From: Flavobacteriales bacterium
GTDB taxonomy: Bacteria; Bacteroidota; Bacteroidia; Flavobacteriales_F; PHOS-HE28
Length of the DNA: 64,000 nt
Reading direction: 5' to 3'
Assembly: GCA_013360395.1 (NCBI GenBank)
Contig: JABWBQ010000019.1
Location: 1-64,000 of the forward strand
Shown: positions 1 to 64,000 of the stretch, piece by piece
Layout: each line of letters starts with the position of its first letter
Position numbering within the stretch: the first letter of the stretch is position 1
Program-made: the position numbers and the translations under genes
The notes under the pieces: generated by a model
Databases searched by the model: none
What the model was told of the DNA's origin: nothing
The model's input: only the letters and a program-made list of their open reading frames with translations

Positions 1-1
1 C

Positions 2-562
2 CCCGCGCCGCCCGCCGCACCGGACGCACCGCCGTTCTTCCTCTTCGTGGGACCGGCCGATCCGCGCAAGGACGTGGCCACCTTCCAGCGGGCCTTCGCC
101 CTGCTGCGCGAACAGCACCCGCAGGCCCGGGCCGTGGTGGTGGGCGGTGCCGGCCGCGTCTTCGCCCGGCCTCACCATGCTCCCGGTCCGAACGAAAGCT
201 GGACGGGGCGCGTGGACGATGCCGCGCTGTGGGACCTGATGCGCCGCGCCACCGCCCTGGTGATGCCCAGCCTCGACGAAGGCTTCGGCCTGCCCGTGCT
301 GGAGGCCATGGCCTGTGGCTGCCCGGCGATCACCAGCGACATCGCCGTGTTCCGCGACGTGTACGGCGAGGCCGTGCTGCGTGTGCCTGCCGGGGATGCC
401 GCTACCTTGGCCCACGCCATGACGAGGCTCGCCGACGATCCCCGGCTCCGCACCACGCTCGTGCAACGGGGCGCCGCATGCTGCGCACGCTTCTCCCTGG
501 AAGCCCAGGATGCCGCCCTCCGTCGTGCCCTGGAGGCCCTTGCCCCCGAGCTTTTCGGTTGA
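2..562 (+). CDS. Glycosyltransferase family 4, C-terminal part (5' end outside window)
   Basis: This is the donor-binding half of a GT-B glycosyltransferase that probably adds a sugar to a surface polysaccharide from a nucleotide sugar. The frame is open from base 2 with no start, so the gene begins upstream. A GTG at 47 lies inside the conserved strand read as FLFVGPADPRKD and is not a plausible start. The EX7E signature of GT4 enzymes is visible as DEGFGLPVLEAMACG, 77-91 codons after base 47. The next gene starts 3 bp after the stop and is another GT4 enzyme, followed by an O-antigen ligase-like protein, so these three form the end of a polysaccharide cluster. The acceptor sugar cannot be told from sequence. 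Confidence 0.85.
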   Translation, partial: PAPPAAPDAPPFFLFVGPADPRKDVATFQRAFALLREQHPQARAVVVGGAGRVFARPHHAPGPNESWTGRVDDAALWDLMRRATALVMPSLDEGFGLPVLEAMACGCPAITSDIAVFRDVYGEAVLRVPAGDAATLAHAMTRLADDPRLRTTLVQRGAACCARFSLEAQDAALRRALEALAPELFG

Positions 563-565
563 CCC

Positions 566-1675
566 ATGCGGATCGCCCTGGTGCATGACTGGCTTGCCGT
601 GCAGGGCGGTGCCGAGCGCGTCACCCGGGCCCTGGTGGACCTCTTCGACCCCGACGTGTTCGCCCTGGTGGACTTCCTTTCGCCGCAGGCCCGGCAGGAG
701 GTGCTGGGCGGTCGGCGGGCGCACACCACCTTCATCCAGCATCTGCCCTTCGCACGCCGCCACTTCCGCCACTACCTGCCCCTGTTCCCGGCGGCCATCG
801 AGCGGCTCGACCTGCGCGGCTACGACCTGGTGCTCTCGGCCTCGTACGCCGTGGCCAAGGGGGTGCGCACCCGCCCGGGGCAACCCCACCTGTGCTATGT
901 CCACACCCCCATGCGCTACGCCTGGGTGATGGAGGAGGCGTACCTGCGCGACCACGGCATGCAGGGGCTGCGCGGCCTGGTGCTGCGCCGGGTGCTCCGC
1001 CGGCTGCGGCGCTGGGACCTGGCGAGCACGGCCCGCGTGACCTGCCTGCTGGCCAACAGCCACAACACCGCGCGGCGCATCCGCGCGTGCTACGGCCGCG
1101 AGGCCGATGTGGTGCACCCACCTGTGGACCTCGATGCGTTCACGCCGGGGCCCGCCCCGCGTGAACACTACCTGGCCGTGTCGCGCCTGGTGCCGTACAA
1201 GCGCGTGGACCGCATCATCGAAGCCTTCCGCACCATGCCCGAGCGCCGGCTCATCGTGTGCGGCGACGGGCCCGAACGGGACCGTCTGCGCCAACGCCTT
1301 CCGGCCAACGTCCGCCTGGCCGGCGAGGTGCCCCACGCGGAGCTTGTACACCTGCTGCGCGGTGCCCGCGCGCTGATCGCCGCGGCCGAGGAGGACTTCG
1401 GCCTCACCCCGCTGGAAGCCAACGCCTGCGGCACACCCGTGCTCGCCCTCGCCGCCGGCGGCTATCTGGAGACGGTGGTGGAAGGGCGCACGGGCCTGTT
1501 CTTCCCCACCGCGGATGCCACGGCGATCCGTGCGGCGGTGGAGCACTTCGAGCGCTCGGGCGTGACGGCGGACGTGGAAGCGCTGCGCCGTCATGCGGGC
1601 CGTTTCGGATGCGAAGTGTTCCGCACCGCCATGCGCGCGGCCGTGGACCGATGCCTGCACCATGCCACGCCTTGA
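566..1675 (+). CDS. Glycosyltransferase family 4
   Basis: A 369-residue GT-B glycosyltransferase, complete. The N-terminus MRIALVHDWLAVQGGAERV carries the acceptor-domain GG loop (residues 14-15). The linker DVVHPPVDLDAF is near 181-192, the donor-domain start HYLAVSRLVPYKRVD at 201-215, and the GT4 EX7E motif EDFGLTPLE at 276-284. Members of this family transfer mannose, rhamnose or similar sugars in O-antigen and exopolysaccharide assembly. The ATG follows the previous stop by 3 bp and the end overlaps the next gene by 14 bp, so all three are probably translated from one message. No membrane segment is seen; it probably acts at the inner face of the cytoplasmic membrane. Confidence 0.9.
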   Translation: MRIALVHDWLAVQGGAERVTRALVDLFDPDVFALVDFLSPQARQEVLGGRRAHTTFIQHLPFARRHFRHYLPLFPAAIERLDLRGYDLVLSASYAVAKGVRTRPGQPHLCYVHTPMRYAWVMEEAYLRDHGMQGLRGLVLRRVLRRLRRWDLASTARVTCLLANSHNTARRIRACYGREADVVHPPVDLDAFTPGPAPREHYLAVSRLVPYKRVDRIIEAFRTMPERRLIVCGDGPERDRLRQRLPANVRLAGEVPHAELVHLLRGARALIAAAEEDFGLTPLEANACGTPVLALAAGGYLETVVEGRTGLFFPTADATAIRAAVEHFERSGVTADVEALRRHAGRFGCEVFRTAMRAAVDRCLHHATP

Positions 1676-2864
1676 ACCGCTGTCCGACCGCGCGGCGCAG
1701 GGGCTGCTGCTGCTGCTCGCCGCACAGGCGCTGTGGCCCCTGCGCGCCACCGCCATCCTGTTGATGGCCTTCGCAGCCGTGCAGCTGGTCCGTGCCGTCC
1801 AAGGCCCCGCGCCTCCGTGGAAGGTGCACGGCCTCACGGTCCTCGCCCTGGGGCTGCCCTTCCTGCTGCTGGCCCTGCGTGCACCCTTCTGCGCGGACCC
1901 GCATGCCGCCTGGCTGGTGGCCGAACGCACCGTGCCCCTGCTGCTGCTGCCCGTGCTGCTGTTGCTGGCCCCGCTGCCGACGATGCCGCGGCAGGTGCCG
2001 CTGGACGTGTTCAGCCTGGCCGCCTTGCTCCTGGGGATGCGCGGCATGGTGCCCGTGCTGCTCGACCAGCCCGACCTGTGGGACGAACCCCGCGCCCTGC
2101 GCGAGGCCTTCGCCGCCGCCAGCGGCATGCACGCGGTGTACGCGGCCTACCACCTGTTCCTGGCCGCGCTGGTGCAGGTGGTGGCGATCGCCCACCGTCG
2201 TTCGCCCGTGCGCCTGGCCCTGTTGGTCCCGTGCATCCTGTCGGGCGCCCTGCTGGCCTCGCGCATGCCTGTGCTCGCCTTCCTCGTCGCGCTGGGCCTG
2301 GTGCTGCGGCGGCTTCCGTTCCCTGCGGCCCGGTGGCGCCGCGTGGCGGCCGGTGCCGGTGTGCTCGCGCTCCTGCTGGTCGCCGCGCCCACCCTGCGGC
2401 AGCGGACGCTGGAGGTCTTCAGCACACCGCCCGCCGTGCCTGCCGTCGCCGGTTCGGACACGGGCGAACGCTGGGCCCTGCTCCACTGCGGCCTGGCCCT
2501 GTTGGAGGAGCACGCCGTGACCGGCCTGGGGCCCGACCGTGTGCGGGGTGCCATGGACATGTGCCTGCGCGGCATCGCCGGTGGTGCCTATGCCGATGGG
2601 CATCACGGTCCGCACGACCAGCTGCTGCTGTGGTGGCTCGGGCTGGGCCTCCCGGGAGCGGCCGCCTTCGCGCAGTTGTTCCTGGTACCGCTGCGCCTGG
2701 CCCGGCAGCGCCACGACCTCCTGCACCAGGCCCTGCTCGTGTTCGTGGCCCTTTGCTGCCTCACCGAGGACCTGCTGGACCGCCAGTGGGGTGTGGTGCT
2801 CTTCGCCTTCCTGAACACCTGGGTGCTGGCCGCCATCGAGCCGCGGGTACGGGCGACGTCCTGA
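1662..2864 (+). CDS. O-antigen ligase / Wzy-like polymerase family membrane protein
   Basis: A roughly 400-residue polytopic membrane protein made largely of hydrophobic Leu/Ala/Val-rich helices. Near the C-terminus the segment GHHGPHDQLLLWWLGLGLPGA has the layout of the Wzy_C/O-antigen ligase signature (a His/Asn-rich turn and then a helix ending in GLPG). Such proteins join undecaprenyl-linked glycans or transfer them to lipid A core or another acceptor at the periplasmic face. I chose the ATG at 1662, overlapping the upstream gene by 14 bp, because the region before it does not look like protein. The ligase and polymerase subfamilies cannot be separated from sequence alone. Confidence 0.8.
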   Translation: MPRLEPLSDRAAQGLLLLLAAQALWPLRATAILLMAFAAVQLVRAVQGPAPPWKVHGLTVLALGLPFLLLALRAPFCADPHAAWLVAERTVPLLLLPVLLLLAPLPTMPRQVPLDVFSLAALLLGMRGMVPVLLDQPDLWDEPRALREAFAAASGMHAVYAAYHLFLAALVQVVAIAHRRSPVRLALLVPCILSGALLASRMPVLAFLVALGLVLRRLPFPAARWRRVAAGAGVLALLLVAAPTLRQRTLEVFSTPPAVPAVAGSDTGERWALLHCGLALLEEHAVTGLGPDRVRGAMDMCLRGIAGGAYADGHHGPHDQLLLWWLGLGLPGAAAFAQLFLVPLRLARQRHDLLHQALLVFVALCCLTEDLLDRQWGVVLFAFLNTWVLAAIEPRVRATS

Positions 2865-2951
2865 GGCGCGGCTCCATCCCTTTTCAAAAGTTATCCACAC
2901 GTTCCGGGCCGCCCTTCGGCACCCGGCTATTTTCGCGGCGCCATCCCCCGC

Positions 2952-3833
2952 ATGCCCGCACCCAACGCCGCTCCCAGCAAGGTCTCCCGCGCTTCCCTGG
3001 ACGAACTCGCACGGACCTGCTCGCAGGTGCGGCGCGACATCCTGCGCATGGTGCATGCCGTGCAGAGCGGCCACCCCGGCGGTTCGCTCGGTTGCACCGA
3101 GTTCATGGTCGCGCTCTACTTCAAGGTGCTGCGCCACGACCCCAAGGCCTGGAACATGGACGGGGTGGGTCAGGACCTGTTCTTCCTGAGCAACGGCCAC
3201 ATCAGCCCGGTGTGGTACAGCGTGCTGGCGCGATCGGGCCATTTCCCGGTGAAGGAGCTCGCCACCTTCCGCCGCCTGGACAGCCGCCTGCAGGGTCACC
3301 CCACCACGCACGAGGGGCTTCCCGGCGTGCGCATGGCCTCGGGTTCCCTCGGCCAGGGCCTCAGCGTGGCCATCGGTGCCGCCCTCGCCAAGCGCCTCAA
3401 CGGCGACACGCACCTGGTGTACAGCCTGCACGGCGACGGCGAACTGCAGGAGGGGCAGGTGTGGGAGGCCGCCATGAGCGCCGCCGCCCACAAGGTGGAC
3501 AACCTCATCGCCACGGTGGACTGGAACGGGCGGCAGATCGACGGTGATGTGGACCAGGTGATGCCCTTGGGCGACCTGCCGGCCAAGTGGCGGTCCTTCG
3601 GCTGGGACGTGCTGGAGATGAACGGCAACGACATGGCCGACGTGCTCCGTGGGCTCGAGGAGGCCCGTTCGCGCACCGGCCAGGGCAGGCCCGTGGTGAT
3701 CCTGATGCGCACCGAGATGGGCCAGGGGGTGGATTTCATGACCGGCAGCCACCACTGGCACGGTGTGGCGCCCAACGATGCCCAGCTCGACCGCGCGCTG
3801 GCCCAGCTGCCCGAGACGCTGGGCGACTACTGA
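2952..3833 (+). CDS. Transketolase, N-terminal (TPP-binding) subunit
   Basis: A 293-residue protein equal to the first domain of transketolase. It binds the thiamine diphosphate phosphates and metal: GHPGGSLG at 40-47, and GDGELQEGQVWEA at 161-173 followed by the Asn of TVDWN at 192. With the partner encoded at 5273-6226 it transfers two-carbon ketol units in the pentose phosphate pathway. Transketolase split into two polypeptides is known from many bacteria and archaea. Unusually, the two halves are separated here by a secreted VWA protein. A degenerate promoter box (TATTTTCG) lies about 15 nt before the ATG at 2952. Confidence 0.93.
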   Translation: MPAPNAAPSKVSRASLDELARTCSQVRRDILRMVHAVQSGHPGGSLGCTEFMVALYFKVLRHDPKAWNMDGVGQDLFFLSNGHISPVWYSVLARSGHFPVKELATFRRLDSRLQGHPTTHEGLPGVRMASGSLGQGLSVAIGAALAKRLNGDTHLVYSLHGDGELQEGQVWEAAMSAAAHKVDNLIATVDWNGRQIDGDVDQVMPLGDLPAKWRSFGWDVLEMNGNDMADVLRGLEEARSRTGQGRPVVILMRTEMGQGVDFMTGSHHWHGVAPNDAQLDRALAQLPETLGDY

Positions 3834-3893
3834 CCGGCCGCCCCGCACCCGATGTCCGGCTCCTTGGTACCCTGTTTGCTCCGCCGGGGGCTG

Positions 3894-5261
3894 ATGCGCT
3901 CCATCCTCCTGGCCACCCTGCTGCTGCCCGCCACGCTCCTGCACGCCCAGGCGCCCGGCAAGCCGCTCACCCGGATGCTCTTCGTGTTCGATGCCAGCAA
4001 CAGCATGAACGCCTTCTGGGGGCAGCAACCGAAGATCAACACCGCACGCGACCTGCTGTTGCGCTCGCTCAACGAACTCCAGGGCCGCACCGACGTGGAG
4101 CTCGCCCTCCGCCTCTACGGCCACCAGACCCCCATCGAACCGGGCAAGCAGGACTGCAACGACACGCGGCTCGAGGTGCCCTTCGGCGGTGACGCCGTCC
4201 CGGCCATCCGGCGGGTGCTCGAAGGCGTGCGCTGCGTGGGCACCACCCCCATCGCCCGCTCCCTGGAAAAGGCCGGCGGCGACTTCCCCGAGGGCGGGAA
4301 CGTGCGCAACATCATCATCCTCATCACCGACGGCATCGAAGCGTGCGACGAAGACCCCTGCGCCGTGAGCCGCGCCCTGCAGGCCCGGGGCATCGTGCTC
4401 AAACCCTTCGTGATCGGCGTGGGCATCGAGGAAGGCCAGCAGTACAGCCTGCGCTGCGTGGGCAACTATTTCGATGCCAGTTCCCCCGAGCTCTTCGCGC
4501 ATGTGCTCAACGTGGTCGTCGCCCAGGCCCTCAACACCACCACCTGCCAGGTGGACCTGCTCACCACCGCGGGCAAGCCCCTGGAGACCGACGTGGCCAT
4601 GACCTTCTTCGACCAGCGCACGGGGCAGGTGATGCACCAGTTCGAGCACACCCTCAACGAACGCGGACTGCCGGACACGCTCACCATCGACCCGCTGCCC
4701 ACCTACCGGCTGGTGGTGCACACCATTCCGCCCGTGGTGCAGAAGGACATCAAGCTCTCCCCAGGCCTGCACACGGTGATCAAGGTCCCCGCCGGGCAGG
4801 GACAGCTGGCGCTGAAGCTGGGCAGCGGCATGGCCGACCCCTACGGGGTGCAATGCCTGGTGCGCAAGGCGGGCGAGGCCGGCACCCTGCATGTGCAGCG
4901 CGTGAACACGACCGACCGCTACCTGGTGGGCACCTATGATGTGGAGGTGCTCACGCTGCCCCGCATGTTGGTGCCCGACGTGCGCATCGAACAGGGCGCC
5001 ACCAACACCGTGCAGATCCCGCAGGAGGGCGTGCTGAACGTGCAGGCCGGTGCGCCAGGCCATGGCGCGCTCTTCGTGGTGCGCGGCAGCGATCGCGAAT
5101 GGGTGGCCGACCTGGGGCCGCACGCCGCCCAGGAACAGTTCCGCCTGTTGCCCGGCAGCTACGAAGTGGTGTACCGCAGCACCAACGCCCGCCGCACCGA
5201 ATACAGCATCGTCAAGCCCGTCACCGTGGAGAGCGGGCGCTCCGTCACCCTCACCTTCTGA
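3894..5261 (+). CDS. Secreted VWA-domain protein
   Basis: A 455-residue protein with signal peptide [18 protein letters not shown] and then a von Willebrand factor A domain. The metal-ion-dependent adhesion site is complete: DASNS at 33-37, the Thr of GTTP at 116-119, and the Asp of ITDG at 145-148. The C-terminal half (about 200-455) is beta-rich without a motif I recognise. VWA domains bind proteins through a coordinated Mg ion. I chose the ATG at 3894 over 3852 because it gives a clean signal peptide. It lies 60 bp after the transketolase N-subunit and 11 bp before the C-subunit, so it is probably cotranscribed with them. Its partner is unknown. Confidence 0.82.
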
Positions 5262-5272
5262 TCGTTCCGCCG

Positions 5273-6226
5273 ATGAACCCCTACCCCAAGCTCGACGAAA
5301 AGGACACGCGCTCCGGCTTCGGCGCCGGCCTGCTGGAGGCCGGTCAACGCGACCCCCGCGTGGTGGCCCTCTGTGCCGACCTCACCGGCTCGTTGAAGAT
5401 GGACGCCTTCGCCAAGGCCTTCCCCGACCGCTTCCTGCAAGTGGGCATCGCCGAGGCCAACATGATGGGCATCGCCGCCGGGCTCACCATCGGCGGCAGG
5501 GTGCCCTTCACCGGCACCTTCGCCAACTTCAGCACCGGGCGGGTGTACGACCAGATCCGCCAGAGCATCGCCTACGCCGGCAAGAACGTGAAGATCTGCG
5601 CCAGCCATGCGGGCCTCACCCTCGGGGAGGATGGCGCCACGCACCAGATCCTGGAGGACATCGGGATGATGCGGATGCTGCCCGGCATGACCGTCGTGGT
5701 GCCGGCCGACTTCAACCAGACCCGCCAGGCCACCTTGGCCATCGCCGTTCACGAGGGCCCGGTGTACCTGCGCTTCGGCCGGCCCAAGTGGCCGGTGTTC
5801 ATCCCGGCCGACATGCCCTTCGAGATCGGCAAGGCCCAGGTGCTGGTGCCCGGCACGGACGTCAGCATCTTCGCCTGCGGCCACCTGGTGTGGCGCGCCC
5901 TGGAGGCGGCCGAGGCCCTGTTGCGCGAAGGCATCCGCGCCGAGGTGATCAACGTGCACACGATCAAACCGTTGGACACGGCCGCCGTCCTATCCTCCGT
6001 TGAACGCACCGGATGCGCCGTCACCTGCGAGGAACACAACCGCCATGGGGGATTGGGCGATGCCATCGCCCAGGTGCTGGCCTGCCATCGACCCGCACCG
6101 CAGGAGTATGTGGCGGTGAACGACCGCTTCGGGGAGAGCGGCACCCCGGACCAGTTGCTGCGCAAGTACGGACTGGACACGCCGGACATCGTGGCGGCGG
6201 TGCGCCGCGTGCGGGCGCGGCGTTGA
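5273..6226 (+). CDS. Transketolase, C-terminal subunit
   Basis: A 317-residue protein equal to the pyrimidine-binding and C-terminal domains of transketolase (related to DXS and E1-beta). The catalytic Glu that activates thiamine diphosphate is expected at position 61 in [28 protein letters not shown] is also typical. It pairs with the product of 2952-3833 to form the active enzyme. The ATG at 5273 is 11 bp after the VWA gene, so the three genes form one operon. The length is normal for this subunit and no key residue is missing. Confidence 0.93.
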
Positions 6227-6266
6227 TCGGGACCGCGGGCCCGGCGGTACCAGCCCCGATACCGGC

Positions 6267-6824
6267 ATGACCCCGCTGAGCGACCGCGAACTTCTGGACC
6301 TCTTCCACCGGGAGGACACGCGCCACTACGCCTTCAACCTGCTGGTGCGTCAACACCAGACCAGGTTGTACGCCTTCGTCCGGCGGATGATCACCGATCC
6401 CGATGAAAGCAAGGACGTGCTGCAGAACGTCTTCCTCAAGGCCTGGACCGGGCTGGACCGTTTCCGAGGCGATGCCCAGCTCTACAGCTGGCTCCACCGG
6501 ATCGCCCACAACGAGTGCATCAGCCATCTCAAACGCCTGCGCCGCGGGCTCTTCGTGAGCCAGGAACGCGTGATCGAACGCCTCACCACCTCCCTGGACA
6601 AGAGCGAACACTTCAGCGGGGATGCCATCCAGGTCGCGCTCCAGCGCGCTGTGATGGCCCTGCCCGACAAGCAGCGCGCCGTCTTCACCATGAAGTACTT
6701 CCAGGAACTGAAGTACGAGGAGATCAGCGCCATCACCGGCACCAGCGTGGGCGCGCTCAAGAGCAGCTATCACATCGCGGTGCGCAAGATCGAGGACCGG
6801 CTCACCCGCGATCGAACCAAATGA
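6267..6824 (+). CDS. ECF-type sigma-70 family RNA polymerase sigma factor
   Basis: A 185-residue extracytoplasmic-function sigma factor. Region 2 is read as KDVLQNVFLKAWTGLDRF followed by SWLHRIAHNECIS. Region 4 ends with the helix-turn-helix YEEISAITGTSVGALKSSY. Such factors direct RNA polymerase to a small regulon and are usually held by a membrane anti-sigma factor. The next gene has the size and topology of that partner, and the third encodes a Spy-like periplasmic protein, so the three look like one envelope-sensing unit. The target promoters are not evident here. Confidence 0.9.
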   Translation: MTPLSDRELLDLFHREDTRHYAFNLLVRQHQTRLYAFVRRMITDPDESKDVLQNVFLKAWTGLDRFRGDAQLYSWLHRIAHNECISHLKRLRRGLFVSQERVIERLTTSLDKSEHFSGDAIQVALQRAVMALPDKQRAVFTMKYFQELKYEEISAITGTSVGALKSSYHIAVRKIEDRLTRDRTK

Positions 6825-6852
6825 CCCCTGCAGCGTCCAACACCTGACGACC

Positions 6853-7305
6853 ATGGCACACGACCCCGAGAACGACGACCTGGAGCGCATCGCCCCGATG
6901 CTGTCCCGCATTCCGCGCACGGATCCCTTCGTGCTGCCCGAAGGGTTCCAGGACCGCTTCGCCCAGGAGGTGCAGGCCCGGTTGCCGCGTGCCACGGCCG
7001 CGGCGACGCGGCACAGCTGGCTGTGGCGCACCGCCGTCGCCCTGCCCGTGCTGGCGGCCGTGGTGGCGGGCTGGTGGATGCTCCGCCCACACGCATCGCA
7101 GGAGGTCCCTGCCACCGCCGCCGCCGCCGTGTCCGCCGCGGAAGCGGTGGTCGCCCTGGAGGACGACCTGCTGCACGACCTGTCCATCACCGAGCTTGCC
7201 GAACAGGCCCCCGCACCTGCGGCCCCCGCGCTCACCCCCGAGGAACTGGCCGCCTATTACGACCTCACCGGCACCGACGTCACCGACCTGATCGAGAACC
7301 TATGA
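6853..7305 (+). CDS. Predicted anti-sigma factor-like single-pass membrane protein
   Basis: A 150-residue protein with a charged N-terminal part (1-55), one transmembrane helix (about 58-77) and an acidic, Ala-rich C-terminal part. I do not see a ZAS zinc motif (HX3CX2C). The anti-sigma role is inferred from topology, size and position right after the sigma gene (28 bp gap). Its stop overlaps the start of the next gene in an ATGA arrangement, so the two are translationally coupled. Bacteroidota operons often have such a small membrane protein between an ECF factor and a Spy-like protein. Confidence 0.6.
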   Translation: MAHDPENDDLERIAPMLSRIPRTDPFVLPEGFQDRFAQEVQARLPRATAAATRHSWLWRTAVALPVLAAVVAGWWMLRPHASQEVPATAAAAVSAAEAVVALEDDLLHDLSITELAEQAPAPAAPALTPEELAAYYDLTGTDVTDLIENL

Positions 7306-7790
7306 GCACCCGCGACCTTCTCCGCCACACCTTCCTCTGCTGCGCCCTCGCACTGGCCGGCACCGCCTTCGCCCAGGACGACGACCCGCCCATCCCTGCG
7401 GACCGCCTGCAGGAGGTGAAAGCCCAGCGCAGCGCCTACCTCACGCAGAAGATGGGGCTCAGCCCCGAGGAAGCCCAGCGCTTCTGGCCGGTGTACAACC
7501 AGTACGACAAGGAACAGGAGGCCATGCAACGCGAACGTCGCGAGACCATGCGAGCCCTGCGTGCGGACAAGGACCTCACCGACGCCGAGGCCGCCGACCA
7601 CATCGAGCGCGGGCTGGCCGCCCAACAGCGTGAGCTCGACCTGCGCAAACGGTACAGTTCGGAGTTCATCAAGCTGATCGGTGCGCGCAAGACCCTGGAG
7701 CTGCATCGTGCCGAGCGCGACTTCAACCGCGAACTGCTGCGCCGCATGCGCGACCGGCACGACGCCCCCCCGCCCCCCCCGCGGCGTTGA
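7302..7790 (+). CDS. Spy/CpxP-like periplasmic protein
   Basis: A 162-residue protein with signal peptide MSTRDLLRHTFLCCALALAGTAFA and then a highly charged, helical mature part with LTQKMGLSPEEAQRFWPVYN. That stretch resembles the LTxEQ-type helices of Spy/CpxP proteins, which act as chaperones or sensors of envelope stress. The protein ends in a run of prolines. The start codon overlaps the stop of the anti-sigma-like gene. In Bacteroidota such proteins are often annotated as sensors for ECF sigma factors. I see the topology and helical pattern; the sensing role is inference. Confidence 0.6.
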   Translation: MSTRDLLRHTFLCCALALAGTAFAQDDDPPIPADRLQEVKAQRSAYLTQKMGLSPEEAQRFWPVYNQYDKEQEAMQRERRETMRALRADKDLTDAEAADHIERGLAAQQRELDLRKRYSSEFIKLIGARKTLELHRAERDFNRELLRRMRDRHDAPPPPPRR

Positions 7791-7830
7791 GCCCGGAGCG
7801 CGCACCTTTGTGCCGCCATCCCCGGCGAAC

Positions 7831-9009
7831 ATGAAGGACCTGCCCGACGCGTTCCATACACATCTCGCACAGACCGGGCCCACGCCCATCGCCCTGGACA
7901 TCGCGCATGCCGAGGGATGCCACCTCACGGCACGCGACGGCAAACGCTACCTGGACCTGGTGGCCGGCCTGGCGGTGAACAACACAGGTCACCGGCACCC
8001 CAAGGTGATCCAGGCCATCAAGGAGCAGGCGGACCGCTACCTGCACGTGATCCCCTACGGCGAATTCATCCAGGAGCCGCAGGTGCGCTACGCGGAGCGT
8101 CTGGCCTCGGTGCTTCCGCCGCAGCTGAACTGCACCTACTTCGTGAACAGCGGCACGGAGGCCAACGAGGCCGCCATCAAGCTGGCCAAGCGCATCACGG
8201 GCCGCACCCGCCTGATGGCCTGCCACCGCAGCTACCACGGCAGCACGCACGGCTCGCTGAGCATCACCGGCAACGAGGAGAAGAAATACCGCAACCGCCC
8301 GCTGCTGCCCGATGTGCAGTTCATCACCTACAACGACCTGGCGGAGGTGGAGCGCATCGACGCACACTGCGCGGCCGTGATCCTGGAGGCCGTCCAAGGG
8401 GACTCCGGTGTGCGCCCGCCCACGGCCGCGTGGCTGCAGGCCCTGCGGAAACGCTGCGACGAAACGGGCACAATGCTCGTGTTCGATGAGGTGCAAACGG
8501 GTTTCGGGCGCACGGGCAAGCTTTTTGCCTTCGAGCATTTCGGTGTGGTGCCGGACATCCTGGTGCTGGGCAAGGCGCTCGGCGGCGGCATGCCCATCGG
8601 CGCCTTCGTCAGCTCACGGGAACGCATGGCGCTCTTCACCCACCACCCGGTGCTGGGGCACATCACCACCTTCGGCGGGCACCCCGTTCCGTGCGCCGCC
8701 GGCCTCGCCGCGCTGGAGGTGCTGTTGGAGGAAGACCTGCCGGAGAACGCCCGGCGCATGGGCGCGCTCTTCAAGGAACTGCTCGTCCACCCGGCCATCC
8801 GCGAGGTGCGCGGCCTGGGCCTGATGCTGGCCGTGGACCTCGGCGACGCCGACAAGGTGCAGCGCGTGGTGAAAGGCTGCCTGGAGCAGGGCGTGCTCGG
8901 CTTCTGGTTCCTCAGCTGCCCGGAGGCCTTCCGCATCGCGCCGCCGCTCACGATCGGCGAGGAACAGGTGCGTGAAGCGTGCGCTGCCGTGCTGACCGCC
9001 TTGGGCTGA
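7831..9009 (+). CDS. Class III pyridoxal-phosphate aminotransferase
   Basis: A 392-residue fold-type I aminotransferase of the acetylornithine/ornithine/4-aminobutyrate group. Visible marks are the phosphate-binding NSGTEANEAAIKLA (106-119), DEVQTGFGRTG (219-229) with the ring-stacking Asp, and the Schiff-base Lys248 in LGKALGGGMPIGAF. It moves an amino group from an amine or omega-amino acid to a 2-oxoacid; the substrate is not decided by sequence. I chose the ATG at 7831; a shorter start would remove the N-terminal helix. Neighbours give no pathway context. Confidence 0.88.
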   Translation: MKDLPDAFHTHLAQTGPTPIALDIAHAEGCHLTARDGKRYLDLVAGLAVNNTGHRHPKVIQAIKEQADRYLHVIPYGEFIQEPQVRYAERLASVLPPQLNCTYFVNSGTEANEAAIKLAKRITGRTRLMACHRSYHGSTHGSLSITGNEEKKYRNRPLLPDVQFITYNDLAEVERIDAHCAAVILEAVQGDSGVRPPTAAWLQALRKRCDETGTMLVFDEVQTGFGRTGKLFAFEHFGVVPDILVLGKALGGGMPIGAFVSSRERMALFTHHPVLGHITTFGGHPVPCAAGLAALEVLLEEDLPENARRMGALFKELLVHPAIREVRGLGLMLAVDLGDADKVQRVVKGCLEQGVLGFWFLSCPEAFRIAPPLTIGEEQVREACAAVLTALG

Positions 9010-9016
9010 GCCGACT

Positions 9017-9382
9017 TCAATACGTCCCGGCCGCCAGCATCACCAGGGTACAGCCCTCCACCACCTCGATCCCACGTTCGGTCGCAGCCCGTGCCAGGGC
9101 GGGGTTCTCGGCGCCGGGGTTGAAGATGATGCGCTGCGGGGCCAGCGCCAGCACCCGGTCCTGCCAGGCCTGCTGCGCGTGCTCGTTGAGGTAGATGGTC
9201 ACCGTGTGACAGCGCAGCCCTTCAGGCAGTTCCGTCCGTACCGGTTCTTCGGCGATGCGGCCCTCCCGCGCACCCACCGCCACCACGGGATGCCCATGCG
9301 CCACCAGCCGCTGGACCGCCATGTTCGAATAGCGCTCGGGCTTGGGGCTGGCCCCGAGGACCACGGTGCTGCGGCCTTCCAT
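9017..9382 (-). CDS. CoA-binding domain protein (YccU type)
   Basis: A 121-residue single-domain Rossmann protein of the CoA-binding family. The nucleotide-binding start is VVLGASPKPERYSNMAVQRL, and later elements are VAVGAREG and IIFNPGAENP. These small proteins bind CoA or a related nucleotide; their role is unknown. I chose the ATG at 9382 because a GAACTTTG box (one base from TAnnTTTG) lies 4 nt upstream at 9387-9394. Its stop is 7 bp from that of the convergent aminotransferase gene. Confidence 0.82.
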   Translation of the reverse strand: MEGRSTVVLGASPKPERYSNMAVQRLVAHGHPVVAVGAREGRIAEEPVRTELPEGLRCHTVTIYLNEHAQQAWQDRVLALAPQRIIFNPGAENPALARAATERGIEVVEGCTLVMLAAGTY

Positions 9383-9439
9383 GGCACAAAGTTCGTCGAT
9401 CCGGGGGGCGGTCCGGATCCCGGCCACCGCATGCGGGGG

Positions 9440-11203
9440 TCAAAGCCCTTCGGACATTCCCTTGCGCAGGTCCTCCACGGTGCGTGGTGGCAGCTTGTGC
9501 AGGTCCAGCACCATCAGCCCGTCCAGCGCGTCGTTGAAGTGCGGGTCGCAGTTGAACCCGATGATCCGTGCGTTCAGGAGCAGGTACTTCTTGAGCAGCA
9601 CCGGCATGGCGGTCTCGTGCGGGTCGAACTCGGCGATCAAGCGGTCCATCTTCTTCATGTCCGCTTCGGAAGCCTGCACCAAGGCCTCGCTGTCGGGGCC
9701 GTCACGCTTCACGCGGAAGCGGTTGCGCGGGGTGACCAGGGCGGCCATGTCGTGGTCGTAGTGGTGCCGTTCCACATAGGCCATGATGAGCGCGCGGGAG
9801 AAGTGGCTGTACGTGCTGCTGATGCTCACGGGCCCGATGAGGTACCGGTGGGCGGGGTTGGACGTGATGTGGATGAGCAGGCCGCGCCACAGCATGAACA
9901 GCGGGAGGCGCTGGCGCTGGTACTCCTGGGCGATGAACGAGCGGCCCAGCTCGAAACTGCGGCGCAGCACCCGGTCCATCGCCCGGTCCATGCGGAACAG
10001 GGTGCTCAGGTAGAGCCCGCGCCGGCCGTAGCGGGGCATGATGCGGGCCCCGTCGCCGATGCGGTAGGCCCCGGCCAGCCGCCGTTTCTCGCGGTCCCAC
10101 AAGAACAGGTGGTCGTAGTACAGGTCGAACTCGTCGAGGTCGATCCGCTTGTTGGTGCCCTCGCCCACGGCCCGGAAGGTGACCTCGCGCAGGCGGCCGA
10201 TCTCCCGCAGCATGTTCGGTATGCGGTGGGCCCCGGCGAGGTACAGGTCGAACTCGGCCTGGGTGTTGAGCTTCAGGTCCTGGATGCCTGCGAGCTCGCG
10301 CTCCAACACGTGCGTATCGATGGCCTCCACGATCTCCTTGGGGCGCTGCGGGAACAGCAGCGGCTTGAACTGCTCGCGGCGCACCTGGAGCCCCGAGCCC
10401 AGCGCGTAGGTCTTGGCGCGCAGGTAGCGGCCCAGCTGTTCGGCCGAGGTGAAGGCCGCCACCTCCTTGGCGGGGATGGGCTTGCCGATGCGCATGCGCA
10501 CCGTCTTCCCGCGCATCCGCAGCATCTCGCTGGGAAGTGTGAGGGTGCGCAGGTTGGGGTGGATCATGCCCAGCATCTGGAACACCACGGAGTTGGCCCC
10601 GTCGAACCACACGGGCACCACGGGCACGCCCGCGTGCTGCACCAGCTTCAGGGCCGGCACCTTCCAGCGCGGGTCGGCCACGGCCTTGATGTCGGTGCGC
10701 CAGCTGCTCACCTCGCCGGCGGGGAACAAGGCCAGCGCGCCCCCCTGCTTGACATGGGCCAGGGCCGCGCGCATGCCCTGGAAGCTGCTGGCGCTGCGCA
10801 ACTGCTCGAAGGGGTTCACCCCGAAGAAACGATGCCCCAGCGGCTTGAGCTGCTGCAGCAGGAAGTTGGCCATCACCTTCAGGTCCGGCCGCAGCTCCCC
10901 GAACACCTCCACCAGGGCCATCCCATCGATCGCACCGTACGGATGGTTGGCCACCAGCACCAGCCCGCCCTCGCGGGGGACCAGGGCCAGCTGTTCGGCC
11001 TGCACCTCCATCTCCAGTTCCAGCCGCTGGAAAACCGCCTTCACGAACGCGATGTCGTGAAAGTGGCTCACCTCCTCGTAAACCTTCTGCAGCCGCTTGA
11101 GCCCGCTCACCTCGCTGAACAACGCAATGCGCGGATCGCCCGGGCGCATGTGGCTCGCCTTGGCCAGCTCCACTGGATCCACCAAACGGTCGTTCGCGGG
11201 CAT
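9440..11203 (-). CDS. OlsF-like bifunctional acyltransferase (ornithine lipid synthesis)
   Basis: A 587-residue protein with two acyltransferase domains. The N-terminal half looks like a PlsC/lysophospholipid acyltransferase: ANHPYGAIDG at 85-94 (an HX5D variant of the HX4D motif) and ALFPAGEVSS further on. The C-terminal half resembles the GNAT-like N-acyltransferase OlsB, with Asp/Arg-rich segments such as LFLWDREKRRLAGAYRIG. This order matches OlsF, which makes ornithine lipids from ornithine and two acyl-ACPs. These phosphorus-free membrane lipids matter under phosphate limitation. The ATG at 11203 is preceded by a promoter box 5 nt away. The assignment rests on domain order. Confidence 0.78.
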   Translation of the reverse strand: MPANDRLVDPVELAKASHMRPGDPRIALFSEVSGLKRLQKVYEEVSHFHDIAFVKAVFQRLELEMEVQAEQLALVPREGGLVLVANHPYGAIDGMALVEVFGELRPDLKVMANFLLQQLKPLGHRFFGVNPFEQLRSASSFQGMRAALAHVKQGGALALFPAGEVSSWRTDIKAVADPRWKVPALKLVQHAGVPVVPVWFDGANSVVFQMLGMIHPNLRTLTLPSEMLRMRGKTVRMRIGKPIPAKEVAAFTSAEQLGRYLRAKTYALGSGLQVRREQFKPLLFPQRPKEIVEAIDTHVLERELAGIQDLKLNTQAEFDLYLAGAHRIPNMLREIGRLREVTFRAVGEGTNKRIDLDEFDLYYDHLFLWDREKRRLAGAYRIGDGARIMPRYGRRGLYLSTLFRMDRAMDRVLRRSFELGRSFIAQEYQRQRLPLFMLWRGLLIHITSNPAHRYLIGPVSISSTYSHFSRALIMAYVERHHYDHDMAALVTPRNRFRVKRDGPDSEALVQASEADMKKMDRLIAEFDPHETAMPVLLKKYLLLNARIIGFNCDPHFNDALDGLMVLDLHKLPPRTVEDLRKGMSEGL

Positions 11204-11208
11204 CCCGT

Positions 11209-11216
11209 CAAAGGTA
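11209..11216 (-). promoter_or_regulatory. Promoter -7 box of the OlsF-like gene
   Basis: On the minus strand the sequence is TACCTTTG, a perfect match to the Bacteroidota -7 consensus TAnnTTTG. It ends 5 nt before the ATG at 11203, so the transcript is probably leaderless or nearly so. No clear TTG -33 element was found at the usual distance. Confidence 0.55.
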
Positions 11217-11293
11217 TCAACCGCGCCTTCCCACCCGCCGTGCCCACCAAGCCCCGAAAGGACTATCTTGGGGCTCCTTATCCCGATCGCCCC

Positions 11294-14263
11294 ATGCGTC
11301 CGACGACCTTCCTGCTGCCCTTCCTGCTGTTTCTTCCCGCCGCCCACCTGTCCGCCCAGACCTATTGGGGCATGACCAGCAACGGAGGCACGAGCGGCAA
11401 CGGCACCATTTACACCATCACCGAGTCGGGCACCTTCACCAAGAAGCATGACTTCTACCGCGTACCGGGCGGGACCCCGAAGTGTGAACTGATGCAGGCC
11501 GGGAACGGCAAGCTTTACGGGGTCACCGAGTTCGGAGGTGCCAACGGGGTGGGCATGCTGTTCGAGTTCAACCCCACGACCGGGGTGATGACCCAGCTCG
11601 CCAGCTTCAGCAACACCTTGGGCGAACAGCCGATCCGCGGCATGGTGCAGCACAGCAACGGGAAGTTGTACGGCACCTGCAGCGCCGGTGGCGCCAACGG
11701 GTTCGGCACGATCTTCGAGTTCAACATCTCCACCAACACGCTCTCCAAGCGGCACGATTTCGTGAACGCCGGCGGCAACCTCAACGGCCGCTCGCCGCGC
11801 GGGGGACTGGTGCAGGCCGCCAATGGGCAGTTGTACGGCACCACGCTGTTGGGCGGGGCCACCAACCAGGGCATCATCTTCGAGTTCCAGCCCACCGGCA
11901 ACAACTTCTTCAAGCGTGCCGACCTGACCGTGGCCAATGGCTCGAGGCCCTTTGCGGGCCTGATGCGGGCCAGCAACAACCTCCTTTACGGCACCACCAC
12001 ACAGGGCGGCACCAACGGCATGGGCGTGATCTTCAGCTTCAACACCTCCACCTTCGCCTACACGCCGCTCTTCCACCTCACCGCGGCCGATGGTTCCCTG
12101 CCCTATGCCGAGCTGATCCAGGACGGGGCGGGCGGTCTGCTGTACGGCACCACCAGCGAAGGTGGCGCCACCGACCAGGGAACGGTCTTCAGCTTCAACA
12201 TCGGCACCAACACCTACACGCGCCTGGTGGACCTTTCACCCGCGCTCGGGTACCGGCCCCTGAGCCGGCTGCGCCGTGCGGCCAGCGGCATCCTGTACGG
12301 AACCACCAGCCTGGGCGGTGCATCCAGCCTGGGTGTGCTCTTTTCCTACGACCCGGCCACCAGCACGTACACCCTGGTGAAGAACCTGAACGACATCGGG
12401 GTGAACGGTTGCTGGAGCGGGGTGTTCGAAGCGCCCACCGGCACCTTGAACGGCCTGGCAAGCACTGGTGGCAACGGCGGCAGCGGGGCGCTGTACCGGT
12501 ACGTCGTGGCCTCCAACACCCTCACCGAGGCGGTGTCCTTCGCCTTCAGTGAAGGCGCCCAGCCCAAGGGTCGTTTGGTGCGTGACGCCAACGGGCTCTT
12601 CTACGGCCTCACCTCCGCCGGTGGCGCCTACGGCAGCGGCATCTGCTTCTCGTTCGATCCCGCCACCAGCACCTTCACCCGCCTCGTGGACCTCAACAGC
12701 ACCACCGGGAACTACCCCACGGGCACGCTCACCCTGGCCAATGGCAAGTACTACGGCCTTTGCAACCAGGGCGGCAATGCCAACGAAGGCACCGTGATCG
12801 AGTTCGACCCGGTGGCCAACACGGTCACGGCCAAGGTGAGCTTCACAGGCACCACGGGCACCAGGCCGCGCTGCGGGCTCGTGCTGGCCAGCGACGGACT
12901 GCTTTACGGCAGCACCACGGCCGGCGGGGCCAACGGCCTGGGCACGCTGTTCAGCTATTCGCCCGGCGCCATGGCGGTGACCCCCTTGGTGGACTTCTCC
13001 CTCACCACCGGCACCGAACCCTTCGCCGACCTCACCCAGGCCTCCAACGGCCTGCTGTACGGCACCTTGAGCGAGGAGGGCGCCTACGACAACGGGACCC
13101 TGTTCTCCTTCGACCCGGTCACCGCCACCTTCACCAAGCTGTACGACTTCGACGGCCTGCAGGGCGGCAACCCCACCGGACGTGTGTTGCAGGCGGCCAA
13201 CGGCGTGCTCTACGGCATGTGCCGCGAGGATGGGCTCTACTTCAACGGGACCCTGTACAGCTGGGACATCGGCACGGCCACCTACACCGAACTGTACGAC
13301 ATGACAACCCCCGAAGGTGCCGCGTCCGAGAGCAACCTGGTGCAGGGCACCGACGGCAACCTGTACGGCGTATGCGTCCAGGGAGGGACGAACGACCTGG
13401 GCACCATCTTCCGGTACGTCCCGGGGAGCAACACCTTCAACGTGCTGCGCAGCCTGGCCTCGGCCGACGGCACACTGCCCTTCGATGGCCTTGTGCCGGA
13501 GAACATCCCGACCCCGCCGACCGGCGTGGCCCTGGCCATGAAGGTGTTCCTGGAGGGACCGTACAACACAGGGAGCGGCCTGATGGGCGATGCCCTCCGC
13601 CTGCAGCCCAGCTTCCCCCTCACCGAACCCTTCACCGCGCTGGGCTTCACGCACGTGGGCGGTGGCGGTGGCGAGACGATCGCCCCCGCGGTGCTCACCA
13701 CCAGCGGCAACAACGCCATCACCGATTGGGTGCTGGTGGAGCTGCGCTCCAAGAACAACAGCGCCACAGTGCTCCACACCCGCAGCGCGCTGGTGCAACG
13801 CGACGGTGACGTGGTGGACCTGGACGGCACCTCGGCCCTGACCATCAACGCGGCGGCGGACGAATACCACATCGCCGTTCGCCACCGGAACCACCTGGCC
13901 TGCATGACGCTCAACACGGTGCTTCTCGGGTCGACCCCCACCGCCGTGGACCTCACCAACGGCTCGGTGCCCACCTACGGCAGCAATGCGCAGAAGTTGA
14001 ACGGCAGCGTGCGCCTGCTGTGGGCCGGTAACGTGGTGCGCGATGCACTGATCAAGTACGCCGGTGGCTCCAACGACCGCGACCCCATCCTGGTGCGCAT
14101 CGGTGGATCGGTGCCCACGGCCACCACCACCGGGTATTGGAGCGAGGACGTGAACATGGACGCCACGGTGAAATACGCCGGTGGCTCCAACGATCGCGAT
14201 CCCATCCTGGTGAACGTGGGCGGTTCGATCCCCACCGGCACCCGCAGCCAACAGCTGCCCTGA
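11294..14263 (+). CDS. Secreted GloVer tandem-repeat protein
   Basis: A 989-residue secreted protein with signal peptide MRPTTFLLPFLLFLPAAHLSA. It is followed by about 14 imperfect repeats of the type LYGTTSEGGATDQGTVFSF, the GloVer repeat of TIGR03803, which likely builds a beta-propeller. The C-terminal 250 residues differ: a segment starting MKVFLEGPYNTGSG and two copies of KYAGGSNDRDPILV (14053-14094 and 14170-14211), the second preceded by DVNMD. This resembles Asp-rich calcium-binding modules at the C-termini of other Flavobacteriales surface proteins. No classical T9SS type A domain is seen. A TATCTTGG box lies at 11264-11271. Confidence 0.8.
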   Translation: MRPTTFLLPFLLFLPAAHLSAQTYWGMTSNGGTSGNGTIYTITESGTFTKKHDFYRVPGGTPKCELMQAGNGKLYGVTEFGGANGVGMLFEFNPTTGVMTQLASFSNTLGEQPIRGMVQHSNGKLYGTCSAGGANGFGTIFEFNISTNTLSKRHDFVNAGGNLNGRSPRGGLVQAANGQLYGTTLLGGATNQGIIFEFQPTGNNFFKRADLTVANGSRPFAGLMRASNNLLYGTTTQGGTNGMGVIFSFNTSTFAYTPLFHLTAADGSLPYAELIQDGAGGLLYGTTSEGGATDQGTVFSFNIGTNTYTRLVDLSPALGYRPLSRLRRAASGILYGTTSLGGASSLGVLFSYDPATSTYTLVKNLNDIGVNGCWSGVFEAPTGTLNGLASTGGNGGSGALYRYVVASNTLTEAVSFAFSEGAQPKGRLVRDANGLFYGLTSAGGAYGSGICFSFDPATSTFTRLVDLNSTTGNYPTGTLTLANGKYYGLCNQGGNANEGTVIEFDPVANTVTAKVSFTGTTGTRPRCGLVLASDGLLYGSTTAGGANGLGTLFSYSPGAMAVTPLVDFSLTTGTEPFADLTQASNGLLYGTLSEEGAYDNGTLFSFDPVTATFTKLYDFDGLQGGNPTGRVLQAANGVLYGMCREDGLYFNGTLYSWDIGTATYTELYDMTTPEGAASESNLVQGTDGNLYGVCVQGGTNDLGTIFRYVPGSNTFNVLRSLASADGTLPFDGLVPENIPTPPTGVALAMKVFLEGPYNTGSGLMGDALRLQPSFPLTEPFTALGFTHVGGGGGETIAPAVLTTSGNNAITDWVLVELRSKNNSATVLHTRSALVQRDGDVVDLDGTSALTINAAADEYHIAVRHRNHLACMTLNTVLLGSTPTAVDLTNGSVPTYGSNAQKLNGSVRLLWAGNVVRDALIKYAGGSNDRDPILVRIGGSVPTATTTGYWSEDVNMDATVKYAGGSNDRDPILVNVGGSIPTGTRSQQLP

Positions 14264-14578
14264 GCACATAGCGGTGCCTCGAAGAACCTCGAACGGATGA
14301 CGCGCGCCGCGCTCATTCGTCCGGACGAGGCGCCCCGAAGCGCGGATACTGGATCCGAAGTATCCGACCGAGGAGCAACAAAGTATGGGCGAATGAGCGC
14401 AAGCGAGGACCGCTGTGCTCCTTGCTCATGACCTCCCGCCGGAACGAGGTTCGTCGAGGTACCCATTGGTCGTTCGCGGCACCTTCCGGCCGTTGCAGGA
14501 AACCCCGCATGCGGCTGTTGAAACTATTTAACGACCACGGGGTTGCATGGCACCTCAGGGCGGATAGCTTTGCGCGCC
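14264..14578 (+). other. Structured intergenic region
   Basis: This 315-bp gap holds nested dyads and no convincing gene. An 11-bp perfect inverted repeat (GCGCTCATTCG at 14309-14319, partner 14390-14400) encloses a second perfect 8-bp stem (CGGATACT at 14343-14350, partner 14359-14366) with an 8-nt loop. A 12-bp palindrome TCGTCCGGACGA lies at 14317-14328. The stems could terminate the upstream gene, form a small RNA or be an inactive mobile repeat. The last 40 bp hold the promoter of the next gene. Confidence 0.5.
14543..14572 (+). promoter_or_regulatory. Promoter of the M23/LysM gene
   Basis: TTG at 14543-14545, a 19-bp spacer and TAGCTTTG at 14565-14572 form one of the best Bacteroidota-type promoters in the window. 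The -7 box ends 6 nt before the ATG at 14579, so transcription probably begins within a few bases of the start codon. Confidence 0.6.
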
Positions 14579-15472
14579 ATGCACCGCCAGGCCCTCCTGC
14601 CGACCCTGCCCCTGCTGCTTCTGGGATGCCCGCTGTTCGCCCAGGTGGACAGTGTGGCGATCGGTGGCGCCGAGGAAGTGGAGGCCTATGAGGAGGCCCT
14701 GACGGAGGATGCCGGGTACGATGCCATCGCACTGCCCAGTCTCAACGGCGGTGCCCTCACCCTGAAGGACAGCCTGTGGCTGATCCCCGGGTACGACATC
14801 TATTGCGGCTGGAACACGGAGAGCATCTTCGGCCACCATGACCGGAGCCAGCCGCTGCCCACGACCACACTGCAGTTGAGCCACGCGGCCTGCGATCACG
14901 AAATGCCGACCTGTGGCGCGATCACCTCACCCTTCGGCCCTCGGCATGGGCGCATGCACTATGGGGTGGACCTCAAGCTGCAGACCGGCGACCCCGTGGT
15001 GGCGGGCTTCCCGGGCATGGTGCGCATCGCACAATACCATCGTTCCTTCGGCAACGTGGTGGTGATCCGCCACGCCAACGGACTGGAAACGCTGTACGCC
15101 CACCTCAGCCGCATCAGTGTGGACGTGGGCCAGATGGTGGAGGCCGGTGAGCGTATCGGGCTGGGTGGCAACACGGGGCGCAGCACGGGCAGCCATCTCC
15201 ACTTCGAGGTCCGTTACCTGGGTCGCCCCATCGATCCGGCGCGGGTCTTCGACCTCACCGAGGGCGTGCTCACCGCCAGCACCCTGCGGCTGGACGCATC
15301 GGTCTTTGAACTGCCCAAAGCGGCCGCTTCAGCTTATTACCGCGTGAAGCGTGGCGACACGCTCTCGTCCATCGCAAGGCGGCATGGCACCACCGTGGCC
15401 CGGCTGTGCAAGCTGAACCGCCTTTCCACCCGCTCGATCCTTCGGGTGGGGCAGCGCATCCGCACCTCCTGA
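14579..15472 (+). CDS. M23 family metallopeptidase with C-terminal LysM domain
   Basis: A 297-residue exported peptidoglycan endopeptidase. A signal peptide ends near residue 21. The LytM/M23 domain (about 105-225) has the zinc ligands His127 and Asp131 (HYGVD), His175 in YAHLS and HLH at 206-208. A LysM domain follows at about 253-296 (YYRVKRGDTLSSIARRHGTT) and would anchor the enzyme to glycan strands. Such enzymes cut cross-links during growth and division. All metal ligands are present, so it should be active rather than an EnvC-like regulator. The usual LysM-M23 order is reversed. Confidence 0.9.
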   Translation: MHRQALLPTLPLLLLGCPLFAQVDSVAIGGAEEVEAYEEALTEDAGYDAIALPSLNGGALTLKDSLWLIPGYDIYCGWNTESIFGHHDRSQPLPTTTLQLSHAACDHEMPTCGAITSPFGPRHGRMHYGVDLKLQTGDPVVAGFPGMVRIAQYHRSFGNVVVIRHANGLETLYAHLSRISVDVGQMVEAGERIGLGGNTGRSTGSHLHFEVRYLGRPIDPARVFDLTEGVLTASTLRLDASVFELPKAAASAYYRVKRGDTLSSIARRHGTTVARLCKLNRLSTRSILRVGQRIRTS

Positions 15473-15479
15473 TCGTCCA

Positions 15480-16079
15480 CTACTGCGTCCCCGTGGCTCC
15501 GTGCTCCGGCTCGGGCTGGTTGTTCCACCGGCTGAGGGTGCCCACCAGGTCCTGGTTGTACACCGGCGACAACAACAGCTGCCGCTGATCGGTGAGGCGC
15601 ACCAGCACCAGGTCGTCCTTGGCATTGGGCAGGCGGTCGATCAGGCGGCGGCCGATCCCGAAGGTGAGGGAGCTCAACCCGATGTCCACACTGCAGAACC
15701 GGATGAACTCGCGCTCCATGGCACGGGCCGCGCCGGGTTCCAGCCCTGCGGTGCGCTGGCGGATGTAGTCGCGCGCGGCGGCGCGGTCCACCAGACTGGC
15801 GTCCACGAACTCGGACCTCTGGATGCGATGGGTGGCCTCCCCCGTGGTGATCACCAACGAGCCGCTGTCCACCAGGTACGTACCAATGCGGCGACGATCG
15901 CGCTGAACGGCCAGGACCAAACCTGCGATCATGAGGATGGCCCCGCCCCAGGCGATGGGCAGAAAACGCAGCACGGCCGACAAGACCAACGCCACCGGCA
16001 ACACCGCGACGCTCAGGTACACCCAGGCCTTGGTGTTGTACCACAACCGCTTGGTGCGAAAGCGCTTCACGCGGCTCAT
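15480..16079 (-). CDS. Two-TM membrane protein, PH-like
   Basis: A 199-residue protein with two adjacent hydrophobic helices (about 17-35 and 38-56) and a soluble C-terminal domain. The arrangement recalls bacterial PH-domain membrane proteins (YdbS/YdbT type), but I recognise no diagnostic motif and the function is unknown. The ATG at 16079 is supported by a TACCTTTG box 6 nt upstream. Its stop lies 7 bp from that of the convergent M23 gene, and a tRNA gene lies upstream on the same strand. Confidence 0.65.
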   Translation of the reverse strand: MSRVKRFRTKRLWYNTKAWVYLSVAVLPVALVLSAVLRFLPIAWGGAILMIAGLVLAVQRDRRRIGTYLVDSGSLVITTGEATHRIQRSEFVDASLVDRAAARDYIRQRTAGLEPGAARAMEREFIRFCSVDIGLSSLTFGIGRRLIDRLPNAKDDLVLVRLTDQRQLLLSPVYNQDLVGTLSRWNNQPEPEHGATGTQ

Positions 16080-16085
16080 GACCTC

Positions 16086-16093
16086 CAAAGGTA
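16086..16093 (-). promoter_or_regulatory. Promoter -7 box of the two-TM protein gene
   Basis: TACCTTTG on the minus strand, a perfect TAnnTTTG match, ends 6 nt before the ATG at 16079. The intervening bases contain GAGG, too close to the ATG to be a normal ribosome-binding site. Confidence 0.5.
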
Positions 16094-16167
16094 ACTGCGG
16101 TGGGAAGGCCGGTGCGAAAAGCGGGCGGCCCGCTGATCCGTGATCCACGGAACTGCGGGCCGCCTTG

Positions 16168-16251
16168 TACCGGAGAAGGGACTCGAACCCTTACAACCTT
16201 ACGGTCACACGCCCCTGAAACGTGCGCGTCTACCAATTCCGCCACTCCGGT
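16168..16251 (-). tRNA. tRNA-Leu (CAG)
   Basis: Read on the minus strand this is an 84-nt class II tRNA. The acceptor stem ACCGGAG pairs with CTCCGGT and is followed by discriminator A. The D-arm begins GGCGGAATTGGTAGACGC, and the T-arm contains GGTTCGAGTCCC. The anticodon loop is TTCAGGG, giving anticodon CAG. A long variable arm, as expected for leucine, lies between the anticodon and T stems. CCA is not encoded. Confidence 0.95.
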
Positions 16252-16445
16252 GGGTGTGGCCTCCTCTTCATCAGGGGGTGCAAATATACGTCCACGGTCC
16301 ATTCGCAAGTAACCCGCATGCTGCGATCAGCACTCCCCGCCTTCCGGTGGCCTTGCCCAGTGGGACTTGGGGCGACTTCGAGCCTGCGGACCATGCAGCC
16401 GGGCCGGGGTGGCCGCCCCTACCTTCGGGTCCGTATCCAAGGGCC

Positions 16446-16910
16446 ATGGACGGGTTCAGGCGCATGGCGGACGGTGGCGCGGTGGAGCCCATCGCCCATC
16501 TGGCGGCGCTGCTGGCAGGCGCCCCGGACGCGCTGTTGCGCATCGGGAGCGACAGCCAGAACCTCGACGACCGCACGATCTACACCACCACCGTGGTGTT
16601 GCGCTATCGCGGGAACGGCGCACACGTGATCTACCTGCGCGAGGGGGCACGGCGGATCCCGGACCTGTGGCCCAGGCTCTGGGGCGAGGTGGAGCGGAGC
16701 CTGGCCGTGGCGCGCTGGCTCAACCACGAGGGGCACCTGCCTGTGCATGGCATCGACCTGGACCTGAACCCCGACCCTGGCGCGGGCAGCCATCCCCTGT
16801 ACAGCGCGGCCGTGGGCCTCGTGCGTGCGCATGGCTACGAACCGCGGACGAAGCCCGACCTGCTGATGGCCACCTGGGCGGCCAATGTGCTGTGCCACCG
16901 AGGGGGCTGA
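16446..16910 (+). CDS. YkuK-like ribonuclease H-like protein (DUF458)
   Basis: A 154-residue protein of the YkuK/DUF458 family, which adopts an RNase H-like fold. The first strand IGSDSQNLDDRTIYTTTVVLRY carries the Asp expected in the active site, and DLDLNPDPGAGSHPL near the middle supplies further acidic residues. No activity is established for the family that I can name. I placed the start at ATG 16446; an alternative ATG lies at 16464. It stands alone between tRNA-Leu and a convergent operon. Confidence 0.75.
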   Translation: MDGFRRMADGGAVEPIAHLAALLAGAPDALLRIGSDSQNLDDRTIYTTTVVLRYRGNGAHVIYLREGARRIPDLWPRLWGEVERSLAVARWLNHEGHLPVHGIDLDLNPDPGAGSHPLYSAAVGLVRAHGYEPRTKPDLLMATWAANVLCHRGG

Positions 16911-16913
16911 AAG

Positions 16914-16957
16914 CACGGAACCCCCCACCGGGCTGAGCCCTAGGCAGGGGGTCCGTG
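16914..16957. terminator. Probable bidirectional terminator hairpin
   Basis: CACGGA (16914-16919) plus a C-run pairs with a G-run plus TCCGTG (up to 16957), with one bulged A, enclosing a small inner hairpin GGGCTGAGCCC. It sits in the 193-bp gap between two convergent genes. There is no strong T-tract, so termination efficiency is uncertain. Confidence 0.5.
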
Positions 16958-17103
16958 ACTCTTCAGATTGACCTTTGAACTACTTGGACACGCCTTGTTA
17001 CGCGTCCTTCGGTCCGGGAGTTTCGCCCACGGCCTGATATTCCGACCGCACCCCTGTAAATATCGACGGAAATGGCCGGCAGCTCGACGAAAGCCGAGCC
17101 TGA

Positions 17104-19113
17104 TCAGTTCACGTCCGGCAGGAAGCTGTGCTTCTCCCCGTAGTACAGCATCTGCTGCACGAAGTCGTCCGGGAATTCCAGTTTGACATCGATGAGCGCG
17201 CCGGCGGCATCGGTGACAGGCACCATCCGCGGCTGGATGAAGCCCGCATAGGGTGCGGTGCGGATCTTCTCGGCCCGCTTGAGCACCTCGGCGTGCACGG
17301 CGGGATCAACTTTGACGCCGTAGGTCTCCACCAAAGCCTTGCCTGCTGCGTAGTCGCCCTGGCTCTTGATGCGTTGCACCTCGCGCAACAGATCACCGAA
17401 CAGCGAACGGAGCTTCTCATAGTCGCGGATGTCGTAATAGATGGCCCCGTCGCGCACCACCCGGGCCACCACGCCATCCTTCATGCCCTTCTCCACCACC
17501 CAGGCGCTCACCCACATGCGATTGCGCATGTGCGCCTCCTCGATGTCCTTGCCCGGCTTGATGCGCCGCAACTGGACCAGCAGCCCGTTGCGGATGTAGG
17601 AATCGTACTCGGCCTTGCCCACCTCCAGGCTGGGCATCACGCCCAGTTCCACCAGCTTGGGATCCATCAGGTAGTACAGGGCGACCAGGTCGGCGCGCCC
17701 CTCCTCCAGCGTGCTGGCGTAGCTCTTCAGGGTCTGGTCGGTCTCGCCCACCCCCGGCTCCAGCTGCCCGCTGGCATGGCCCACCACCTCGTGCAGGGCG
17801 GTGTGCAGCTTGCCGGCCAGTGCGCCGTACGCCTTCGCGCGGTCGATCTCCTCCTGGTCGTGACAGAACACCTCCAAGCTGCTGCTGCCGGCGCTCTTCT
17901 CGTAGGCCTCGCTGATGTTGCCCAGGCTCACGCTCTTGCTGCCGTGGGCCGCACGGATCCAGTTGGCGTTCGGCAGGTTGACCCCGATGGGTGTGCTTGG
18001 CGCCGCATCGCCCGCTTCGCCCGCGGTGTTGATGAACCGGTAGGTGATGCCCACGACGTTCTTCTTCCTGTGCTCGGGCAGCAGCGGACTGTTGTCCTCG
18101 AACCATTGTGCACTGCGTTGGATGGCCAGCATGTTGCGGGTGGCCTCCGGATCGTTCACCTCCACGATGCTCTCGTAGCTGCCCCGCTTGCCCAGGGGGT
18201 CGTTGTACACCTCCACAAAACCCAGGATGTGATCGACGCTGCTGGCCGTGTCCTGCACCCAGGCGATGTTGTACTCGTCCCAGGTGCGCAGGTCGCCGGT
18301 GCGGTAGTACTGGATGAGCAGGTCGATCGCCTTGCGTTGCTGCGCGTTCTCGGCCACAGCGGCGGCCTTTTCGAGCCATTTGACGCTCTCCTGCAGTGCA
18401 GCACCGTACAGGCCGCCCACCTTGTACACCTGTTCCTGCAACCGGCCGTCGGCGCCGCGTACGAGGCGGCTGTTCAGGCCATGGGACAGCGGGCGGGCGG
18501 GATCGTCCTGCTTCTCACGCTCGGCGTAGAAAGCCTCCACATCGGCCTGGGTGACACCGGGGCCGTAAAAGTTCACGGCGCTGGCCTTCACCAGGTCCTT
18601 GCCGGCCTCGAGGCTCACTTTCTTGGCGTCCACCGCCGGATCGAACATGGTGGTGAGCACCTCCCCGGACAACGTGGCGCCGCTCGCCTTGAGCAACCCC
18701 TCGAAGTAGGCGCGGCTGAAGCCGGGCTCGTGTTTGTCGTTGCCGTAGTGATGGTGGATGCCGTTGCTGAAGAACACCTGCTTGGCGTAGGTCATGAAGT
18801 GCTCCCAGTCCGCGCCGCTGCGCTGGCCCTGGTAGCCCACCAGGATGCGCTCCAGCGCGCGCCGCACCTGCAGGTTGTGCCGGTGGTTCTGGTCCCACAG
18901 GATGTCCCTCCCGGCGAGCCCGGCCATGTTGAGGTAGTACGCCAGCTGCTTCTGCTGCAGGCTCAACTGGTCCCATCCGGGCACCTGGTAGCGCAGGATG
19001 CGCACATCGGCGAACTGCTCGGTCTGCCACACGAAGCTGTCGGGTGCGGTGCCATGCTGGGCCGTGAGGCAAAGTGGTGCGAGGAGGGACAGGAGGGCGG
19101 AGGCGGTCTTCAT
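17104..19113 (-). CDS. Dipeptidyl-peptidase III family (M49) metallopeptidase
   Basis: A 669-residue zinc peptidase of family M49. The diagnostic HEXXGH motif is HEVVGH at 441-446, and the second zinc-ligand segment is EEGRAD at 470-475. Length matches bacterial DPP III. The enzyme removes dipeptides from peptide N-termini. The first 18 residues (MKTASALLSLLAPLCLTA) are a signal peptide, so it probably works in the periplasm. It is last in a three-gene operon, its start overlapping the HD gene by 4 bp. Confidence 0.9.
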   Translation of the reverse strand: MKTASALLSLLAPLCLTAQHGTAPDSFVWQTEQFADVRILRYQVPGWDQLSLQQKQLAYYLNMAGLAGRDILWDQNHRHNLQVRRALERILVGYQGQRSGADWEHFMTYAKQVFFSNGIHHHYGNDKHEPGFSRAYFEGLLKASGATLSGEVLTTMFDPAVDAKKVSLEAGKDLVKASAVNFYGPGVTQADVEAFYAEREKQDDPARPLSHGLNSRLVRGADGRLQEQVYKVGGLYGAALQESVKWLEKAAAVAENAQQRKAIDLLIQYYRTGDLRTWDEYNIAWVQDTASSVDHILGFVEVYNDPLGKRGSYESIVEVNDPEATRNMLAIQRSAQWFEDNSPLLPEHRKKNVVGITYRFINTAGEAGDAAPSTPIGVNLPNANWIRAAHGSKSVSLGNISEAYEKSAGSSSLEVFCHDQEEIDRAKAYGALAGKLHTALHEVVGHASGQLEPGVGETDQTLKSYASTLEEGRADLVALYYLMDPKLVELGVMPSLEVGKAEYDSYIRNGLLVQLRRIKPGKDIEEAHMRNRMWVSAWVVEKGMKDGVVARVVRDGAIYYDIRDYEKLRSLFGDLLREVQRIKSQGDYAAGKALVETYGVKVDPAVHAEVLKRAEKIRTAPYAGFIQPRMVPVTDAAGALIDVKLEFPDDFVQQMLYYGEKHSFLPDVN

Positions 19114-19631
19114 GGCTTGGTGCGTGCGTGCAAGGTTGGTACGGGACGGTCGTTGGGCGCCGTGCGGATGACCATTTCGGCGCGGGCCTGTTCCACCAGT
19201 TTCTTCAGCCGGTGATAGGCGGCGAGCTGTTTGTTGTACCGCTTGAGGTCGGCGTGGCTGAGCGTGTTGACGTGCAGCAGGTCCATCTTGTCGGCAAGGT
19301 CGTGCAGTTTCACCCGCACGGCCAGGGGATCCTGCATCACCCGCTCGATGTAGGCTTCGTAGTCCTCGTCGCTGCGACGGCTGATGTGCGTAAGGGCCTT
19401 GAGGATGCGGTCGGGGAAGCCCTTGGCCTGCAGTTCGGCGACGGTGAGGCCGCTGCGTTCCAGCACGTCGTGCAGGGCACCGAGCACCTGTTCCTCCAGG
19501 TCGTGCCCCCGCATCATCACACGCATCACATGCAGGATGTACGGTTTCTCGAAGCGGTCCACCTGGCCCTTGTGGACCTTGGCCGCTAGGCGGATGGCGC
19601 GCTCCAGGAGGTGCTCCTGCACGGGGGTCAC
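19110..19631 (-). CDS. HD-domain protein (RelA/SpoT hydrolase-like)
   Basis: A 173-residue protein that looks like a lone HD phosphohydrolase domain. The first ligand region is ILHVMRVM, the HD pair is in GALHDVLERSGLT, and VRVKLHDLADKMDLLH matches the helix conserved in SpoT-type hydrolases. It may hydrolyse (p)ppGpp or another nucleotide, but no synthetase domain is present and the substrate is inferred only from similarity of layout. It overlaps both neighbours by 4 bp and is therefore translationally coupled with the lipoprotein before it and the M49 peptidase after it. Confidence 0.75.
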   Translation of the reverse strand: MTPVQEHLLERAIRLAAKVHKGQVDRFEKPYILHVMRVMMRGHDLEEQVLGALHDVLERSGLTVAELQAKGFPDRILKALTHISRRSDEDYEAYIERVMQDPLAVRVKLHDLADKMDLLHVNTLSHADLKRYNKQLAAYHRLKKLVEQARAEMVIRTAPNDRPVPTLHARTKP

Positions 19632-20302
19632 TTGTCCAAGGTGATGCGGAGGTCCAGGGCGGAGGGGTCCTTCATGATCACGCTCCAGTCCGCATCGAGC
19701 TTCAGTTGGCGGGGCTGCGGGCTGTCCTGCACGACCCCCTCGGCCACCTGCCGGTCGCGGATGGCCTCGGCGAAGGTGAAACTGTACTTGTAGTGCATGC
19801 TCTGCAGGATCGCCGTGGGATCGGTGCTGTCCGTGGCGGCGCCGCCACCCATGTCATCGCCCATCTCCAGGGCGTGGGCGTTGTTGGTGCGCACCAGGGT
19901 GCTGCCCTCCCAGCGGAAGAACTCGTGCGCGGCGCCGGTGCTGTCCGGCATGAGCACATTAAGCGCCCCGTTCAGGGCCGTCAGGTCCTTGAAACGGAAG
20001 GAGAGCACCTGCACGTACTTCTCCCGGTTCTTGACCTTCACCTTGCCGATGCCGGGCAGACCCTTGAGCTTGGTGGCCTGGTCCTTCATGTCCATGTCGC
20101 CAGGCCCCTCCTCCCCGCCCTTCCCATCGCTCATGGCCTCCAGGCTTTTGAGCATCTCGCCCAGCTCGCTCATGTCCACCACGTATTCCATGGTGCCGCT
20201 GCCGTCCTTCTTGAAGGTGTAGTTCTCCTCGATGGTGAGGCAGCCGGTGAGCAGCGTGACGGCTGTCAGGACCGGAAGGAGGCGGGCTAGGGAACTGCGC
20301 AT
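19628..20302 (-). CDS. Predicted lipoprotein
   Basis: A 224-residue protein with a lipoprotein signal: MRSSLARLLPVLTAVTLLTGC, with the lipobox LTGC and Cys21 as the expected acylated residue. The mature part contains a Gly/Asp/Glu-rich low-complexity stretch (EAMSDGKGGEEGPGDMDMKD) between beta-rich segments. I do not recognise the family. It is the first gene of the operon with the HD protein and the M49 peptidase, preceded by a -7-like box 3 nt before the ATG. Confidence 0.75.
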   Translation of the reverse strand: MRSSLARLLPVLTAVTLLTGCLTIEENYTFKKDGSGTMEYVVDMSELGEMLKSLEAMSDGKGGEEGPGDMDMKDQATKLKGLPGIGKVKVKNREKYVQVLSFRFKDLTALNGALNVLMPDSTGAAHEFFRWEGSTLVRTNNAHALEMGDDMGGGAATDSTDPTAILQSMHYKYSFTFAEAIRDRQVAEGVVQDSPQPRQLKLDADWSVIMKDPSALDLRITLDK

Positions 20303-20305
20303 GGC

Positions 20306-20313
20306 GCAAGGTA
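20306..20313 (-). promoter_or_regulatory. Promoter -7-like box of the lipoprotein-HD-M49 operon
   Basis: On the minus strand TACCTTGC ends 3 nt before the ATG at 20302. It is a variant of TAnnTTTG also seen before other genes here (for example 41776-41783). The spacing implies a leaderless message. Confidence 0.4.
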
Positions 20314-20358
20314 GCACCCCGGCCGTAAGTGTCCGATGCCCCCGTTGGTGACCACGGT

Positions 20359-21186
20359 TCAGAAGGCCAGCCGTCCCTGCTGCTCCATGGCCAGGCGCAA
20401 CTGGCCCACCTCCTTGCGCAGTTCCACCACGCTGCGGGCCAGTTCGTCGCGGCTCAGGTTGGGCTCGGGTAGCTCGGCGCTGATGAAGTGGACGAATTTC
20501 CAGATCTCCAGCACGTTGGCCACCTGCACCTCGTAGGGCGTATAGAGCGGATTGGTGCTGCACAGCAGCAGGGTCCCCTTCTCCTTGAGCTGGTTGTACA
20601 GCACCTTGAAGACGATGCCATCGTCCTTGGTGACCACGATGTAGGGCTGCCCGTCGCGGACGGTCTGCCAGTTCTGCACGTACTCGCCGGTGACCCAGGA
20701 GCCGTCGTTCACCGGGGGCATGCTGTCGCCGCTGATCTGGAAGGTGCGGTACTTGCGGTCCTTGGCCAGGAAGGGCATCTGGAAGGTGGGCAGGATGCTG
20801 ATGTACTCCGGGTCGGCGTAGCCCAGGGCGTAGCCGGCCTTGGCCTTCTCGGGCACCAGTTCCACGTTCTCGCGGTCCTCGCGGTCCACGGTGGTGGCCA
20901 GCACCCGCAGCCGGCGGCCGCTGAGGTCGATGTCGCCGCCCCGCTCCAGGATGCCGAGCTGGCTTTCGCTGAGCGCGGGCAGGTCGTCCTTGAGCAGCTT
21001 GTCGATGCTCACCTTGAAGTACTCGCTCATGCGTACCAGCAGATCGAACGAGGGTTCGGCGCTGCCGTTCTCGTAGCCGCTGTAGCTGCTGCGCTTGACG
21101 TCGAGCGCGATGGCGACCTCCTCCTGCGAACGGCCGCGGCGCTGGCGGAGGAGCTTGATGTTGGAACCGAAGAGCGGGGTTGCCAT
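20359..21186 (-). CDS. LexA-like repressor: XRE HTH plus S24 peptidase
   Basis: A 275-residue repressor. The N-terminal XRE helix-turn-helix (about 8-65) contains RSQEEVAIALDVKRSSYSGYE. The C-terminal S24 peptidase domain has nucleophile Ser155 in ISGDSMPP and general-base Lys194 in GIVFKV. An Ala-Gly pair at 117-118 (EKAKAGYALGY) is at the right place for self-cleavage. Such proteins repress damage-response genes and are inactivated by RecA-stimulated autoproteolysis. Three 22-bp iterons abut its start codon and are probably its own operator. Nearby DNA polymerase IV and a DnaE-type polymerase are likely targets, by inference. Confidence 0.88.
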   Translation of the reverse strand: MATPLFGSNIKLLRQRRGRSQEEVAIALDVKRSSYSGYENGSAEPSFDLLVRMSEYFKVSIDKLLKDDLPALSESQLGILERGGDIDLSGRRLRVLATTVDREDRENVELVPEKAKAGYALGYADPEYISILPTFQMPFLAKDRKYRTFQISGDSMPPVNDGSWVTGEYVQNWQTVRDGQPYIVVTKDDGIVFKVLYNQLKEKGTLLLCSTNPLYTPYEVQVANVLEIWKFVHFISAELPEPNLSRDELARSVVELRKEVGQLRLAMEQQGRLAF

Positions 21187-21252
21187 GGTTGCGGGGATGT
21201 CTTATGAAGGTTGCGGGAATGTCTTATGACGGTTGCAGGACTGTCTTATGCG
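21187..21252 (-). repeat. Three tandem 22-bp iterons (putative operator)
   Basis: Three back-to-back 22-bp units (21187-21208, 21209-21230, 21231-21252) lie directly against the start codon of the S24 repressor. On the minus strand the shared core is CATAAGACA, then a variable stretch and GCAACC. GTC-N4-GAC in the middle unit is a partial dyad. One unit equals about two helical turns, so bound repressors would line up on one face of the DNA. Autoregulation is inferred from position. Confidence 0.75.
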
Positions 21253-21264
21253 GGTGCGGCGGGT

Positions 21265-21831
21265 TCACGCTCGACCGGGTTTGAATCCGATGGCCTTGCG
21301 GGCCGGGGCGGGGCGTTCGGTAAGCTGGCGCAGGGCCCGGAGGATGGCCGCGATGTCCACATCGTGACCGTCGGCGCGCTGGCGCAGCGCTTCGAGCCGG
21401 GCGAGGATGTCCTGCTGTTGGAGCAGGGCTTCGCGCATGCGGTTGAAGACCCGGATGATGTGGATGCTGGTGGCGATGGCCCGCTCGCTGCGGAGCACGT
21501 TGGCCAGCATGAGGATGCCGTGTTCGCTGAAGGCGAAGGGCCGGTACTTGATGTTCTGCCCTTGTTTCAAGATCACAACTTGTGACCTTGAAGCTTCCGC
21601 CTCTTCCAAGGTGAGTTCGAACATGAAATCCTCCGGGAAGCGTTCCATGTTCCGCCGCACGGCCTGTTTGAGCACCCGTACCTCCACCCCGTAGAGCACG
21701 GCCAGGTCGCGGTCCAGCATGACCTTGTGCCCACGGACCACGTGGATGCGGTCGGTAATGGCCACATCGGGCGGGGCCACGGGCGTGCAGCGTGCCGGGG
21801 GCTCTTGAAGCAGGGGGACGGCGGTGTTCAT
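21265..21831 (-). CDS. ORF6N-domain DNA-binding protein, copy 2
   Basis: A 188-residue protein with an N-terminal ORF6N domain, a phage-type DNA-binding fold. The core is read as IHVVRGHKVMLDRDLAVLYG, then VRRNMERFPEDFMFELT and AFSEHGILMLANVLRSERA. It is a close paralog of the next upstream gene and starts inside its stop (4-bp overlap), so the two are translated together. The C-terminal region (FNRMREALLQQQDILARLEA) is a probable coiled coil. ORF6N proteins are common in phages and integrated elements; targets are unknown. Confidence 0.82.
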   Translation of the reverse strand: MNTAVPLLQEPPARCTPVAPPDVAITDRIHVVRGHKVMLDRDLAVLYGVEVRVLKQAVRRNMERFPEDFMFELTLEEAEASRSQVVILKQGQNIKYRPFAFSEHGILMLANVLRSERAIATSIHIIRVFNRMREALLQQQDILARLEALRQRADGHDVDIAAILRALRQLTERPAPARKAIGFKPGRA

Positions 21832-22409
21832 GCTTTGCCCGGTTTGAAGCCGATCCGCTCCCGTGGCTCCCGGGGGGGATCCAGCAGCCGCCTGAGGCGG
21901 TGAAGGATGGTGCGGATATCGGCGTCATGGCCGTCCACCTTCCTTTCCGATCGTTGGAGCTTGAGCAGGATCCCCTTATGCACGAACAACGCCTCGCGCA
22001 TGCGCACGAAGAGGTCGATGATGCGGATGCTGACCGCGATGGCCCGTTCGCTCCGGAGCACGTTGGACAACATGAGGATGCCGTGCTCGGTGAAGGCGAA
22101 GGGGCGATACTTGCCGTGCTCGCCCTGCTTTAAGGTCGCAGAATGCGATCTTAAAGCGTGGTCCTCCTCCAGGGTGAGTTCGAACATGAAGGCCTCCGGG
22201 AACCGCTCCATGTTGCGCCGCACCTGTTCCTTGAGGCGCTTGACCTCCACCCCGTAGCGTTCGGCCAGGTCGCGATCCAGCATGACCTTCTGCCCGCGGA
22301 TGTGGCGGACCTTGGCGAGCAACGCTTCATCAGCCAGCAGCACATACGGCGCTGACGGCTCATCCACGATGTAGGTGAGCGGCTCCAACACGGGCTTTTC
22401 GCGACCCAT
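21828..22409 (-). CDS. ORF6N-domain DNA-binding protein, copy 1
   Basis: A 193-residue paralog of the following gene. The ORF6N core is IRGQKVMLDRDLAERYG, VRRNMERFPEAFMFELT and AFTEHGILMLSNVLRSERA, and the C-terminus again looks like a coiled coil. Two starts are possible, ATG 22409 (used here) and ATG 22436. A TATGTTTG box at 22465-22472 within an inverted repeat lies upstream of both. Tandem ORF6N paralogs with a control region resembling an operator suggest a domesticated or mobile regulatory module. Confidence 0.8.
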   Translation of the reverse strand: MGREKPVLEPLTYIVDEPSAPYVLLADEALLAKVRHIRGQKVMLDRDLAERYGVEVKRLKEQVRRNMERFPEAFMFELTLEEDHALRSHSATLKQGEHGKYRPFAFTEHGILMLSNVLRSERAIAVSIRIIDLFVRMREALFVHKGILLKLQRSERKVDGHDADIRTILHRLRRLLDPPREPRERIGFKPGKA

Positions 22410-22453
22410 GGATCTCCGAATTGCCAGAGTTCCCATCAATGCACGGATCAAAT

Positions 22454-22490
22454 ATCCGACATCGCAAACATAATGACTAATTTGTCGGAT
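22454..22490 (-). promoter_or_regulatory. Promoter and putative operator of the ORF6N pair
   Basis: On the minus strand TATGTTTG (22465-22472) matches the -7 consensus. It is bracketed by an 8-bp perfect inverted repeat (ATCCGACA at 22454-22461 and its complement at 22483-22490), so a protein bound to both arms would cover the promoter. Local DNA is clearly more AT-rich than its surroundings. Autoregulation by an ORF6N protein is a guess. Confidence 0.5.
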
Positions 22491-22556
22491 GCGACATGAC
22501 GGGTATTTTGTCAAGCTGGATCCGCAGGGCGGACGGGGACCCGCGCCAGGGATGGG

Positions 22557-22718
22557 AGCGGCAGCTCCCGCGCGGCCGGGCCTTGCGGGGGCGTGCAGCG
22601 AGGAGGCCCCGAGGAACGAGGGGACCCCGGAGTGCCGCCACCGCAGGCCCGGCCGCGCGGGACTACAGCGGACAGCCCGGTACCGCCCTCGCGAGGCTTT
22701 GCGAAGCGGCGGGCGGTA
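22557..22718 (-). repeat. Dispersed GC-rich repeat, copy A
   Basis: In the 354-bp gap before dinB a 116-bp core (22557-22672) matches a 115-bp core at 28754-28868 in opposite orientation. Shared blocks, in element orientation, are TCCGCTGTAG, CTCCGGGGTC, GCCTCCTCGCTGCACG and GCTGCCGCT. Eight bases before the core lies a hairpin (arms 22681-22688 and 22711-22718, TACCGCCC/GGGCGGTA). Copy B has a hairpin at the same 8-nt spacing with compensatory base changes. The remaining AT-rich bases before dinB hold a short AATTC-type palindrome. Confidence 0.7.
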
Positions 22719-22763
22719 GGCGCCCCCCAATAAGCAATTAGGAATTCCGAATTACTGATCCCC

Positions 22764-23975
22764 ATGCGCAACATCCTCCACCTGGACCTCGACAGCTTCT
22801 TCGTGAGCGTGGAGCGCCTGGCCCACCCGGAGCTGAACGGCAAGCCCATCCTGATCGGCAGCGACAGCGACCGCGGCGTGGTGGCCAGTTGCAGTTATGA
22901 GGCACGCGCCTTCGGTGTGCGCAGCGCCATGCCCATGCGCACGGCCAAGCAGCTATGCCCGGAGGCGATCATCCTGCGCGGCAACAGCGGCGCGTACATG
23001 AAGAAGAGCGACGAGGTCACCGAGATCATCCGGGAAAAAGTACCGCTGTTCGAGAAGAGCAGCGTGGACGAGTTCTACGTGGACTTCAGCGGCACGGAGA
23101 AGTTCTTCGGTGCGATGAAGCTCGCCACGGAACTGAAGCGCAGCATCGAGAAGGAGACCGGCCTGCCCAACAGCTTCGGCCTCTCGATCAACAAGACGGT
23201 GAGCAAGGTGGCCACCGACGATGCCAAGCCCAACGGCCAGAAGCGCATAGAGCGCGGCACCGAGAAACCCTACCTGGCACCCAAGCCGATCGAGGCCATC
23301 CCCGGCGTGGGCGAGAAGACCGCGCACCTGCTGCGCAGCATGGGCGTGATGAAGATCGCCACCATGCAGGAACTGCCGATAGACCTGATGCAACGCCTGC
23401 TGGGCGAGCACGGCCCCGTGCTGTGGCGCAAGGCCAACGGCATCGACGACAGCCCCGTGATCGCCTGGCACGAGCGCAAGAGCATCAGCACGGAACGCAC
23501 CTTCGAGCGCGACACCATCGATGTGGTGAAGCTGAAGGGCCTGCTCACCGCCATGGCCGAGAACCTCGCCTTCCAACTGCGCAAGGGGCAGAAGCTCACC
23601 AGCTGCGTGGCGGTGAAGGTGCGCTACGCCGACTTCGAGACGCACACGCAGCAGCAGCGCATCGGCTACACGGCCTGCGACCACATCATCCTGCCCGTCA
23701 TCCACGAACTCTTCCGCAAACTGTACGACCGTCGCCAGCGGATCCGCCTGATCGGTGTGCGCTTCTCGCACCTGGTGGGCGGCGGCCACCAGATGGACGC
23801 CTTCACCGACACGCAGGAGGCCATGAACCTGTACCAGGCCATGGACAAGGTGCGCAAGCGCTTCGGCGACCGCATGGTGATGCGCGCCAGCGGCATGGAT
23901 GCGCGGAGCATCGGCCGCATGGACAACCCCTTCGACGGGCAGGCGCCGGTGCTGCTGGCGAACAGGAGGACGTAG
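22764..23975 (+). CDS. dinB: DNA polymerase IV (Y-family translesion polymerase)
   Basis: A 403-residue Y-family polymerase. Catalytic residues are visible: Asp8 and Asp10 in HLDLDSFFVSVE, and Asp102-Glu103 in SSVDEFYVDF. SYEARAFGVRSAMPM is also typical, and the helix-hairpin-helix of the thumb is read as IEAIPGVGEKTAHLL. The enzyme copies damaged templates with low fidelity. It follows repeat copy A and lies divergent from the ORF6N/S24 genes. With the S24 repressor and the DnaE-type polymerase at 30553-33783 it probably once formed a mutagenesis cassette. No copy of the 22-bp iteron is seen before this gene. Confidence 0.93.
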   Translation: MRNILHLDLDSFFVSVERLAHPELNGKPILIGSDSDRGVVASCSYEARAFGVRSAMPMRTAKQLCPEAIILRGNSGAYMKKSDEVTEIIREKVPLFEKSSVDEFYVDFSGTEKFFGAMKLATELKRSIEKETGLPNSFGLSINKTVSKVATDDAKPNGQKRIERGTEKPYLAPKPIEAIPGVGEKTAHLLRSMGVMKIATMQELPIDLMQRLLGEHGPVLWRKANGIDDSPVIAWHERKSISTERTFERDTIDVVKLKGLLTAMAENLAFQLRKGQKLTSCVAVKVRYADFETHTQQQRIGYTACDHIILPVIHELFRKLYDRRQRIRLIGVRFSHLVGGGHQMDAFTDTQEAMNLYQAMDKVRKRFGDRMVMRASGMDARSIGRMDNPFDGQAPVLLANRRT

Positions 23976-24078
23976 GGGGATGGCAAACCGCATAGGTTGT
24001 CGATACGCCGTTCATGTGATCACCTGCCGTGATCCAGGGCGTGTTCGCATCTTGTCGGCTCAAACCAGGTCCCCCCCC

Positions 24079-24966
24079 ATGCAACTCGTCATCGCCGGCC
24101 TCAGCAAGACCTACGCCAACGGCGTGAAGGCGCTGGACAACGTGAGCCTCACCATCCCCACGGGCATGTTCGGCCTGCTGGGCCCGAACGGCGCGGGCAA
24201 GAGCACGCTCATGCGCACCCTCGCCACGCTGCAGGAGGCCGACAGCGGCACCGCCATGCTGGGCGACATCGACGTGCTGAAGCAGAAGCACGAGGTGCGC
24301 AAGGTGCTGGGCTACCTGCCGCAGGAGTTCGGCGTGTACCCGCGGGTGAGCGCCTACCAGATGCTGGACCACATCGCCCTGCTGAAGGGCGTGATCCACA
24401 ACGGCGAGCGCAAGGCCCTGGTGGAGGCCCTGCTGCAGAAGGTGAACCTGTGGGAGCACCGCAAGCGCCGCATCGCCGGCTTCAGCGGGGGCATGAAGCA
24501 GCGCTTCGGCATCGCACAATCGCTGATCGGCGAACCCAAGCTCATCATCGTGGACGAGCCCACCGCTGGCCTGGACCCCGGCGAGCGCAACCGCTTCTAC
24601 AACCTGCTCACGGAGATCGGCGAGAACGTGGTGGTGATCCTCAGCACCCACATCGTTCAGGACGTACAGGAGCTGTGCAGCAACATGGCCATCATCAACA
24701 AGGGGCGGCTGCTCTTCGCGGGCGCGCCCAACGACGCCCTGGCCGAGGTGAAGGGCCGCATCTGGGAGAAGAGCATCGCCAAGGGTGAGCTCGAAGCGCA
24801 CAGCGCCAAGTACCGCGTGATCAGCAACAAGCTCATCAGCGGTAGGCCGTCCATCCACATCTTCAGCGAGCAGCATCCGCAGGATGGCTTCACCGCCGCC
24901 GAGCCCAGCCTGGAGGACGTCTTCTTCAGCCACATCCACGGAGCCCTGGAAACCGCCGCCGCATGA
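24079..24966 (+). CDS. ABC transporter ATP-binding protein
   Basis: A 295-residue ABC ATPase of the ABC-2 exporter type. Walker A is GPNGAGKST (35-43), the signature is FSGGMKQR (135-142), Walker B with catalytic Glu is LIIVDEP (155-161), and the switch His is in STHIVQD. The last 60 residues form the C-terminal extension usual in this class. The stop overlaps the ATG of the next gene in an ATGA arrangement, so the pair is coupled and works as one exporter. The substrate is not known. Confidence 0.92.
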   Translation: MQLVIAGLSKTYANGVKALDNVSLTIPTGMFGLLGPNGAGKSTLMRTLATLQEADSGTAMLGDIDVLKQKHEVRKVLGYLPQEFGVYPRVSAYQMLDHIALLKGVIHNGERKALVEALLQKVNLWEHRKRRIAGFSGGMKQRFGIAQSLIGEPKLIIVDEPTAGLDPGERNRFYNLLTEIGENVVVILSTHIVQDVQELCSNMAIINKGRLLFAGAPNDALAEVKGRIWEKSIAKGELEAHSAKYRVISNKLISGRPSIHIFSEQHPQDGFTAAEPSLEDVFFSHIHGALETAAA

Positions 24967-27900
24967 CCGCACGCCTCTTCCTCCTGGAGCTGCGCCATTG
25001 GCTGCGACAGCCCATGGTGTACATCTTCCTGCTGCTGTTCGCCCTGCTGGCCTTCGGCGCCACCACCTGGGACAAGCTGCAGATCGGCGGGCCCATGGCC
25101 AACGTGAAGATGAACTCTCCCTACGTGGTGTTCAACTGGTACGCCGTGCTCGCCTTCCTCGGCCTCTTCATGGTCACCGCCTTCGTGAACGCCGCGGCCA
25201 TCCGCGACTTCACCAACAACACGGCGCAGATGCTGTTCAGCACACCGATCACCAAAACCCAGTATCTGCTGGGCCGTTTCCTGGGCAGCACGGTGGTGGC
25301 GTCGCTGCCGCTGCTGGGCGTCACCCTCGGGGTGATCGTGGGCAGCTGGATGCCCTGGGTGGACCCCGAGAAGCTCGGCCCCAACGACCTCATGGCCCAC
25401 GCGCAGGCCTACTTCTACCTCACGCTGCCGAACATCCTCTTCTCCGCCGCCATCATCTTCTCGGTATCGGTGCTGATGCGCAGCACGGCGGCGGCCTACA
25501 TCACCACGGTGGTGGTGCTGGTGGGCAACGGCATCGCCGGCACGCTCATGAGCGAGATGGAGAACCACACGCTGGCCGCCATGCTCGACCCCTTCGGCAG
25601 CAGTGCCTTCGAGCTGATCACCCGCTACTGGACGGTGGACGACAAGAACACCCTGCTGCTGCCCATGCACGGCGTGCTCCTGTGGAACCGCCTGCTCTGG
25701 ATCGCGGTCTCCATCGGCATCTTCCTCTTCTGCTACTGGCGCTTCAGCTTCACCGACCGCCGCAGCAAGGCCACCCGCATCGACGAGGAAGGCCCCACCG
25801 TCTTCGCCCATACCGCCCTGCCCGCCGTCACCAAGGTGGATGGACCTGGTGCCCAGCTCCGCCGCTTCCGCCGCATCGCGTGGAACGACTTCACCGGCAT
25901 GCTCAAAGGCACGGCCTTCATGATCGTGGCGGGCATCGGCCTGGTCAACATGTTCTTCGGTCTGGCCTTCTCCACCTCGCTGTACGAGAACGAGATCCTC
26001 CCGGTCACCTACCACGTGGTGGACATGATCCGCGGCTCGTTCGAGCTCTTCACCATGATCCTCATCGTGTTCTACAGCGGCCTGCTGGTGTGGAAGGAAC
26101 GCGAGCCGAAGTTCGACGAGGTGGTGGACGCCACGCCCGTGTCGCTGGGCGTTCCGCTGGCGGCCAAGTTCACCGCGCTGATGCTCCTGCTGCTGGTGCT
26201 GCTGTGCGGCAGCGCGCTGGGCGGCATGCTCTTCCAGCTCATCAAGGGCTACACCCGCCTGGAACCCGGTGTGTACCTGGGCCTCTACATCCTGCCGGGA
26301 CTGGTCAACTACGCCATCATGGCCGCGCTCTCCTTCGCCGTGCATGTGCTGGTGAACAACAAGTACATCGGCTACGGGGTCTTCATCGCGCTCATCTTCC
26401 TGCCGGACATCCTGCTCAGCGCGCTCGACATCAACACCAACCTCGCCTCCTTCAACGGCGCGCCCGGCATCATGTACTCGGACATGAACGGTTACGGCAC
26501 CGCACTTACCGGCTGGAAGTGGTTCAAGGCCTATTGGGCGGCCTTCGCCTTGTTGCTGCTCCTGCTGGGGCTGCTCTTCTGGGTCCGCGGCCGCGAAAGC
26601 TCCGGCAGGCAGCGCTGGCACATCGCGGCTGATCGTTTCAGAGCCCACCGCTGGTTGGTGCTGCCCGCCCTGGGCCTGTGGCTGCTGCTGGGCGCCTGGA
26701 ACTATTACAACACCAAGGTGCTCAACGAAGTGGTGAGCAACGATGCCCTCGAAGAGGACGCCGTGTACTACGAGAAGACCTACAAGAAGTACGAAGGCAT
26801 CGCACAACCGCACTTCACCGACATCGCCTTCACCATCGACCTGGACCCCGCCACGCGCCGTATGCACAGCGTGGCCGAGATCACCGTGCGCAACAAGGGC
26901 ACCCAGCCCATCGATTCGCTGCACCTGAACATGGGCGGTGGCGGCATCGAGCAGGACGTGGAGCTGCCCGGCGCCCAACTGGTGGTGAACGATGAACGCG
27001 TGCACTACCGCATCTACAAGCTCGACCCGCCGCTGGCCCCCGGTGCCGAGCTGCGTTTCAAGGCCACGGCCAGCTACGAACCCAAGGGTTTCGAGAACAG
27101 CGTGCGCGTGATGCAGTTGAACCACAACGGCACCTTCTTCAACAACATGGACATCCTGCCCGGCATCGGCTACAGCGCGAGCGGCGAGCTGCTGGACAAG
27201 ATGAAGCGCAAGAAGCACGGCCTGCCGCCCAAGGAGCGCATGCCCCGCCTCACCGACGATCCCGCCATGCGCATGCAGCAATACCTCCTGCCGAACAGTG
27301 ATTGGGTGAACGTGCGCACCGTGATCAGCACCTCGCCGGACCAGATCGCCATCGCACCGGGCAGCCTGAAACGCACCTGGGAGGAGAACGGGAAAAAGTA
27401 CTTCGAGTACGTGGTGGACCACCCGAGCATGAACTTCTACTCCTTCATGAGCGCGCGCTACGAGGTGCACCGCGAGAAGCTCGGCGATGTGGACGTGGAG
27501 GTGTACTACCACGCGCCCCACGCCGCCAACGTGCCGCGCATGGCCAACAGCATCAAGAAGAGCATCGCCTACTACAGCACGCACTTCGGTCCGTACCGCC
27601 ACAAGCAGGCGCGCATCATCGAGTTCCCGCGCTACCAGAGCTTCGCCCAGGCCTTCCCGGGCACCATGCCCTACAGCGAGGGCATCGGCTTCATCGCCGA
27701 CTTCAGCGACACCACCGACATCGACATGACCTTCTACGTGGTGGCGCACGAGATGGGGCACCAGTGGTGGGCCCACCAGGTGATGGGCGCCGACATGCAG
27801 GGCGGCACCCTGCTGAGTGAGAGCATGGCGCAGTACAGCGCGTTGATGGTGATGGAGAAGGAATTCGGCCGCGGCAGCGAGCAAATGCGCCGCTTCCTCA

Positions 27901-28553
27901 AGCTGGAGAGCGACCGTTACCAACGCTCGCGCGGCACCGAGCAGCTGAAGGAGGTGCCGCTGATGGAGGTGGAGAACCAGGGCTACATCCACTACAACAA
28001 GGGCAGCGTGATCCTCTACGGCCTGCGCGATTTCGTGGGCGAGGACAGCCTGAACAAGGCCTTCCGCGCGCTGGTGGACAGCTTCGGCTATGCCGAGCCG
28101 CCATACCCCACCGCGCTGGACATGTACCGCGAACTGGACAAGGTGGTGCCCGACAGCCTGCACTACCTGCTGGAGGACGGCCTGCGCAAGATCACCCTCT
28201 ACAACAACCGCTTGGACTCCGCCACCGCCCGCATGCTGCCGGACAGCACCTACGAGGTCACGCTCGAACTCTGGGGCGAGAAGAACCACGCGGATTCATT
28301 GGGCCGCGAGACCCCGGCACCGATGAACGATTGGCTGGACGTGAGCATCCTACGCTACCCGAAATTCGGGAAGAACGCCGACAAGTCGCTGAACGACGTA
28401 CCCCTGCTGCAGCGGCGCGTACGGCTGAAGAGCGGCCGCAACACGCTCACCTTCACCGTCCCCGAGAAGCCCATGCGCGCCGAGATCGACCGCGACCACC
28501 TCTTCATCGACCGCGTGATGGAGGACAACGGCAAGAAGGTGGAGGTGAAGTAG
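24963..28553 (+). CDS. ABC-2 permease fused to M1 aminopeptidase
   Basis: A 1196-residue two-part protein. Residues 1 to about 590 form two sets of membrane helices of an ABC-2 permease, with a loop near 275-295. A last membrane segment (LVLPALGLWLLLGAW) is followed by an M1 peptidase domain whose zinc motif HEMGHQWW begins at residue 929, with the third ligand Glu expected in LLSESMAQYSAL. The peptidase should sit outside the cytoplasmic membrane. Proteins of this architecture occur elsewhere in Bacteroidota and Proteobacteria. It may process a peptide exported by its own transporter; that link is inference. Confidence 0.88.
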   Translation: MTARLFLLELRHWLRQPMVYIFLLLFALLAFGATTWDKLQIGGPMANVKMNSPYVVFNWYAVLAFLGLFMVTAFVNAAAIRDFTNNTAQMLFSTPITKTQYLLGRFLGSTVVASLPLLGVTLGVIVGSWMPWVDPEKLGPNDLMAHAQAYFYLTLPNILFSAAIIFSVSVLMRSTAAAYITTVVVLVGNGIAGTLMSEMENHTLAAMLDPFGSSAFELITRYWTVDDKNTLLLPMHGVLLWNRLLWIAVSIGIFLFCYWRFSFTDRRSKATRIDEEGPTVFAHTALPAVTKVDGPGAQLRRFRRIAWNDFTGMLKGTAFMIVAGIGLVNMFFGLAFSTSLYENEILPVTYHVVDMIRGSFELFTMILIVFYSGLLVWKEREPKFDEVVDATPVSLGVPLAAKFTALMLLLLVLLCGSALGGMLFQLIKGYTRLEPGVYLGLYILPGLVNYAIMAALSFAVHVLVNNKYIGYGVFIALIFLPDILLSALDINTNLASFNGAPGIMYSDMNGYGTALTGWKWFKAYWAAFALLLLLLGLLFWVRGRESSGRQRWHIAADRFRAHRWLVLPALGLWLLLGAWNYYNTKVLNEVVSNDALEEDAVYYEKTYKKYEGIAQPHFTDIAFTIDLDPATRRMHSVAEITVRNKGTQPIDSLHLNMGGGGIEQDVELPGAQLVVNDERVHYRIYKLDPPLAPGAELRFKATASYEPKGFENSVRVMQLNHNGTFFNNMDILPGIGYSASGELLDKMKRKKHGLPPKERMPRLTDDPAMRMQQYLLPNSDWVNVRTVISTSPDQIAIAPGSLKRTWEENGKKYFEYVVDHPSMNFYSFMSARYEVHREKLGDVDVEVYYHAPHAANVPRMANSIKKSIAYYSTHFGPYRHKQARIIEFPRYQSFAQAFPGTMPYSEGIGFIADFSDTTDIDMTFYVVAHEMGHQWWAHQVMGADMQGGTLLSESMAQYSALMVMEKEFGRGSEQMRRFLKLESDRYQRSRGTEQLKEVPLMEVENQGYIHYNKGSVILYGLRDFVGEDSLNKAFRALVDSFGYAEPPYPTALDMYRELDKVVPDSLHYLLEDGLRKITLYNNRLDSATARMLPDSTYEVTLELWGEKNHADSLGRETPAPMNDWLDVSILRYPKFGKNADKSLNDVPLLQRRVRLKSGRNTLTFTVPEKPMRAEIDRDHLFIDRVMEDNGKKVEVK

Positions 28554-28652
28554 GTGCGGAGGGCGTGCGCCCGTGTGGTCATTGCCCGGTCGATCGGTGC
28601 GAGACGGTCGTTCGGTCCATGGCCGTTGTTCAATGCCGTGTTCGGGGCGTGC

Positions 28653-28868
28653 CTTCGCCCTCCTTCAGCAACCGCCATGGCCGCGCCCTACGCCACAATG
28701 TTCCCACGGGCCGCGCCCGACGAAGCCCGACAAAGGAGGGCGAAGTCGGGTGCTCCGCTGTAGCTGCCTCGGCCCGGCCCGCGCCCACGGCGCTCCGGGG
28801 TCTGCTCCTGCGTCGCAGCCTCCTCGCTGCACGTGGCCGCACGGCCGCCCCTTCAGCAGGCTGCCGCT
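28653..28868 (+). repeat. Dispersed GC-rich repeat, copy B
   Basis: This lies in the 380-bp gap between the permease-M1 gene and mrr. A 13-bp perfect inverted repeat (28653-28665 with 28733-28745, CTTCGCCCTCCTT) is followed after 8 nt by a 115-bp core (28754-28868) homologous to copy A in opposite orientation. Where copy A has TACCGCCC/GGGCGGTA, this copy has CTTCGCCC/GGGCGAAG: both arms changed but pairing is kept. I see no gene in the gap. Confidence 0.7.
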
Positions 28869-28933
28869 GCGCCCCCTCACGCGGCTTTCCGCGCCCATGT
28901 GCGATCTTGCCGTGGCAAAAGCACGCATCGCTC

Positions 28934-29848
28934 ATGGCTGTTCCCGATTTCCAAAGCCTCATGTTGCCCATGCTCACCGTACTGGCGGACGGTAGCGAAC
29001 GGTCATTGAAAGATACCGGTGAAGCTCTGTCGCAGATCATGGGGCTGTCCAAAGATGACCTGGCAGAGATCCTCCCCAGCGGAGGTCAATCCCGGTTCAG
29101 GAACAGGGTGGCATGGGCGAGCATCTATTTGCGTCGGGCCGGCCTCCTCACCTCTCCCAGACGGGGAGTTCTTGCCATCACCACTCGTGGGCTCGAAGTA
29201 CTCAATGAAGATCTCGAGCGGATCGATGTTGCATACTTGAAACGGTATCCGGAGTTCTTGGAATTCCGGTCCACAAAACGCGAAAGCAGTGCCACCCAAG
29301 GCTCGAACGAGGATAATACCGGACGCACTCCCGAGGAACTGATCGATACCGGCTTTGAGCAACTGCACGAGGCGCTCGGCCAAGAGCTTCTCGCGAAAGT
29401 TCATGGGCTCAGTTGGATGGACTTCGAACACCTCGTGGTGCAACTGCTCGTACGCATGGGCTACGGCGGTTCCGTGAAGGACGCCGGTCGCGCACTCGCC
29501 AAAGGCAACGATGAAGGCATCGACGGCACCATCAAGGAGGATAAGCTGGGGTTGGACGTGATCTACATCCAGGCCAAGAAATGGCAGACAGGCAACACCG
29601 TTGGGCGGCCGGAGATCCAGAAGTTCGTGGGCGCACTTGCCGGGCAAGGTGCCAAGAAGGGCATCTTCATCACCACCTCCACTTTCAGCAAGGAGGCGCG
29701 TGAGTACCAGCCGCGCAACGAGACCAAGATCGCACTCATCGACGGCGAGGAACTCACCCAGCTCATGATGGACCACGACCTCGGCGTCACCACCCAGCGC
29801 ACCTACGCCGTCAAGCGCATCGACAGCGACTTCTTCGGGGAGGAGTGA
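28934..29848 (+). CDS. mrr: Mrr-like restriction endonuclease
   Basis: A 304-residue protein of the Mrr family, which cuts DNA carrying foreign methylation. The N-terminal Mrr_N winged helix (about 1-90) ends in SPRRGVLAITTRGLEVL. The C-terminal nuclease domain (about 155-290) has the PD-(D/E)xK-type site: Asp197 in GNDEGIDG and Gln213-Lys215 in YIQAKKW. No methyltransferase is next to it, as usual for Mrr. Codon use is less GC-rich than the neighbours', suggesting recent transfer. Its TGA stop shares TGATCA with the stop of the displaced dnaE fragment on the other strand. Confidence 0.88.
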   Translation: MAVPDFQSLMLPMLTVLADGSERSLKDTGEALSQIMGLSKDDLAEILPSGGQSRFRNRVAWASIYLRRAGLLTSPRRGVLAITTRGLEVLNEDLERIDVAYLKRYPEFLEFRSTKRESSATQGSNEDNTGRTPEELIDTGFEQLHEALGQELLAKVHGLSWMDFEHLVVQLLVRMGYGGSVKDAGRALAKGNDEGIDGTIKEDKLGLDVIYIQAKKWQTGNTVGRPEIQKFVGALAGQGAKKGIFITTSTFSKEAREYQPRNETKIALIDGEELTQLMMDHDLGVTTQRTYAVKRIDSDFFGEE

Positions 29849-29978
29849 TCACTTCTCCCCATACCTCGGATCCGCCTTCCACGGTAGCTTCTCGAAACCT
29901 TCGGTACGCAGGGCGCAATGCCCGAACTCCTCTTCCACCACGCCGGTGAAGCGGTACACGCCGCGCCCGCGGAAGGGA
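29849..29978 (-). pseudogene. Displaced 3' end of the DnaE-type polymerase gene
   Basis: This 130-bp fragment encodes the last 42 codons of the DnaE-type polymerase, including the stop, and has no start. It belongs to a 132-bp direct repeat: 29847-29978 matches 30551-30682 with five differences. Three are synonymous third-position changes and two fall in one codon (Arg to Gly). That pattern suggests the two copies diverged as functional genes in different lineages rather than arising by recent local duplication. The toxin-antitoxin pair lies between the copies. Confidence 0.88.
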
Positions 29979-30022
29979 GGATACTTTGGTCCAGGTTCTC
30001 CGCCCGGTCCGAATGCCGAGCT

Positions 30023-30316
30023 TCAGAAACGCAGCCCAGACAAGTCCCTGCGCCCATCGATGATGCGAACGATGTGGATCACATCCTGCCCTGGCTGGTA
30101 GAAGATGTTATAGTGACCGATGAGCACCACCCGCACGCCTTCATGCCTGGTGGGCCTGCCGAGATAGGGATTGCGGGACACCAGCTTGATCGCCACCTCC
30201 CAACGCTCATATAGTTTCTTGCTGTAAGCGGAGCTCCCGTTGCGGTCGATCCAATTTTTCAAGATCGCCTTTCGGTCGCGAAGGGCGGATGCGGTCCAGG
30301 CTACTTCGAAAGCCAT
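30023..30316 (-). CDS. RelE/ParE-family toxin
   Basis: A 97-residue protein of the RelE/ParE superfamily: the N-terminal helix pair AFEVAWTASALRDRKAILKNWI, the conserved NPYLGRPTRHEGVRVV and the C-terminal strand DVIHIVRIIDGRRD. ParE members poison gyrase and RelE members cut mRNA at the ribosome; I lean to ParE-like because of the NPxLGRP segment. The start overlaps the antitoxin gene by 16 bp. The pair lies between the two copies of the dnaE 3' end. Confidence 0.8.
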   Translation of the reverse strand: MAFEVAWTASALRDRKAILKNWIDRNGSSAYSKKLYERWEVAIKLVSRNPYLGRPTRHEGVRVVLIGHYNIFYQPGQDVIHIVRIIDGRRDLSGLRF

Positions 30317-30537
30317 TTCTCAATGGCCTTGTTCGCTTTCGCGGCGGGAACCACGCGGCCCTTCTTGATATCCTCAAGGCCCTTTTTGATCGCGCGCCGC
30401 TCCTTGGCGTTCGTCTCGTACACGGCGATCTCCTCGCCTGCGGTCTTGAGCATGTGCTCCAGTTGACGGAGCAGCAGCGCATCCTTCGTGAGCTTCACAC
30501 GCGCGATCACGCGCTTTTTGAGTTCTGCGGTAGACAT
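30301..30537 (-). CDS. Antitoxin of the RelE/ParE module
   Basis: A 78-residue helical, Lys/Arg-rich protein (MSTAELKKRVIARVKLTKDA and on), encoded just before the toxin with a 16-bp overlap. I do not recognise a named DNA-binding fold, so the role is inferred from size, order and overlap with the toxin. A TAACTTTG box ends 4 nt before the ATG. It starts 13 bp from the repeated dnaE end and runs in the same direction as dnaE, so read-through from dnaE could also express the module. Confidence 0.7.
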   Translation of the reverse strand: MSTAELKKRVIARVKLTKDALLLRQLEHMLKTAGEEIAVYETNAKERRAIKKGLEDIKKGRVVPAAKANKAIEKWLSK

Positions 30538-30541
30538 GACC

Positions 30542-30549
30542 CAAAGTTA
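30542..30549 (-). promoter_or_regulatory. Promoter -7 box of the toxin-antitoxin pair
   Basis: TAACTTTG on the minus strand matches TAnnTTTG exactly and ends 4 nt before the antitoxin ATG. It abuts the 132-bp repeat, which starts at 30551, so any -33 element would lie inside the 3' end of the polymerase gene. Confidence 0.55.
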
Positions 30550-30550
30550 C

Positions 30551-30682
30551 GATCACTTCTCCCCATACCTCGGATCGGCCTTCCACGGCAGCTTCTCGAA
30601 GCGTTCGGTGCGCAGGGCGCAATGCCCGAACTCCTCTTCCACCACGCCGGTGAAGCGGTACACGCCGCGCCCGCGGAAGGGA
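30551..30682 (-). repeat. 132-bp direct repeat, intact dnaE side
   Basis: This copy forms the true 3' end of the DnaE-type gene. Its partner is 29847-29978 (127 of 132 bases identical, the last 73 without a difference). The two copies are 704 bp apart and bound the toxin-antitoxin segment. Confidence 0.9.
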
Positions 30683-33600
30683 TGGCGCGCGGCCACCTGC
30701 GGGAACTGGGTGCTGTCCCAGAAGTCCCCGGCCGGGTCTATGAAGGAGCCGAAGCTCATGTACTTGCCCGTTTGCGTGGTGGTGGTCTTCACATGGATCA
30801 TGTAGCCGAGCATCTGCACGCGCTGGCCGATGTGGCGGGGCATGTCGCGCTTGAGGATGAAGGGAGGTAAGGAGGTGAGTGGCGAATGGGAGTTGGTGAA
30901 TGGAGCAGACGGGGCATCGCTCTTCCATTCACCATTCACCAACCGCCATTCACCGGTATCCACCAACGAGAACGGATCGCACAGCGGGAAGCCCAGCAGT
31001 TCCAGCTCGTCGTAGGCGTCGGCCAGCGGGTAGTGGTGCAGCTCGGGCAGCTTGGGCTCCTCCACCCGGGCGATGAAGAGGTCGCCGGTGCTGCTCACGG
31101 CGGCGGGGCGGTGCAGCAGGGTGGCGTCCCACAGCAGTTGCGGCTTGCTCTTGCCGGTGAAGCGCAGGGCGCCCGCGCGGATGAGGATGCGCGCCTGCTC
31201 CAGGCCCAGCGGAACGCGCTTCAGCAGGTCCTGCAGGTCGGTGTAAGGCCCGTTGCGGTGGCGCTCGTGCAGGATGAGCTGCGCTGCTTCGCCCTCGAGG
31301 CTTTTGATGTTGGAGAGGCCGAGGAAGATGCGGGGAGGAGGTGAATGGCGAATAGGAGTTGGCGAATGGTGATCTCCTCCATTCGCCATTCGCCATTGAC
31401 CATTCACCTGCCGGTCTTTTACCAAGGAGCACAGCTCTTCACTCCGGTTCACGCACGGCGCCTCGATCACCGCCCCGGCGCGTTTTGCTTCGTGCAGGTA
31501 AAACTCCAAGCGGTAGAAGCCGCCGAAGTTGTTGGCCACGCCCACCAGGAACTCCAGCGGATGGTGCGCCTTCAGGTAGAGGCTCTGGTAGCTCTCCACA
31601 GCGTAGCTGGCGCTGTGGCCCTTGGCGAAACTGAAGCTGGCGAAGCTCTGGATCTGGCGCCACACCTCCTCGGCCTCGCCCGGCGGGTAACCGAAGGCCT
31701 TGCAGTTGGCGAAGAACTTCTGCTCCACCACCTTGAACTCCGGCCGGTCGCGGTAGCGCAGGTTCATGCCGCGCCGCACCGTGTCGGATTCTTCCAGGTC
31801 CAGCCCGCCGTAGAGGTGCACCACCTTGATCACGTCCTCCTGGTACACCATCACGCCGTAGGTCTCGGGCATGATCTCCAGCAGGCGCTTGGGCGCGTTC
31901 TTGCGGCGCTCGGGGTCGTTGTGGCGCAGCAGGTACTCGCGCATCATGCCGCTCTCGGCCACGCCGGGGCGGATGATGCTGCTCGCCGCCACCAGCCCGA
32001 GGTAATCGTCCACCTTCAGCTTCTTCAGCAGCATGCGCATGGCGGGGCTCTCCACGTAGAAGCAGCCGATGGTATCGCCCTTGCGCAAAAGCTCCTTGAT
32101 CGCGGGGTCCTGCTTGAAGCGCGGGATGTCGTGGATATCAATGCGAGGAGAGGTGAATGGCGAATGGTCATTGGCGACTGGTGCTGCGCGTTTCCATTCG
32201 CTATTCGCCATTGACCATTCACCCCGGCTTTGTCCGTTCACCAGCTCCACCGCATCCCGTATATGCCCCAGCCCGCGTTGGCTCAGCAGGTCGAATTTGT
32301 GCAGGCCCATGTCCTCGCATTCCAGCATGCTGATCTGCGTGACGGGGAAGCCCTTCGGCGGACGGAACAGCGCGGCGAAATGCGTCACGGGCTGCTCCGT
32401 GATCACGATCCCGCCGGCGTGGATGCCCAAATGGTGCGGCATGCCGATGATGCGCTTGCCGTGCGCGATCACCGCCTTCGCCACCTTGTCCAACTCGTTG
32501 CTCTTCGCGAGGGCGCTGGGCTTTCCGCGCGCGAAGTAGCCGTGGTCGCCTTCCGAAAGCGCGTCGATCTCCGCCGGCGGCAGCCCCACGGCCTTGCCCA
32601 GCTCGCGCACGGCGCCTCGCCATTGGAAGGTGGTGTAGGTGGCGATCTGCGCCGCGTGGATGCCGCCCGCACGGCCGTCCGCGCTGTTGTACTTGTTGAA
32701 CACGTACCGGTACACCTCGTCGCGGTCCTTCCAGCTGAAGTCGATGTCGAAATCGGGCGGTTTCTTGCGTGCGGGGTTGATGAAGCGCTCGAAGTAGAGG
32801 TCCAGCTCCATGGGGTCCACATCGGTGATGCGCAGGCAATAGGCCACCAGGCTGTTGGCGCCGCTGCCGCGCCCCACGTGGAAGAAGCCCCGGCTGCGCG
32901 CATGGTTGACGATGTCCTGGTTGATGAGGAAGTAGCTGATGAAGCCCATGCGCTCGATCACGTCCAGCTCGTGGTGCATGCGGGCCAGCACCTTGGGCGT
33001 CACCTCCGGGTAGCGGTAGCGCAGGCCCTCGCGCGTGTCGCGGTGCAGCTTCTCGCGATCGGCGCGCAGGTCGTTGGTGAAGGCCACGCGCGTCTTGTCG
33101 CTGCCGTCGAAGGCGATGGTGCATTGTTCCAGCAGCCGCTCCGCGTTGTCCACGAGCTGCGGCCACTCGCGGTAGATGCGGCGTACTTCTTCCTCACTGC
33201 GGAAGCACTCATCCTGCCCCGCCAGCTCCTCCTTCGGCAGCATGCTCACCACGGTGTTCGCGGCCACGGTGCGCAGCAGGCGGTGGGTGTTCCAATCGCT
33301 CTTGCTGCGGAAGGTCACCGGCATCAGCGCCACCAGGTCGTTCACCCTGCGCGACCACGGCGAGAAGGGCAGGCGCGTGAGATCCCCGGGCTTGATGCCC
33401 ACACGCTCGTTCGGGCGCAGTTGCTGGGGTGCGTGCGCAAAGGGGTGGATGATGTACACGTCCTCCATCTCCGGTGCCCGCTCCGGGAAGGGTTCATCAT
33501 CCAGGAGATGCCCGCTCAGCAATTCATTCAGCCGCTGGAAGCCGTTGTTGTTCTTCGCGATGCCGATGTACAACAGCCGTGCGCCCTGGCGGAATTCGAT

Positions 33601-33783
33601 CCCCGCCACAGGCCTGACACCATAACGCGGCGCGTCGCGCACGAAGTCGGGAATGCCCGCCGAGCAATGGATGTCCGTCAGCGCCAAGGTGCGCACACTC
33701 GCCCTGGCCGCTTCTTCCAGCAGCACCTCGGGCTTCATCACGCCGTATTTGAAGCTGAACCAGCTGTGGCCGTTGAGGAACAT
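30553..33783 (-). CDS. DnaE-type DNA polymerase III alpha subunit (accessory, with repeat-derived inserts)
   Basis: A 1076-residue C-family polymerase. The N-terminal PHP domain begins LNGHSWFSFKYG and LALTDIHCSAG. The palm has the catalytic aspartates in PPDFDIDF (342-349) and probably Asp498 in HKFDLLSQRG; the C-terminus has an OB-like region. At this length it resembles the error-prone DnaE2/ImuC class more than the replicative enzyme, and it is near dinB and a LexA-like repressor. I chose ATG 33783. Three stretches are foreign to the family: about 516-548, 792-816 and 943-972, rich in GEW, NGEW and NSHSP, encoded by palindromic repeats. All keep the frame. Its 3' end is duplicated at 29847-29978. 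Confidence 0.88.
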   Translation of the reverse strand: MFLNGHSWFSFKYGVMKPEVLLEEAARASVRTLALTDIHCSAGIPDFVRDAPRYGVRPVAGIEFRQGARLLYIGIAKNNNGFQRLNELLSGHLLDDEPFPERAPEMEDVYIIHPFAHAPQQLRPNERVGIKPGDLTRLPFSPWSRRVNDLVALMPVTFRSKSDWNTHRLLRTVAANTVVSMLPKEELAGQDECFRSEEEVRRIYREWPQLVDNAERLLEQCTIAFDGSDKTRVAFTNDLRADREKLHRDTREGLRYRYPEVTPKVLARMHHELDVIERMGFISYFLINQDIVNHARSRGFFHVGRGSGANSLVAYCLRITDVDPMELDLYFERFINPARKKPPDFDIDFSWKDRDEVYRYVFNKYNSADGRAGGIHAAQIATYTTFQWRGAVRELGKAVGLPPAEIDALSEGDHGYFARGKPSALAKSNELDKVAKAVIAHGKRIIGMPHHLGIHAGGIVITEQPVTHFAALFRPPKGFPVTQISMLECEDMGLHKFDLLSQRGLGHIRDAVELVNGQSRGEWSMANSEWKRAAPVANDHSPFTSPRIDIHDIPRFKQDPAIKELLRKGDTIGCFYVESPAMRMLLKKLKVDDYLGLVAASSIIRPGVAESGMMREYLLRHNDPERRKNAPKRLLEIMPETYGVMVYQEDVIKVVHLYGGLDLEESDTVRRGMNLRYRDRPEFKVVEQKFFANCKAFGYPPGEAEEVWRQIQSFASFSFAKGHSASYAVESYQSLYLKAHHPLEFLVGVANNFGGFYRLEFYLHEAKRAGAVIEAPCVNRSEELCSLVKDRQVNGQWRMANGGDHHSPTPIRHSPPPRIFLGLSNIKSLEGEAAQLILHERHRNGPYTDLQDLLKRVPLGLEQARILIRAGALRFTGKSKPQLLWDATLLHRPAAVSSTGDLFIARVEEPKLPELHHYPLADAYDELELLGFPLCDPFSLVDTGEWRLVNGEWKSDAPSAPFTNSHSPLTSLPPFILKRDMPRHIGQRVQMLGYMIHVKTTTTQTGKYMSFGSFIDPAGDFWDSTQFPQVAARHPFRGRGVYRFTGVVEEEFGHCALRTERFEKLPWKADPRYGEK
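30874..30954 (-). repeat. In-frame palindromic element 1 in the polymerase gene
   Basis: Two 30-nt arms (30874-30903 and 30925-30954), built from GGTGAATGG-like units, form an imperfect inverted repeat around 21 nt. Total length is 81 bp (27 codons). In the gene's frame it reads as GEWRLVNGEWK, then NSHSPLTS, with no stop. It sits just before the C-terminal OB-like region. Confidence 0.85.
31340..31408 (-). repeat. In-frame palindromic element 2 in the polymerase gene
   Basis: Two 30-nt arms (31340-31369 and 31379-31408) around a 9-nt spacer give 69 bp (23 codons). The arms differ from those of elements 1 and 3 at only a few positions each. The translated segment is VNGQWRMANGG then IRHSPPP. 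It is placed between ELCSLV and IFLGLSNIK, normally a turn between strands in DnaE. Confidence 0.85.
32152..32223 (-). repeat. In-frame palindromic element 3 in the polymerase gene
   Basis: Two 30-nt arms (32152-32181 and 32194-32223) around a 12-nt spacer give 72 bp (24 codons). The translation is GEWSMANSEWK then NDHSPFTS. It lies between AVELVNG and IDIHDIPRFK, the loop in DnaE proteins after the third catalytic aspartate region. Confidence 0.85.
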
Positions 33784-33913
33784 GATCGCCGTGTATCCCG
33801 TCGATCCGGCGACGGATAATATACCAACGAACCATTCACCCCAGCGCGGCAACGTGCCCCCCCTTCTGCCCGTCACCCTCCACGCAGCGATCATTCACCC
33901 CAAACGCTCCACC

Positions 33914-34501
33914 ATGAAAAGGACCTTGACGCTTTCGATCGCCTGTGCGGCGGTCCCGGCACTCACCGCGCAAACCATCGTGCAAACCGGTTTCTCCTTC
34001 CAGCCTGACAGCATCAGCGTGACCGTCGGCCAGGAGATCACCATCACGTTGAACTCCCCCCACACCGCCACGGAAGTGGACGAGGCCACGTGGAACGCCA
34101 ATGGGAACACCCCGAACGGCGGGTTCGACTTCGGCGCCGGCACGCACACCCTCACCCTGACCGTCCCGGGCACGTACTACTACGTCTGCGTGCCGCATGC
34201 AGGCATGGGGATGAAGGGACGCATCGTGGTGGAGCCTGGCACGGGCATGGCCGAACAGGAGGCCGCCCCCTGGCTTCCGACCTTCCCCAACCCCGCTTCG
34301 AACGAGGTGCGGATCCCTTCGGCCGTCGCCGGGCAGCTGTTCACCCTGACCGATGCCCAGGGGCGCGTGGTGCTCCGCCAGACCACCACCGGTGCGGACC
34401 GCGTGGACATCACCACCCTCCCCACCGGGAGCTACAGCGCCCGCCTGAGCGACGCCACCAACAAGGTGGTGGGCCGGGCACGGATCGCCGTTGTGCGCTG
34501 A
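33914..34501 (+). CDS. Secreted cupredoxin-domain protein with T9SS sorting domain
   Basis: A 195-residue secreted protein. Signal peptide MKRTLTLSIACAAVPALTA is followed by a plastocyanin/azurin-like domain (about 20-110). The type 1 copper ligands are the His of SPHTATEVD and the Cys, His and Met of YYVCVPHAGMGMKGRI. After a short linker, a T9SS type A sorting domain begins at FPNPASNEVRI and ends with RARIAVVR. It likely carries one copper ion and is exported through the T9SS to the cell surface or medium. An electron-carrier role is likely but the partner is unknown. Confidence 0.88.
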   Translation: MKRTLTLSIACAAVPALTAQTIVQTGFSFQPDSISVTVGQEITITLNSPHTATEVDEATWNANGNTPNGGFDFGAGTHTLTLTVPGTYYYVCVPHAGMGMKGRIVVEPGTGMAEQEAAPWLPTFPNPASNEVRIPSAVAGQLFTLTDAQGRVVLRQTTTGADRVDITTLPTGSYSARLSDATNKVVGRARIAVVR

Positions 34502-34514
34502 GCCGCTCCTGCCG

Positions 34515-34548
34515 AAGAACGCCCGTTCCGGCCGGAACGGGCGTTCTT
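34515..34548. terminator. Strong bidirectional terminator
   Basis: A perfect 34-bp palindrome, 17-bp arms of AAGAACGCCCGTTCCGG and its complement, lies between two convergent genes (stops at 34501 and 34613). The arm ends in TTCTTGTT on the plus strand and AA-rich sequence on the other side, so it can work both ways. Confidence 0.85.
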
Positions 34549-34612
34549 GTTGGCTCCCCTCACGGACCCTGCGGCGTACGCCATGCAGGTGAGCCCCTCT
34601 TCTCCGGGCGGG

Positions 34613-35968
34613 TCACTTCCCGTACTTCACCGCCCCTTGGGCCAGCAGGTGCTCGATGTCGTTGTTCACGCTGAGGATGAGCAAGGAGGTGGCCGTGCAG
34701 AACACCGGGCTGGTGATGCAGTGGTGGCCGTTCCAGCTTCCATCCTGGTTCTGGATGTCCACCAACCGCCGGGTGGTCTGGCCGTACCAGTTCTTCCAGC
34801 CCTGGTCCTTGGCGATCACCAGCGATTCGCCGGTCTGCAGGAAGCTCAGGAACTCCTCGCCCCCGTTGTTGCCGAAGCCGGTGATCACGTGGTCGGCCTG
34901 TGCCTGCGCCTTGGCCGCGTTGTACACCTGGTAGGCGGCGTTCAACCGCTCGGCTTCGGCCGGGGGATAGCCCACGAGCTCCAGGGTCTTGCTGTCCACG
35001 GCCGCGTCCTGGTCCAGCCGGCCCTCCTTCTTCGCCTTCGCCACCCGCTCGTTCACCTCCCGCGCCTGGGCCGCGCTGTTCCTGGTGCTGCTGCTCACGG
35101 CGTAGAGGGTGACGCCGGCGGCCCGCTCGGTGGCCACCGTGCCGGTGTTCGCGTCGAAGTTGGACCGCTGGTAGTCGCGTGCCAGGCGCAGCGACTCCTC
35201 GTCCACCTCGGCCCCCGCGCTCCTGGCGCTTTCCAAGGCGCTGGCCGCGAAGCTTGACTGGAGCACGCCCGCCCAGCCGTCGCCCTGCACGCTGCCATCG
35301 CTGTTCTGCGCACGCTGGATCATGCCCACGCAGGTGTTCAGGGCCCGCTTGGCGCGCAGGTAGGTGCCATGCTGCTCACCGATCCGGGCCAGCAGGTTGG
35401 AAAGGAACTGCGCGGTGAGCGCCACATCGATGTTCGCCCCCAGCTTGGTCTGGATCTGCGTGCCGGTGAGCGTGGTGATGTTGGTGCTTCCCTTCGGTGT
35501 GCGCTCCACCTGTTCCAGAAGGTAGGTGGTGGCCCGCTTCAACTGTTCGGCATGCGCACCCTTGTCCAGGGTGCTGCCCAGACGCATCATGGCCATGGCC
35601 ACCATGGCCGTGGTGGCCGGATCGGTGCTCACCGCGTGCGGGTCCATGATGTCCTGCCGGGCGTGCGTGCCGCTGCCGAAACCGCCGTTGGCGGCCTGCG
35701 CCTTCACCAGCCACTGGAGGCCGCGCTGTTCGGAGCGCAGCACATGATCGGGTGTGGCGAGCACGAAGGCGGGATCGAGCCCCTCCCCTTCGTACACGGT
35801 CCGGAACACGCAGCCATGGACCGTATCCTGCGGACCCGTGGCCGGGCCGGTGCGGTGTTCATGGGAGTAGAACATGCCCGCCGGGATCCTGGCCTGGCGG
35901 AAGGATATCAGCGCGGTGACCGCGCCGGTCGCAACGAGGAGGGCGGGAAGGAACAGGTGCTTTTTCAT
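34613..35968 (-). CDS. Exported protein with prenyltransferase/squalene-cyclase-like repeats
   Basis: A 451-residue protein with an N-terminal signal or anchor (LFLPALLVATGAVTALISF). Its helical repeats carry QW-like motifs: QAANGGFGSG, AQNSDGSVQGDGW and QNQDGSWNGHHC. These are typical of alpha/alpha-barrel folds shared by terpenoid cyclases, prenyltransferase beta subunits and some secreted proteins of unknown function. I see no DXDD cyclase motif, so enzymatic cyclisation is doubtful. It stands alone after a strong terminator. Confidence 0.65.
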   Translation of the reverse strand: MKKHLFLPALLVATGAVTALISFRQARIPAGMFYSHEHRTGPATGPQDTVHGCVFRTVYEGEGLDPAFVLATPDHVLRSEQRGLQWLVKAQAANGGFGSGTHARQDIMDPHAVSTDPATTAMVAMAMMRLGSTLDKGAHAEQLKRATTYLLEQVERTPKGSTNITTLTGTQIQTKLGANIDVALTAQFLSNLLARIGEQHGTYLRAKRALNTCVGMIQRAQNSDGSVQGDGWAGVLQSSFAASALESARSAGAEVDEESLRLARDYQRSNFDANTGTVATERAAGVTLYAVSSSTRNSAAQAREVNERVAKAKKEGRLDQDAAVDSKTLELVGYPPAEAERLNAAYQVYNAAKAQAQADHVITGFGNNGGEEFLSFLQTGESLVIAKDQGWKNWYGQTTRRLVDIQNQDGSWNGHHCITSPVFCTATSLLILSVNNDIEHLLAQGAVKYGK

Positions 35969-36148
35969 GGCCTTCGGGGTTGGTACTGGTCGATCGGATG
36001 CCTTGTGATGTCATCCACGAACACGGTACACCTTCCCTGCCCAACGGTTCGATCGCGTGGCGCACGAGGCCCCTCCTGTACCGGACGACCGGTGTCCCTC
36101 CGCGTTCCGCCGCAGGTCCCATGCGGACGACGCCCGATCCGGATGCAC

Positions 36149-36174
36149 GAAGGGCGGACCTGCGCCCGCCCTTC
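36149..36174 (-). terminator. Hairpin after the displaced typA end
   Basis: A 9-bp perfect stem (GAAGGGCGG at 36149-36157 with its complement at 36166-36174) around an 8-nt loop lies about 20 nt beyond the stop of the displaced typA fragment, in the direction of typA transcription. It is probably the original typA terminator. The intact typA at 37647 has no comparable hairpin after its stop. The rest of the gap 35969-36148 shows nothing I recognise. Confidence 0.55.
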
Positions 36175-36194
36175 CGCTCAACTTTCCTGGGGGC

Positions 36195-36261
36195 CTACGC
36201 CTCCTGCAGCTTCCTGGCCGCGCGCTCGCGCTCGTTCTCGTCGAGGAGGATCTTGCGGATG
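36195..36261 (-). pseudogene. Displaced 3' end of typA
   Basis: A 67-bp fragment matches the last 67 bp of typA (37647-37713) with three differences, in the same orientation, 1452 bp away. It encodes the last 22 codons and the stop. All three differences change the amino acid (Lys to Glu, Lys to Arg, Val to Ala). Between fragment and intact gene lie the Crp/Fnr and DUF4386 genes. Confidence 0.85.
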
Positions 36262-36316
36262 GTTGGATCCGGGACAGCTATCTTGCCACGTACGGATGCA
36301 TGCCCTGAACACCACC

Positions 36317-36910
36317 ATGGACAGCATCATCCGAACACTCGAGCGCCTTTCACCATTGACACCGGAACAGGAAGAGTCGCTCCGGGCTTTGCAACCCTTT
36401 CTATGCGAGGTGAAGATCAAGAAAGGCGGTCATCTGCATCGCCCTGGTGATATACCTGCCACGGTCGCCCACGTGGAGAAGGGGATCTTCGGCCACATGA
36501 TCACAGATACTTCGGGCAACGAACGCATCCTGCGCTTTTACCAGGAGGGCTCCTTCATTGAGGACTGCACGGCGTTCAATGCGCAGCAGCCGATCGAATA
36601 TGCGATCCAGGCGCTCGAGCCCTGCACGGTCTCCTACTTCAGGCTGATGGAAGTGGCGCATCTGTACACAGCGCACCCGGGGTTCGAGAAACTCGGGCGC
36701 TTGATGATGGAAGGGGCATCATCGGAAAACGAAAAGCACCTGACCATGCTCATGCGGTACAACGCGGAGGAACGGTACTGCCACCTGCTCAAGGACTCGC
36801 CCGAACTGGCGCAGCGGGTCTCGGTGACCCATCTGGCGCAATACCTCGGGATCAACCGTGTGACCTTGAGCAAGCTCCGAAGACGGTTGGTCGAGCGTGT
36901 CGTTTTGTAG
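36317..36910 (+). CDS. Crp/Fnr-family transcriptional regulator
   Basis: A 197-residue regulator with an N-terminal cyclic-nucleotide-binding-type beta barrel (about 15-115) and a C-terminal helix-turn-helix (RVSVTHLAQYLGINRVTLSKLRRR, 167-190). The barrel lacks the RxS phosphate-binding motif of true cAMP receptors, and no cysteine cluster for an FeS centre is evident, so the signal is unknown. The ATG at 36317 is likely; an in-frame ATG at 36296 would add seven residues. A TATCTTGC box lies at 36279-36286. The next gene follows after 58 bp and is probably its target or operon partner. The DNA is less GC-rich than its surroundings. Confidence 0.85.
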   Translation: MDSIIRTLERLSPLTPEQEESLRALQPFLCEVKIKKGGHLHRPGDIPATVAHVEKGIFGHMITDTSGNERILRFYQEGSFIEDCTAFNAQQPIEYAIQALEPCTVSYFRLMEVAHLYTAHPGFEKLGRLMMEGASSENEKHLTMLMRYNAEERYCHLLKDSPELAQRVSVTHLAQYLGINRVTLSKLRRRLVERVVL

Positions 36911-36968
36911 CTTAGGCTACACGCCAGAAGTTGCGGGCCTATTGTTCTTTGGTGCTATTCCCACCCCC

Positions 36969-37619
36969 ATGAAACAACCCATTGATGTCCGTATCTTCTG
37001 GGGTCTACTGACCGGTACCCTTGCCGCACTGGTGTTCGCATTCGGCGATCTTTTCCTGGCCGAGCAGGGACTCTTCATGGAGGCTGAAAGTCGTCCCGAT
37101 GAGTTCGCGGCGTTCGTCACAAGCGCCAGCTACCGGTTCTGGGCCATGCGCGGACTTTATGCGGTGCTGCTGGAGATGTTCGCCTTCTTGTGCCTGTATC
37201 TGGCCTTGCGCAACGGACGGGCTGAGCGCCTCGCGTTCTGGGCGCTGGTCCTGTTCCTGGTCCATATCGCCACCGGCCAATCCCTTTTCGCCATCCTGTA
37301 TTACATCTTCCCTGGGATCGGAGAGCTGCACCAGCAAGGCGTGGAGCAGGTCATCCGCCTCGCCCACATGAACGGTGGACTGTTCGCCTTCGTGGTCGGC
37401 GGTGGGATCGTTTGGCTCATCGCCAACATCCTGTTCGCCATAGCGATCTGGAGGGATGGGACGCTGCCGAAGGCATCGGGCATCATCATCCTCATCGGAT
37501 TCCTGCTGATCGATGCTCCCAGCCCCATCGTGCAATTCATCGCCAACCTGGTATGGGGCGGTGCCTTGCTCTGGATCGCCATTGCATACCGCAAGCGCCG
37601 CTTGAGCGAGGCTGGCTAG
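36969..37619 (+). CDS. DUF4386-like polytopic membrane protein
   Basis: A 216-residue membrane protein with about six helices: WGLLTGTLAALVFAFGDLFL near the start, then LLEMFAFLCLYLAL, FWALVLFLVHIATG, MNGGLFAFVVGGGIVWLI and two near the C-terminus. The layout fits DUF4386-type proteins, whose function is unknown. It follows the Crp/Fnr gene, and both are bracketed by copies of the typA 3' end. Its stop is 27 bp from the convergent typA stop. Confidence 0.68.
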   Translation: MKQPIDVRIFWGLLTGTLAALVFAFGDLFLAEQGLFMEAESRPDEFAAFVTSASYRFWAMRGLYAVLLEMFAFLCLYLALRNGRAERLAFWALVLFLVHIATGQSLFAILYYIFPGIGELHQQGVEQVIRLAHMNGGLFAFVVGGGIVWLIANILFAIAIWRDGTLPKASGIIILIGFLLIDAPSPIVQFIANLVWGGALLWIAIAYRKRRLSEAG

Positions 37620-37646
37620 CGGAGCATCGCGGCTCGCGCCGGTCCA

Positions 37647-39464
37647 CTACACCTCCTGCAGCTTCTTGGCCGCGCGCTTGCGCTCGTTCTCGTCGAGGAG
37701 GATCTTGCGGATGCGCAGGTTCTTGGGGGTCACCTCCAGGTATTCGTCCTCGGCGATGTACTCCATGCACTCCTCGAGGCTGAACTTCACGGCCGGTGCG
37801 ATGCTGGTCTTCTCATCGCTGCCGCTGGCGCGCATGTTGGTGAGCTTCTTCACGCGGATCACGTTCACACCGAGCTCTTCGCCGGGTTTGGGGCTCTCGC
37901 CGATCACCTGGCCGGCATAGACCTCCTCGCCCGGCTCGATGAAGAACTTGCCCCGGTCCTGCAGCTTGTCGATGGCATAGGCGATGGCCGTGCCCGTCTC
38001 GGCGCTGACGATGCAGCCCGGGCGCGGTGTGGCGATCTGGCCCTTGAACGGCTCGTAGCCTTTGAAGCGGTGGGCGATGATGGCCTCGCCCTCGGTGGCG
38101 GTGAGCAGCACGTTGCGCAGACCGATGATGCCGCGTGCGGGGATGCTGAACTCCAGCACCGTGCGGTCGCTCTTTTGCTCGATGTTGAGGATCTCACCCT
38201 TGCGCCGGGTCACATGGTCGATCACGCGGCTGCTGAACTGCTCGGGCACCTGCACGGTGAGCATCTCGATGGGCTCGTGCCGCTGGCCGTCCACCTCCTT
38301 GTACAACACCTGCGGCTGGCCCAGCTGGAACTCGTAGCCCTCGCGGCGCATGGTCTCCACCAGGATGCTCAGGTGCAGGATGCCGCGCCCGAACACCAGC
38401 AGCCGGTCGGGGCTGTCGGTCTCCTGGAGCCGCATCGCCAGGTTCTTCTCGATCTCCTTGAAGAGGCGGTCGCGCACGTGGCGGCTGGTGACGAACTGCC
38501 CTTCACGTCCGAAGAAGGGCGAGTTGTTGATGGTGAAGAGCATGCTCATCGTGGGCTCGTCCACCGTGAAGCGCGGCAGGCCCTCGGGGTTCTCGGCGTC
38601 GGCGATGGTGTCCCCGATGTCGAACCCTTCCAGGCCCATCACGGCCACGATCTCACCGCAACCCACCTCCTGCTTGACCTTCTCCTTGCCCAGGCCCTCG
38701 AACACCATCAGTTCCTTCACCTGTCCCTTCTGGCGGCCACCGTCGTTCTTCACCAGGGTGACCTGCTGGCCCGGTCGGATGGTGCCGCGCGAAACCCGGC
38801 CCACGGCGATGCGGCCCTGGAAACTGCTGTAGTCCAACGAGGTGATGCGCATCTGCAGGGTGCCCTCCACCTGCTTCGGGGCCGGCACCTTCTCCAGGAT
38901 CACGTCCAACAGGTGGCTCACGTCCGTGGTGGGTGTCTTCCAGTCGGGTCCCATCCAGCCGCCCTTGCCGCTGCCGTACACCACGGGGAAATCGAGCTGG
39001 TCCTCGTTGGCGTCGAGGGCGAACATGAGCTCGAAGACGGCCTCATGCACCTCCTCGGGGGTGCAGTTGGGCTTGTCCACTTTGTTGATCACCACCACGG
39101 GCTTCAGCCCCAGCTCGATCGCCTTGCCCAGCACGAACCGCGTCTGTGGCATGGGGCCCTCGAAGGCATCCACCAGCAGGATCACCCCGTCGGCCATGTT
39201 CAGCACACGCTCCACCTCGCCGCCGAAGTCGCTGTGGCCCGGCGTGTCGATGATGTTGATCTTGGTGCCCTTGTACCGCACGCTCACGTTCTTGCTGAGG
39301 ATGGTGATGCCGCGCTCCCGCTCCAGGTCGTTGTTGTCCAACAGCAGGTCCTTCACCTCCTCGTTCACCCGGAAGAGCTGGCATTGGTGGAGGATCTTGT
39401 CCACCAACGTGGTCTTCCCGTGGTCCACGTGGGCGATGATGGCGATGTTGCGCAGGTCGGTCAT
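37647..39464 (-). CDS. typA: Translational GTPase TypA/BipA
   Basis: A 605-residue ribosome-binding GTPase. The G1 loop AHVDHGKTT and G3 DTPGHSDFGGEVERV are intact, and VVINKVDKPNC is G4. The length and EF-G-like domains match TypA/BipA, which helps ribosome assembly and growth at low temperature or under stress. I chose the ATG at 39464. A TACCTTTG box lies 50 nt upstream, so unlike many genes here the message has a leader. The last 67 bp are duplicated at 36195-36261. The gene ends KRAAKKLQEV, so its C-terminus is complete. Confidence 0.95.
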   Translation of the reverse strand: MTDLRNIAIIAHVDHGKTTLVDKILHQCQLFRVNEEVKDLLLDNNDLERERGITILSKNVSVRYKGTKINIIDTPGHSDFGGEVERVLNMADGVILLVDAFEGPMPQTRFVLGKAIELGLKPVVVINKVDKPNCTPEEVHEAVFELMFALDANEDQLDFPVVYGSGKGGWMGPDWKTPTTDVSHLLDVILEKVPAPKQVEGTLQMRITSLDYSSFQGRIAVGRVSRGTIRPGQQVTLVKNDGGRQKGQVKELMVFEGLGKEKVKQEVGCGEIVAVMGLEGFDIGDTIADAENPEGLPRFTVDEPTMSMLFTINNSPFFGREGQFVTSRHVRDRLFKEIEKNLAMRLQETDSPDRLLVFGRGILHLSILVETMRREGYEFQLGQPQVLYKEVDGQRHEPIEMLTVQVPEQFSSRVIDHVTRRKGEILNIEQKSDRTVLEFSIPARGIIGLRNVLLTATEGEAIIAHRFKGYEPFKGQIATPRPGCIVSAETGTAIAYAIDKLQDRGKFFIEPGEEVYAGQVIGESPKPGEELGVNVIRVKKLTNMRASGSDEKTSIAPAVKFSLEECMEYIAEDEYLEVTPKNLRIRKILLDENERKRAAKKLQEV

Positions 39465-39514
39465 GGCGGGCACCGCAGGGCGGCGGAGGTTGAAAGGGCG
39501 GGTAAAAAGGCCGG

Positions 39515-39522
39515 CAAAGGTA
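39515..39522 (-). promoter_or_regulatory. Promoter -7 box of typA
   Basis: TACCTTTG on the minus strand matches the -7 consensus, 50 nt before the typA ATG. It is divergent from the tRNA-Arg promoter box 31 bp away. Confidence 0.55.
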
Positions 39523-39553
39523 GAGGTTCCGGACGTGCTGCATGGCGGATCGC

Positions 39554-39561
39554 TATCTTTG
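39554..39561 (+). promoter_or_regulatory. Promoter -7 box of tRNA-Arg
   Basis: TATCTTTG matches TAnnTTTG and lies 40 nt before the first base of the tRNA, a plausible distance for a short 5' leader removed by RNase P. Confidence 0.5.
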
Positions 39562-39601
39562 CCGCGCTTCACGGCGGGGACCGCCCCTCCGTGACCGCAC
39601 C

Positions 39602-39678
39602 GGCCCCGTAGTTCAATTGGATAGAATGACAGATTCCGGTTCTGTTGGTTGCAGGTTCGAGTCCTGCCGGGGTCACCA
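39602..39678 (+). tRNA. tRNA-Arg (CCG)
   Basis: The acceptor stem GGCCCCG pairs with CGGGGTC (with one G-U pair), followed by discriminator A and an encoded CCA. The D-arm is GTTCAATTGGATAGAAT. The anticodon stem-loop ACAGATTCCGGTTCTGT gives anticodon CCG. The T-arm is GCAGGTTCGAGTCCTGC. It stands alone. Confidence 0.95.
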
Positions 39679-39705
39679 GGAAAGCGTCCGCAAGGGCGCT
39701 TTTCC
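39679..39705 (+). terminator. Terminator of tRNA-Arg
   Basis: Directly after the tRNA, GGAAAGCG (39679-39686) pairs with CGCTTTTCC (39697-39705) around ten bases, the distal arm carrying a T-run. This is a compact rho-independent terminator. Confidence 0.7.
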
Positions 39706-39784
39706 GTTCCAGGCGGGACCGCATTGACGCCCTCGCCCTCCGGGGCGGCAAAAGTCCACGCGCGGATCGGCTTCCTTTGCCCGG

Positions 39785-40156
39785 ATGCGCATCGACAAAT
39801 TCCTGTGGTGCGTGCGGCTGCACAAGAGCCGCAGCCTGGCCTCCGAAGCCTGCCAGCGCGGTCGCGTGCGCCTGAACGACCGGGAGGTCAAGCCTTCGGC
39901 CGAGGTCGGGGTGGGCGATCGCGTGGCCGTGCGCCAACCGCCCATCTGGCGCGTGTACCGGATCACCGAAATGCCCCGCACCCGCATGGCCGCCAAGCTG
40001 GTGCCGGCGCACCTGGCCGATGAAACACCCTGGGAGGACCTGCGGGAACAGGAGATGGCGCGCATGGTGCGGAGCGGCTACCGCCCGGCCGGGGAAGGCC
40101 GGCCCACCAAGCGCGACCGCCGCGACCTCGACCGGGCCTGGGGGGATGAGGGCTGA
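39785..40156 (+). CDS. S4-domain RNA-binding protein (Hsp15-like)
   Basis: A 123-residue protein starting with an S4 domain: MRIDKFLWCVRLHKSRSLAS, then ACQRGRVRLNDREVKPSAEVGVGD. The basic C-terminal tail is rich in Arg and Lys. Hsp15-type proteins bind stalled 50S subunits and help recycle nascent chain-tRNA complexes. The ATG at 39785 follows a TTCCTTTG box by 5 nt. Confidence 0.85.
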   Translation: MRIDKFLWCVRLHKSRSLASEACQRGRVRLNDREVKPSAEVGVGDRVAVRQPPIWRVYRITEMPRTRMAAKLVPAHLADETPWEDLREQEMARMVRSGYRPAGEGRPTKRDRRDLDRAWGDEG

Positions 40157-40243
40157 GGGAGGAGGGCCGAGGACCGGACCGCAAGAACGGAACGGTTAAC
40201 ACCCTTTCACCTTTGTTAACAGCACCTCCCTCAAGGCCCGGGA

Positions 40244-40251
40244 TACTTTTG
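40244..40251 (+). promoter_or_regulatory. Promoter -7 box of the PDZ protein gene
   Basis: TACTTTTG is an exact TAnnTTTG match, 20 nt before the ATG at 40272. A TTTG at 40212-40215 is further away than the usual -33 spacing. Confidence 0.5.
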
Positions 40252-40271
40252 ATCGGCATTCCGACCCCACC

Positions 40272-41756
40272 ATGAAAGCCCTGCTCCGCACCGCCATCGC
40301 CCTGCTCCTCCCCCTGCCGCTGACCGCTCCGGCGCAATCCACTGGCGGCGGTGATGACCGCAAGGTGCGCATCGAGATCACCACCACCGAGGATGGCCGC
40401 ACCACCCGCGTGGAACGGGAGTACGACCTGACGGATGAAGGCTCCCTGCAGGAGGCCCTGCGGGAACTCGGCGTGCTCGAGGAACTGGGCACCATCGGCG
40501 CCGACGAGAACCTGATCATCGACCTGCGCCGCCTGCGCGACGGCGGTGCCCTCAAGGACATGAGCCTGGCCTTCGCCATGGCGGAGGATGGACCGCACCA
40601 CCCGCCGCACGGCTACCTCGGTGCCTACCTCGGCCTGTACAACACGCCCCAGGAGGGCAAGGGCCGCAAGGGTGCGGACCTGAAGGGGATCGTGCTGACC
40701 AAGGTGATCGAGGACGGGCCCGCCCACACGGCCGGGCTGCAGGATGGCGATGTCGTGGTGGCCATCGACGGGGATCCGGTCGGTTCCCTGGGTGCCTTCA
40801 CGGAGCGGATCCAAGGCCACCGGCCCGGCGACGTGGCGACGCTCACCATCGTGCGCGGCGGCAAGCGGATGGAACGCCCCGTGACCTTGGGACAACGGCC
40901 GGGCGGCCCCGAGGACCAGGACTTCGACTTCGACTTCGACTTCGACCAGGACCTCGACCTGTTCATGGACGAGCCGCTGACCGGCTTCCGCATGGGCCCG
41001 CGCGCCTTCCTGGGCGTGAACGGCGAGGATGGGCCGGGGACCGCGGGTGAAGGTGCCTACATCGGCTCGGTGGAGGACAGCACGGCCGCACAACGCATGG
41101 GCCTGAAGGCCGGCGACCGCATCGTGGCCATCAACGGCGATGCCGTTACCGATTTCGGCGATCTGGCCGGACGCATCGGCCGGATGGAGCCGGGGGACAC
41201 GGTGTGGTTGGAAGTGCTGCGCAACGGCGTCCGCGAGACCTTCACCGGCCCCTTGGGCGAACGCGCACCGCGCTTCTGGGCCATGCCGCCGGCGGCCCCC
41301 ATGGAGCCCCGCTCCGGCGAGGACCACGCGGCGATGCGGCAGGAGATGGAACAGCTGCGCCGGGAGATGGAGGAACTGCGCCGCACCATGCGCAGCGACA
41401 TCCTGCGCGAAATGCACGTGGAGGTGGCCGCAGTGGATGTGACCCCGCAGGAGCGTGAATTGCTGCGCGGCAAAGGCGTCCACGGTCTGGATGACAGCCC
41501 CGCGCTGGGCGACCTGCGCTGCTTTCCCAACCCGAACAACGGCTTCTTCCGCCTCCAGTTCGAGGTGGCAGACCGCGGCGACCTGGGCGTGGACGTGCAT
41601 GACGCCCAAGGCGATCGCATCTACCACGAGGTGGTCTCCGGCTTCAAGGGCCGCTACGAACGCACGCTCGACCTGAGCGACCGCCCGGACGGCACCTACT
41701 ACCTGGTGATCTCCCACGCGGGCAGGACGCTGGCACGCAAGCTGATCAAGCAGTAG
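40272..41756 (+). CDS. Secreted two-PDZ-domain protein with T9SS sorting domain
   Basis: A 494-residue secreted protein. A signal peptide (to about residue 22) is followed by an acidic region, then two PDZ domains: GYLGAYLGLYNTPQ with GLQDGDVVVAIDGDPV, and AFLGVNGEDGPG with GLKAGDRIVAINGDAV. A run of alternating Asp and Phe separates them. A charged helical segment (MRQEMEQLRREMEELRRTMR) precedes the T9SS type A domain starting CFPNPNNGFFRLQF. No protease domain is present, so it probably binds peptides or acts as a scaffold at the cell surface. Confidence 0.85.
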   Translation: MKALLRTAIALLLPLPLTAPAQSTGGGDDRKVRIEITTTEDGRTTRVEREYDLTDEGSLQEALRELGVLEELGTIGADENLIIDLRRLRDGGALKDMSLAFAMAEDGPHHPPHGYLGAYLGLYNTPQEGKGRKGADLKGIVLTKVIEDGPAHTAGLQDGDVVVAIDGDPVGSLGAFTERIQGHRPGDVATLTIVRGGKRMERPVTLGQRPGGPEDQDFDFDFDFDQDLDLFMDEPLTGFRMGPRAFLGVNGEDGPGTAGEGAYIGSVEDSTAAQRMGLKAGDRIVAINGDAVTDFGDLAGRIGRMEPGDTVWLEVLRNGVRETFTGPLGERAPRFWAMPPAAPMEPRSGEDHAAMRQEMEQLRREMEELRRTMRSDILREMHVEVAAVDVTPQERELLRGKGVHGLDDSPALGDLRCFPNPNNGFFRLQFEVADRGDLGVDVHDAQGDRIYHEVVSGFKGRYERTLDLSDRPDGTYYLVISHAGRTLARKLIKQ

Positions 41757-41787
41757 GAACGCACGTACGCGTGTTTACCTTGCCGGC

Positions 41788-42171
41788 ATGAACGCCCTCA
41801 TCCGGCTCATCATCACCACCATCGCGGTGTTGATCTGCGACCTGTTGCTCGACGGGGTGAGCCTGGGCGACCTGGGCGAGACCCGGGGCGTGCTCACCGC
41901 CCTGCTCACCGCCGCCGTGCTCGGCCTGCTGAACGCCTTCCTGCGGCCGCTGTTGATCCTGTTCACCCTGCCGGTCACCGTGGTCACCCTGGGCCTCTTC
42001 CTGCTGGTGATCAACGCGGCCGTGGTGCTGCTGGCGGCCGAGCTGGTACCGGGCTTCGTGGTGCGCAACTTCTGGTGGGCACTAGGCTTCAGCCTCCTGC
42101 TGTCGGCGGTGGAGAGCTTTCTGAACGCGCTCGACCGGGGGCCCCGGCGGCCGCGCACCGAGCACCCGTGA
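41788..42171 (+). CDS. Phage holin family 4-like membrane protein (DUF360)
   Basis: A 127-residue protein with four hydrophobic segments; the stretch LLNAFLRPLLILFTLPVTVVTLGLF is typical of this family, whose name is historical. Homologues are chromosomal in most bacteria and no lysis genes are nearby, so a phage role is unlikely. The box TACCTTGC ends 4 nt before the ATG. Confidence 0.8.
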   Translation: MNALIRLIITTIAVLICDLLLDGVSLGDLGETRGVLTALLTAAVLGLLNAFLRPLLILFTLPVTVVTLGLFLLVINAAVVLLAAELVPGFVVRNFWWALGFSLLLSAVESFLNALDRGPRRPRTEHP

Positions 42172-42196
42172 TCCGGGTCCCGCCAGGCAGGCGTGC

Positions 42197-42997
42197 TCAG
42201 TTGTCGCCGTCCAGCAACCCGCCCAGCCCGCCCAGGATGGACCCTTCCTCACGGCGGCGCCCACCGGCACGCGGCGCAGCGGCCACGATGTTGTCCGCCA
42301 ATCGGCTGAACGGCAGGCTCTGCAGCCACACATGGCCCGGTCCGCGCAGGGTGACGAAGAAGAGACCCTCGCCACCGAACAGCGTGTTCTTGATGCCGCC
42401 CACGAACTGGATGTCGTAGTCGATGCCGTAGGTCATGGCCACCAGGCAGCCGGTGTCCACCCGCAGCAGTTCCCCGGGTGCCAGCTGGCGCTCCACCACC
42501 GTGCCCCCGGCGTGGATGTACACCTGGCCGTCGCCCTCCAGTTTCTGCATGATGAAACCTTCACCCCCGAAAAGCCCGGTGCCCAGCTTGCGCTGGAACT
42601 CGATGCCCACCGAAACGCCCTTCGCCGCGCACAGGAAGGAATCCTTCTGGCAGATGAGCCGCTGGCCATGCTGGCGCAGGTCCATGGGCAGGATCTTGCC
42701 GGGATACGGCGCGGCGAACCACACGGTACGGCGCACCGTGGCCTCGTTGGTGTAGGCCGTCATGAACAGGCTCTCCCCCGTGAGCACCCGCTTGCCGGCG
42801 CCCCACAGTTTGCCCATGAAACTCTGTTCCTGGCCGTTGCCGTCGCCGAAGATGGTCTGCATGCGCACCCCGTCGTCCATCATCATCAGGCTGCCCGCTT
42901 CGGCGATCACACTTTCCTGCGGGTCCAGCGTGATCTCCACGCATTGCATGTCATCCCCTACGATCCGGTGGTCGATCTCGTGCGCCTTGCGGTCCAT
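42197..42997 (-). CDS. AIM24 / TIGR00266 family protein
   Basis: A 266-residue beta-rich protein of the AIM24 family, marked by DPQESVIAEAGSLMMMDDGV near the N-terminus, GGEGFIMQKLEGDGQVYIHAGG in the middle, and GGIKNTLFGGEGLFFVTLRGPG later. The family has a double-stranded beta-helix or tubby-like fold; its bacterial role is unknown. The C-terminus ends in a Gly-rich tail (GSILGGLGGLLDGDN). A TACTTTTG box lies 20 nt before the ATG at 42997. It is convergent with the holin-like gene. Confidence 0.85.
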   Translation of the reverse strand: MDRKAHEIDHRIVGDDMQCVEITLDPQESVIAEAGSLMMMDDGVRMQTIFGDGNGQEQSFMGKLWGAGKRVLTGESLFMTAYTNEATVRRTVWFAAPYPGKILPMDLRQHGQRLICQKDSFLCAAKGVSVGIEFQRKLGTGLFGGEGFIMQKLEGDGQVYIHAGGTVVERQLAPGELLRVDTGCLVAMTYGIDYDIQFVGGIKNTLFGGEGLFFVTLRGPGHVWLQSLPFSRLADNIVAAAPRAGGRRREEGSILGGLGGLLDGDN

Positions 42998-43017
42998 GGT
43001 CGGTCTGAATGTGCCGC

Positions 43018-43025
43018 CAAAAGTA
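43018..43025 (-). promoter_or_regulatory. Promoter -7 box of the AIM24 gene
   Basis: TACTTTTG on the minus strand is an exact match to TAnnTTTG, 20 nt before the ATG at 42997. Confidence 0.5.
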
Positions 43026-43143
43026 GCGCCGTCGCCGGGTGCGCCCTTCGGGATCACACCAGCGGTGGCCGTCCGGGACGGAGAGCCGACGCAAGACCTG
43101 CGACGGGCGGGCCGTACCTTGGCCGCTCCACCGCCGCACCCGG

Positions 43144-45249
43144 ATGCCCGCCACCCAGACCCGATCCGCACCCGCTCCCATCGCCACCGGAACACTGCTC
43201 CGTGCCTGGGAGCTGATGTGCACGGCCAAGGCGATGACCGAGCTGTACGAGGAACATTTCAAGCTCACCAGCAAATACGTGCATGCCACCAGCCGCGGCC
43301 ATGAAGCCATCCAGCTGGCCCTGGGCATGCAGCTCAAACCGCAGGACTTCGTGGCCCCCTACTACCGCGACGACAGCATCCTGCTGGGCATCGGGATGGA
43401 GCCGTACGAGCTGATGCTGCAGCTGCTGGCCAAGCGCGACGACCCGTTCAGCGGGGGGCGCACCTACTACGGTCACCCGAGCCTGCGCCGCCATGGCATG
43501 CCGCGCATCCCGCACCAGAGCAGCGCCACCGGCATGCAGGCCATCCCCACCACCGGCATCGCCCTCGGCCTGTGGTACAAGGAACGGGCGGGGTTGCCGC
43601 ATGACATGAACGGTGGGTCGGGCGACGAACCGCCGGTGGTGGTCTGCTCCTTCGGCGACGCCTCGATCACCGAGGGCGAGGTGTCCGAAGCGTTCCAGAT
43701 GGCCGTGCTGCGCAAGCTGCCCATCATCTACCTGGTGCAGGACAACGGCTGGGACATCAGCGCCAGCGCCGCCGAGATACGCGTGGGCGATGCGCCCGAT
43801 TATGCCAAGGGCTTCCCCGGCCTGGAGGTGCGCAGCATCGACGGCACCGACTTTCCGACCTGCCACGCCACGCTGGAGGAAGTGATCGCCACGGTGCGCC
43901 GCGAGCGCCGCCCCTTCCTGGTGCATGCCCGGGTGCCCCTGCTGAACCATCACACCAGCGGGGTGCGCATGGAGTTCTACCGGAGCCCCGAGGACCTGGC
44001 CGAACACCGCCGCCGCGACCCGCACCCGCGCTTCCTGCAACAGCTGCTCGACCGGCGGATCCAGCTCGACGGCCTGCGCCAGCTGGAGCAACAGGCCAAG
44101 GCCCGGGTGAAGGCCGACTTCGAGCGTGCCTGTGCCGCACCCGATCCCGCGCCCGAGGACCTGCACACCCACGCCTTCGCCCCCACCCCCGTGACCGAGG
44201 AGCGTGGCGTGCGTACCCCGCCGGACCGCGAACGCACGGTGATGGTGGACTGCGCCCTGTTCGCCATCCGCGAGCTGATGCGCCAGGACCCGCACTGCCT
44301 GCTCTACGGCCAGGACGTCGGCGCCCGCCTGGGCGGCGTGTTCCGCGAGGCGGCCACGCTGGCCAAGGACTTCGGCGACCACCGCGTGTTCAACACCCCC
44401 ATCCAGGAGGCCTTCATCATCGGCAGCACCGTGGGCATGAGCGCGGCCGGGCTGAAGCCCATCGTCGAGGTGCAGTTCGCCGATTACATCTGGCCGGGGC
44501 TCAACCAGCTCTTCACCGAGGTGGCGCGCAGCTGCTTCCTCACCGTGGGCAAGTGGCCCGTGAGCTGCATCATCCGCGTGCCCATCGGCGCCTACGGCAG
44601 CGGCGGCCCCTACCACAGCAGCAGCGTGGAGAGCGTGCTCTGCAACATCAAGGGCATCAAGGTGGCCTACCCCAGCACCGGCGCCGACCTCAAGGGTCTG
44701 ATGAAGGCGGCCTACCACGATCCCAACCCCGTGGTGATGCTGGAGCACAAGGGCCTCTACTGGAGCAAGATCCCCGGTACCGAGGACGCCCGCAGTGTGG
44801 AGCCGGACGAGGACTACATCCTGCCTTTCGGCAAGGCCCGCATCGTGCTCGAGGCCGATCCGCAGGCCATCGCCGACGGCACCGCCGCCGTGGTGGTCAC
44901 CTACGGCATGGGAGTGTACTGGGCCAAGGCCGCCACCAAGGATCACCCCGGCCGTGTGACCGTGGTGGACCTGCGCACCCTGGTCCCCCTGGACGAGGAC
45001 ACGGTGATGGCCCAGGTGCGCGCGCACGGCCGCTGCCTGGTGGTCACCGAGGAACAGGTCACCAACAGCTTCGCCCAGGCCCTGGCCGCGCGCATCGGAG
45101 AGCAGTGCTTCCAGGCCCTGGACGCTCCGGTGCGCACCCTGGGTTCGGCGGACATGCCGGCCATTCCGTTGAACAGCACGCTCGAAGCCACGATGGTGCC
45201 CAGTGCGGCGAAGGTGGCCGCGGCCCTGGACGAGTTGCTCGCCTACTGA
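43144..45249 (+). CDS. Branched-chain 2-oxoacid dehydrogenase E1, fused alpha and beta
   Basis: A 701-residue thiamine-diphosphate enzyme combining the two E1 subunits of a 2-oxoacid dehydrogenase. The alpha part (to about 340) has the cofactor motif FGDASITEGEV (170-180) ending with Asn201 in VQDNGWD. The beta part (from about 370) begins RERTVMVDCALFAIRELM and has GAYGSGGPYHSSSVE. It decarboxylates 2-oxoacids and acylates the lipoyl group of E2. Substrates are most likely the branched-chain oxoacids used for branched fatty acids and Leu/Val/Ile breakdown. No E2 or E3 gene is nearby. TACCTTGG at 43115-43122 is a likely promoter box. Confidence 0.9.
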   Translation: MPATQTRSAPAPIATGTLLRAWELMCTAKAMTELYEEHFKLTSKYVHATSRGHEAIQLALGMQLKPQDFVAPYYRDDSILLGIGMEPYELMLQLLAKRDDPFSGGRTYYGHPSLRRHGMPRIPHQSSATGMQAIPTTGIALGLWYKERAGLPHDMNGGSGDEPPVVVCSFGDASITEGEVSEAFQMAVLRKLPIIYLVQDNGWDISASAAEIRVGDAPDYAKGFPGLEVRSIDGTDFPTCHATLEEVIATVRRERRPFLVHARVPLLNHHTSGVRMEFYRSPEDLAEHRRRDPHPRFLQQLLDRRIQLDGLRQLEQQAKARVKADFERACAAPDPAPEDLHTHAFAPTPVTEERGVRTPPDRERTVMVDCALFAIRELMRQDPHCLLYGQDVGARLGGVFREAATLAKDFGDHRVFNTPIQEAFIIGSTVGMSAAGLKPIVEVQFADYIWPGLNQLFTEVARSCFLTVGKWPVSCIIRVPIGAYGSGGPYHSSSVESVLCNIKGIKVAYPSTGADLKGLMKAAYHDPNPVVMLEHKGLYWSKIPGTEDARSVEPDEDYILPFGKARIVLEADPQAIADGTAAVVVTYGMGVYWAKAATKDHPGRVTVVDLRTLVPLDEDTVMAQVRAHGRCLVVTEEQVTNSFAQALAARIGEQCFQALDAPVRTLGSADMPAIPLNSTLEATMVPSAAKVAAALDELLAY

Positions 45250-45250
45250 C

Positions 45251-45883
45251 GTGGAAGAGCATTTCATCCGGGTGGGGCGTACGGCCCGCTACCATCAGCT
45301 CGGCGATCCCCGCACCGCGCCCCGGCTCTGGGTGGTGGTGCACGGCTACGGCCAGCTCGCGCGCTACTTCCTCAACGCCTTCGCACCCGTGGCCGGCCCC
45401 GATGCCGTCGTGGCCCCCGAGGGGCTGAACCGGTTCTACCTCGATGCGGCCCATCAACGCGTGGGCGCCACCTGGATGACCCGGGAGGACCGTGAGCACG
45501 AGATCCAGGACCACGTGCGGTACCTGGACACGCTGGTGGACCTGCTACAGCCCACGGCCGGGCACCGGCCGCTGCACGTCCTGGGCTTCTCGCAAGGTGT
45601 GGCCACCGTGGTCCGCTGGCTCGTGCACGGCACGCATCACCCGCGGCAGGCCGTGCTCTGGGGCGGGAGCCTGCCGCCGGAGCTGAAGCGCGAGGACCTC
45701 GCCAGGGCCTTCGCCGGCTGCAACGTGGACCTGGTGCACGGGGAGCAGGACCATTTGGTACCGCAGGCACAGTGGGAACAGGGTGCGGAACGCCTCACAG
45801 CCGCCGGCATCGCGGTGCGGCGCCACCTGTTCCAAGGCGGCCATATCCTGGACCCGGTGGTACTGCGCCGCTGTTTCGGCTGA
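45251..45883 (+). CDS. Alpha/beta hydrolase (carboxylesterase/phospholipase type)
   Basis: A 210-residue small serine hydrolase. WVVVHGYGQLARYF gives the oxyanion region, HVLGFSQGVATVVRW the nucleophile elbow GFSQG, DLVHGEQDHLVPQAQW the acid residue and FQGGHILD the catalytic His. It starts with GTG one base after the stop of the dehydrogenase gene and is probably cotranscribed with it. A thioesterase or esterase role related to acyl-CoA metabolism is possible but not shown. Confidence 0.85.
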   Translation: MEEHFIRVGRTARYHQLGDPRTAPRLWVVVHGYGQLARYFLNAFAPVAGPDAVVAPEGLNRFYLDAAHQRVGATWMTREDREHEIQDHVRYLDTLVDLLQPTAGHRPLHVLGFSQGVATVVRWLVHGTHHPRQAVLWGGSLPPELKREDLARAFAGCNVDLVHGEQDHLVPQAQWEQGAERLTAAGIAVRRHLFQGGHILDPVVLRRCFG

Positions 45884-47794
45884 TCAAAGGGTGACCGGGT
45901 CGCTCATCGGCTTCCAGTCCAGCAGGGCATCGATGGTGCGCACGGTCACCGAGTGGTAGTTGGGCCGCGCGTGCTGGTAGATGCTGCGCGCCATCGCCCG
46001 GCCTTTCTCGCTGGTCTGCAACGCTGCGAAGAGCGGCTCCACGAACTTCCGCCTTCCCACCTCGGTGAGGAAGGCATCCAGGCGTTCGTAGGCCGGCGGA
46101 TAGTCGTTGCGGACGCATTGTTCCAGCCAGGCGGCCACCACCTCCGCATTGCCCGAGCCGGTGAAGCCGAAGGCCCCGTCCAGGTCGGCCATGCGATCCC
46201 CGCTCAGGCTGTCCGGCAGATGCCGGATGAAGTGCATCCACTCGAAGGTGGTCCAGCCCGCCGTTCGCAGGTCCTTGGCGGGGGTGCCCGTGCGCCAGCG
46301 TTCGATCTCCACCTCCACCTTCAGGAACCGGTCGCTCACCGGGACCACCAGGTCCTTGGGGATGCCGGTGCCGTACACCCACGCCTGCACGTCCACCTGA
46401 ACGTTCAGGGGGCGCACCAGGTGTTCGTCCAGGTAGGCCAGGAACTCCTCGGTGGTGATGGCCTGGAAAGCGAACCGATCGAAGTAGGCGCGCAGGAAAG
46501 CGTCGAAGCGCTCGCGGCCCACGGCCTGTTCCAAACGGCGCAGGAAGGCGTACCCTTTCTCGTAGGCGATGTCGGTGACACCGTCGTCGGGGTCCCGGCC
46601 CGCCAGGTCCAGCTTCAACCGCGTGTCCGCGACCGCCCCGTCGGCGTCGAGCCGCTCCACCGTACGCTGCAGGTCCTGGTAGCCGAGCAGGGCCAGCATC
46701 CCGGCGTAGTCGGTCCCATAGAGCTTCTCGCAGATGCGCTTCTCGAAGTAGACGGTGAAGCCTTCATTGAGCCAGAAGTCGTTCCATGTGGCGTTGGTCA
46801 CGAGGTTGCCGCTCCAACTGTGGGCCAGCTCGTGGGCGATGAGGGCGGTGAGGGACCGGTCGCCGGCCAGGATGGTGGGCGTGGCGAAGGTGAGGCGTGG
46901 GTTCTCCATGCCGCCGAACGGGAAGCTGGGCGGCAGCACCAGCACATCGTACCGCTCCCACCGATAGGGGCCGTACAGCGCCTCGGCGGTCTCAACCATC
47001 CGCTCCATGTCGGCGAACTCCCAGGCCGAGCGTTCCACCAGCGCAGGTTCCGCATACACCCCGGTGCGTGGCCCGATGGGCCGGAAGGCGATGTCGCCCA
47101 CGGCCAGGGCCATCAGGTAGGCCGGGATCGGCTGGTCCATCCGGAACCTGTAGCGCCCGTCGGCCGCCCGCTGTTGGGGGTTCGCCGCGCTCATCACCGC
47201 CATCAGTTCGCTGGGCACACGCACCTCGGCCTCGTAGGTGAAACGGATGCCCGGACTGTCCTGGATCGGGATCCAGCTGCGAGTGAGGATCGCCTGCCCT
47301 TGGGTGAAGAGGAAGGGATGCCGACCGCCCTTGGTCTGCCCCGGGTTCAGCCACTGCAAGGCCCGGGCGGTGGGACCCGTGGCATACGCCACGCGCACCG
47401 TGTCCACGGTCCGGGGCAGTTCCACTTCCAAGGCCGCTCCCAGCTTGCCCGGTTCACCGAGCTTAAAAGGCAGCGGGCTGCCCTTCCCGTCGGTCACCGA
47501 ATCGATCCTCAGGCCGTCCGTATCCAGCATCAACCGCTCCCCATGGCCCGGAGCCAGTGCATAGCTCGCCGTGCCCGAGATCCGGCGCTCCCGCATGTCC
47601 ACGGCGATATCCAGGATCAGATGCTTGATGACGGCCTCGTTGGGCCGAGCGGCGCTGTGGATGTCCATGGTGGCGGCGTTCTTCGACATCATGCCCTCCT
47701 GTTGACCCGTGTCCCCACCCGGCCCGTCATGCGGCGTGCAATGCGAAAGCAGTAGGGCGAGGAGCGGTACAACCGGATGTGGGCGGGCGGGCAT
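45884..47794 (-). CDS. M1 family aminopeptidase (leukotriene A4 hydrolase-like)
   Basis: A 636-residue zinc aminopeptidase. The substrate-binding GMENP lies in FPFGGMENPRLTF near 295. The zinc motif is HELAHSWSGN from residue 321, with the third ligand in WLNEGFTVYFEKR. The C-terminal helical domain matches LTA4H-type enzymes. It starts with a signal (MPARPHPVVPLLALLLSHC) that may be a lipoprotein signal, though LSHC is not a canonical lipobox. It removes N-terminal amino acids from peptides, here probably in the periplasm. Its stop is adjacent to that of the convergent hydrolase gene. Confidence 0.9.
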   Translation of the reverse strand: MPARPHPVVPLLALLLSHCTPHDGPGGDTGQQEGMMSKNAATMDIHSAARPNEAVIKHLILDIAVDMRERRISGTASYALAPGHGERLMLDTDGLRIDSVTDGKGSPLPFKLGEPGKLGAALEVELPRTVDTVRVAYATGPTARALQWLNPGQTKGGRHPFLFTQGQAILTRSWIPIQDSPGIRFTYEAEVRVPSELMAVMSAANPQQRAADGRYRFRMDQPIPAYLMALAVGDIAFRPIGPRTGVYAEPALVERSAWEFADMERMVETAEALYGPYRWERYDVLVLPPSFPFGGMENPRLTFATPTILAGDRSLTALIAHELAHSWSGNLVTNATWNDFWLNEGFTVYFEKRICEKLYGTDYAGMLALLGYQDLQRTVERLDADGAVADTRLKLDLAGRDPDDGVTDIAYEKGYAFLRRLEQAVGRERFDAFLRAYFDRFAFQAITTEEFLAYLDEHLVRPLNVQVDVQAWVYGTGIPKDLVVPVSDRFLKVEVEIERWRTGTPAKDLRTAGWTTFEWMHFIRHLPDSLSGDRMADLDGAFGFTGSGNAEVVAAWLEQCVRNDYPPAYERLDAFLTEVGRRKFVEPLFAALQTSEKGRAMARSIYQHARPNYHSVTVRTIDALLDWKPMSDPVTL

Positions 47795-47873
47795 GTTCGT
47801 ATGGCGGTCGCGAATGTACCGTAACACCATACCGATCACACCGTTCCCTCGACACGGGTCGTCACAGCGGCCC

Positions 47874-48168
47874 GGCCGTATGCCCCACATAGTAGCGGTC
47901 CAGCGTAGCGGAGTACAGGATGTAGAACGTCGCCATGGCCACAAACGCAAAGGCCGCCCCAAGTGGGACGGCCTCCGTTCTGAGCGACCCTCCCGCCTCA
48001 GGCGGGATGCCCTACCGGGCGCCGCCCACCCATCGGCAGGTTCACGCGTGCGCTGCGTTCCGCCGCATCGGCCGTATGCCACACAGGATAACGGTCCTAC
48101 AAAGTTGGCTTCGGGATGTATGTGCCGCAAACGCAAAGGCCGCCCCAAGTGGGACGGCCTCCGTTCTG
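47874..48168. repeat. Imperfect duplication of the tRNA-Pro 3' flank
   Basis: In the 374-bp gap between the M1 gene and tRNA-Pro, about 100 bp occurs twice (47874-47982 and 48070-48168). The last 41 bp are identical (47942-47982 and 48128-48168). Each copy ends with hairpin AGGCCG-N12-CGGCCT followed, on the minus strand, by TTTGCGTTTG, a terminator. Only the second copy adjoins a tRNA. A third hairpin, CCCGCCTCAGGCGGG, lies at 47992-48006. I see no gene here. Confidence 0.75.
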
Positions 48169-48242
48169 TCGGGGTGACTGGATTCGAACCAGCGACCCCT
48201 TGCACCCCATGCAAGTGCGCTACCGGGCTGCGCTACACCCCG
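48169..48242 (-). tRNA. tRNA-Pro (GGG)
   Basis: On the minus strand the acceptor CGGGGTG pairs with CACCCCG, with discriminator A and no encoded CCA. The D-arm is GCGCAGCCCGGTAGCGC. The anticodon stem-loop CTTGCATGGGGTGCAAG gives anticodon GGG, and the T-arm is GCTGGTTCGAATCCAGT. A terminator hairpin follows at once. Confidence 0.95.
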
Positions 48243-48322
48243 AACGGGCCGCGAATATAGCGGTTCCATCCATTCCGATGGCCGCTGTCCCGCATCCAGG
48301 CCCCGTGCGAGCCAAGGTGCCT

Positions 48323-48424
48323 TTACAACTGCCCCAAGGAGACCAGCAAGGCAAAAGCCGTAAGGGCCAGATAGATGCCGAAGGTCAAAAGGCTCGTGTG
48401 GTGCTTGCGTAGAAAGGTGTTCAT
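48323..48424 (-). CDS. Possible small membrane peptide (33 aa)
   Basis: The frame from ATG 48424 encodes 33 residues: a basic N-terminus (MNTFLRKHHTS) and one hydrophobic helix (LLTFGIYLALTAFALLVSLG). A TAnnTTTG-like sequence (CACCTTTGG-type) lies about 20 nt upstream on the same strand. Size and topology suit a small membrane protein, but there is no family match that I know. Confidence 0.35.
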   Translation of the reverse strand: MNTFLRKHHTSLLTFGIYLALTAFALLVSLGQL

Positions 48425-48594
48425 AGCGGCTGCGGTCCTTGCCGCCAAAGGTCCGGAGATGGCGACCGCCCCACCGCACCTCATGGCCGCCGATCCTGCA
48501 AGGTTGTCCACAGGGTTGTTCACAAGGCCGGATACCGTTCATGGGATCCGCAGGACGTTCATGGAACCGGTCCGCCACCCGCATACCCCCCGGC

Positions 48595-48602
48595 TACTTT
48601 TG
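48595..48602 (+). promoter_or_regulatory. Promoter -7 box of the TonB receptor gene
   Basis: TACTTTTG, an exact TAnnTTTG match, ends 8 nt before the ATG at 48611, implying a very short leader. Confidence 0.55.
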
Positions 48603-48610
48603 CCCCCCGC

Positions 48611-51013
48611 ATGCGCCATCACCTGCTCGCCGTGTTCCTGCTGGGGGCCACCGTCGCCACGGCCCAGGACCGTTTCACCCTGAGCGGTTACGTCAAGGAT
48701 GCCTCCAGCGGTGAAGCGCTGATCGGAGCAGGGGTGTACCTGCCGGCGCTCAAGAAAGGCACCGCCACCAATGCCTACGGCTTCTACTCCCTGACCTTGG
48801 AACGGGGCACCTACACCGTGAACACGAGCTACCTGGGGTACGGTGACCGTTCCCTGGAGGTTGAACTCCATGCCGACAAGCTGCTGAACATCGAGCTTCA
48901 GCCGGACGCCATCATCGCGCAGGAGGTGACCATCACCGGCAAGGACGGACGGCAGAACACCGAGAGCACGGACATGGGCCGGGCCGAGCTCGACGTGCAG
49001 CAGGTGAAGCTGCTCCCGGCCCTGCTCGGCGAGGTGGACCTGCTGAAGACCCTCCAGTACCTGCCCGGTGTGAAAAGCAACGGCGAGGGGAATGCCGGTT
49101 TCTACGTGCGTGGCGGCGGGCCGGACCAGAACCTCATCCTGCTCGACGAGGCCACGGTGTACAACGCCAGCCATCTCTTCGGCTTCTTCAGCGTCTTCAA
49201 CGCTGATGCCGTGAAGAACATCGAGCTCATCAAGGGCGGCATCCCGGCCATGTACGGCGGCCGCGTCAGCTCCGTGCTGGACATCAGCATGAAGGAGGGC
49301 AACGACAAGTCCTTCCACGCCCAGGGCGGGATCGGTCTCATCAGTTCACGGCTCACCGTGGAAGGGCCCATCGTGAAGGAACGCGCCAGCTTCCTGTTGA
49401 GCGGCCGCCGCACCTACATCGATGTGCTCACCAAGCCCTTCATTCCGGACAGCTCGGCCTTCGGCGGTTCGGGCTACTACTTCTACGATGTGAACGCCAA
49501 GGTGAACTACCGCCTGAACGACCGCGACCGCCTTTACCTGAGCGGTTACTTCGGTCGCGACGTGTTCACCTTCGCCACCAGCGACCCGGATGCGCCCACC
49601 TTCCGGATCCCCTGGGGCAACGCCACGGTGAGCGCCCGGTGGAACCACGTCTTCGGGCCCAAGCTCTTCATGAACACCACGGCCACCTTCAGCGACTACC
49701 GCTTCGAGTTCAAGGCCGACCAGGAGCTGTTCGCCTTCAAGCTCTTCAGCGGCATCAAGGACCTGGGGCTGAAGCTGGACCTGAGCCACTACGCCAGTGT
49801 GCGCCACACCCTGAAGTACGGCGGGCAGTACATCCACCACACCTACACACCCAGCACCGTGGAGGCCCGCAGCGGCAACACCACGTTCGACATCCTGGCC
49901 CCCAGCCTGCTGATCGCACATGAAGGGGCCGTGTACGTACAGGACGAGTTCGACCTCACGGACGAGGTGCGCATCAATGCCGGGCTGCGGCTGACGGGTT
50001 TCGCCCATGTGGGCCCCTTCGACGAATACGTGATGGACGAGCAGGGCGAGCGCACCGGCACGCGGTCCTACCCGGGCGGCAAGATCGTGGGCAGCTTCCT
50101 GGCCCTGGAGCCCCGGCTCAGCGCACGGTATCGCATCAACGAGCGCAGCAGCGTGAAGGCCAGCTTCAACCGGGGACAGCAGTACGTGCACCTGGCCAGC
50201 TTCAGCAGCATCGCCCTGCCCACCGACGTGTGGATCCCCGCCAGCCGCGAGGTGAAGCCTCTGATCGGCACCCAGTATGCGGCCGGGTACTTCCGCAACT
50301 TCCTCGACAACATGGTGGAGACCAGTGTCGAAGTGTACTACAAGGACCTGCGCAACCTGGTGGAGTACGCCGAGGGTGCCGAGCCCCAGGGCAACGGCAA
50401 CGCGAACTACTACACGCAGCTCGTGTTCGGCAACGGGTACAGCTATGGCGCCGAGCTGTTCGTAAAGAAGGCCACCGGCAAGCTCAACGGCTGGGTGGGC
50501 TACACCTGGAGCAAGACCATGCGCATCTTCCCGGACATCAACGGGGGGCGCGAATTCCCCAGCCGGTGGGACCGCCGGCATGACCTGAGCGTGGTGGCCG
50601 TGTACGAGCTCAACAAGCGCTGGAACTTCGCGGGCACCTTCGTGTTCGCCACCGGCCAGGCCGCCACCCTGCCCGTGAACCGCTACTTCGTGGAAGGCAA
50701 CCTGGTGAGCGAGTACACCGAGCGCAACGGCTTCCGCATGGCGCCGTACCACCGCCTGGACCTGGCCGTGACCCTCAACAACAAGGAACAACGCAAGGTG
50801 AAGGACCGCACCACCGGCGAGGTGAGCTACCGCACGCGCCGCTGGCGGAGCAGCTGGACCCTGGCGGTGTACAACGTGTACAACCGCGCCAACCCCTACT
50901 TCATCTACTTCGACAACGAGGGCAACGCCGCCGACGGCAGCCTGCGCGTGGTGGCCAAGCAGGTGAGCCTCTTCAGCATCCTCCCCTCCATCACCTGGAA
51001 CTTCAAGTTCTGA
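48611..51013 (+). CDS. TonB-dependent outer membrane receptor with carboxypeptidase-regulatory N-domain
   Basis: An 800-residue outer membrane transporter. Signal peptide MRHHLLAVFLLGATVATA is followed by a carboxypeptidase D regulatory-like domain (about 22-100, SGYVKDASSGEALIGAGVYL). A plug with GVKSNGEGNAGFYVRGGGPDQNLILLDEATVYN comes next, then a long beta-barrel ending ILPSITWNFKF with a C-terminal aromatic residue. It imports a large substrate with energy from TonB. It overlaps the DUF4249 lipoprotein by one base, a pairing typical of Bacteroidota. The substrate is unknown; the pair is not a SusC/SusD system. Confidence 0.92.
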   Translation: MRHHLLAVFLLGATVATAQDRFTLSGYVKDASSGEALIGAGVYLPALKKGTATNAYGFYSLTLERGTYTVNTSYLGYGDRSLEVELHADKLLNIELQPDAIIAQEVTITGKDGRQNTESTDMGRAELDVQQVKLLPALLGEVDLLKTLQYLPGVKSNGEGNAGFYVRGGGPDQNLILLDEATVYNASHLFGFFSVFNADAVKNIELIKGGIPAMYGGRVSSVLDISMKEGNDKSFHAQGGIGLISSRLTVEGPIVKERASFLLSGRRTYIDVLTKPFIPDSSAFGGSGYYFYDVNAKVNYRLNDRDRLYLSGYFGRDVFTFATSDPDAPTFRIPWGNATVSARWNHVFGPKLFMNTTATFSDYRFEFKADQELFAFKLFSGIKDLGLKLDLSHYASVRHTLKYGGQYIHHTYTPSTVEARSGNTTFDILAPSLLIAHEGAVYVQDEFDLTDEVRINAGLRLTGFAHVGPFDEYVMDEQGERTGTRSYPGGKIVGSFLALEPRLSARYRINERSSVKASFNRGQQYVHLASFSSIALPTDVWIPASREVKPLIGTQYAAGYFRNFLDNMVETSVEVYYKDLRNLVEYAEGAEPQGNGNANYYTQLVFGNGYSYGAELFVKKATGKLNGWVGYTWSKTMRIFPDINGGREFPSRWDRRHDLSVVAVYELNKRWNFAGTFVFATGQAATLPVNRYFVEGNLVSEYTERNGFRMAPYHRLDLAVTLNNKEQRKVKDRTTGEVSYRTRRWRSSWTLAVYNVYNRANPYFIYFDNEGNAADGSLRVVAKQVSLFSILPSITWNFKF

Positions 51014-51981
51014 TGAAGCCCCGCGCCCTGCCCCCCGTGTCCGCCCTGGCCCTGGCCCTGCTGTTCGGCGCCTGCGAGAAGGAGATCACCGTGGACGTAC
51101 CCGCCACCGAGCCCCGCCTGGTGGTGGAAGGCACCATCGAGCCCGGGTCGCCCCCCATCGTGATCCTCACCCGGACGCAGAGCTACTTCGCCCCCACCGA
51201 TCTGAACGCCTTCACCCAGCTCTTCGTCAAGAACGCCCTGGTGACCGTCAGCAACGGCCTGGTGACCGACACGCTGGACATGGTCTGCTCGTCCATGCTG
51301 ACCGATGCGCAGGTGCTGCTCGCCGCCGAGGCCACCGGGCTCGACCCGCAGTTGCTGGCCAGTGCGGACATCTGCATCTACTCCACCACCGACCCGGCCA
51401 TCTTCGGGCAGGAGGGCGGGGTGTACGACCTGCACATCGAGGCCGAGGGCCACACCCTGACGGCCACCACCACCATCGTGCCGGCCGTGCCGCTGGACTC
51501 CCTCTGGTTCCGGCTCCTCGACCAGGACGGCAGCGACGGCGACGACAGCACCGGTTTCGTGTGGGCTCGCAGCACCGACCCCGCGGCACCGGACAACTTC
51601 TACCGGGTGATGACGCGCCGGCTCAACCTGGGCACCGACGGCCTGGCCCAGGACCCCACGTTCGCGGCCCCGCTGGGTAGCACCAGCAACGATGAGTTCT
51701 TCAACGGCCAGCCCATCGAGTTCATCATCGCCCGCGGCAGCAGCAGCTTCTCCGACCCCGACGACCGGGGCAGCACCTTCCTGCGCGGCGACACCGTGGC
51801 CGTGAAGCTCATCTCCATCGACAAGGCGACGTACGACTTCTACCGGAGCTACGAGAACAACGTCGCCACCCAGGGCGACCTCTTCACCCAGCCGGCCAAC
51901 GTGCGCAGCAACATCAGCGGCGGCCTCGGCGTGTGGGCCGGCCTGCACGCCTTCACGGACACCCTGGTGTGCGAACCCTGA
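51013..51981 (+). CDS. DUF4249-type outer membrane lipoprotein
   Basis: A 322-residue lipoprotein: the N-terminus ends in ALALALLFGAC, with lipobox FGAC and Cys17 as acylation site. The body is beta-rich with VDVPATEPRLVVEGTI near the start and a long Thr/Asp-rich middle. DUF4249 proteins are regularly encoded after TonB receptors of this type and probably act as surface partners. The start overlaps the receptor stop by one base (TGATG), so translation is coupled. Confidence 0.85.
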   Translation: MKPRALPPVSALALALLFGACEKEITVDVPATEPRLVVEGTIEPGSPPIVILTRTQSYFAPTDLNAFTQLFVKNALVTVSNGLVTDTLDMVCSSMLTDAQVLLAAEATGLDPQLLASADICIYSTTDPAIFGQEGGVYDLHIEAEGHTLTATTTIVPAVPLDSLWFRLLDQDGSDGDDSTGFVWARSTDPAAPDNFYRVMTRRLNLGTDGLAQDPTFAAPLGSTSNDEFFNGQPIEFIIARGSSSFSDPDDRGSTFLRGDTVAVKLISIDKATYDFYRSYENNVATQGDLFTQPANVRSNISGGLGVWAGLHAFTDTLVCEP

Positions 51982-52022
51982 GGTCGGTGACCCGCATCAC
52001 CGGGAGGCCCTTCCGCTGCGCG

Positions 52023-52030
52023 TAGCTTTG
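52023..52030 (+). promoter_or_regulatory. Promoter -7 box of trxB
   Basis: TAGCTTTG, an exact match to TAnnTTTG, lies 14 nt before the ATG at 52045. No TTG was found at the expected -33 distance. Confidence 0.5.
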
Positions 52031-52044
52031 CCGCCCACAAGACC

Positions 52045-52992
52045 ATGCCCACACCCGAACACGTCAAGTGCCTGATCATCGGATCGGGCCCCGCCGGCTA
52101 CAGCGCCGCCATCTACGCCGCCCGCGCCGACCTCAAGCCCCTGTTGATCGAAGGCCCGCTGCCCGGCGGCCAGCTCACCCAGACCACCGAGGTGGACAAC
52201 TACCCCGGCTACCCCCAGGGACGCACCGGCCCCGACATGATGGAGGACCTCAAGCAGCAGGCCCTGCGGTTCGACACGCGCATCCGCAGCGGATGGGTGA
52301 CCAAGGTGGACTTCACCGGGCCGGTGCACAAGGTGTGGGTGGACGAGAAGGAGGAGATCCATGCCGACGCGGTGATCATCAGCACCGGCGCCAGCGCCAA
52401 GTGGCTCGGCCTGCCCAACGAGGCACGCCTGCGCGACATCGGCGGCGGGGTCACCGCCTGTGCCGTGTGCGACGGGTTCTTCTACCGCGGCCAGACCGTG
52501 GCCCTGGTCGGTGCCGGCGACACGGCCTGCGAGGAGGCCACCTACCTGGCCAAGCTCTGCCCCAAAGTGTACATGCTGGTGCGCCGCGACGAGTTCCGAG
52601 CCAGCAAGGCCATGGTGCACCGCGTGGAGAACACCCCGCAGATCGAGGTGCTCTTCAACACCGAAGTGAAGGACGTGCTGGGCGAACACGCCGTGGAGGG
52701 CATCATCGCCGTGAACAACAAGACCGGCGCCGAGCGCAAGCTGGACGTCACCGGCCTGTTCGTGGCCATCGGCCACAAGCCCGCCACCGACCTGTTCAAG
52801 GGCTGGCTGGACATGGATGCCAACGGCTACCTGAAGCACGACCCGGACCGCACCAGCACCAAGGTCCCCGGCGTGTTCGTGGCCGGCGATGCCGCCGACC
52901 ACGTGTATCGCCAGGCGGTCACCAGCGCGGGCACCGGCTGCATGGCCGCGCTCGACGCAGAGCGCTGGCTGGCGGCGCAGGGGAAGCACTGA
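52045..52992 (+). CDS. trxB: Thioredoxin-disulfide reductase
   Basis: A 315-residue flavoprotein of the low-molecular-weight thioredoxin reductase family. The FAD-binding GSGPAGYSAAIYAAR is at 13-27, the redox-active disulfide is Cys139-Ala-Val-Cys142 (CAVCDG), the NADPH-binding region is VGAGDTACEEATYLA, and the C-terminal FAD motif is GVFVAGDAADHVYRQ. It keeps thioredoxin reduced at the expense of NADPH. The length is normal and all motifs are present. Confidence 0.96.
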   Translation: MPTPEHVKCLIIGSGPAGYSAAIYAARADLKPLLIEGPLPGGQLTQTTEVDNYPGYPQGRTGPDMMEDLKQQALRFDTRIRSGWVTKVDFTGPVHKVWVDEKEEIHADAVIISTGASAKWLGLPNEARLRDIGGGVTACAVCDGFFYRGQTVALVGAGDTACEEATYLAKLCPKVYMLVRRDEFRASKAMVHRVENTPQIEVLFNTEVKDVLGEHAVEGIIAVNNKTGAERKLDVTGLFVAIGHKPATDLFKGWLDMDANGYLKHDPDRTSTKVPGVFVAGDAADHVYRQAVTSAGTGCMAALDAERWLAAQGKH

Positions 52993-52996
52993 CCCA

Positions 52997-53971
52997 CTAC
53001 GGCCACGCCTCCCACTGGGTGGTGCGCAGGAAGAACCGCACCCGCTCCCTGCGCTGCATGGGCAGGTCCCAGTCCCCGTCGTAGTGCACGTGCGTGGGCA
53101 CCAGCAGGCCGTCGCGCACGTCCAGGTCCACCACCATGGCGATGTCGAACCGAAGGATCAGGCCCGCGTGCTGCATGCGGTACTCCCGGGCGATCACCTG
53201 CCCGCTGGCCTTGTCGAACCAGGTGTCCATGGTGCGCACCACCACGGCGTTCCGTGGCGCATCCGGCCGCATATCCGCGCTGAACACCCAGCAGTCGTGC
53301 CCGTTGCGCACACCGCTCCAGATGCTCATGGCGTAGTGCCGGGCGATGTCCGGGTCGAAGAGGGCCAGCTTGTCCCCCACGATGGGCACCTCCAGCTCCT
53401 CGCCGGGGCTGAACATGAACCGTTTGAGGTCCGCCCGATAACGGTCGAAACGTGAGCCACCGGAACGCCGGCCGTCGAGGTCGGCCACCGAGCGCGGCAC
53501 CGGGCGCGCCCCCTCCGGAAAGAAGAGGCTCTCGAACATGCGCGCCGTGAGGTAGCGGTGGTCGCCGTCCGGTTGGCGCAGCCTCCCGGTCTCGCGTACG
53601 CTGTCCGTCACCTGCACCGTCCGGTCGGCACCGTCGGCGCCCTGGATGCGCACCAGATGGGCCGTGCGGAAGAAGCCCGCCCGTTCCCGGTCGCGCGGGT
53701 CGTGCACCCGCAACTCCCCCTCGGTGCGGTGCGGATGCACGCGCAGGTTCAGGAAGGCATGCCGGAAGGTGGTATCGGTGCGCACCCGGGCGATGAACGC
53801 CGCCACATCGAACCCCTCACGCTGCGCCACCACCACCGCCTCGTCCAGCAGAATGCCGGCCGGCAGGCTGTCCTGCTGGGCGGCCACCGGTGCCCGCCCA
53901 AGCAGCACCGGCACGAGCACCTGCACGGCCCTGCGGAGCGACCATCGCGCGAGCATGGCCCTGTGGATCAA
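52997..53971 (-). CDS. Predicted exported protein of unknown function
   Basis: A 324-residue protein with a basic N-terminus and hydrophobic stretch (VQVLVPVLLGRAPVAA) that looks like a signal peptide. The mature part is beta-rich and includes FSPGEELEVPIVGDKLALFDP and YRMQHAGLILRFDIAMVVDLDVRDG. I do not recognise the family. The start at 53971 overlaps the stop of the upstream gene by 4 bp, so the two are coupled. A variant start at 53956 is possible. Confidence 0.65.
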   Translation of the reverse strand: MIHRAMLARWSLRRAVQVLVPVLLGRAPVAAQQDSLPAGILLDEAVVVAQREGFDVAAFIARVRTDTTFRHAFLNLRVHPHRTEGELRVHDPRDRERAGFFRTAHLVRIQGADGADRTVQVTDSVRETGRLRQPDGDHRYLTARMFESLFFPEGARPVPRSVADLDGRRSGGSRFDRYRADLKRFMFSPGEELEVPIVGDKLALFDPDIARHYAMSIWSGVRNGHDCWVFSADMRPDAPRNAVVVRTMDTWFDKASGQVIAREYRMQHAGLILRFDIAMVVDLDVRDGLLVPTHVHYDGDWDLPMQRRERVRFFLRTTQWEAWP

Positions 53972-54702
53972 TACCGCCGGGTGGGCCCCAGGCTGGTGTA
54001 GAGCTCGTACTTCTTCTTCACGTAGAGCAGGAACTCGTATTGGCTGAGCCCCTGCATCACCGCGTCGGGAACGGCGCAGAAATCGATGAAGTCGTCGAAG
54101 CTTTCGTCGCCCAGGTTGATGATGTCGTACTCGGCGTACTTGTGCAGCAGCTCCTTGAGCAGCGCGCGCTTGCGGTCCTCGTTCTGCAGCCGCGCCACCT
54201 CGCGCCTGCTGCGTTCGCGGCGGCTGAACTCCTGGTACAGGAAGGTGATGGGGCTCTGCAGCGCGTCCACCGTGCTCACGCGGTAGTCCGATTCCTTGTA
54301 ACCGAGCTTGGCGATGTCCTGCTGGATCTGCCGCAGCGTGCGCTCACTGAGGACGCTGGCCTCGGGCAGCACGATGGTCCACGGGGAAAGCACGATGAGC
54401 ACCCGGTACTCCGGCCGCGGCACGCTGTCGCGCAAGGAGAACGGCTTGGTCACGTACCCGCCCAAGCCCACGAGCACCGTGTCGGTGGGCAGCATGCGCA
54501 CGGTGAACGTGCCGTCCGCGTTGCCGAACGCACCGGATCGCGTGCGCTTGTTCACCACCATCAGGTCGTAGTAGCCGCCTTGGTGGCCCTGCGCGTTGAC
54601 CCGGCCGTGCACGGTGACCTCCTGCTGGGCCATGCCCCCCAAGGCCGCCAGGAATACCACGGCCGCCAGCAGCGTATGCAGGTAGGGCAGCGGCCGGGTC
54701 AT
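53968..54702 (-). CDS. Exported carboxypeptidase-regulatory-like domain protein
   Basis: A 244-residue exported protein. The signal peptide ends near GGMAQ, and a beta-sandwich of the carboxypeptidase-regulatory type follows (VTVHGRVNAQGHQGGYYDLMV to about residue 105, with GAFGNADGTFTVRM). The C-terminal part is helical and charged and includes YQEFSRRERSRREVARLQNED. It is probably a periplasmic or surface structural protein, cotranscribed with the next gene. A TACCTTTG box lies 6 nt before the ATG. Confidence 0.7.
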   Translation of the reverse strand: MTRPLPYLHTLLAAVVFLAALGGMAQQEVTVHGRVNAQGHQGGYYDLMVVNKRTRSGAFGNADGTFTVRMLPTDTVLVGLGGYVTKPFSLRDSVPRPEYRVLIVLSPWTIVLPEASVLSERTLRQIQQDIAKLGYKESDYRVSTVDALQSPITFLYQEFSRRERSRREVARLQNEDRKRALLKELLHKYAEYDIINLGDESFDDFIDFCAVPDAVMQGLSQYEFLLYVKKKYELYTSLGPTRRY

Positions 54703-54708
54703 CGGGAA

Positions 54709-54716
54709 CAAAGGTA
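54709..54716 (-). promoter_or_regulatory. Promoter -7 box of the two-gene exported-protein operon
   Basis: TACCTTTG on the minus strand is an exact TAnnTTTG match, 6 nt before the ATG at 54702. Confidence 0.55.
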
Positions 54717-54756
54717 GACCGGTGGCCGGGCAAGGTCCGTGCCGGTCCGAGAACGA

Positions 54757-54802
54757 CGAAGGGCCCCACCCACGCCCTTGCGGACGGGGTGAAGGCCCTT
54801 CG
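54757..54802 (-). terminator. Terminator of rnpB
   Basis: CGAAGGGCC (54757-54765) pairs with GGCCCTTCG (54794-54802), with further C/G pairing inside. The hairpin starts 8 nt after the RNase P RNA in its direction of transcription. Confidence 0.7.
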
Positions 54803-54810
54803 CATGAAGG

Positions 54811-55264
54811 CCTGTGCATCTGTAAGCCGGGTTCTGTTCCCCCGCCTTGCGGCGGAGGCCCTCGTCATCTATCCAGGACCCACCTCGCGATGGGCCTCCA
54901 TCGACCTACCCGCCGGGGTCGGGCGGGCCGCCCTTACCGCCGCCGCCCCTTGCGGAGCGTTGGTGGTTCCCGGCCTATTTTGTCTTTCAGCCCGTGGGGT
55001 TTACCAAGCTGCCGATGTCGCCACCGGCACTGGTGGGCTCTTGCTTTGAGCGCCGAAGCGCCTATCCCGCACGGAGGCGGGCCCACCTTTTCACCCTTGC
55101 CACCACATCGCTGCGGTTCGGCGGTCTCCCTTTCTGCGGCACTTTCCGTGGACGTGGCGTCCCCGCCACGCCCCCTTCCCGTTAGGAAGCACGGTGCCCT
55201 GCGCTGCCCGGACTTTCCTCCCTCCCCGCCTTGCGACGGGGACAGCGACGAGGCGATGCACAGG
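54811..55264 (-). ncRNA. rnpB: RNase P RNA, bacterial type
   Basis: The catalytic RNA of RNase P, which trims tRNA 5' leaders. On the minus strand the conserved GAGGAAAGTCCGGGC occurs near the 5' end, and the conserved 3' segment AACCCGGCTTACAG precedes the end. The P1 helix is perfect: CCTGTGCATC at the 5' end (55255-55264) pairs with GATGCACAGG at the 3' end (54811-54820). At about 454 nt it is longer than most, as extra hairpins lie between the conserved blocks. No protein frame is convincing here. Confidence 0.95.
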
Positions 55265-55280
55265 ATGCCAAGGAACACGT

Positions 55281-55865
55281 TCAACGACGGCGGTGGATCA
55301 GCACTTCCGTCGCCCCCGAGCCGTAGCGCCGCGGGTCGGCGTCGTGGTACTGCACCGTGTCGTAATACTGCAGCAGGCGGCGCACCTCCTCGCGCAGCAC
55401 CCCCTCGCCCACGCCGTGGATCACGATCAGCTTGCGCTTGCCGTCGCGGATGGCCCCTTCCAGTGCCCGCTCGAAATAGGCGAGCTGGTAGCTCAGCTTC
55501 TCGGCATCGCTCAACCGCGTTTCGTCCTCCACCAGCTCGTGCAGGTGCAGGTCCACCTCGGCCACGCTGTTGTCCTCCGGGCGCTTGGGGGTCTTGCCCG
55601 GCCGCGTTTCCCGTCCCGCGTTCCGGATGCGCCGCCGTTCCTCCATCGCATCGTTGGCCGCGATCATGCCCGCCTGGTGGTCGGTGACCCGGTGGTCGTG
55701 CTCGCCCATCACCCGCAGCACCACGGCCCTGGCCGGGTACTCCAGCTCGAAACCGTCGTGCGTACGCACCACCACCCGCCCGCGCGGAAGCAGCCGCAGC
55801 ACCGTGCCCCCGCCCTCCTCATCGAGGAACGAGACCTTGTCGCCCGCACGCAGTTCCGCGCCCAT
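55281..55865 (-). CDS. Smr-domain protein (DUF2027-type)
   Basis: A 194-residue protein. An SH3-like N-terminal region (MGAELRAGDKVSFLDEEGGGTVLRLLPRG) is followed by a linker and a C-terminal Smr domain (from VDLHLHEL to VLIHRRR). The Smr marks are the DLHLHEL start and the IHGVGEGVLREEVRRLL turn. Smr domains are nucleases or RNA/DNA-binding modules; MutS2 uses one in ribosome rescue, so a role on nucleic acid is likely. The ATG at 55865 has a TACCTTCG box 4 nt upstream. rnpB follows on the same strand. Confidence 0.85.
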   Translation of the reverse strand: MGAELRAGDKVSFLDEEGGGTVLRLLPRGRVVVRTHDGFELEYPARAVVLRVMGEHDHRVTDHQAGMIAANDAMEERRRIRNAGRETRPGKTPKRPEDNSVAEVDLHLHELVEDETRLSDAEKLSYQLAYFERALEGAIRDGKRKLIVIHGVGEGVLREEVRRLLQYYDTVQYHDADPRRYGSGATEVLIHRRR

Positions 55866-55917
55866 GCCGCGAAGGTACGCGGCGCCCGGGCCGGTATCTT
55901 GGCCCGCCCCGAAGACC

Positions 55918-56490
55918 ATGAAGGAACGAGGACCCTGGACCACCCTGCACGAAGAGCTGCGGTACGAAACACCCTGGATCGCCGTGAGCCACCACCGCGT
56001 GATCGACCCCGGCGGCCGGGAAGGCATTTATGGCGTGGTGCATTTCAAGAACCTGGCGATCGGCATCGTGCCGCTCGACGAGGACCTCAACACCTGGATC
56101 GTCGGCCAGTACCGCTACCCGGTGCAGGCTTACAGCTGGGAGATCCCCGAGGGCGGCGGTAAACGCGACATCCCTCCGCTGGAAAGCGCGCAACGCGAAC
56201 TGCGCGAGGAGGCCGGCATCGTGGCCCGGCGCTGGACCGAACTGCTGCGGATGGACCTGAGCAACTCGGCCAGCGACGAACATGCCATCATCTACCTGGC
56301 GCAGGACCTCAGCTTCCATCCGCCCCAACCGGACCATGATGAGGAACTCACCCTGCGCAAGCTGCCCTTCGCCGAACTGCTGCGGATGGTGCTGGACGGC
56401 GAGGTGACCGACAGCCTCACCGTGGCCGCCGTGCTCAAGGTGCAGGTGCTGCTGCTGCAAGGCGGGTGCGATGCCCTGCGTCAGAAGTAG
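55918..56490 (+). CDS. Nudix hydrolase (ADP-ribose pyrophosphatase-like)
   Basis: A 190-residue Nudix enzyme. The core REL-x-EE-x-G pattern is RELREEAGI at 93-101; the first Glu of the Nudix box is not at its usual place (Ile85). WEIPEGGGKRDIPPLESA before it is typical of NDP-sugar or ADP-ribose pyrophosphatases. It would hydrolyse a nucleoside diphosphate linked to another group. TATCTTGG at 55895-55902 is a likely promoter box, 15 nt before the ATG. It overlaps the convergent gene by 10 bp. Confidence 0.87.
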   Translation: MKERGPWTTLHEELRYETPWIAVSHHRVIDPGGREGIYGVVHFKNLAIGIVPLDEDLNTWIVGQYRYPVQAYSWEIPEGGGKRDIPPLESAQRELREEAGIVARRWTELLRMDLSNSASDEHAIIYLAQDLSFHPPQPDHDEELTLRKLPFAELLRMVLDGEVTDSLTVAAVLKVQVLLLQGGCDALRQK

Positions 56491-57386
56491 AGCCCGTGCA
56501 GCAGGATGCGGCCATTGCTCCGCCATTCCACCGCCGGTGAGGGCAGCTTGATGCAGTTCAACAGGAACAGCACGGTGCGCCAACCTTTGCCCCGGACCGG
56601 GATCCGTTCCAGGTCCACATCCATGGCCAGGACCAGCTGCCGGTAACGTCCATCGCCCGGCAGGGCTTCGGCCGTGCGCATGCCGTCGCCGCCGTGGCCC
56701 AGGGCCAGTCCCAGCCAGTCCAAGGGGCCAGGCGTGCGCGTCCAACCGCCCCAGGCCGTGGTGAGCCAGATGGTCTGTGCGTTGTAGTCCTTGATCATCT
56801 GCTCCGCCACGGAGCGGCCCAGCACGTCGGGGCGCTCGTCGGCATAAGGGCTCGGCCATACGCTGTACTTCAACTTCACGCGCTGCTGCCCCCAACCCAG
56901 TTCCTGCCCCAGGAAGAGGCCGGCACCGGCCGCGTTGGCCACCATGTCCCATCCGCTGAACCCCCAGGCCGTGCTGAATCCGTCCAGGACCTCCACCCCG
57001 GAGAGGAAGACCAGCGCCGTGCCCACACCCCCCCACGCCGCCCGCCGCCGGGTCACACCGGCCGTATGCAACGTTCCCTGGCCCCAACGGCCGATCCAAT
57101 AGCTGCTGAACAGATGGCCGGCCTTGTCCATCTGCAACCATTCGGAGCCGTCATCGAACCCGTGGAACCGGCCGCGTTCGTGCTGTGCATACCACGCTTC
57201 GTTCAGCCCGATGAGGCTGCCGGCCACCAAGGCGGCCGCGCCCGATGAAACGGCCGCCAAGCGCCCGGGCCGGATCGCCGTACTGTCCGCTCCTGCCGTT
57301 TGCGCAGCCGCCGGGGCCGCAACGAACCACAAGGCGACCGCCCACGTTGAACGGAAGCTAGGGCATCCCCTCGACAGGCGCTCCAT
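56481..57386 (-). CDS. DUF2279-like exported protein
   Basis: A 301-residue protein with an N-terminal signal (from MERLSRGC through WAVALWFVAAPAAA) and hydrophobic segments later. The central AGHLFSSYWIGRWGQG and DGFSTAWGFSGWDMVANAAGAGL fit DUF2279, a family of unknown function. I chose ATG 57386; a TACCTTTA box lies at 57408-57415. It is divergent from the FG-GAP gene and overlaps the Nudix gene by 10 bp at its 3' end. Confidence 0.72.
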   Translation of the reverse strand: MERLSRGCPSFRSTWAVALWFVAAPAAAQTAGADSTAIRPGRLAAVSSGAAALVAGSLIGLNEAWYAQHERGRFHGFDDGSEWLQMDKAGHLFSSYWIGRWGQGTLHTAGVTRRRAAWGGVGTALVFLSGVEVLDGFSTAWGFSGWDMVANAAGAGLFLGQELGWGQQRVKLKYSVWPSPYADERPDVLGRSVAEQMIKDYNAQTIWLTTAWGGWTRTPGPLDWLGLALGHGGDGMRTAEALPGDGRYRQLVLAMDVDLERIPVRGKGWRTVLFLLNCIKLPSPAVEWRSNGRILLHGLYF

Positions 57387-57433
57387 GGCTGATCCGTTCC
57401 ACGCGGCTAAAGGTATTCCCACCCGCCAAGGGA

Positions 57434-57465
57434 TTTGCCAGGGGGTCCGCAGGCCAGTAACTTTG
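57434..57465 (+). promoter_or_regulatory. Promoter of the FG-GAP gene
   Basis: TTTG at 57434-57437, a 20-bp spacer and TAACTTTG at 57458-57465 make a complete Bacteroidota promoter. It lies 36 nt before the GTG start at 57502 and is divergent from the promoter of the DUF2279-like gene. Confidence 0.65.
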
Positions 57466-57501
57466 CGGGTTGCGCCCTACCGCCCCTACTCCGCTTCCCC
57501 T

Positions 57502-60500
57502 GTGAGGACCTGTCGTTACCTGCTTCCCGTCCTCCTGGCGGCCCTGTCCATCCTGGGCCATGGCCCGGCCCGGGCGGGCACTCCCGAGCTGCAACGCGCC
57601 GGGGACCGCCCCGTCTGGTCGAGCGACCTGGCAGGCCATGGTATGCTGGGGCGGGTCAGCGCGCACGGCTTCACGGTGAAAGGCGCCGACGGCTCCTGGG
57701 TGCAGACCCTGGCCGTGCAGCGCATCGGTCGTATCGGACAGGCCCGGGCCTGGTCGCCCACAGCCGTGAGCGACAGGAACGGTGACCTGCGGTGGCGGCA
57801 ACAGGACGTGGTGGTGCAATACCTCGCCGCCGAGGAGGGGTTGCGCCAGAATTTCCTCCTCGCCGAGCGCCCTGCCGGGAACCGGGAGCTGCGGATCGAA
57901 CTGGGCACCAACGGCGATCTGATCCCTGTGGCGGTCACCCCGGTCGAGGTCCGCTTCATGGACCATCAAGGAACCCACCGGTTCAGCTACCACGACCTGC
58001 GCTGCTGGGATGCCACGGGCCGTGCCCTGAAGGCATCGCTCAGCGTGGCGCACACCCCCCGGGCCGCCATCCACATCACCGTGGACGACAGCCAGGCCGT
58101 TTACCCGGTCACCATCGACCCGGTGAGCGCGAGCCCGGTCCTGGTGCTCTCCTCGCCCATCACCGGTGCGGACTACGGCACGGCGGTCGCCACGGCCGGT
58201 GACCTGAACGGCGACGGGTACAGCGACCTGGTGATCGGGGCGCCCATGGCCACCAACGGCCAGACGAACGAAGGGGTCGTTTATGTGCACTACGGGTCCA
58301 ACACCGGGATCACCGCCGCTCCGAGCGTGGTGCTGGAGGTGAACCAACAAGGCGCCCAGTTCGGTTGTGCGGCCAGCACCGCCGGCGATGTGAACGGCGA
58401 CGGATACAGCGACCTCATCGTCGGCGCCAGGACCTGGGAGGACGATGTGGCGAACCAGCTTTCGGAAGGGGCCGCGTTCGTGTTCCACGGCTCGGCCACC
58501 GGGGTCTCCACCGTGCCGGACCTCACCCTGCAGACGAACCAGGCCGCCGACAACTTCGGCTCCAATGTGGCCTGCCTCGGGGACATCAACAACGACGGAT
58601 ACAGCGATGTGGGTGTCGGGGCCTACCTGAGCAGCTACCCCTCCTACCAGGAAGGTGCGGTGTTCGTGTACCTCGGCAGCGCCACCGGACTGAACCCCGT
58701 GCTGCGGCACCGTTTGGAACGCCACCAGGGAGGCGCGCACTTCGGACGCAGCCTGGCCTGTGCCGGGGACATCAATGGCGACGGCTACAGCGACGTGGTG
58801 ATCGGTGCCTCCCAGTGGACCGTTGCCCCCGGCTTTGACCAGGGCGCCTCGTTCATCTATCACGGAGGGCCAACGGCCCTGGGTGCCGGAGCCAATCCAG
58901 CGCCCGACCTCACCCTGTTCGGCACGCCCACGGTGAACGACAACAACTTCGGATGGAGCGTGGCCTGTGCCGGCGATGTGAACGGTGACGGGTACAGTGA
59001 CGTGGCCATCGGTGCCTACCGGGACCAGATCGGCACGCAGACCGGAGAAGGCGTCGTGCGCGTGTTCCACGGCAGTGCCGCCGGGTTGAACCCCACGGCC
59101 GCCGTCGCCTTGGAAAGCAACCAGAACAACGCCTGGATGGGGCGCTGGGTCAGCACGGCCGGGGATGTCAATGGCGACGGGTACGGCGATCTGCTCGTCG
59201 GTATCCCGTACTACGCCAACCCGCAGGTGCAGGAAGGCCAGGTGAGGCTCTATTTCGGGTCGGCCACCGGCATCCTGCCCACGGCGATCTTCAATTACGA
59301 ACTGAACACGGCCGGGGCCTTCCTGGGGGAATGCGTGTCCACCGCCGGCGACATCAACGCCGACGGCTTCTCGGATTTCATCTTCGGTGCTTTCAAATAC
59401 GGCTTCGGTGGTGGGGCCGCGGTGTACCTGGGCGGCACTTATTCCATGCAACTGACCTCCACCACCACGGGCACGGGTGGTGCCGCCGGCGCCGCCCTGG
59501 GTGCCGCCGTGGGCAATGCGGGCGATGTGAACGGTGATGGTTACGCCGACGCCCTGGTCGGTGTCCCCGACGGAAGCAACGGGCAGGCCGGCGAGGGGCT
59601 TGTGCAATTCCGGCTCGGCGGGCCCGCGGGCCTGCCGGCCGCACCCACGAGCACCCTGGAAGCCAACATCCCCGGGGCCCGTTTCGGTGCAAGCGTCTGC
59701 ACGGCCGGCGATGTCAACGGCGACGGCTATGCCGATGTCATCGTGGGCGCCCCGCTCTCCGGCGGGACCGGCAGGGCCACCATCCATCATGGCGGCCCCG
59801 GTGGGCTTGCCCTGGCACCGGCCACCACCCTCAACGGCACGGCAGGGTCCGAGTTCGGTGCGAGCGTCAGCGCCGCCGGCGACATCAATACCGACGGTTA
59901 TGCCGACGTGCTCGTCGGAGCACCGGGCACCTCGCAGACCTACGTGTACCTGGGCTCTCCGGCAGGCATTCCCGTGGCACCCCATGTGGTGCTCGCTGAA
60001 CCTCCTGCCGCCAACCGCTTCGGCCATGCCGTTTGCACCGCCGGCGATGTGAACGGCGACGGCTTTTCGGACATCATCATCGGGGCACGTGACCTGAGCA
60101 ACGGCCAGGCCGGCGAGGGGGCCGCCTTCGTGTACCATGGTTCGGCCACGGGCGTGGTGCTGCCTTATGCGCGCCGGTTGGAGATCGATCAGGCCGGTGC
60201 ACGCTTCGGCGTCAGTGTGGCCGGTGCGGGCGACGTGAACGGCGATGGATTCTTCGATGTCGTCGTCGGGGCCGACCGCTGGGAGTCCGGACAAACGGAC
60301 GAGGGCGGCGCATTCGTGTACCACGGCTCGGCCGCGGGCGTCGGTGCCGCACCGAACACCACGCTGCAACGCAACATCGCCAACGGTTTCATGGGTGCCA
60401 GCGTGGCCGAGGCCGGCGACGTGAACGGCAACGGCTATGCCGACATAGCCGTGGGCAGCCCCGGCTACGAAAGCGCCGTGGCCCAAGCCGATGAGGGGGC

Positions 60501-61659
60501 GTTGTACGTCTTCCAGGGCACCCCGGCAGGCATCAATGGCGCGCTGTTGGACATCATCGAGGCCAACGTGGCCGGCGAACAGCTGGGCAGCGCCGTGAGC
60601 GGTGGCGGCGATGCCGACGGCGACGGCTATTCGGAAGTGCTCGTCGGTGCACCGTTCGCCTCGCCCACCTTCATCAACGAAGGCCGCTGGCATTGGCACC
60701 GAGGTGACCGGGGCTATGCGCTGGACCGCTACTCGCGGCAGTACATGGCCGACCTGGTCTCTCCGCTCGCCACCAACTGCATGGACTTCGGCGTGCCCGA
60801 CTATTTCGGTATCGGTCATCGCGCCCGCAGTCCCATGCACCGGTGCGACGGGCGCCTTCGCTGGGAGGTGGTGTTCGAGGGGCAGGCCTTCTCCGGAGCC
60901 CCCATCACCAACAGCCTAGGCAGCACCGGGCAGAGCGCCGGATGGACCGACCTTGGCGTGGGCGGCACCGAGATCAAGGAGCTGATCTACAAGACCGCCG
61001 GCCACCTGCGCTACAAGTGGCGGGTGCGCGTGGAGTACGAACTGGCCAAGCTCTTCGACGGACAACGCTTCAGCCGCTGGTTCTATGGCTACGCCTCGGG
61101 CATGGGCGACATCGGGGTGCTGCCCGTGGAGCTCGTCAGCTTCACCGGATGGCCCGAGGAACGGGTGAACCACCTCTCGTGGAGCACGGCGAGCGAACAC
61201 CACACCGCCCGTTTCCTCATCGACCGTGGCACCTCCCTGGAACTCCTCCTCCCCATCGGCAGCGTGGACGCCGCCGGCGAAAGCCAGAGCACGCGGACTT
61301 ATACATTCGACGACGCTTCACCGCCGGACGGGCTCGCGTACTACCGGCTGCGGACAGAGGATTCCGATGGAAGCATACAGGTGGGTCCGGTGGTCCCGAT
61401 CGACCGGAAGGACCTGGGACCGGCCATGGTGGTGTCGCCCCGGCCATCGACCGGCCTGGTGCAGGTGCGTTGGAACTTCCCGGCCGTGTCCATGGAACTG
61501 GTGGACATGGCAGGCCGGCCGCAGATACGCCGGGCCGTCGCACCCGACGTCCGTTCGCTCACCATCGACCTCGGTGCCTTCCCCCTCGGGGTGTACATCC
61601 TCACCCTGCGCGATGGCGCCGGGCACCCGACCGAACGGACGACAGTGGTGAAGGAATAG
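57502..61659 (+). CDS. Giant FG-GAP repeat protein with T9SS sorting domain
   Basis: A 1385-residue secreted protein. I start it at GTG 57502 because this gives a good signal peptide (RTCRYLLPVLLAALSILGHGPARA) just after a promoter. About 14 integrin-type FG-GAP repeats follow, each with a calcium-binding core like GDVNGDGYSDLIVGA (the last is GDADGDGYSEVLVGAP), making up beta-propeller blades. After them comes a non-repeat region with VLPVELVSFTGWPEERVNHLSW, common in Bacteroidota surface proteins, and a T9SS type A domain ending TERTTVVKE. It probably acts as a surface adhesin or matrix protein; ligand unknown. Confidence 0.9.
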   Translation: MRTCRYLLPVLLAALSILGHGPARAGTPELQRAGDRPVWSSDLAGHGMLGRVSAHGFTVKGADGSWVQTLAVQRIGRIGQARAWSPTAVSDRNGDLRWRQQDVVVQYLAAEEGLRQNFLLAERPAGNRELRIELGTNGDLIPVAVTPVEVRFMDHQGTHRFSYHDLRCWDATGRALKASLSVAHTPRAAIHITVDDSQAVYPVTIDPVSASPVLVLSSPITGADYGTAVATAGDLNGDGYSDLVIGAPMATNGQTNEGVVYVHYGSNTGITAAPSVVLEVNQQGAQFGCAASTAGDVNGDGYSDLIVGARTWEDDVANQLSEGAAFVFHGSATGVSTVPDLTLQTNQAADNFGSNVACLGDINNDGYSDVGVGAYLSSYPSYQEGAVFVYLGSATGLNPVLRHRLERHQGGAHFGRSLACAGDINGDGYSDVVIGASQWTVAPGFDQGASFIYHGGPTALGAGANPAPDLTLFGTPTVNDNNFGWSVACAGDVNGDGYSDVAIGAYRDQIGTQTGEGVVRVFHGSAAGLNPTAAVALESNQNNAWMGRWVSTAGDVNGDGYGDLLVGIPYYANPQVQEGQVRLYFGSATGILPTAIFNYELNTAGAFLGECVSTAGDINADGFSDFIFGAFKYGFGGGAAVYLGGTYSMQLTSTTTGTGGAAGAALGAAVGNAGDVNGDGYADALVGVPDGSNGQAGEGLVQFRLGGPAGLPAAPTSTLEANIPGARFGASVCTAGDVNGDGYADVIVGAPLSGGTGRATIHHGGPGGLALAPATTLNGTAGSEFGASVSAAGDINTDGYADVLVGAPGTSQTYVYLGSPAGIPVAPHVVLAEPPAANRFGHAVCTAGDVNGDGFSDIIIGARDLSNGQAGEGAAFVYHGSATGVVLPYARRLEIDQAGARFGVSVAGAGDVNGDGFFDVVVGADRWESGQTDEGGAFVYHGSAAGVGAAPNTTLQRNIANGFMGASVAEAGDVNGNGYADIAVGSPGYESAVAQADEGALYVFQGTPAGINGALLDIIEANVAGEQLGSAVSGGGDADGDGYSEVLVGAPFASPTFINEGRWHWHRGDRGYALDRYSRQYMADLVSPLATNCMDFGVPDYFGIGHRARSPMHRCDGRLRWEVVFEGQAFSGAPITNSLGSTGQSAGWTDLGVGGTEIKELIYKTAGHLRYKWRVRVEYELAKLFDGQRFSRWFYGYASGMGDIGVLPVELVSFTGWPEERVNHLSWSTASEHHTARFLIDRGTSLELLLPIGSVDAAGESQSTRTYTFDDASPPDGLAYYRLRTEDSDGSIQVGPVVPIDRKDLGPAMVVSPRPSTGLVQVRWNFPAVSMELVDMAGRPQIRRAVAPDVRSLTIDLGAFPLGVYILTLRDGAGHPTERTTVVKE

Positions 61660-61662
61660 CGG

Positions 61663-63078
61663 TCACGCCCCGATGGCGGCCTTGCAGGCGGCGAGAATGG
61701 CCCGCGCCCCCGCCAGTGTTCCGCTCTCGGCATAGGTGCGCAGCACGGGCTCCGTTCCGCTCGCCCGGATCATGAGCCATTGTTCACCGTCGAAGTGGTA
61801 CTTCCACCCGTCGATGGTCTCCACCCTGCGCACCTCCAGGTCGCCGAAGCGGGTGAACGCATTGTTCGCGCACTTCTGCAGCACGTCCTGCTTCAACGCT
61901 TCGCTGATGTGCAGATCGTTGCGGTCGTAGCTGAAGGGCCCCACGATGTCGTACACCTCCTGCACCAGCTCGTCGAGCTTCTTGCCGCTCTTGGCCATGA
62001 ACTCCCAGATGGTGAGCCCCATCCAGATGCCGTCGCGTTCGGGGATGTGCCCCTTGATGGCGATGCCGCCGCTCTCCTCACCGCCCAACAGGACATCCTC
62101 GGCGATCATGATGCCGCAGATCCACTTGAACCCGATCTTGACCACCTGGTATTCCAGCCCGTAGTGGCGGCACATCCGCTCCACCTTCGGGGTGGTGCTC
62201 ACGGCCACCACCACCTTGCCCTTGTAGCCCTTGTACTTCACCAGGTAATGGATCAACAGCAGGATGATGTGGTGGCTGTCCACGAACTCGCCCCTGCCGT
62301 TGTACAGTCCGATGCGGTCGGCGTCACCATCGGTGGCCAGGCCGCAGTCGATGCCGCCCTGGCGGATGCGCTCGCTGAACGCCGTGAGGTTCTTGTGGAT
62401 GGGCTCAGGGGCCTGGCCCATGAAGGACGGGTTGTGCTCGCAGTGCAGCAGGTCGGTATCCGGCAGGATGCGGCGGATCACGTTCTGGCCGGCGCCGTAC
62501 ATGGCATCGTAACCCAACCGGAGCCCGCTCTTGCGGATGGCGTCGAGGTCGAAACTGCGTTCCACATGTTCCACGTACATGGTCTCCAGGTCCACGTAGG
62601 CCAGCAGCCCGTCGGCCTCGGCCTTCCTGAGGTCGATCGCGTCCAGATCGATCCCGTGCGCGGCCGGGATCATGTCCTCGACCTCCTGCACATGCTCGGG
62701 GACCAGGGGCCCGCCGTAGTGCCCCTTCAGCTTGTATCCGTTGTAGCTCGGCGGGTTGTGGCTGGCCGTGAGGATCACCCCCATGGACGCCTTCAACCGC
62801 AAGGCGCCCAGGGACACCATCGGCGTGCTGACAAAGCCCCGGGCCAGATGCACCTTGATGCCCATGGAGACGAAGACCTTGGTGGCCGTCCCGGCGAAGA
62901 GCTCCCCGGCGAAGCGGCAGTCGTGGCCCACCACGATCGAAGGCGCGTCGGGGAACCGCTCGAGCACCCACTTGCCCGTGGCCACGCTCACCCGCGCCAC
63001 ATTGTCCACGGTGAAATCCTCTGCGATGATGGCCCTCCAGCCATCGGTCCCGAACTTGATCTTCGTCATCGTCATCAT
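61663..63078 (-). CDS. Phosphoglucomutase/phosphomannomutase family protein
   Basis: A 471-residue alpha-D-phosphohexomutase. The active-site Ser is Ser106 in TASHNPP, the metal loop DGDADR appears in GLATDGDADRIG, the sugar-binding loop is GGEESGGI, and the C-terminal phosphate loop is RASGTEPVLRTYAES. It interconverts hexose 1- and 6-phosphates, probably for surface sugars. Three ATGs in frame (63078, 63075, 63069) are possible starts; the first is used. A near-consensus TACTTTCG box lies 10 nt upstream. Confidence 0.92.
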   Translation of the reverse strand: MMTMTKIKFGTDGWRAIIAEDFTVDNVARVSVATGKWVLERFPDAPSIVVGHDCRFAGELFAGTATKVFVSMGIKVHLARGFVSTPMVSLGALRLKASMGVILTASHNPPSYNGYKLKGHYGGPLVPEHVQEVEDMIPAAHGIDLDAIDLRKAEADGLLAYVDLETMYVEHVERSFDLDAIRKSGLRLGYDAMYGAGQNVIRRILPDTDLLHCEHNPSFMGQAPEPIHKNLTAFSERIRQGGIDCGLATDGDADRIGLYNGRGEFVDSHHIILLLIHYLVKYKGYKGKVVVAVSTTPKVERMCRHYGLEYQVVKIGFKWICGIMIAEDVLLGGEESGGIAIKGHIPERDGIWMGLTIWEFMAKSGKKLDELVQEVYDIVGPFSYDRNDLHISEALKQDVLQKCANNAFTRFGDLEVRRVETIDGWKYHFDGEQWLMIRASGTEPVLRTYAESGTLAGARAILAACKAAIGA

Positions 63079-63145
63079 TTTGCAGGCGCGAAAGTAGCCG
63101 CCAACCGGTGCCGGCACCGGTGCCGTCCATGGCGGTATCAACAGG

Positions 63146-64000
63146 TCAGCGGTAAATGCCGCGTGCGTTGAGGGCCCGCTGGTAGCGCCGCGCGTTCACC
63201 AGATGCTGCTCGTAGGTCCGCGCGAAGTTGCTGTATCCGTCGAGGGTCTCCCGGGCGCAGAAATAGAGGTGATCGTGCCGCGCGGGGTTGAGCACCGCGT
63301 CGATGAAGCCCGGCTCGGGCATGTTGATCGGCCCGGGCGGAAGCCCCTTGTGCGTGTATGTGTTGTACGGGGAATCCACCCGCTTGTCCACGTCGAGGAC
63401 GCGGTTCACGCTGTCCAAGCCGAGGGCGAACTTCAACGTGGGGTCGGCCTGGAGGGGCATGCCGATGCGCAACCGGTTGAGGTAGACGCCGGCGATCATC
63501 GGTGCCTCGTCCATTTTCGCTGTTTCGGCCTGCACGATGCTGGCCAGGATGCTCACCTCCATGGGCGACAGGCCGATGGTCCGCGCCTTGTCCATCCGTT
63601 GCGGATCCCAGAAACGCTCGTGCTCGCGCTTCATACGCTTGATGAAAGCGCCGGGGGTCTCGGTCCACCACACCTCGTAGGTGTTGGGCAGGAACAGGCC
63701 GATCATGGTCTCGGGGCTCAGCCCCAGCCCTGCGATGGTCCCTGGGTCGGTCATGGCCTGCAGCAGGGCCACGGAATCGGCCTCCACCTGGCGCGCCACC
63801 TGGCCGGCCAGCTGCGGCAGGGTGCGGATGTTGGTGAAGGTGATCCGCACCGGGTCCTGTTCACCGCTGCGCAGGCGGTCGATGAGCGCGTTCAGGCTCG
63901 TGCCGCCCGCGACCACGTACCTGCCGGGCTTCACCCGTGCGGTGTAGCGCTTCCGACCGGCCAGCCAGCGGAAGGTCGCACGGTCCGTCACCAGCCCCGC
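63146..64000 (-). CDS. mltG: Endolytic murein transglycosylase MltG (5' end outside window)
   Basis: The C-terminal 285 residues of a YceG/MltG-type lytic transglycosylase; the N-terminal anchor and start lie beyond base 64000. VKPGRYVV and [12 protein letters not shown] belong to the LysM-like domain. Catalytic-domain marks are [37 protein letters not shown] and [18 protein letters not shown]. The enzyme cuts nascent glycan strands and sets their length. In the segment read as SIVEKET in Escherichia coli, this protein has SIVQAET, keeping the second Glu. The frame is open to the window end, with no internal stop. Confidence 0.92.

Follow-up and report, generated by a model that had tools for sequence, protein, structure and literature searches.

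Hairpin-forming repeats in frame within loops of a DnaE-type polymerase and in other conserved genes in a genus of Flavobacteriales

The window analysed here, a stretch of 64,000 nucleotides from a Flavobacteriales bacterium, carries on its reverse strand an uninterrupted ORF for a DnaE-type DNA polymerase III alpha protein that contains three hairpin-forming repeats, designated elements A, B and C (Table 1). The product is 1113 amino acids (aa) long when counted from the first ATG and 1077 aa when counted from Met37 (position 33786), which is the likelier start of the polymerase gene. A profile search of the ORF returned the Pfam domains DNA_pol3_alpha, finger, HHH_6 and PHP, and its product scored above the cut-off of model TIGR00594 and below that of the error-prone model PRK05672. 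The source genome has two DnaE proteins. The window gene encodes the second, and the replicative enzyme (DnaE1), which scores above the cut-off of PRK05673, is encoded on contig C83. Residues Asp345, Asp347 and Asp499 (1077-aa numbering) are unchanged in 45 homologues and align with the catalytic motifs of E. coli alpha. In this alignment the PDFDIDF and KFD segments of the window polymerase match, and thus the catalytic aspartates are conserved.

The surroundings of the gene include other repeated sequences. The final 132 bp of the polymerase gene, including its stop codon, are present twice at 96% identity (29847-29978 and 30551-30682), and the DNA separating the copies encodes a small antitoxin/toxin-like pair on the reverse strand, the toxin being ParE/RelE-like as judged by eye. 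A second cassette bordered by a duplicated gene end comprises a Crp/Fnr-like regulator and a membrane protein, enclosed by two copies of the 3' end of a BipA/TypA-like GTPase gene (36195-36261 and 37647-37713; 67 bp, 96% identity). Two further genes have long internal tandem repeats, with periods of approximately 153 and 186 nt (11533-13453 and 58183-60650).

Table 1. Coordinates of the polymerase gene, its three repeat elements and their arms (window positions; residues in 1113-aa numbering)
Feature	Position	Strand	Remarks
DnaE-type DNA polymerase III alpha gene	30553..33894	(-)	uninterrupted ORF carrying all three elements
Element A, 72 bp GGYGAAT hairpin	32152..32223	(-)	reads GEWSMANSEWKRAAPVANDHSPFT; residues 558-581 of 1113
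Element A 5' arm	32194..32223	(-)	heptads GGTGAAT GGTCAAT GGCGAAT AGCGAAT, then GG
Element A 3' arm	32152..32181	(-)	inverted-repeat search
Element B, 69 bp hairpin, other phase	31340..31408	(-)	reads QVNGQWRMANGGDHHSPTPIRHSP; residues ~829-852 of 1113
Element B 5' arm	31379..31408	(-)	inverted-repeat search
Element B 3' arm	31340..31369	(-)	inverted-repeat search
Element C, 81 bp hairpin	30874..30954	(-)	reads GEWRLVNGEWKSDAPSAPFTNSHSPLT; residues 981-1007 of 1113
Element C 5' arm	30925..30954	(-)	inverted-repeat search
Element C 3' arm	30874..30903	(-)	inverted-repeat search

Each element consists of two 30-nt arms, 77% complementary to each other, that enclose a spacer of 12 (A), 9 (B) or 21 nt (C). 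The arms are runs of 7-nt units (GGTGAAT, GGCGAAT, GGTCAAT and variants) closed by GG. A, B and C are the three longest close-spaced inverted repeats within the window, and their hairpin energies fall far below those of dinucleotide shuffles (z of -4.5 to -6.2 per element for single-stranded DNA, and -5.8 to -7.5 for RNA). A chance origin is ruled out by this top rank, by the shuffle energies and by the number of genomic copies relative to a control, given below. Because seven is not a multiple of three, a heptad array runs through all three reading phases, and the variants GGCGAAT and GGTCAAT escape the TGA that GGTGAAT makes in one phase, as can be read from the sequence. Elements A and C are read as GGT-GAA-TGG (GEWSMANSEW..., GEWRLVNGEW...), and element B is read one phase off (VNGQWRMANGG...HSPTPIRHSP).

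A first-pass annotation of this DNA had placed the elements at the positions listed, with lengths of 81, 69 and 72 bp and spacers of 21, 9 and 12 nt, and all of these values were reproduced. It had also called the 30-nt arms near-identical, which is correct for arm length and too strong for a sequence identity of 81-97% between copies. Its claim of a shared, stop-free frame holds insofar as all three elements are in frame with the gene and free of stops, and fails with respect to a common phase.

These sequences belong to a dispersed family. A 16-nt arm motif, allowing up to two mismatches, has 36 matches in the source genome and none for a reversed control; our copy counts for this genome derive from such pattern searches, which may miss diverged copies. 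This search for the arm, which had been proposed as a check, also revealed copies in frame in other genes, namely those for the replicative DnaE (C83), Mfd (two copies, C5), methylmalonyl-CoA mutase (C91) and the C-terminus of an adenylate cyclase (C127). One of the Mfd copies is directly preceded by a different repeat, CACAGAGGCACAGAGGG. Those on contigs C37, C51 and C69 are found at the starts of genes or where no gene is recognisable, as judged from ORF context rather than annotation. Genomes G008 and G010 have in-frame copies in DnaE1, IcmF, the mutase and Mfd, and G008 has them in two cyclases as well. Other repeat families are found in frame in G010 genes for ArgRS, LeuRS, a ligase-associated DEXH helicase and a sodium/solute symporter (L250, L258, L248 and L238).

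The multiple-of-three lengths noted in the first pass are true of the three window elements and not of the family. Copies classed as intergenic or gene-edge range from 70 to 98 bp with every remainder modulo three, and Mfd copies measure 76 and 91 bp; an intrinsic multiple-of-three length is therefore rejected. Frame must be kept solely by the net insertion within a gene, not by element length. Among sampled family members in the closed genome G010, 9 are intergenic, 5 are genic and 5 are at gene edges, a split made by a codon-score gene caller on fetched regions that were chosen for holding a match. Genic copies have 1.56 open frames of three, versus 1.0 for the others, a small difference that we do not use as evidence. 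The motif count per genome ranges from 0 to 62 among 29 genomes of the genus, and in other genera of the class exact matches are confined to 7 of 144 genomes, with one or two matches each. Within its class, the GGYGAAT family is thus nearly restricted to the genus.

Individual sites differ in how the element has diverged. The Mfd site-1 element (L161:4034-4109, L204, L237:2999-3074, L202) is 95-99% identical among the source genome, G008 and G010, and the flanking Mfd DNA is 69-90% identical, a likeness that would fit either slower change or exchange among species. The element at the DnaE1 site has diverged about as much as its flanks, or more.

We compared the three polymerase loops, termed sites A, B and C after the elements they hold in the window gene, among DnaE homologues fetched from the genus, whose members are uncultured Flavobacteriales, and from GTDB genomes, with loop lengths measured between fixed anchors. 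The close GTDB homologues come from Flavobacteriales metagenome-assembled genomes, several of them probably from activated sludge to judge from isolate names. Within the genus, loop lengths at sites A, B and C span 15-161, 22-82 and 20-239 aa, versus 16-19, 22-24 and 16-22 aa in 79 homologues from outside it, with two exceptions at site C (L094, 36 aa; L119, 50 aa). A milder variable site is located at residues 402-412. When the 1076-residue protein of the first-pass annotation is set against homologues of relatives, the loops are short where the DNA repeat is absent, and no homologue lacking the DNA repeat was found to carry the same peptide.

A recognisable repeat family occupies at least one of the three loops in 19 of the 22 genus genomes, and it is usually a different family in each species. 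The families, which were defined in this analysis from the insert sequences themselves, include GGYGAAT, GTTGTC heptads, GATCAGA octads, the GTCGACCCAxxGGGTCGAC palindrome, GGCCAxxGGC, GAGTGGC, AGAATGT, GACTTGT, GCGAAGACGCGAAG and single other repeats; the regular expressions used to assign them gave a spurious GGYGAAT label at site A of G017 and a doubtful one at site B of G013. All four families that were counted are dispersed genome-wide. Some inserts combine two or three families (G011 B, G018 A, G002 B), some are long tandem expansions (G003 A, L086 C), and in others no repeat was recognised (G010 A-C, G003 B and C, G007 C). The tract at site C of L086 (L086:4001-7924) comprises 239 residues, mostly a tandem GLTRRREGAKGAE repeat, plus a run of unknown bases.

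Closely related species usually differ at these loops. The source genome and G008 are 86% identical in core residues and have no family in common at A, B or C, and G004 and G006 have site A in common (94% DNA identity) and not B or C. The sites are empty or short in some genus members (G022, G015). The single DnaE1 site is found in filled, empty and intermediate states among relatives, and the two Mfd sites likewise differ in occupancy as those of the second DnaE do. The copy number of a family is weakly related to its presence in the polymerase (one-sided Mann-Whitney p of approximately 0.03 for two of four families, uncorrected, the other two not significant). The same loop can be filled by different families in different species.

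Recurrent use of the same sites could also arise if a cellular mobilising activity that places hairpins repeatedly struck a local DNA target such as AAG|GTGAA. At their left junctions the copies in Mfd, DnaE1, cyclase and mutase genes often show AAG|GYGAA, and in G010 5 of 17 positions have different families within 2 kb of each other, versus 0.3 expected from a simulation that merged positions lying within 3 kb and spread them uniformly, ignoring gene density. However, clustering of this kind would also follow if both families survived only in tolerant DNA, for example in long stretches between genes. Moreover, the same sites hold families whose ends are entirely different, and polymerase sites A-C do not share the AAG|GYGAA junction. 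We consider sequence-directed insertion unlikely, and infer that sites are shared due to selection rather than choice of target sequence.

Somewhat less probable still is that the inserts are kept for a function, either as disordered linkers that tune enzymes or as 7-nt repeats that switch the frame on and off by slippage. Several of the proteins that carry inserts act in replication or repair (DnaE1, the second DnaE, Mfd and the ligase-associated helicase), and between species the Mfd site-1 element is better preserved than the gene around it. Yet metabolic enzymes and tRNA synthetases have been struck as well, neither the sequence nor the length of the insert peptides is conserved between species, some genus members do without inserts at these sites, and the element in DnaE1 shows no comparable conservation.

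An AlphaFold2 model of the polymerase, built from 45 sequences, has a mean pLDDT of 84.5 and matches the solved DnaE structures of M. tuberculosis (7pu7, TM 0.70) and E. coli (2hnh). In 1077-aa numbering, pLDDT falls below 50 in four segments, three of which correspond to elements A (520-545), B (794-813) and C (948-971), the fourth being 894-904. The first-pass proposal that the insertions fall at turns is supported by this correspondence. Apart from a single short helix in A, the element segments are modelled with no helix or strand. The third catalytic Asp is followed by a helix and then by site A, which corresponds to the E. coli loop around KRRAKNGEPP; site B is located between two short strands. 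The pLDDT profile thus supports a predicted placement of the elements in unstructured segments. Low confidence over the elements suggests disorder, and is also expected where the alignment has no homologous sequence.

In 51 inserts of at least 15 aa at the three sites (6309 nt), there are no stop codons in the frame of the gene, and 52 and 106 in the other two frames; mononucleotide shuffles of the inserts (500 rounds) contain 71 stops on average and 50 at minimum. Part of the zero count follows from the method, as ORFs were delimited from stop to stop. Nevertheless, these ORFs cross both conserved flanks in nearly all genomes with contigs complete there, and therefore the sites are truly open, which speaks for the inserts being translated. 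Folding z-scores below -2 were obtained for 31 of 49 inserts versus 2 of 49 core windows from the same genes. Although each element forms a stable RNA hairpin, it is most improbable that the inserts are removed or skipped as mini-introns or translational bypassing hairpins, given that they are always in frame, lack in-frame stops and are far shorter than a self-splicing intron. Translation of the inserts into protein is the reading that we favour from their sequences.

With these observations in mind, we propose that the elements are protein-coding palindromic repeats, that is, non-autonomous hairpin elements that sit in frame in tolerant loops and are replaced by unrelated families over species time, and we assign this interpretation a probability of roughly 0.8. 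The GGYGAAT family would be one such set of short, non-autonomous, dispersed hairpins of approximately 70-90 bp, located mostly between genes. Repeats would arise or spread and land mainly in spacers, and those within genes would be lost unless the frame is kept, no stop is introduced and the site is a tolerant loop. Permissive sites in the genus would include three loops in the second DnaE, one in the replicative DnaE, two in Mfd and loops of several metabolic enzymes. An insert at such a site may be read as some 20-80 extra, probably disordered, residues, and it is through disorder that inserts are presumably tolerated. An occupied loop may accept further repeats, giving compound or tandem inserts, and over species time an unrelated family may take the place of another at the same loop.

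Clues to how the repeats move are sparse. No empty allele of the same strain was found, and no target-site duplication of the kind known from MITEs, which also have terminal repeats matching a transposase, was recognised at the Mfd or DnaE1 sites, where junctions are inexact and cannot be fixed because the flanks differ too. The source genome has one IS200-like TnpA (C116) and a RAYT-like ORF (C108), the latter flanked by its own repeats; both labels come from reading the sequence, and the second hit scores below the Pfam cut-off. A pattern search of this genome found no GGYGAAT copies on either contig, and we found no link that would make RAYT or TnpA the mobiliser of the elements. The RAYT-like ORF (L243, G000:C108) lies amid many copies of another repeat, which reads SRPPAATLYPP or GAECPPWIPGASA in one frame. 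A bolder idea, which we regard as possible and rather doubtful, is that in this genus a novel mobilising or template-switching process targets numerous unrelated hairpin repeats together and keeps swapping them at existing hairpins, core genes included. Fixed loops in the replicative polymerase, in the second DnaE and in Mfd would then evolve as one insert after another is replaced by whichever repeat is present in the genome.

If the inserts are protein-coding palindromic repeats, DNA of parasitic appearance has turned into a rapidly evolving component of core proteins in this genus. With inserts that differ among many species at a shared set of loops, the genus constitutes a natural insertion-scanning experiment, from which DnaE loops that tolerate 20-200 extra residues can be identified and the turnover of in-gene repeats can be measured. 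Annotators should be cautious and treat such segments as repeats, not as conserved domains.

The closest known systems are the palindromic elements of intracellular alphaproteobacteria. According to reviews, Rickettsia palindromic elements (RPEs) lie in frame in genes, and a guanylate kinase carrying one is translated and active (PMC2229807, PMC10969869); in-frame inserts resembling Wolbachia palindromic elements (WPEs) occur in the Wolbachia recombination and replication genes addA, addB and priA (PMC4224334). The first-pass annotation had drawn the comparison with Rickettsia, and it is borne out by the dispersed copies, the in-frame copies in other conserved genes, the short loops in repeat-free homologues and the low-confidence loops. 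As described, both systems share with ours short hairpins of several families, in frame and free of stops in unrelated conserved genes, and present also in spacers. By analogy, the elements reported here would work like the Rickettsia and Wolbachia coding palindromes. In contrast to the elements reported here, RPEs are approximately 105-150 bp long and, as described, are not built from heptads, and our host is a Bacteroidota genus rather than an intracellular alphaproteobacterium. Palindromic coding sequences in housekeeping genes of Methanocaldococcus jannaschii, as cited in PMC2996958, are alike in kind, a likeness drawn from that citation. PARCELs (PMC2996958) are also translated palindromic DNA, although they are tandem amphipathic repeats associated with membrane proteins and genes of unknown function, whereas here single inserts are found in core enzymes.

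REP/REPIN-RAYT systems are similar in having dispersed intergenic palindromes, and the source genome, as noted, has RAYT-like and IS200-like ORFs. A GTAG/CGTC-type tag is given as a feature of REPs in PMC3733652. At the foot of the palindromes examined here this tag is absent, and the element ends read GGTGAATGG...CCATTCACC. Heptanucleotide units also form the tandem repeats known in cyanobacteria as STRR. The TAACTGA repeats of Beggiatoaceae have a 7-nt unit as well (PMC4679880). Those are direct tandem arrays and mainly intergenic, whereas the heptads here form inverted arms, many of them in frame within genes.

Our literature searches, which covered mainly journals open without subscription, found no report of such elements in Bacteroidota, and the literature found places coding palindromes in intracellular alphaproteobacteria and one archaeon, to which another phylum can now be added. 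That a replicative polymerase, Mfd and tRNA synthetases are affected here implies that the process is not bound to the reduced genomes of endosymbionts. Relative to the known systems, the new features are this other phylum, the heptad-built arms, the many unrelated families and the way in which shared loops are refilled from species to species. This last feature also sets these inserts apart from RPEs and WPEs, and for one site to be refilled by unrelated families seems to be new.
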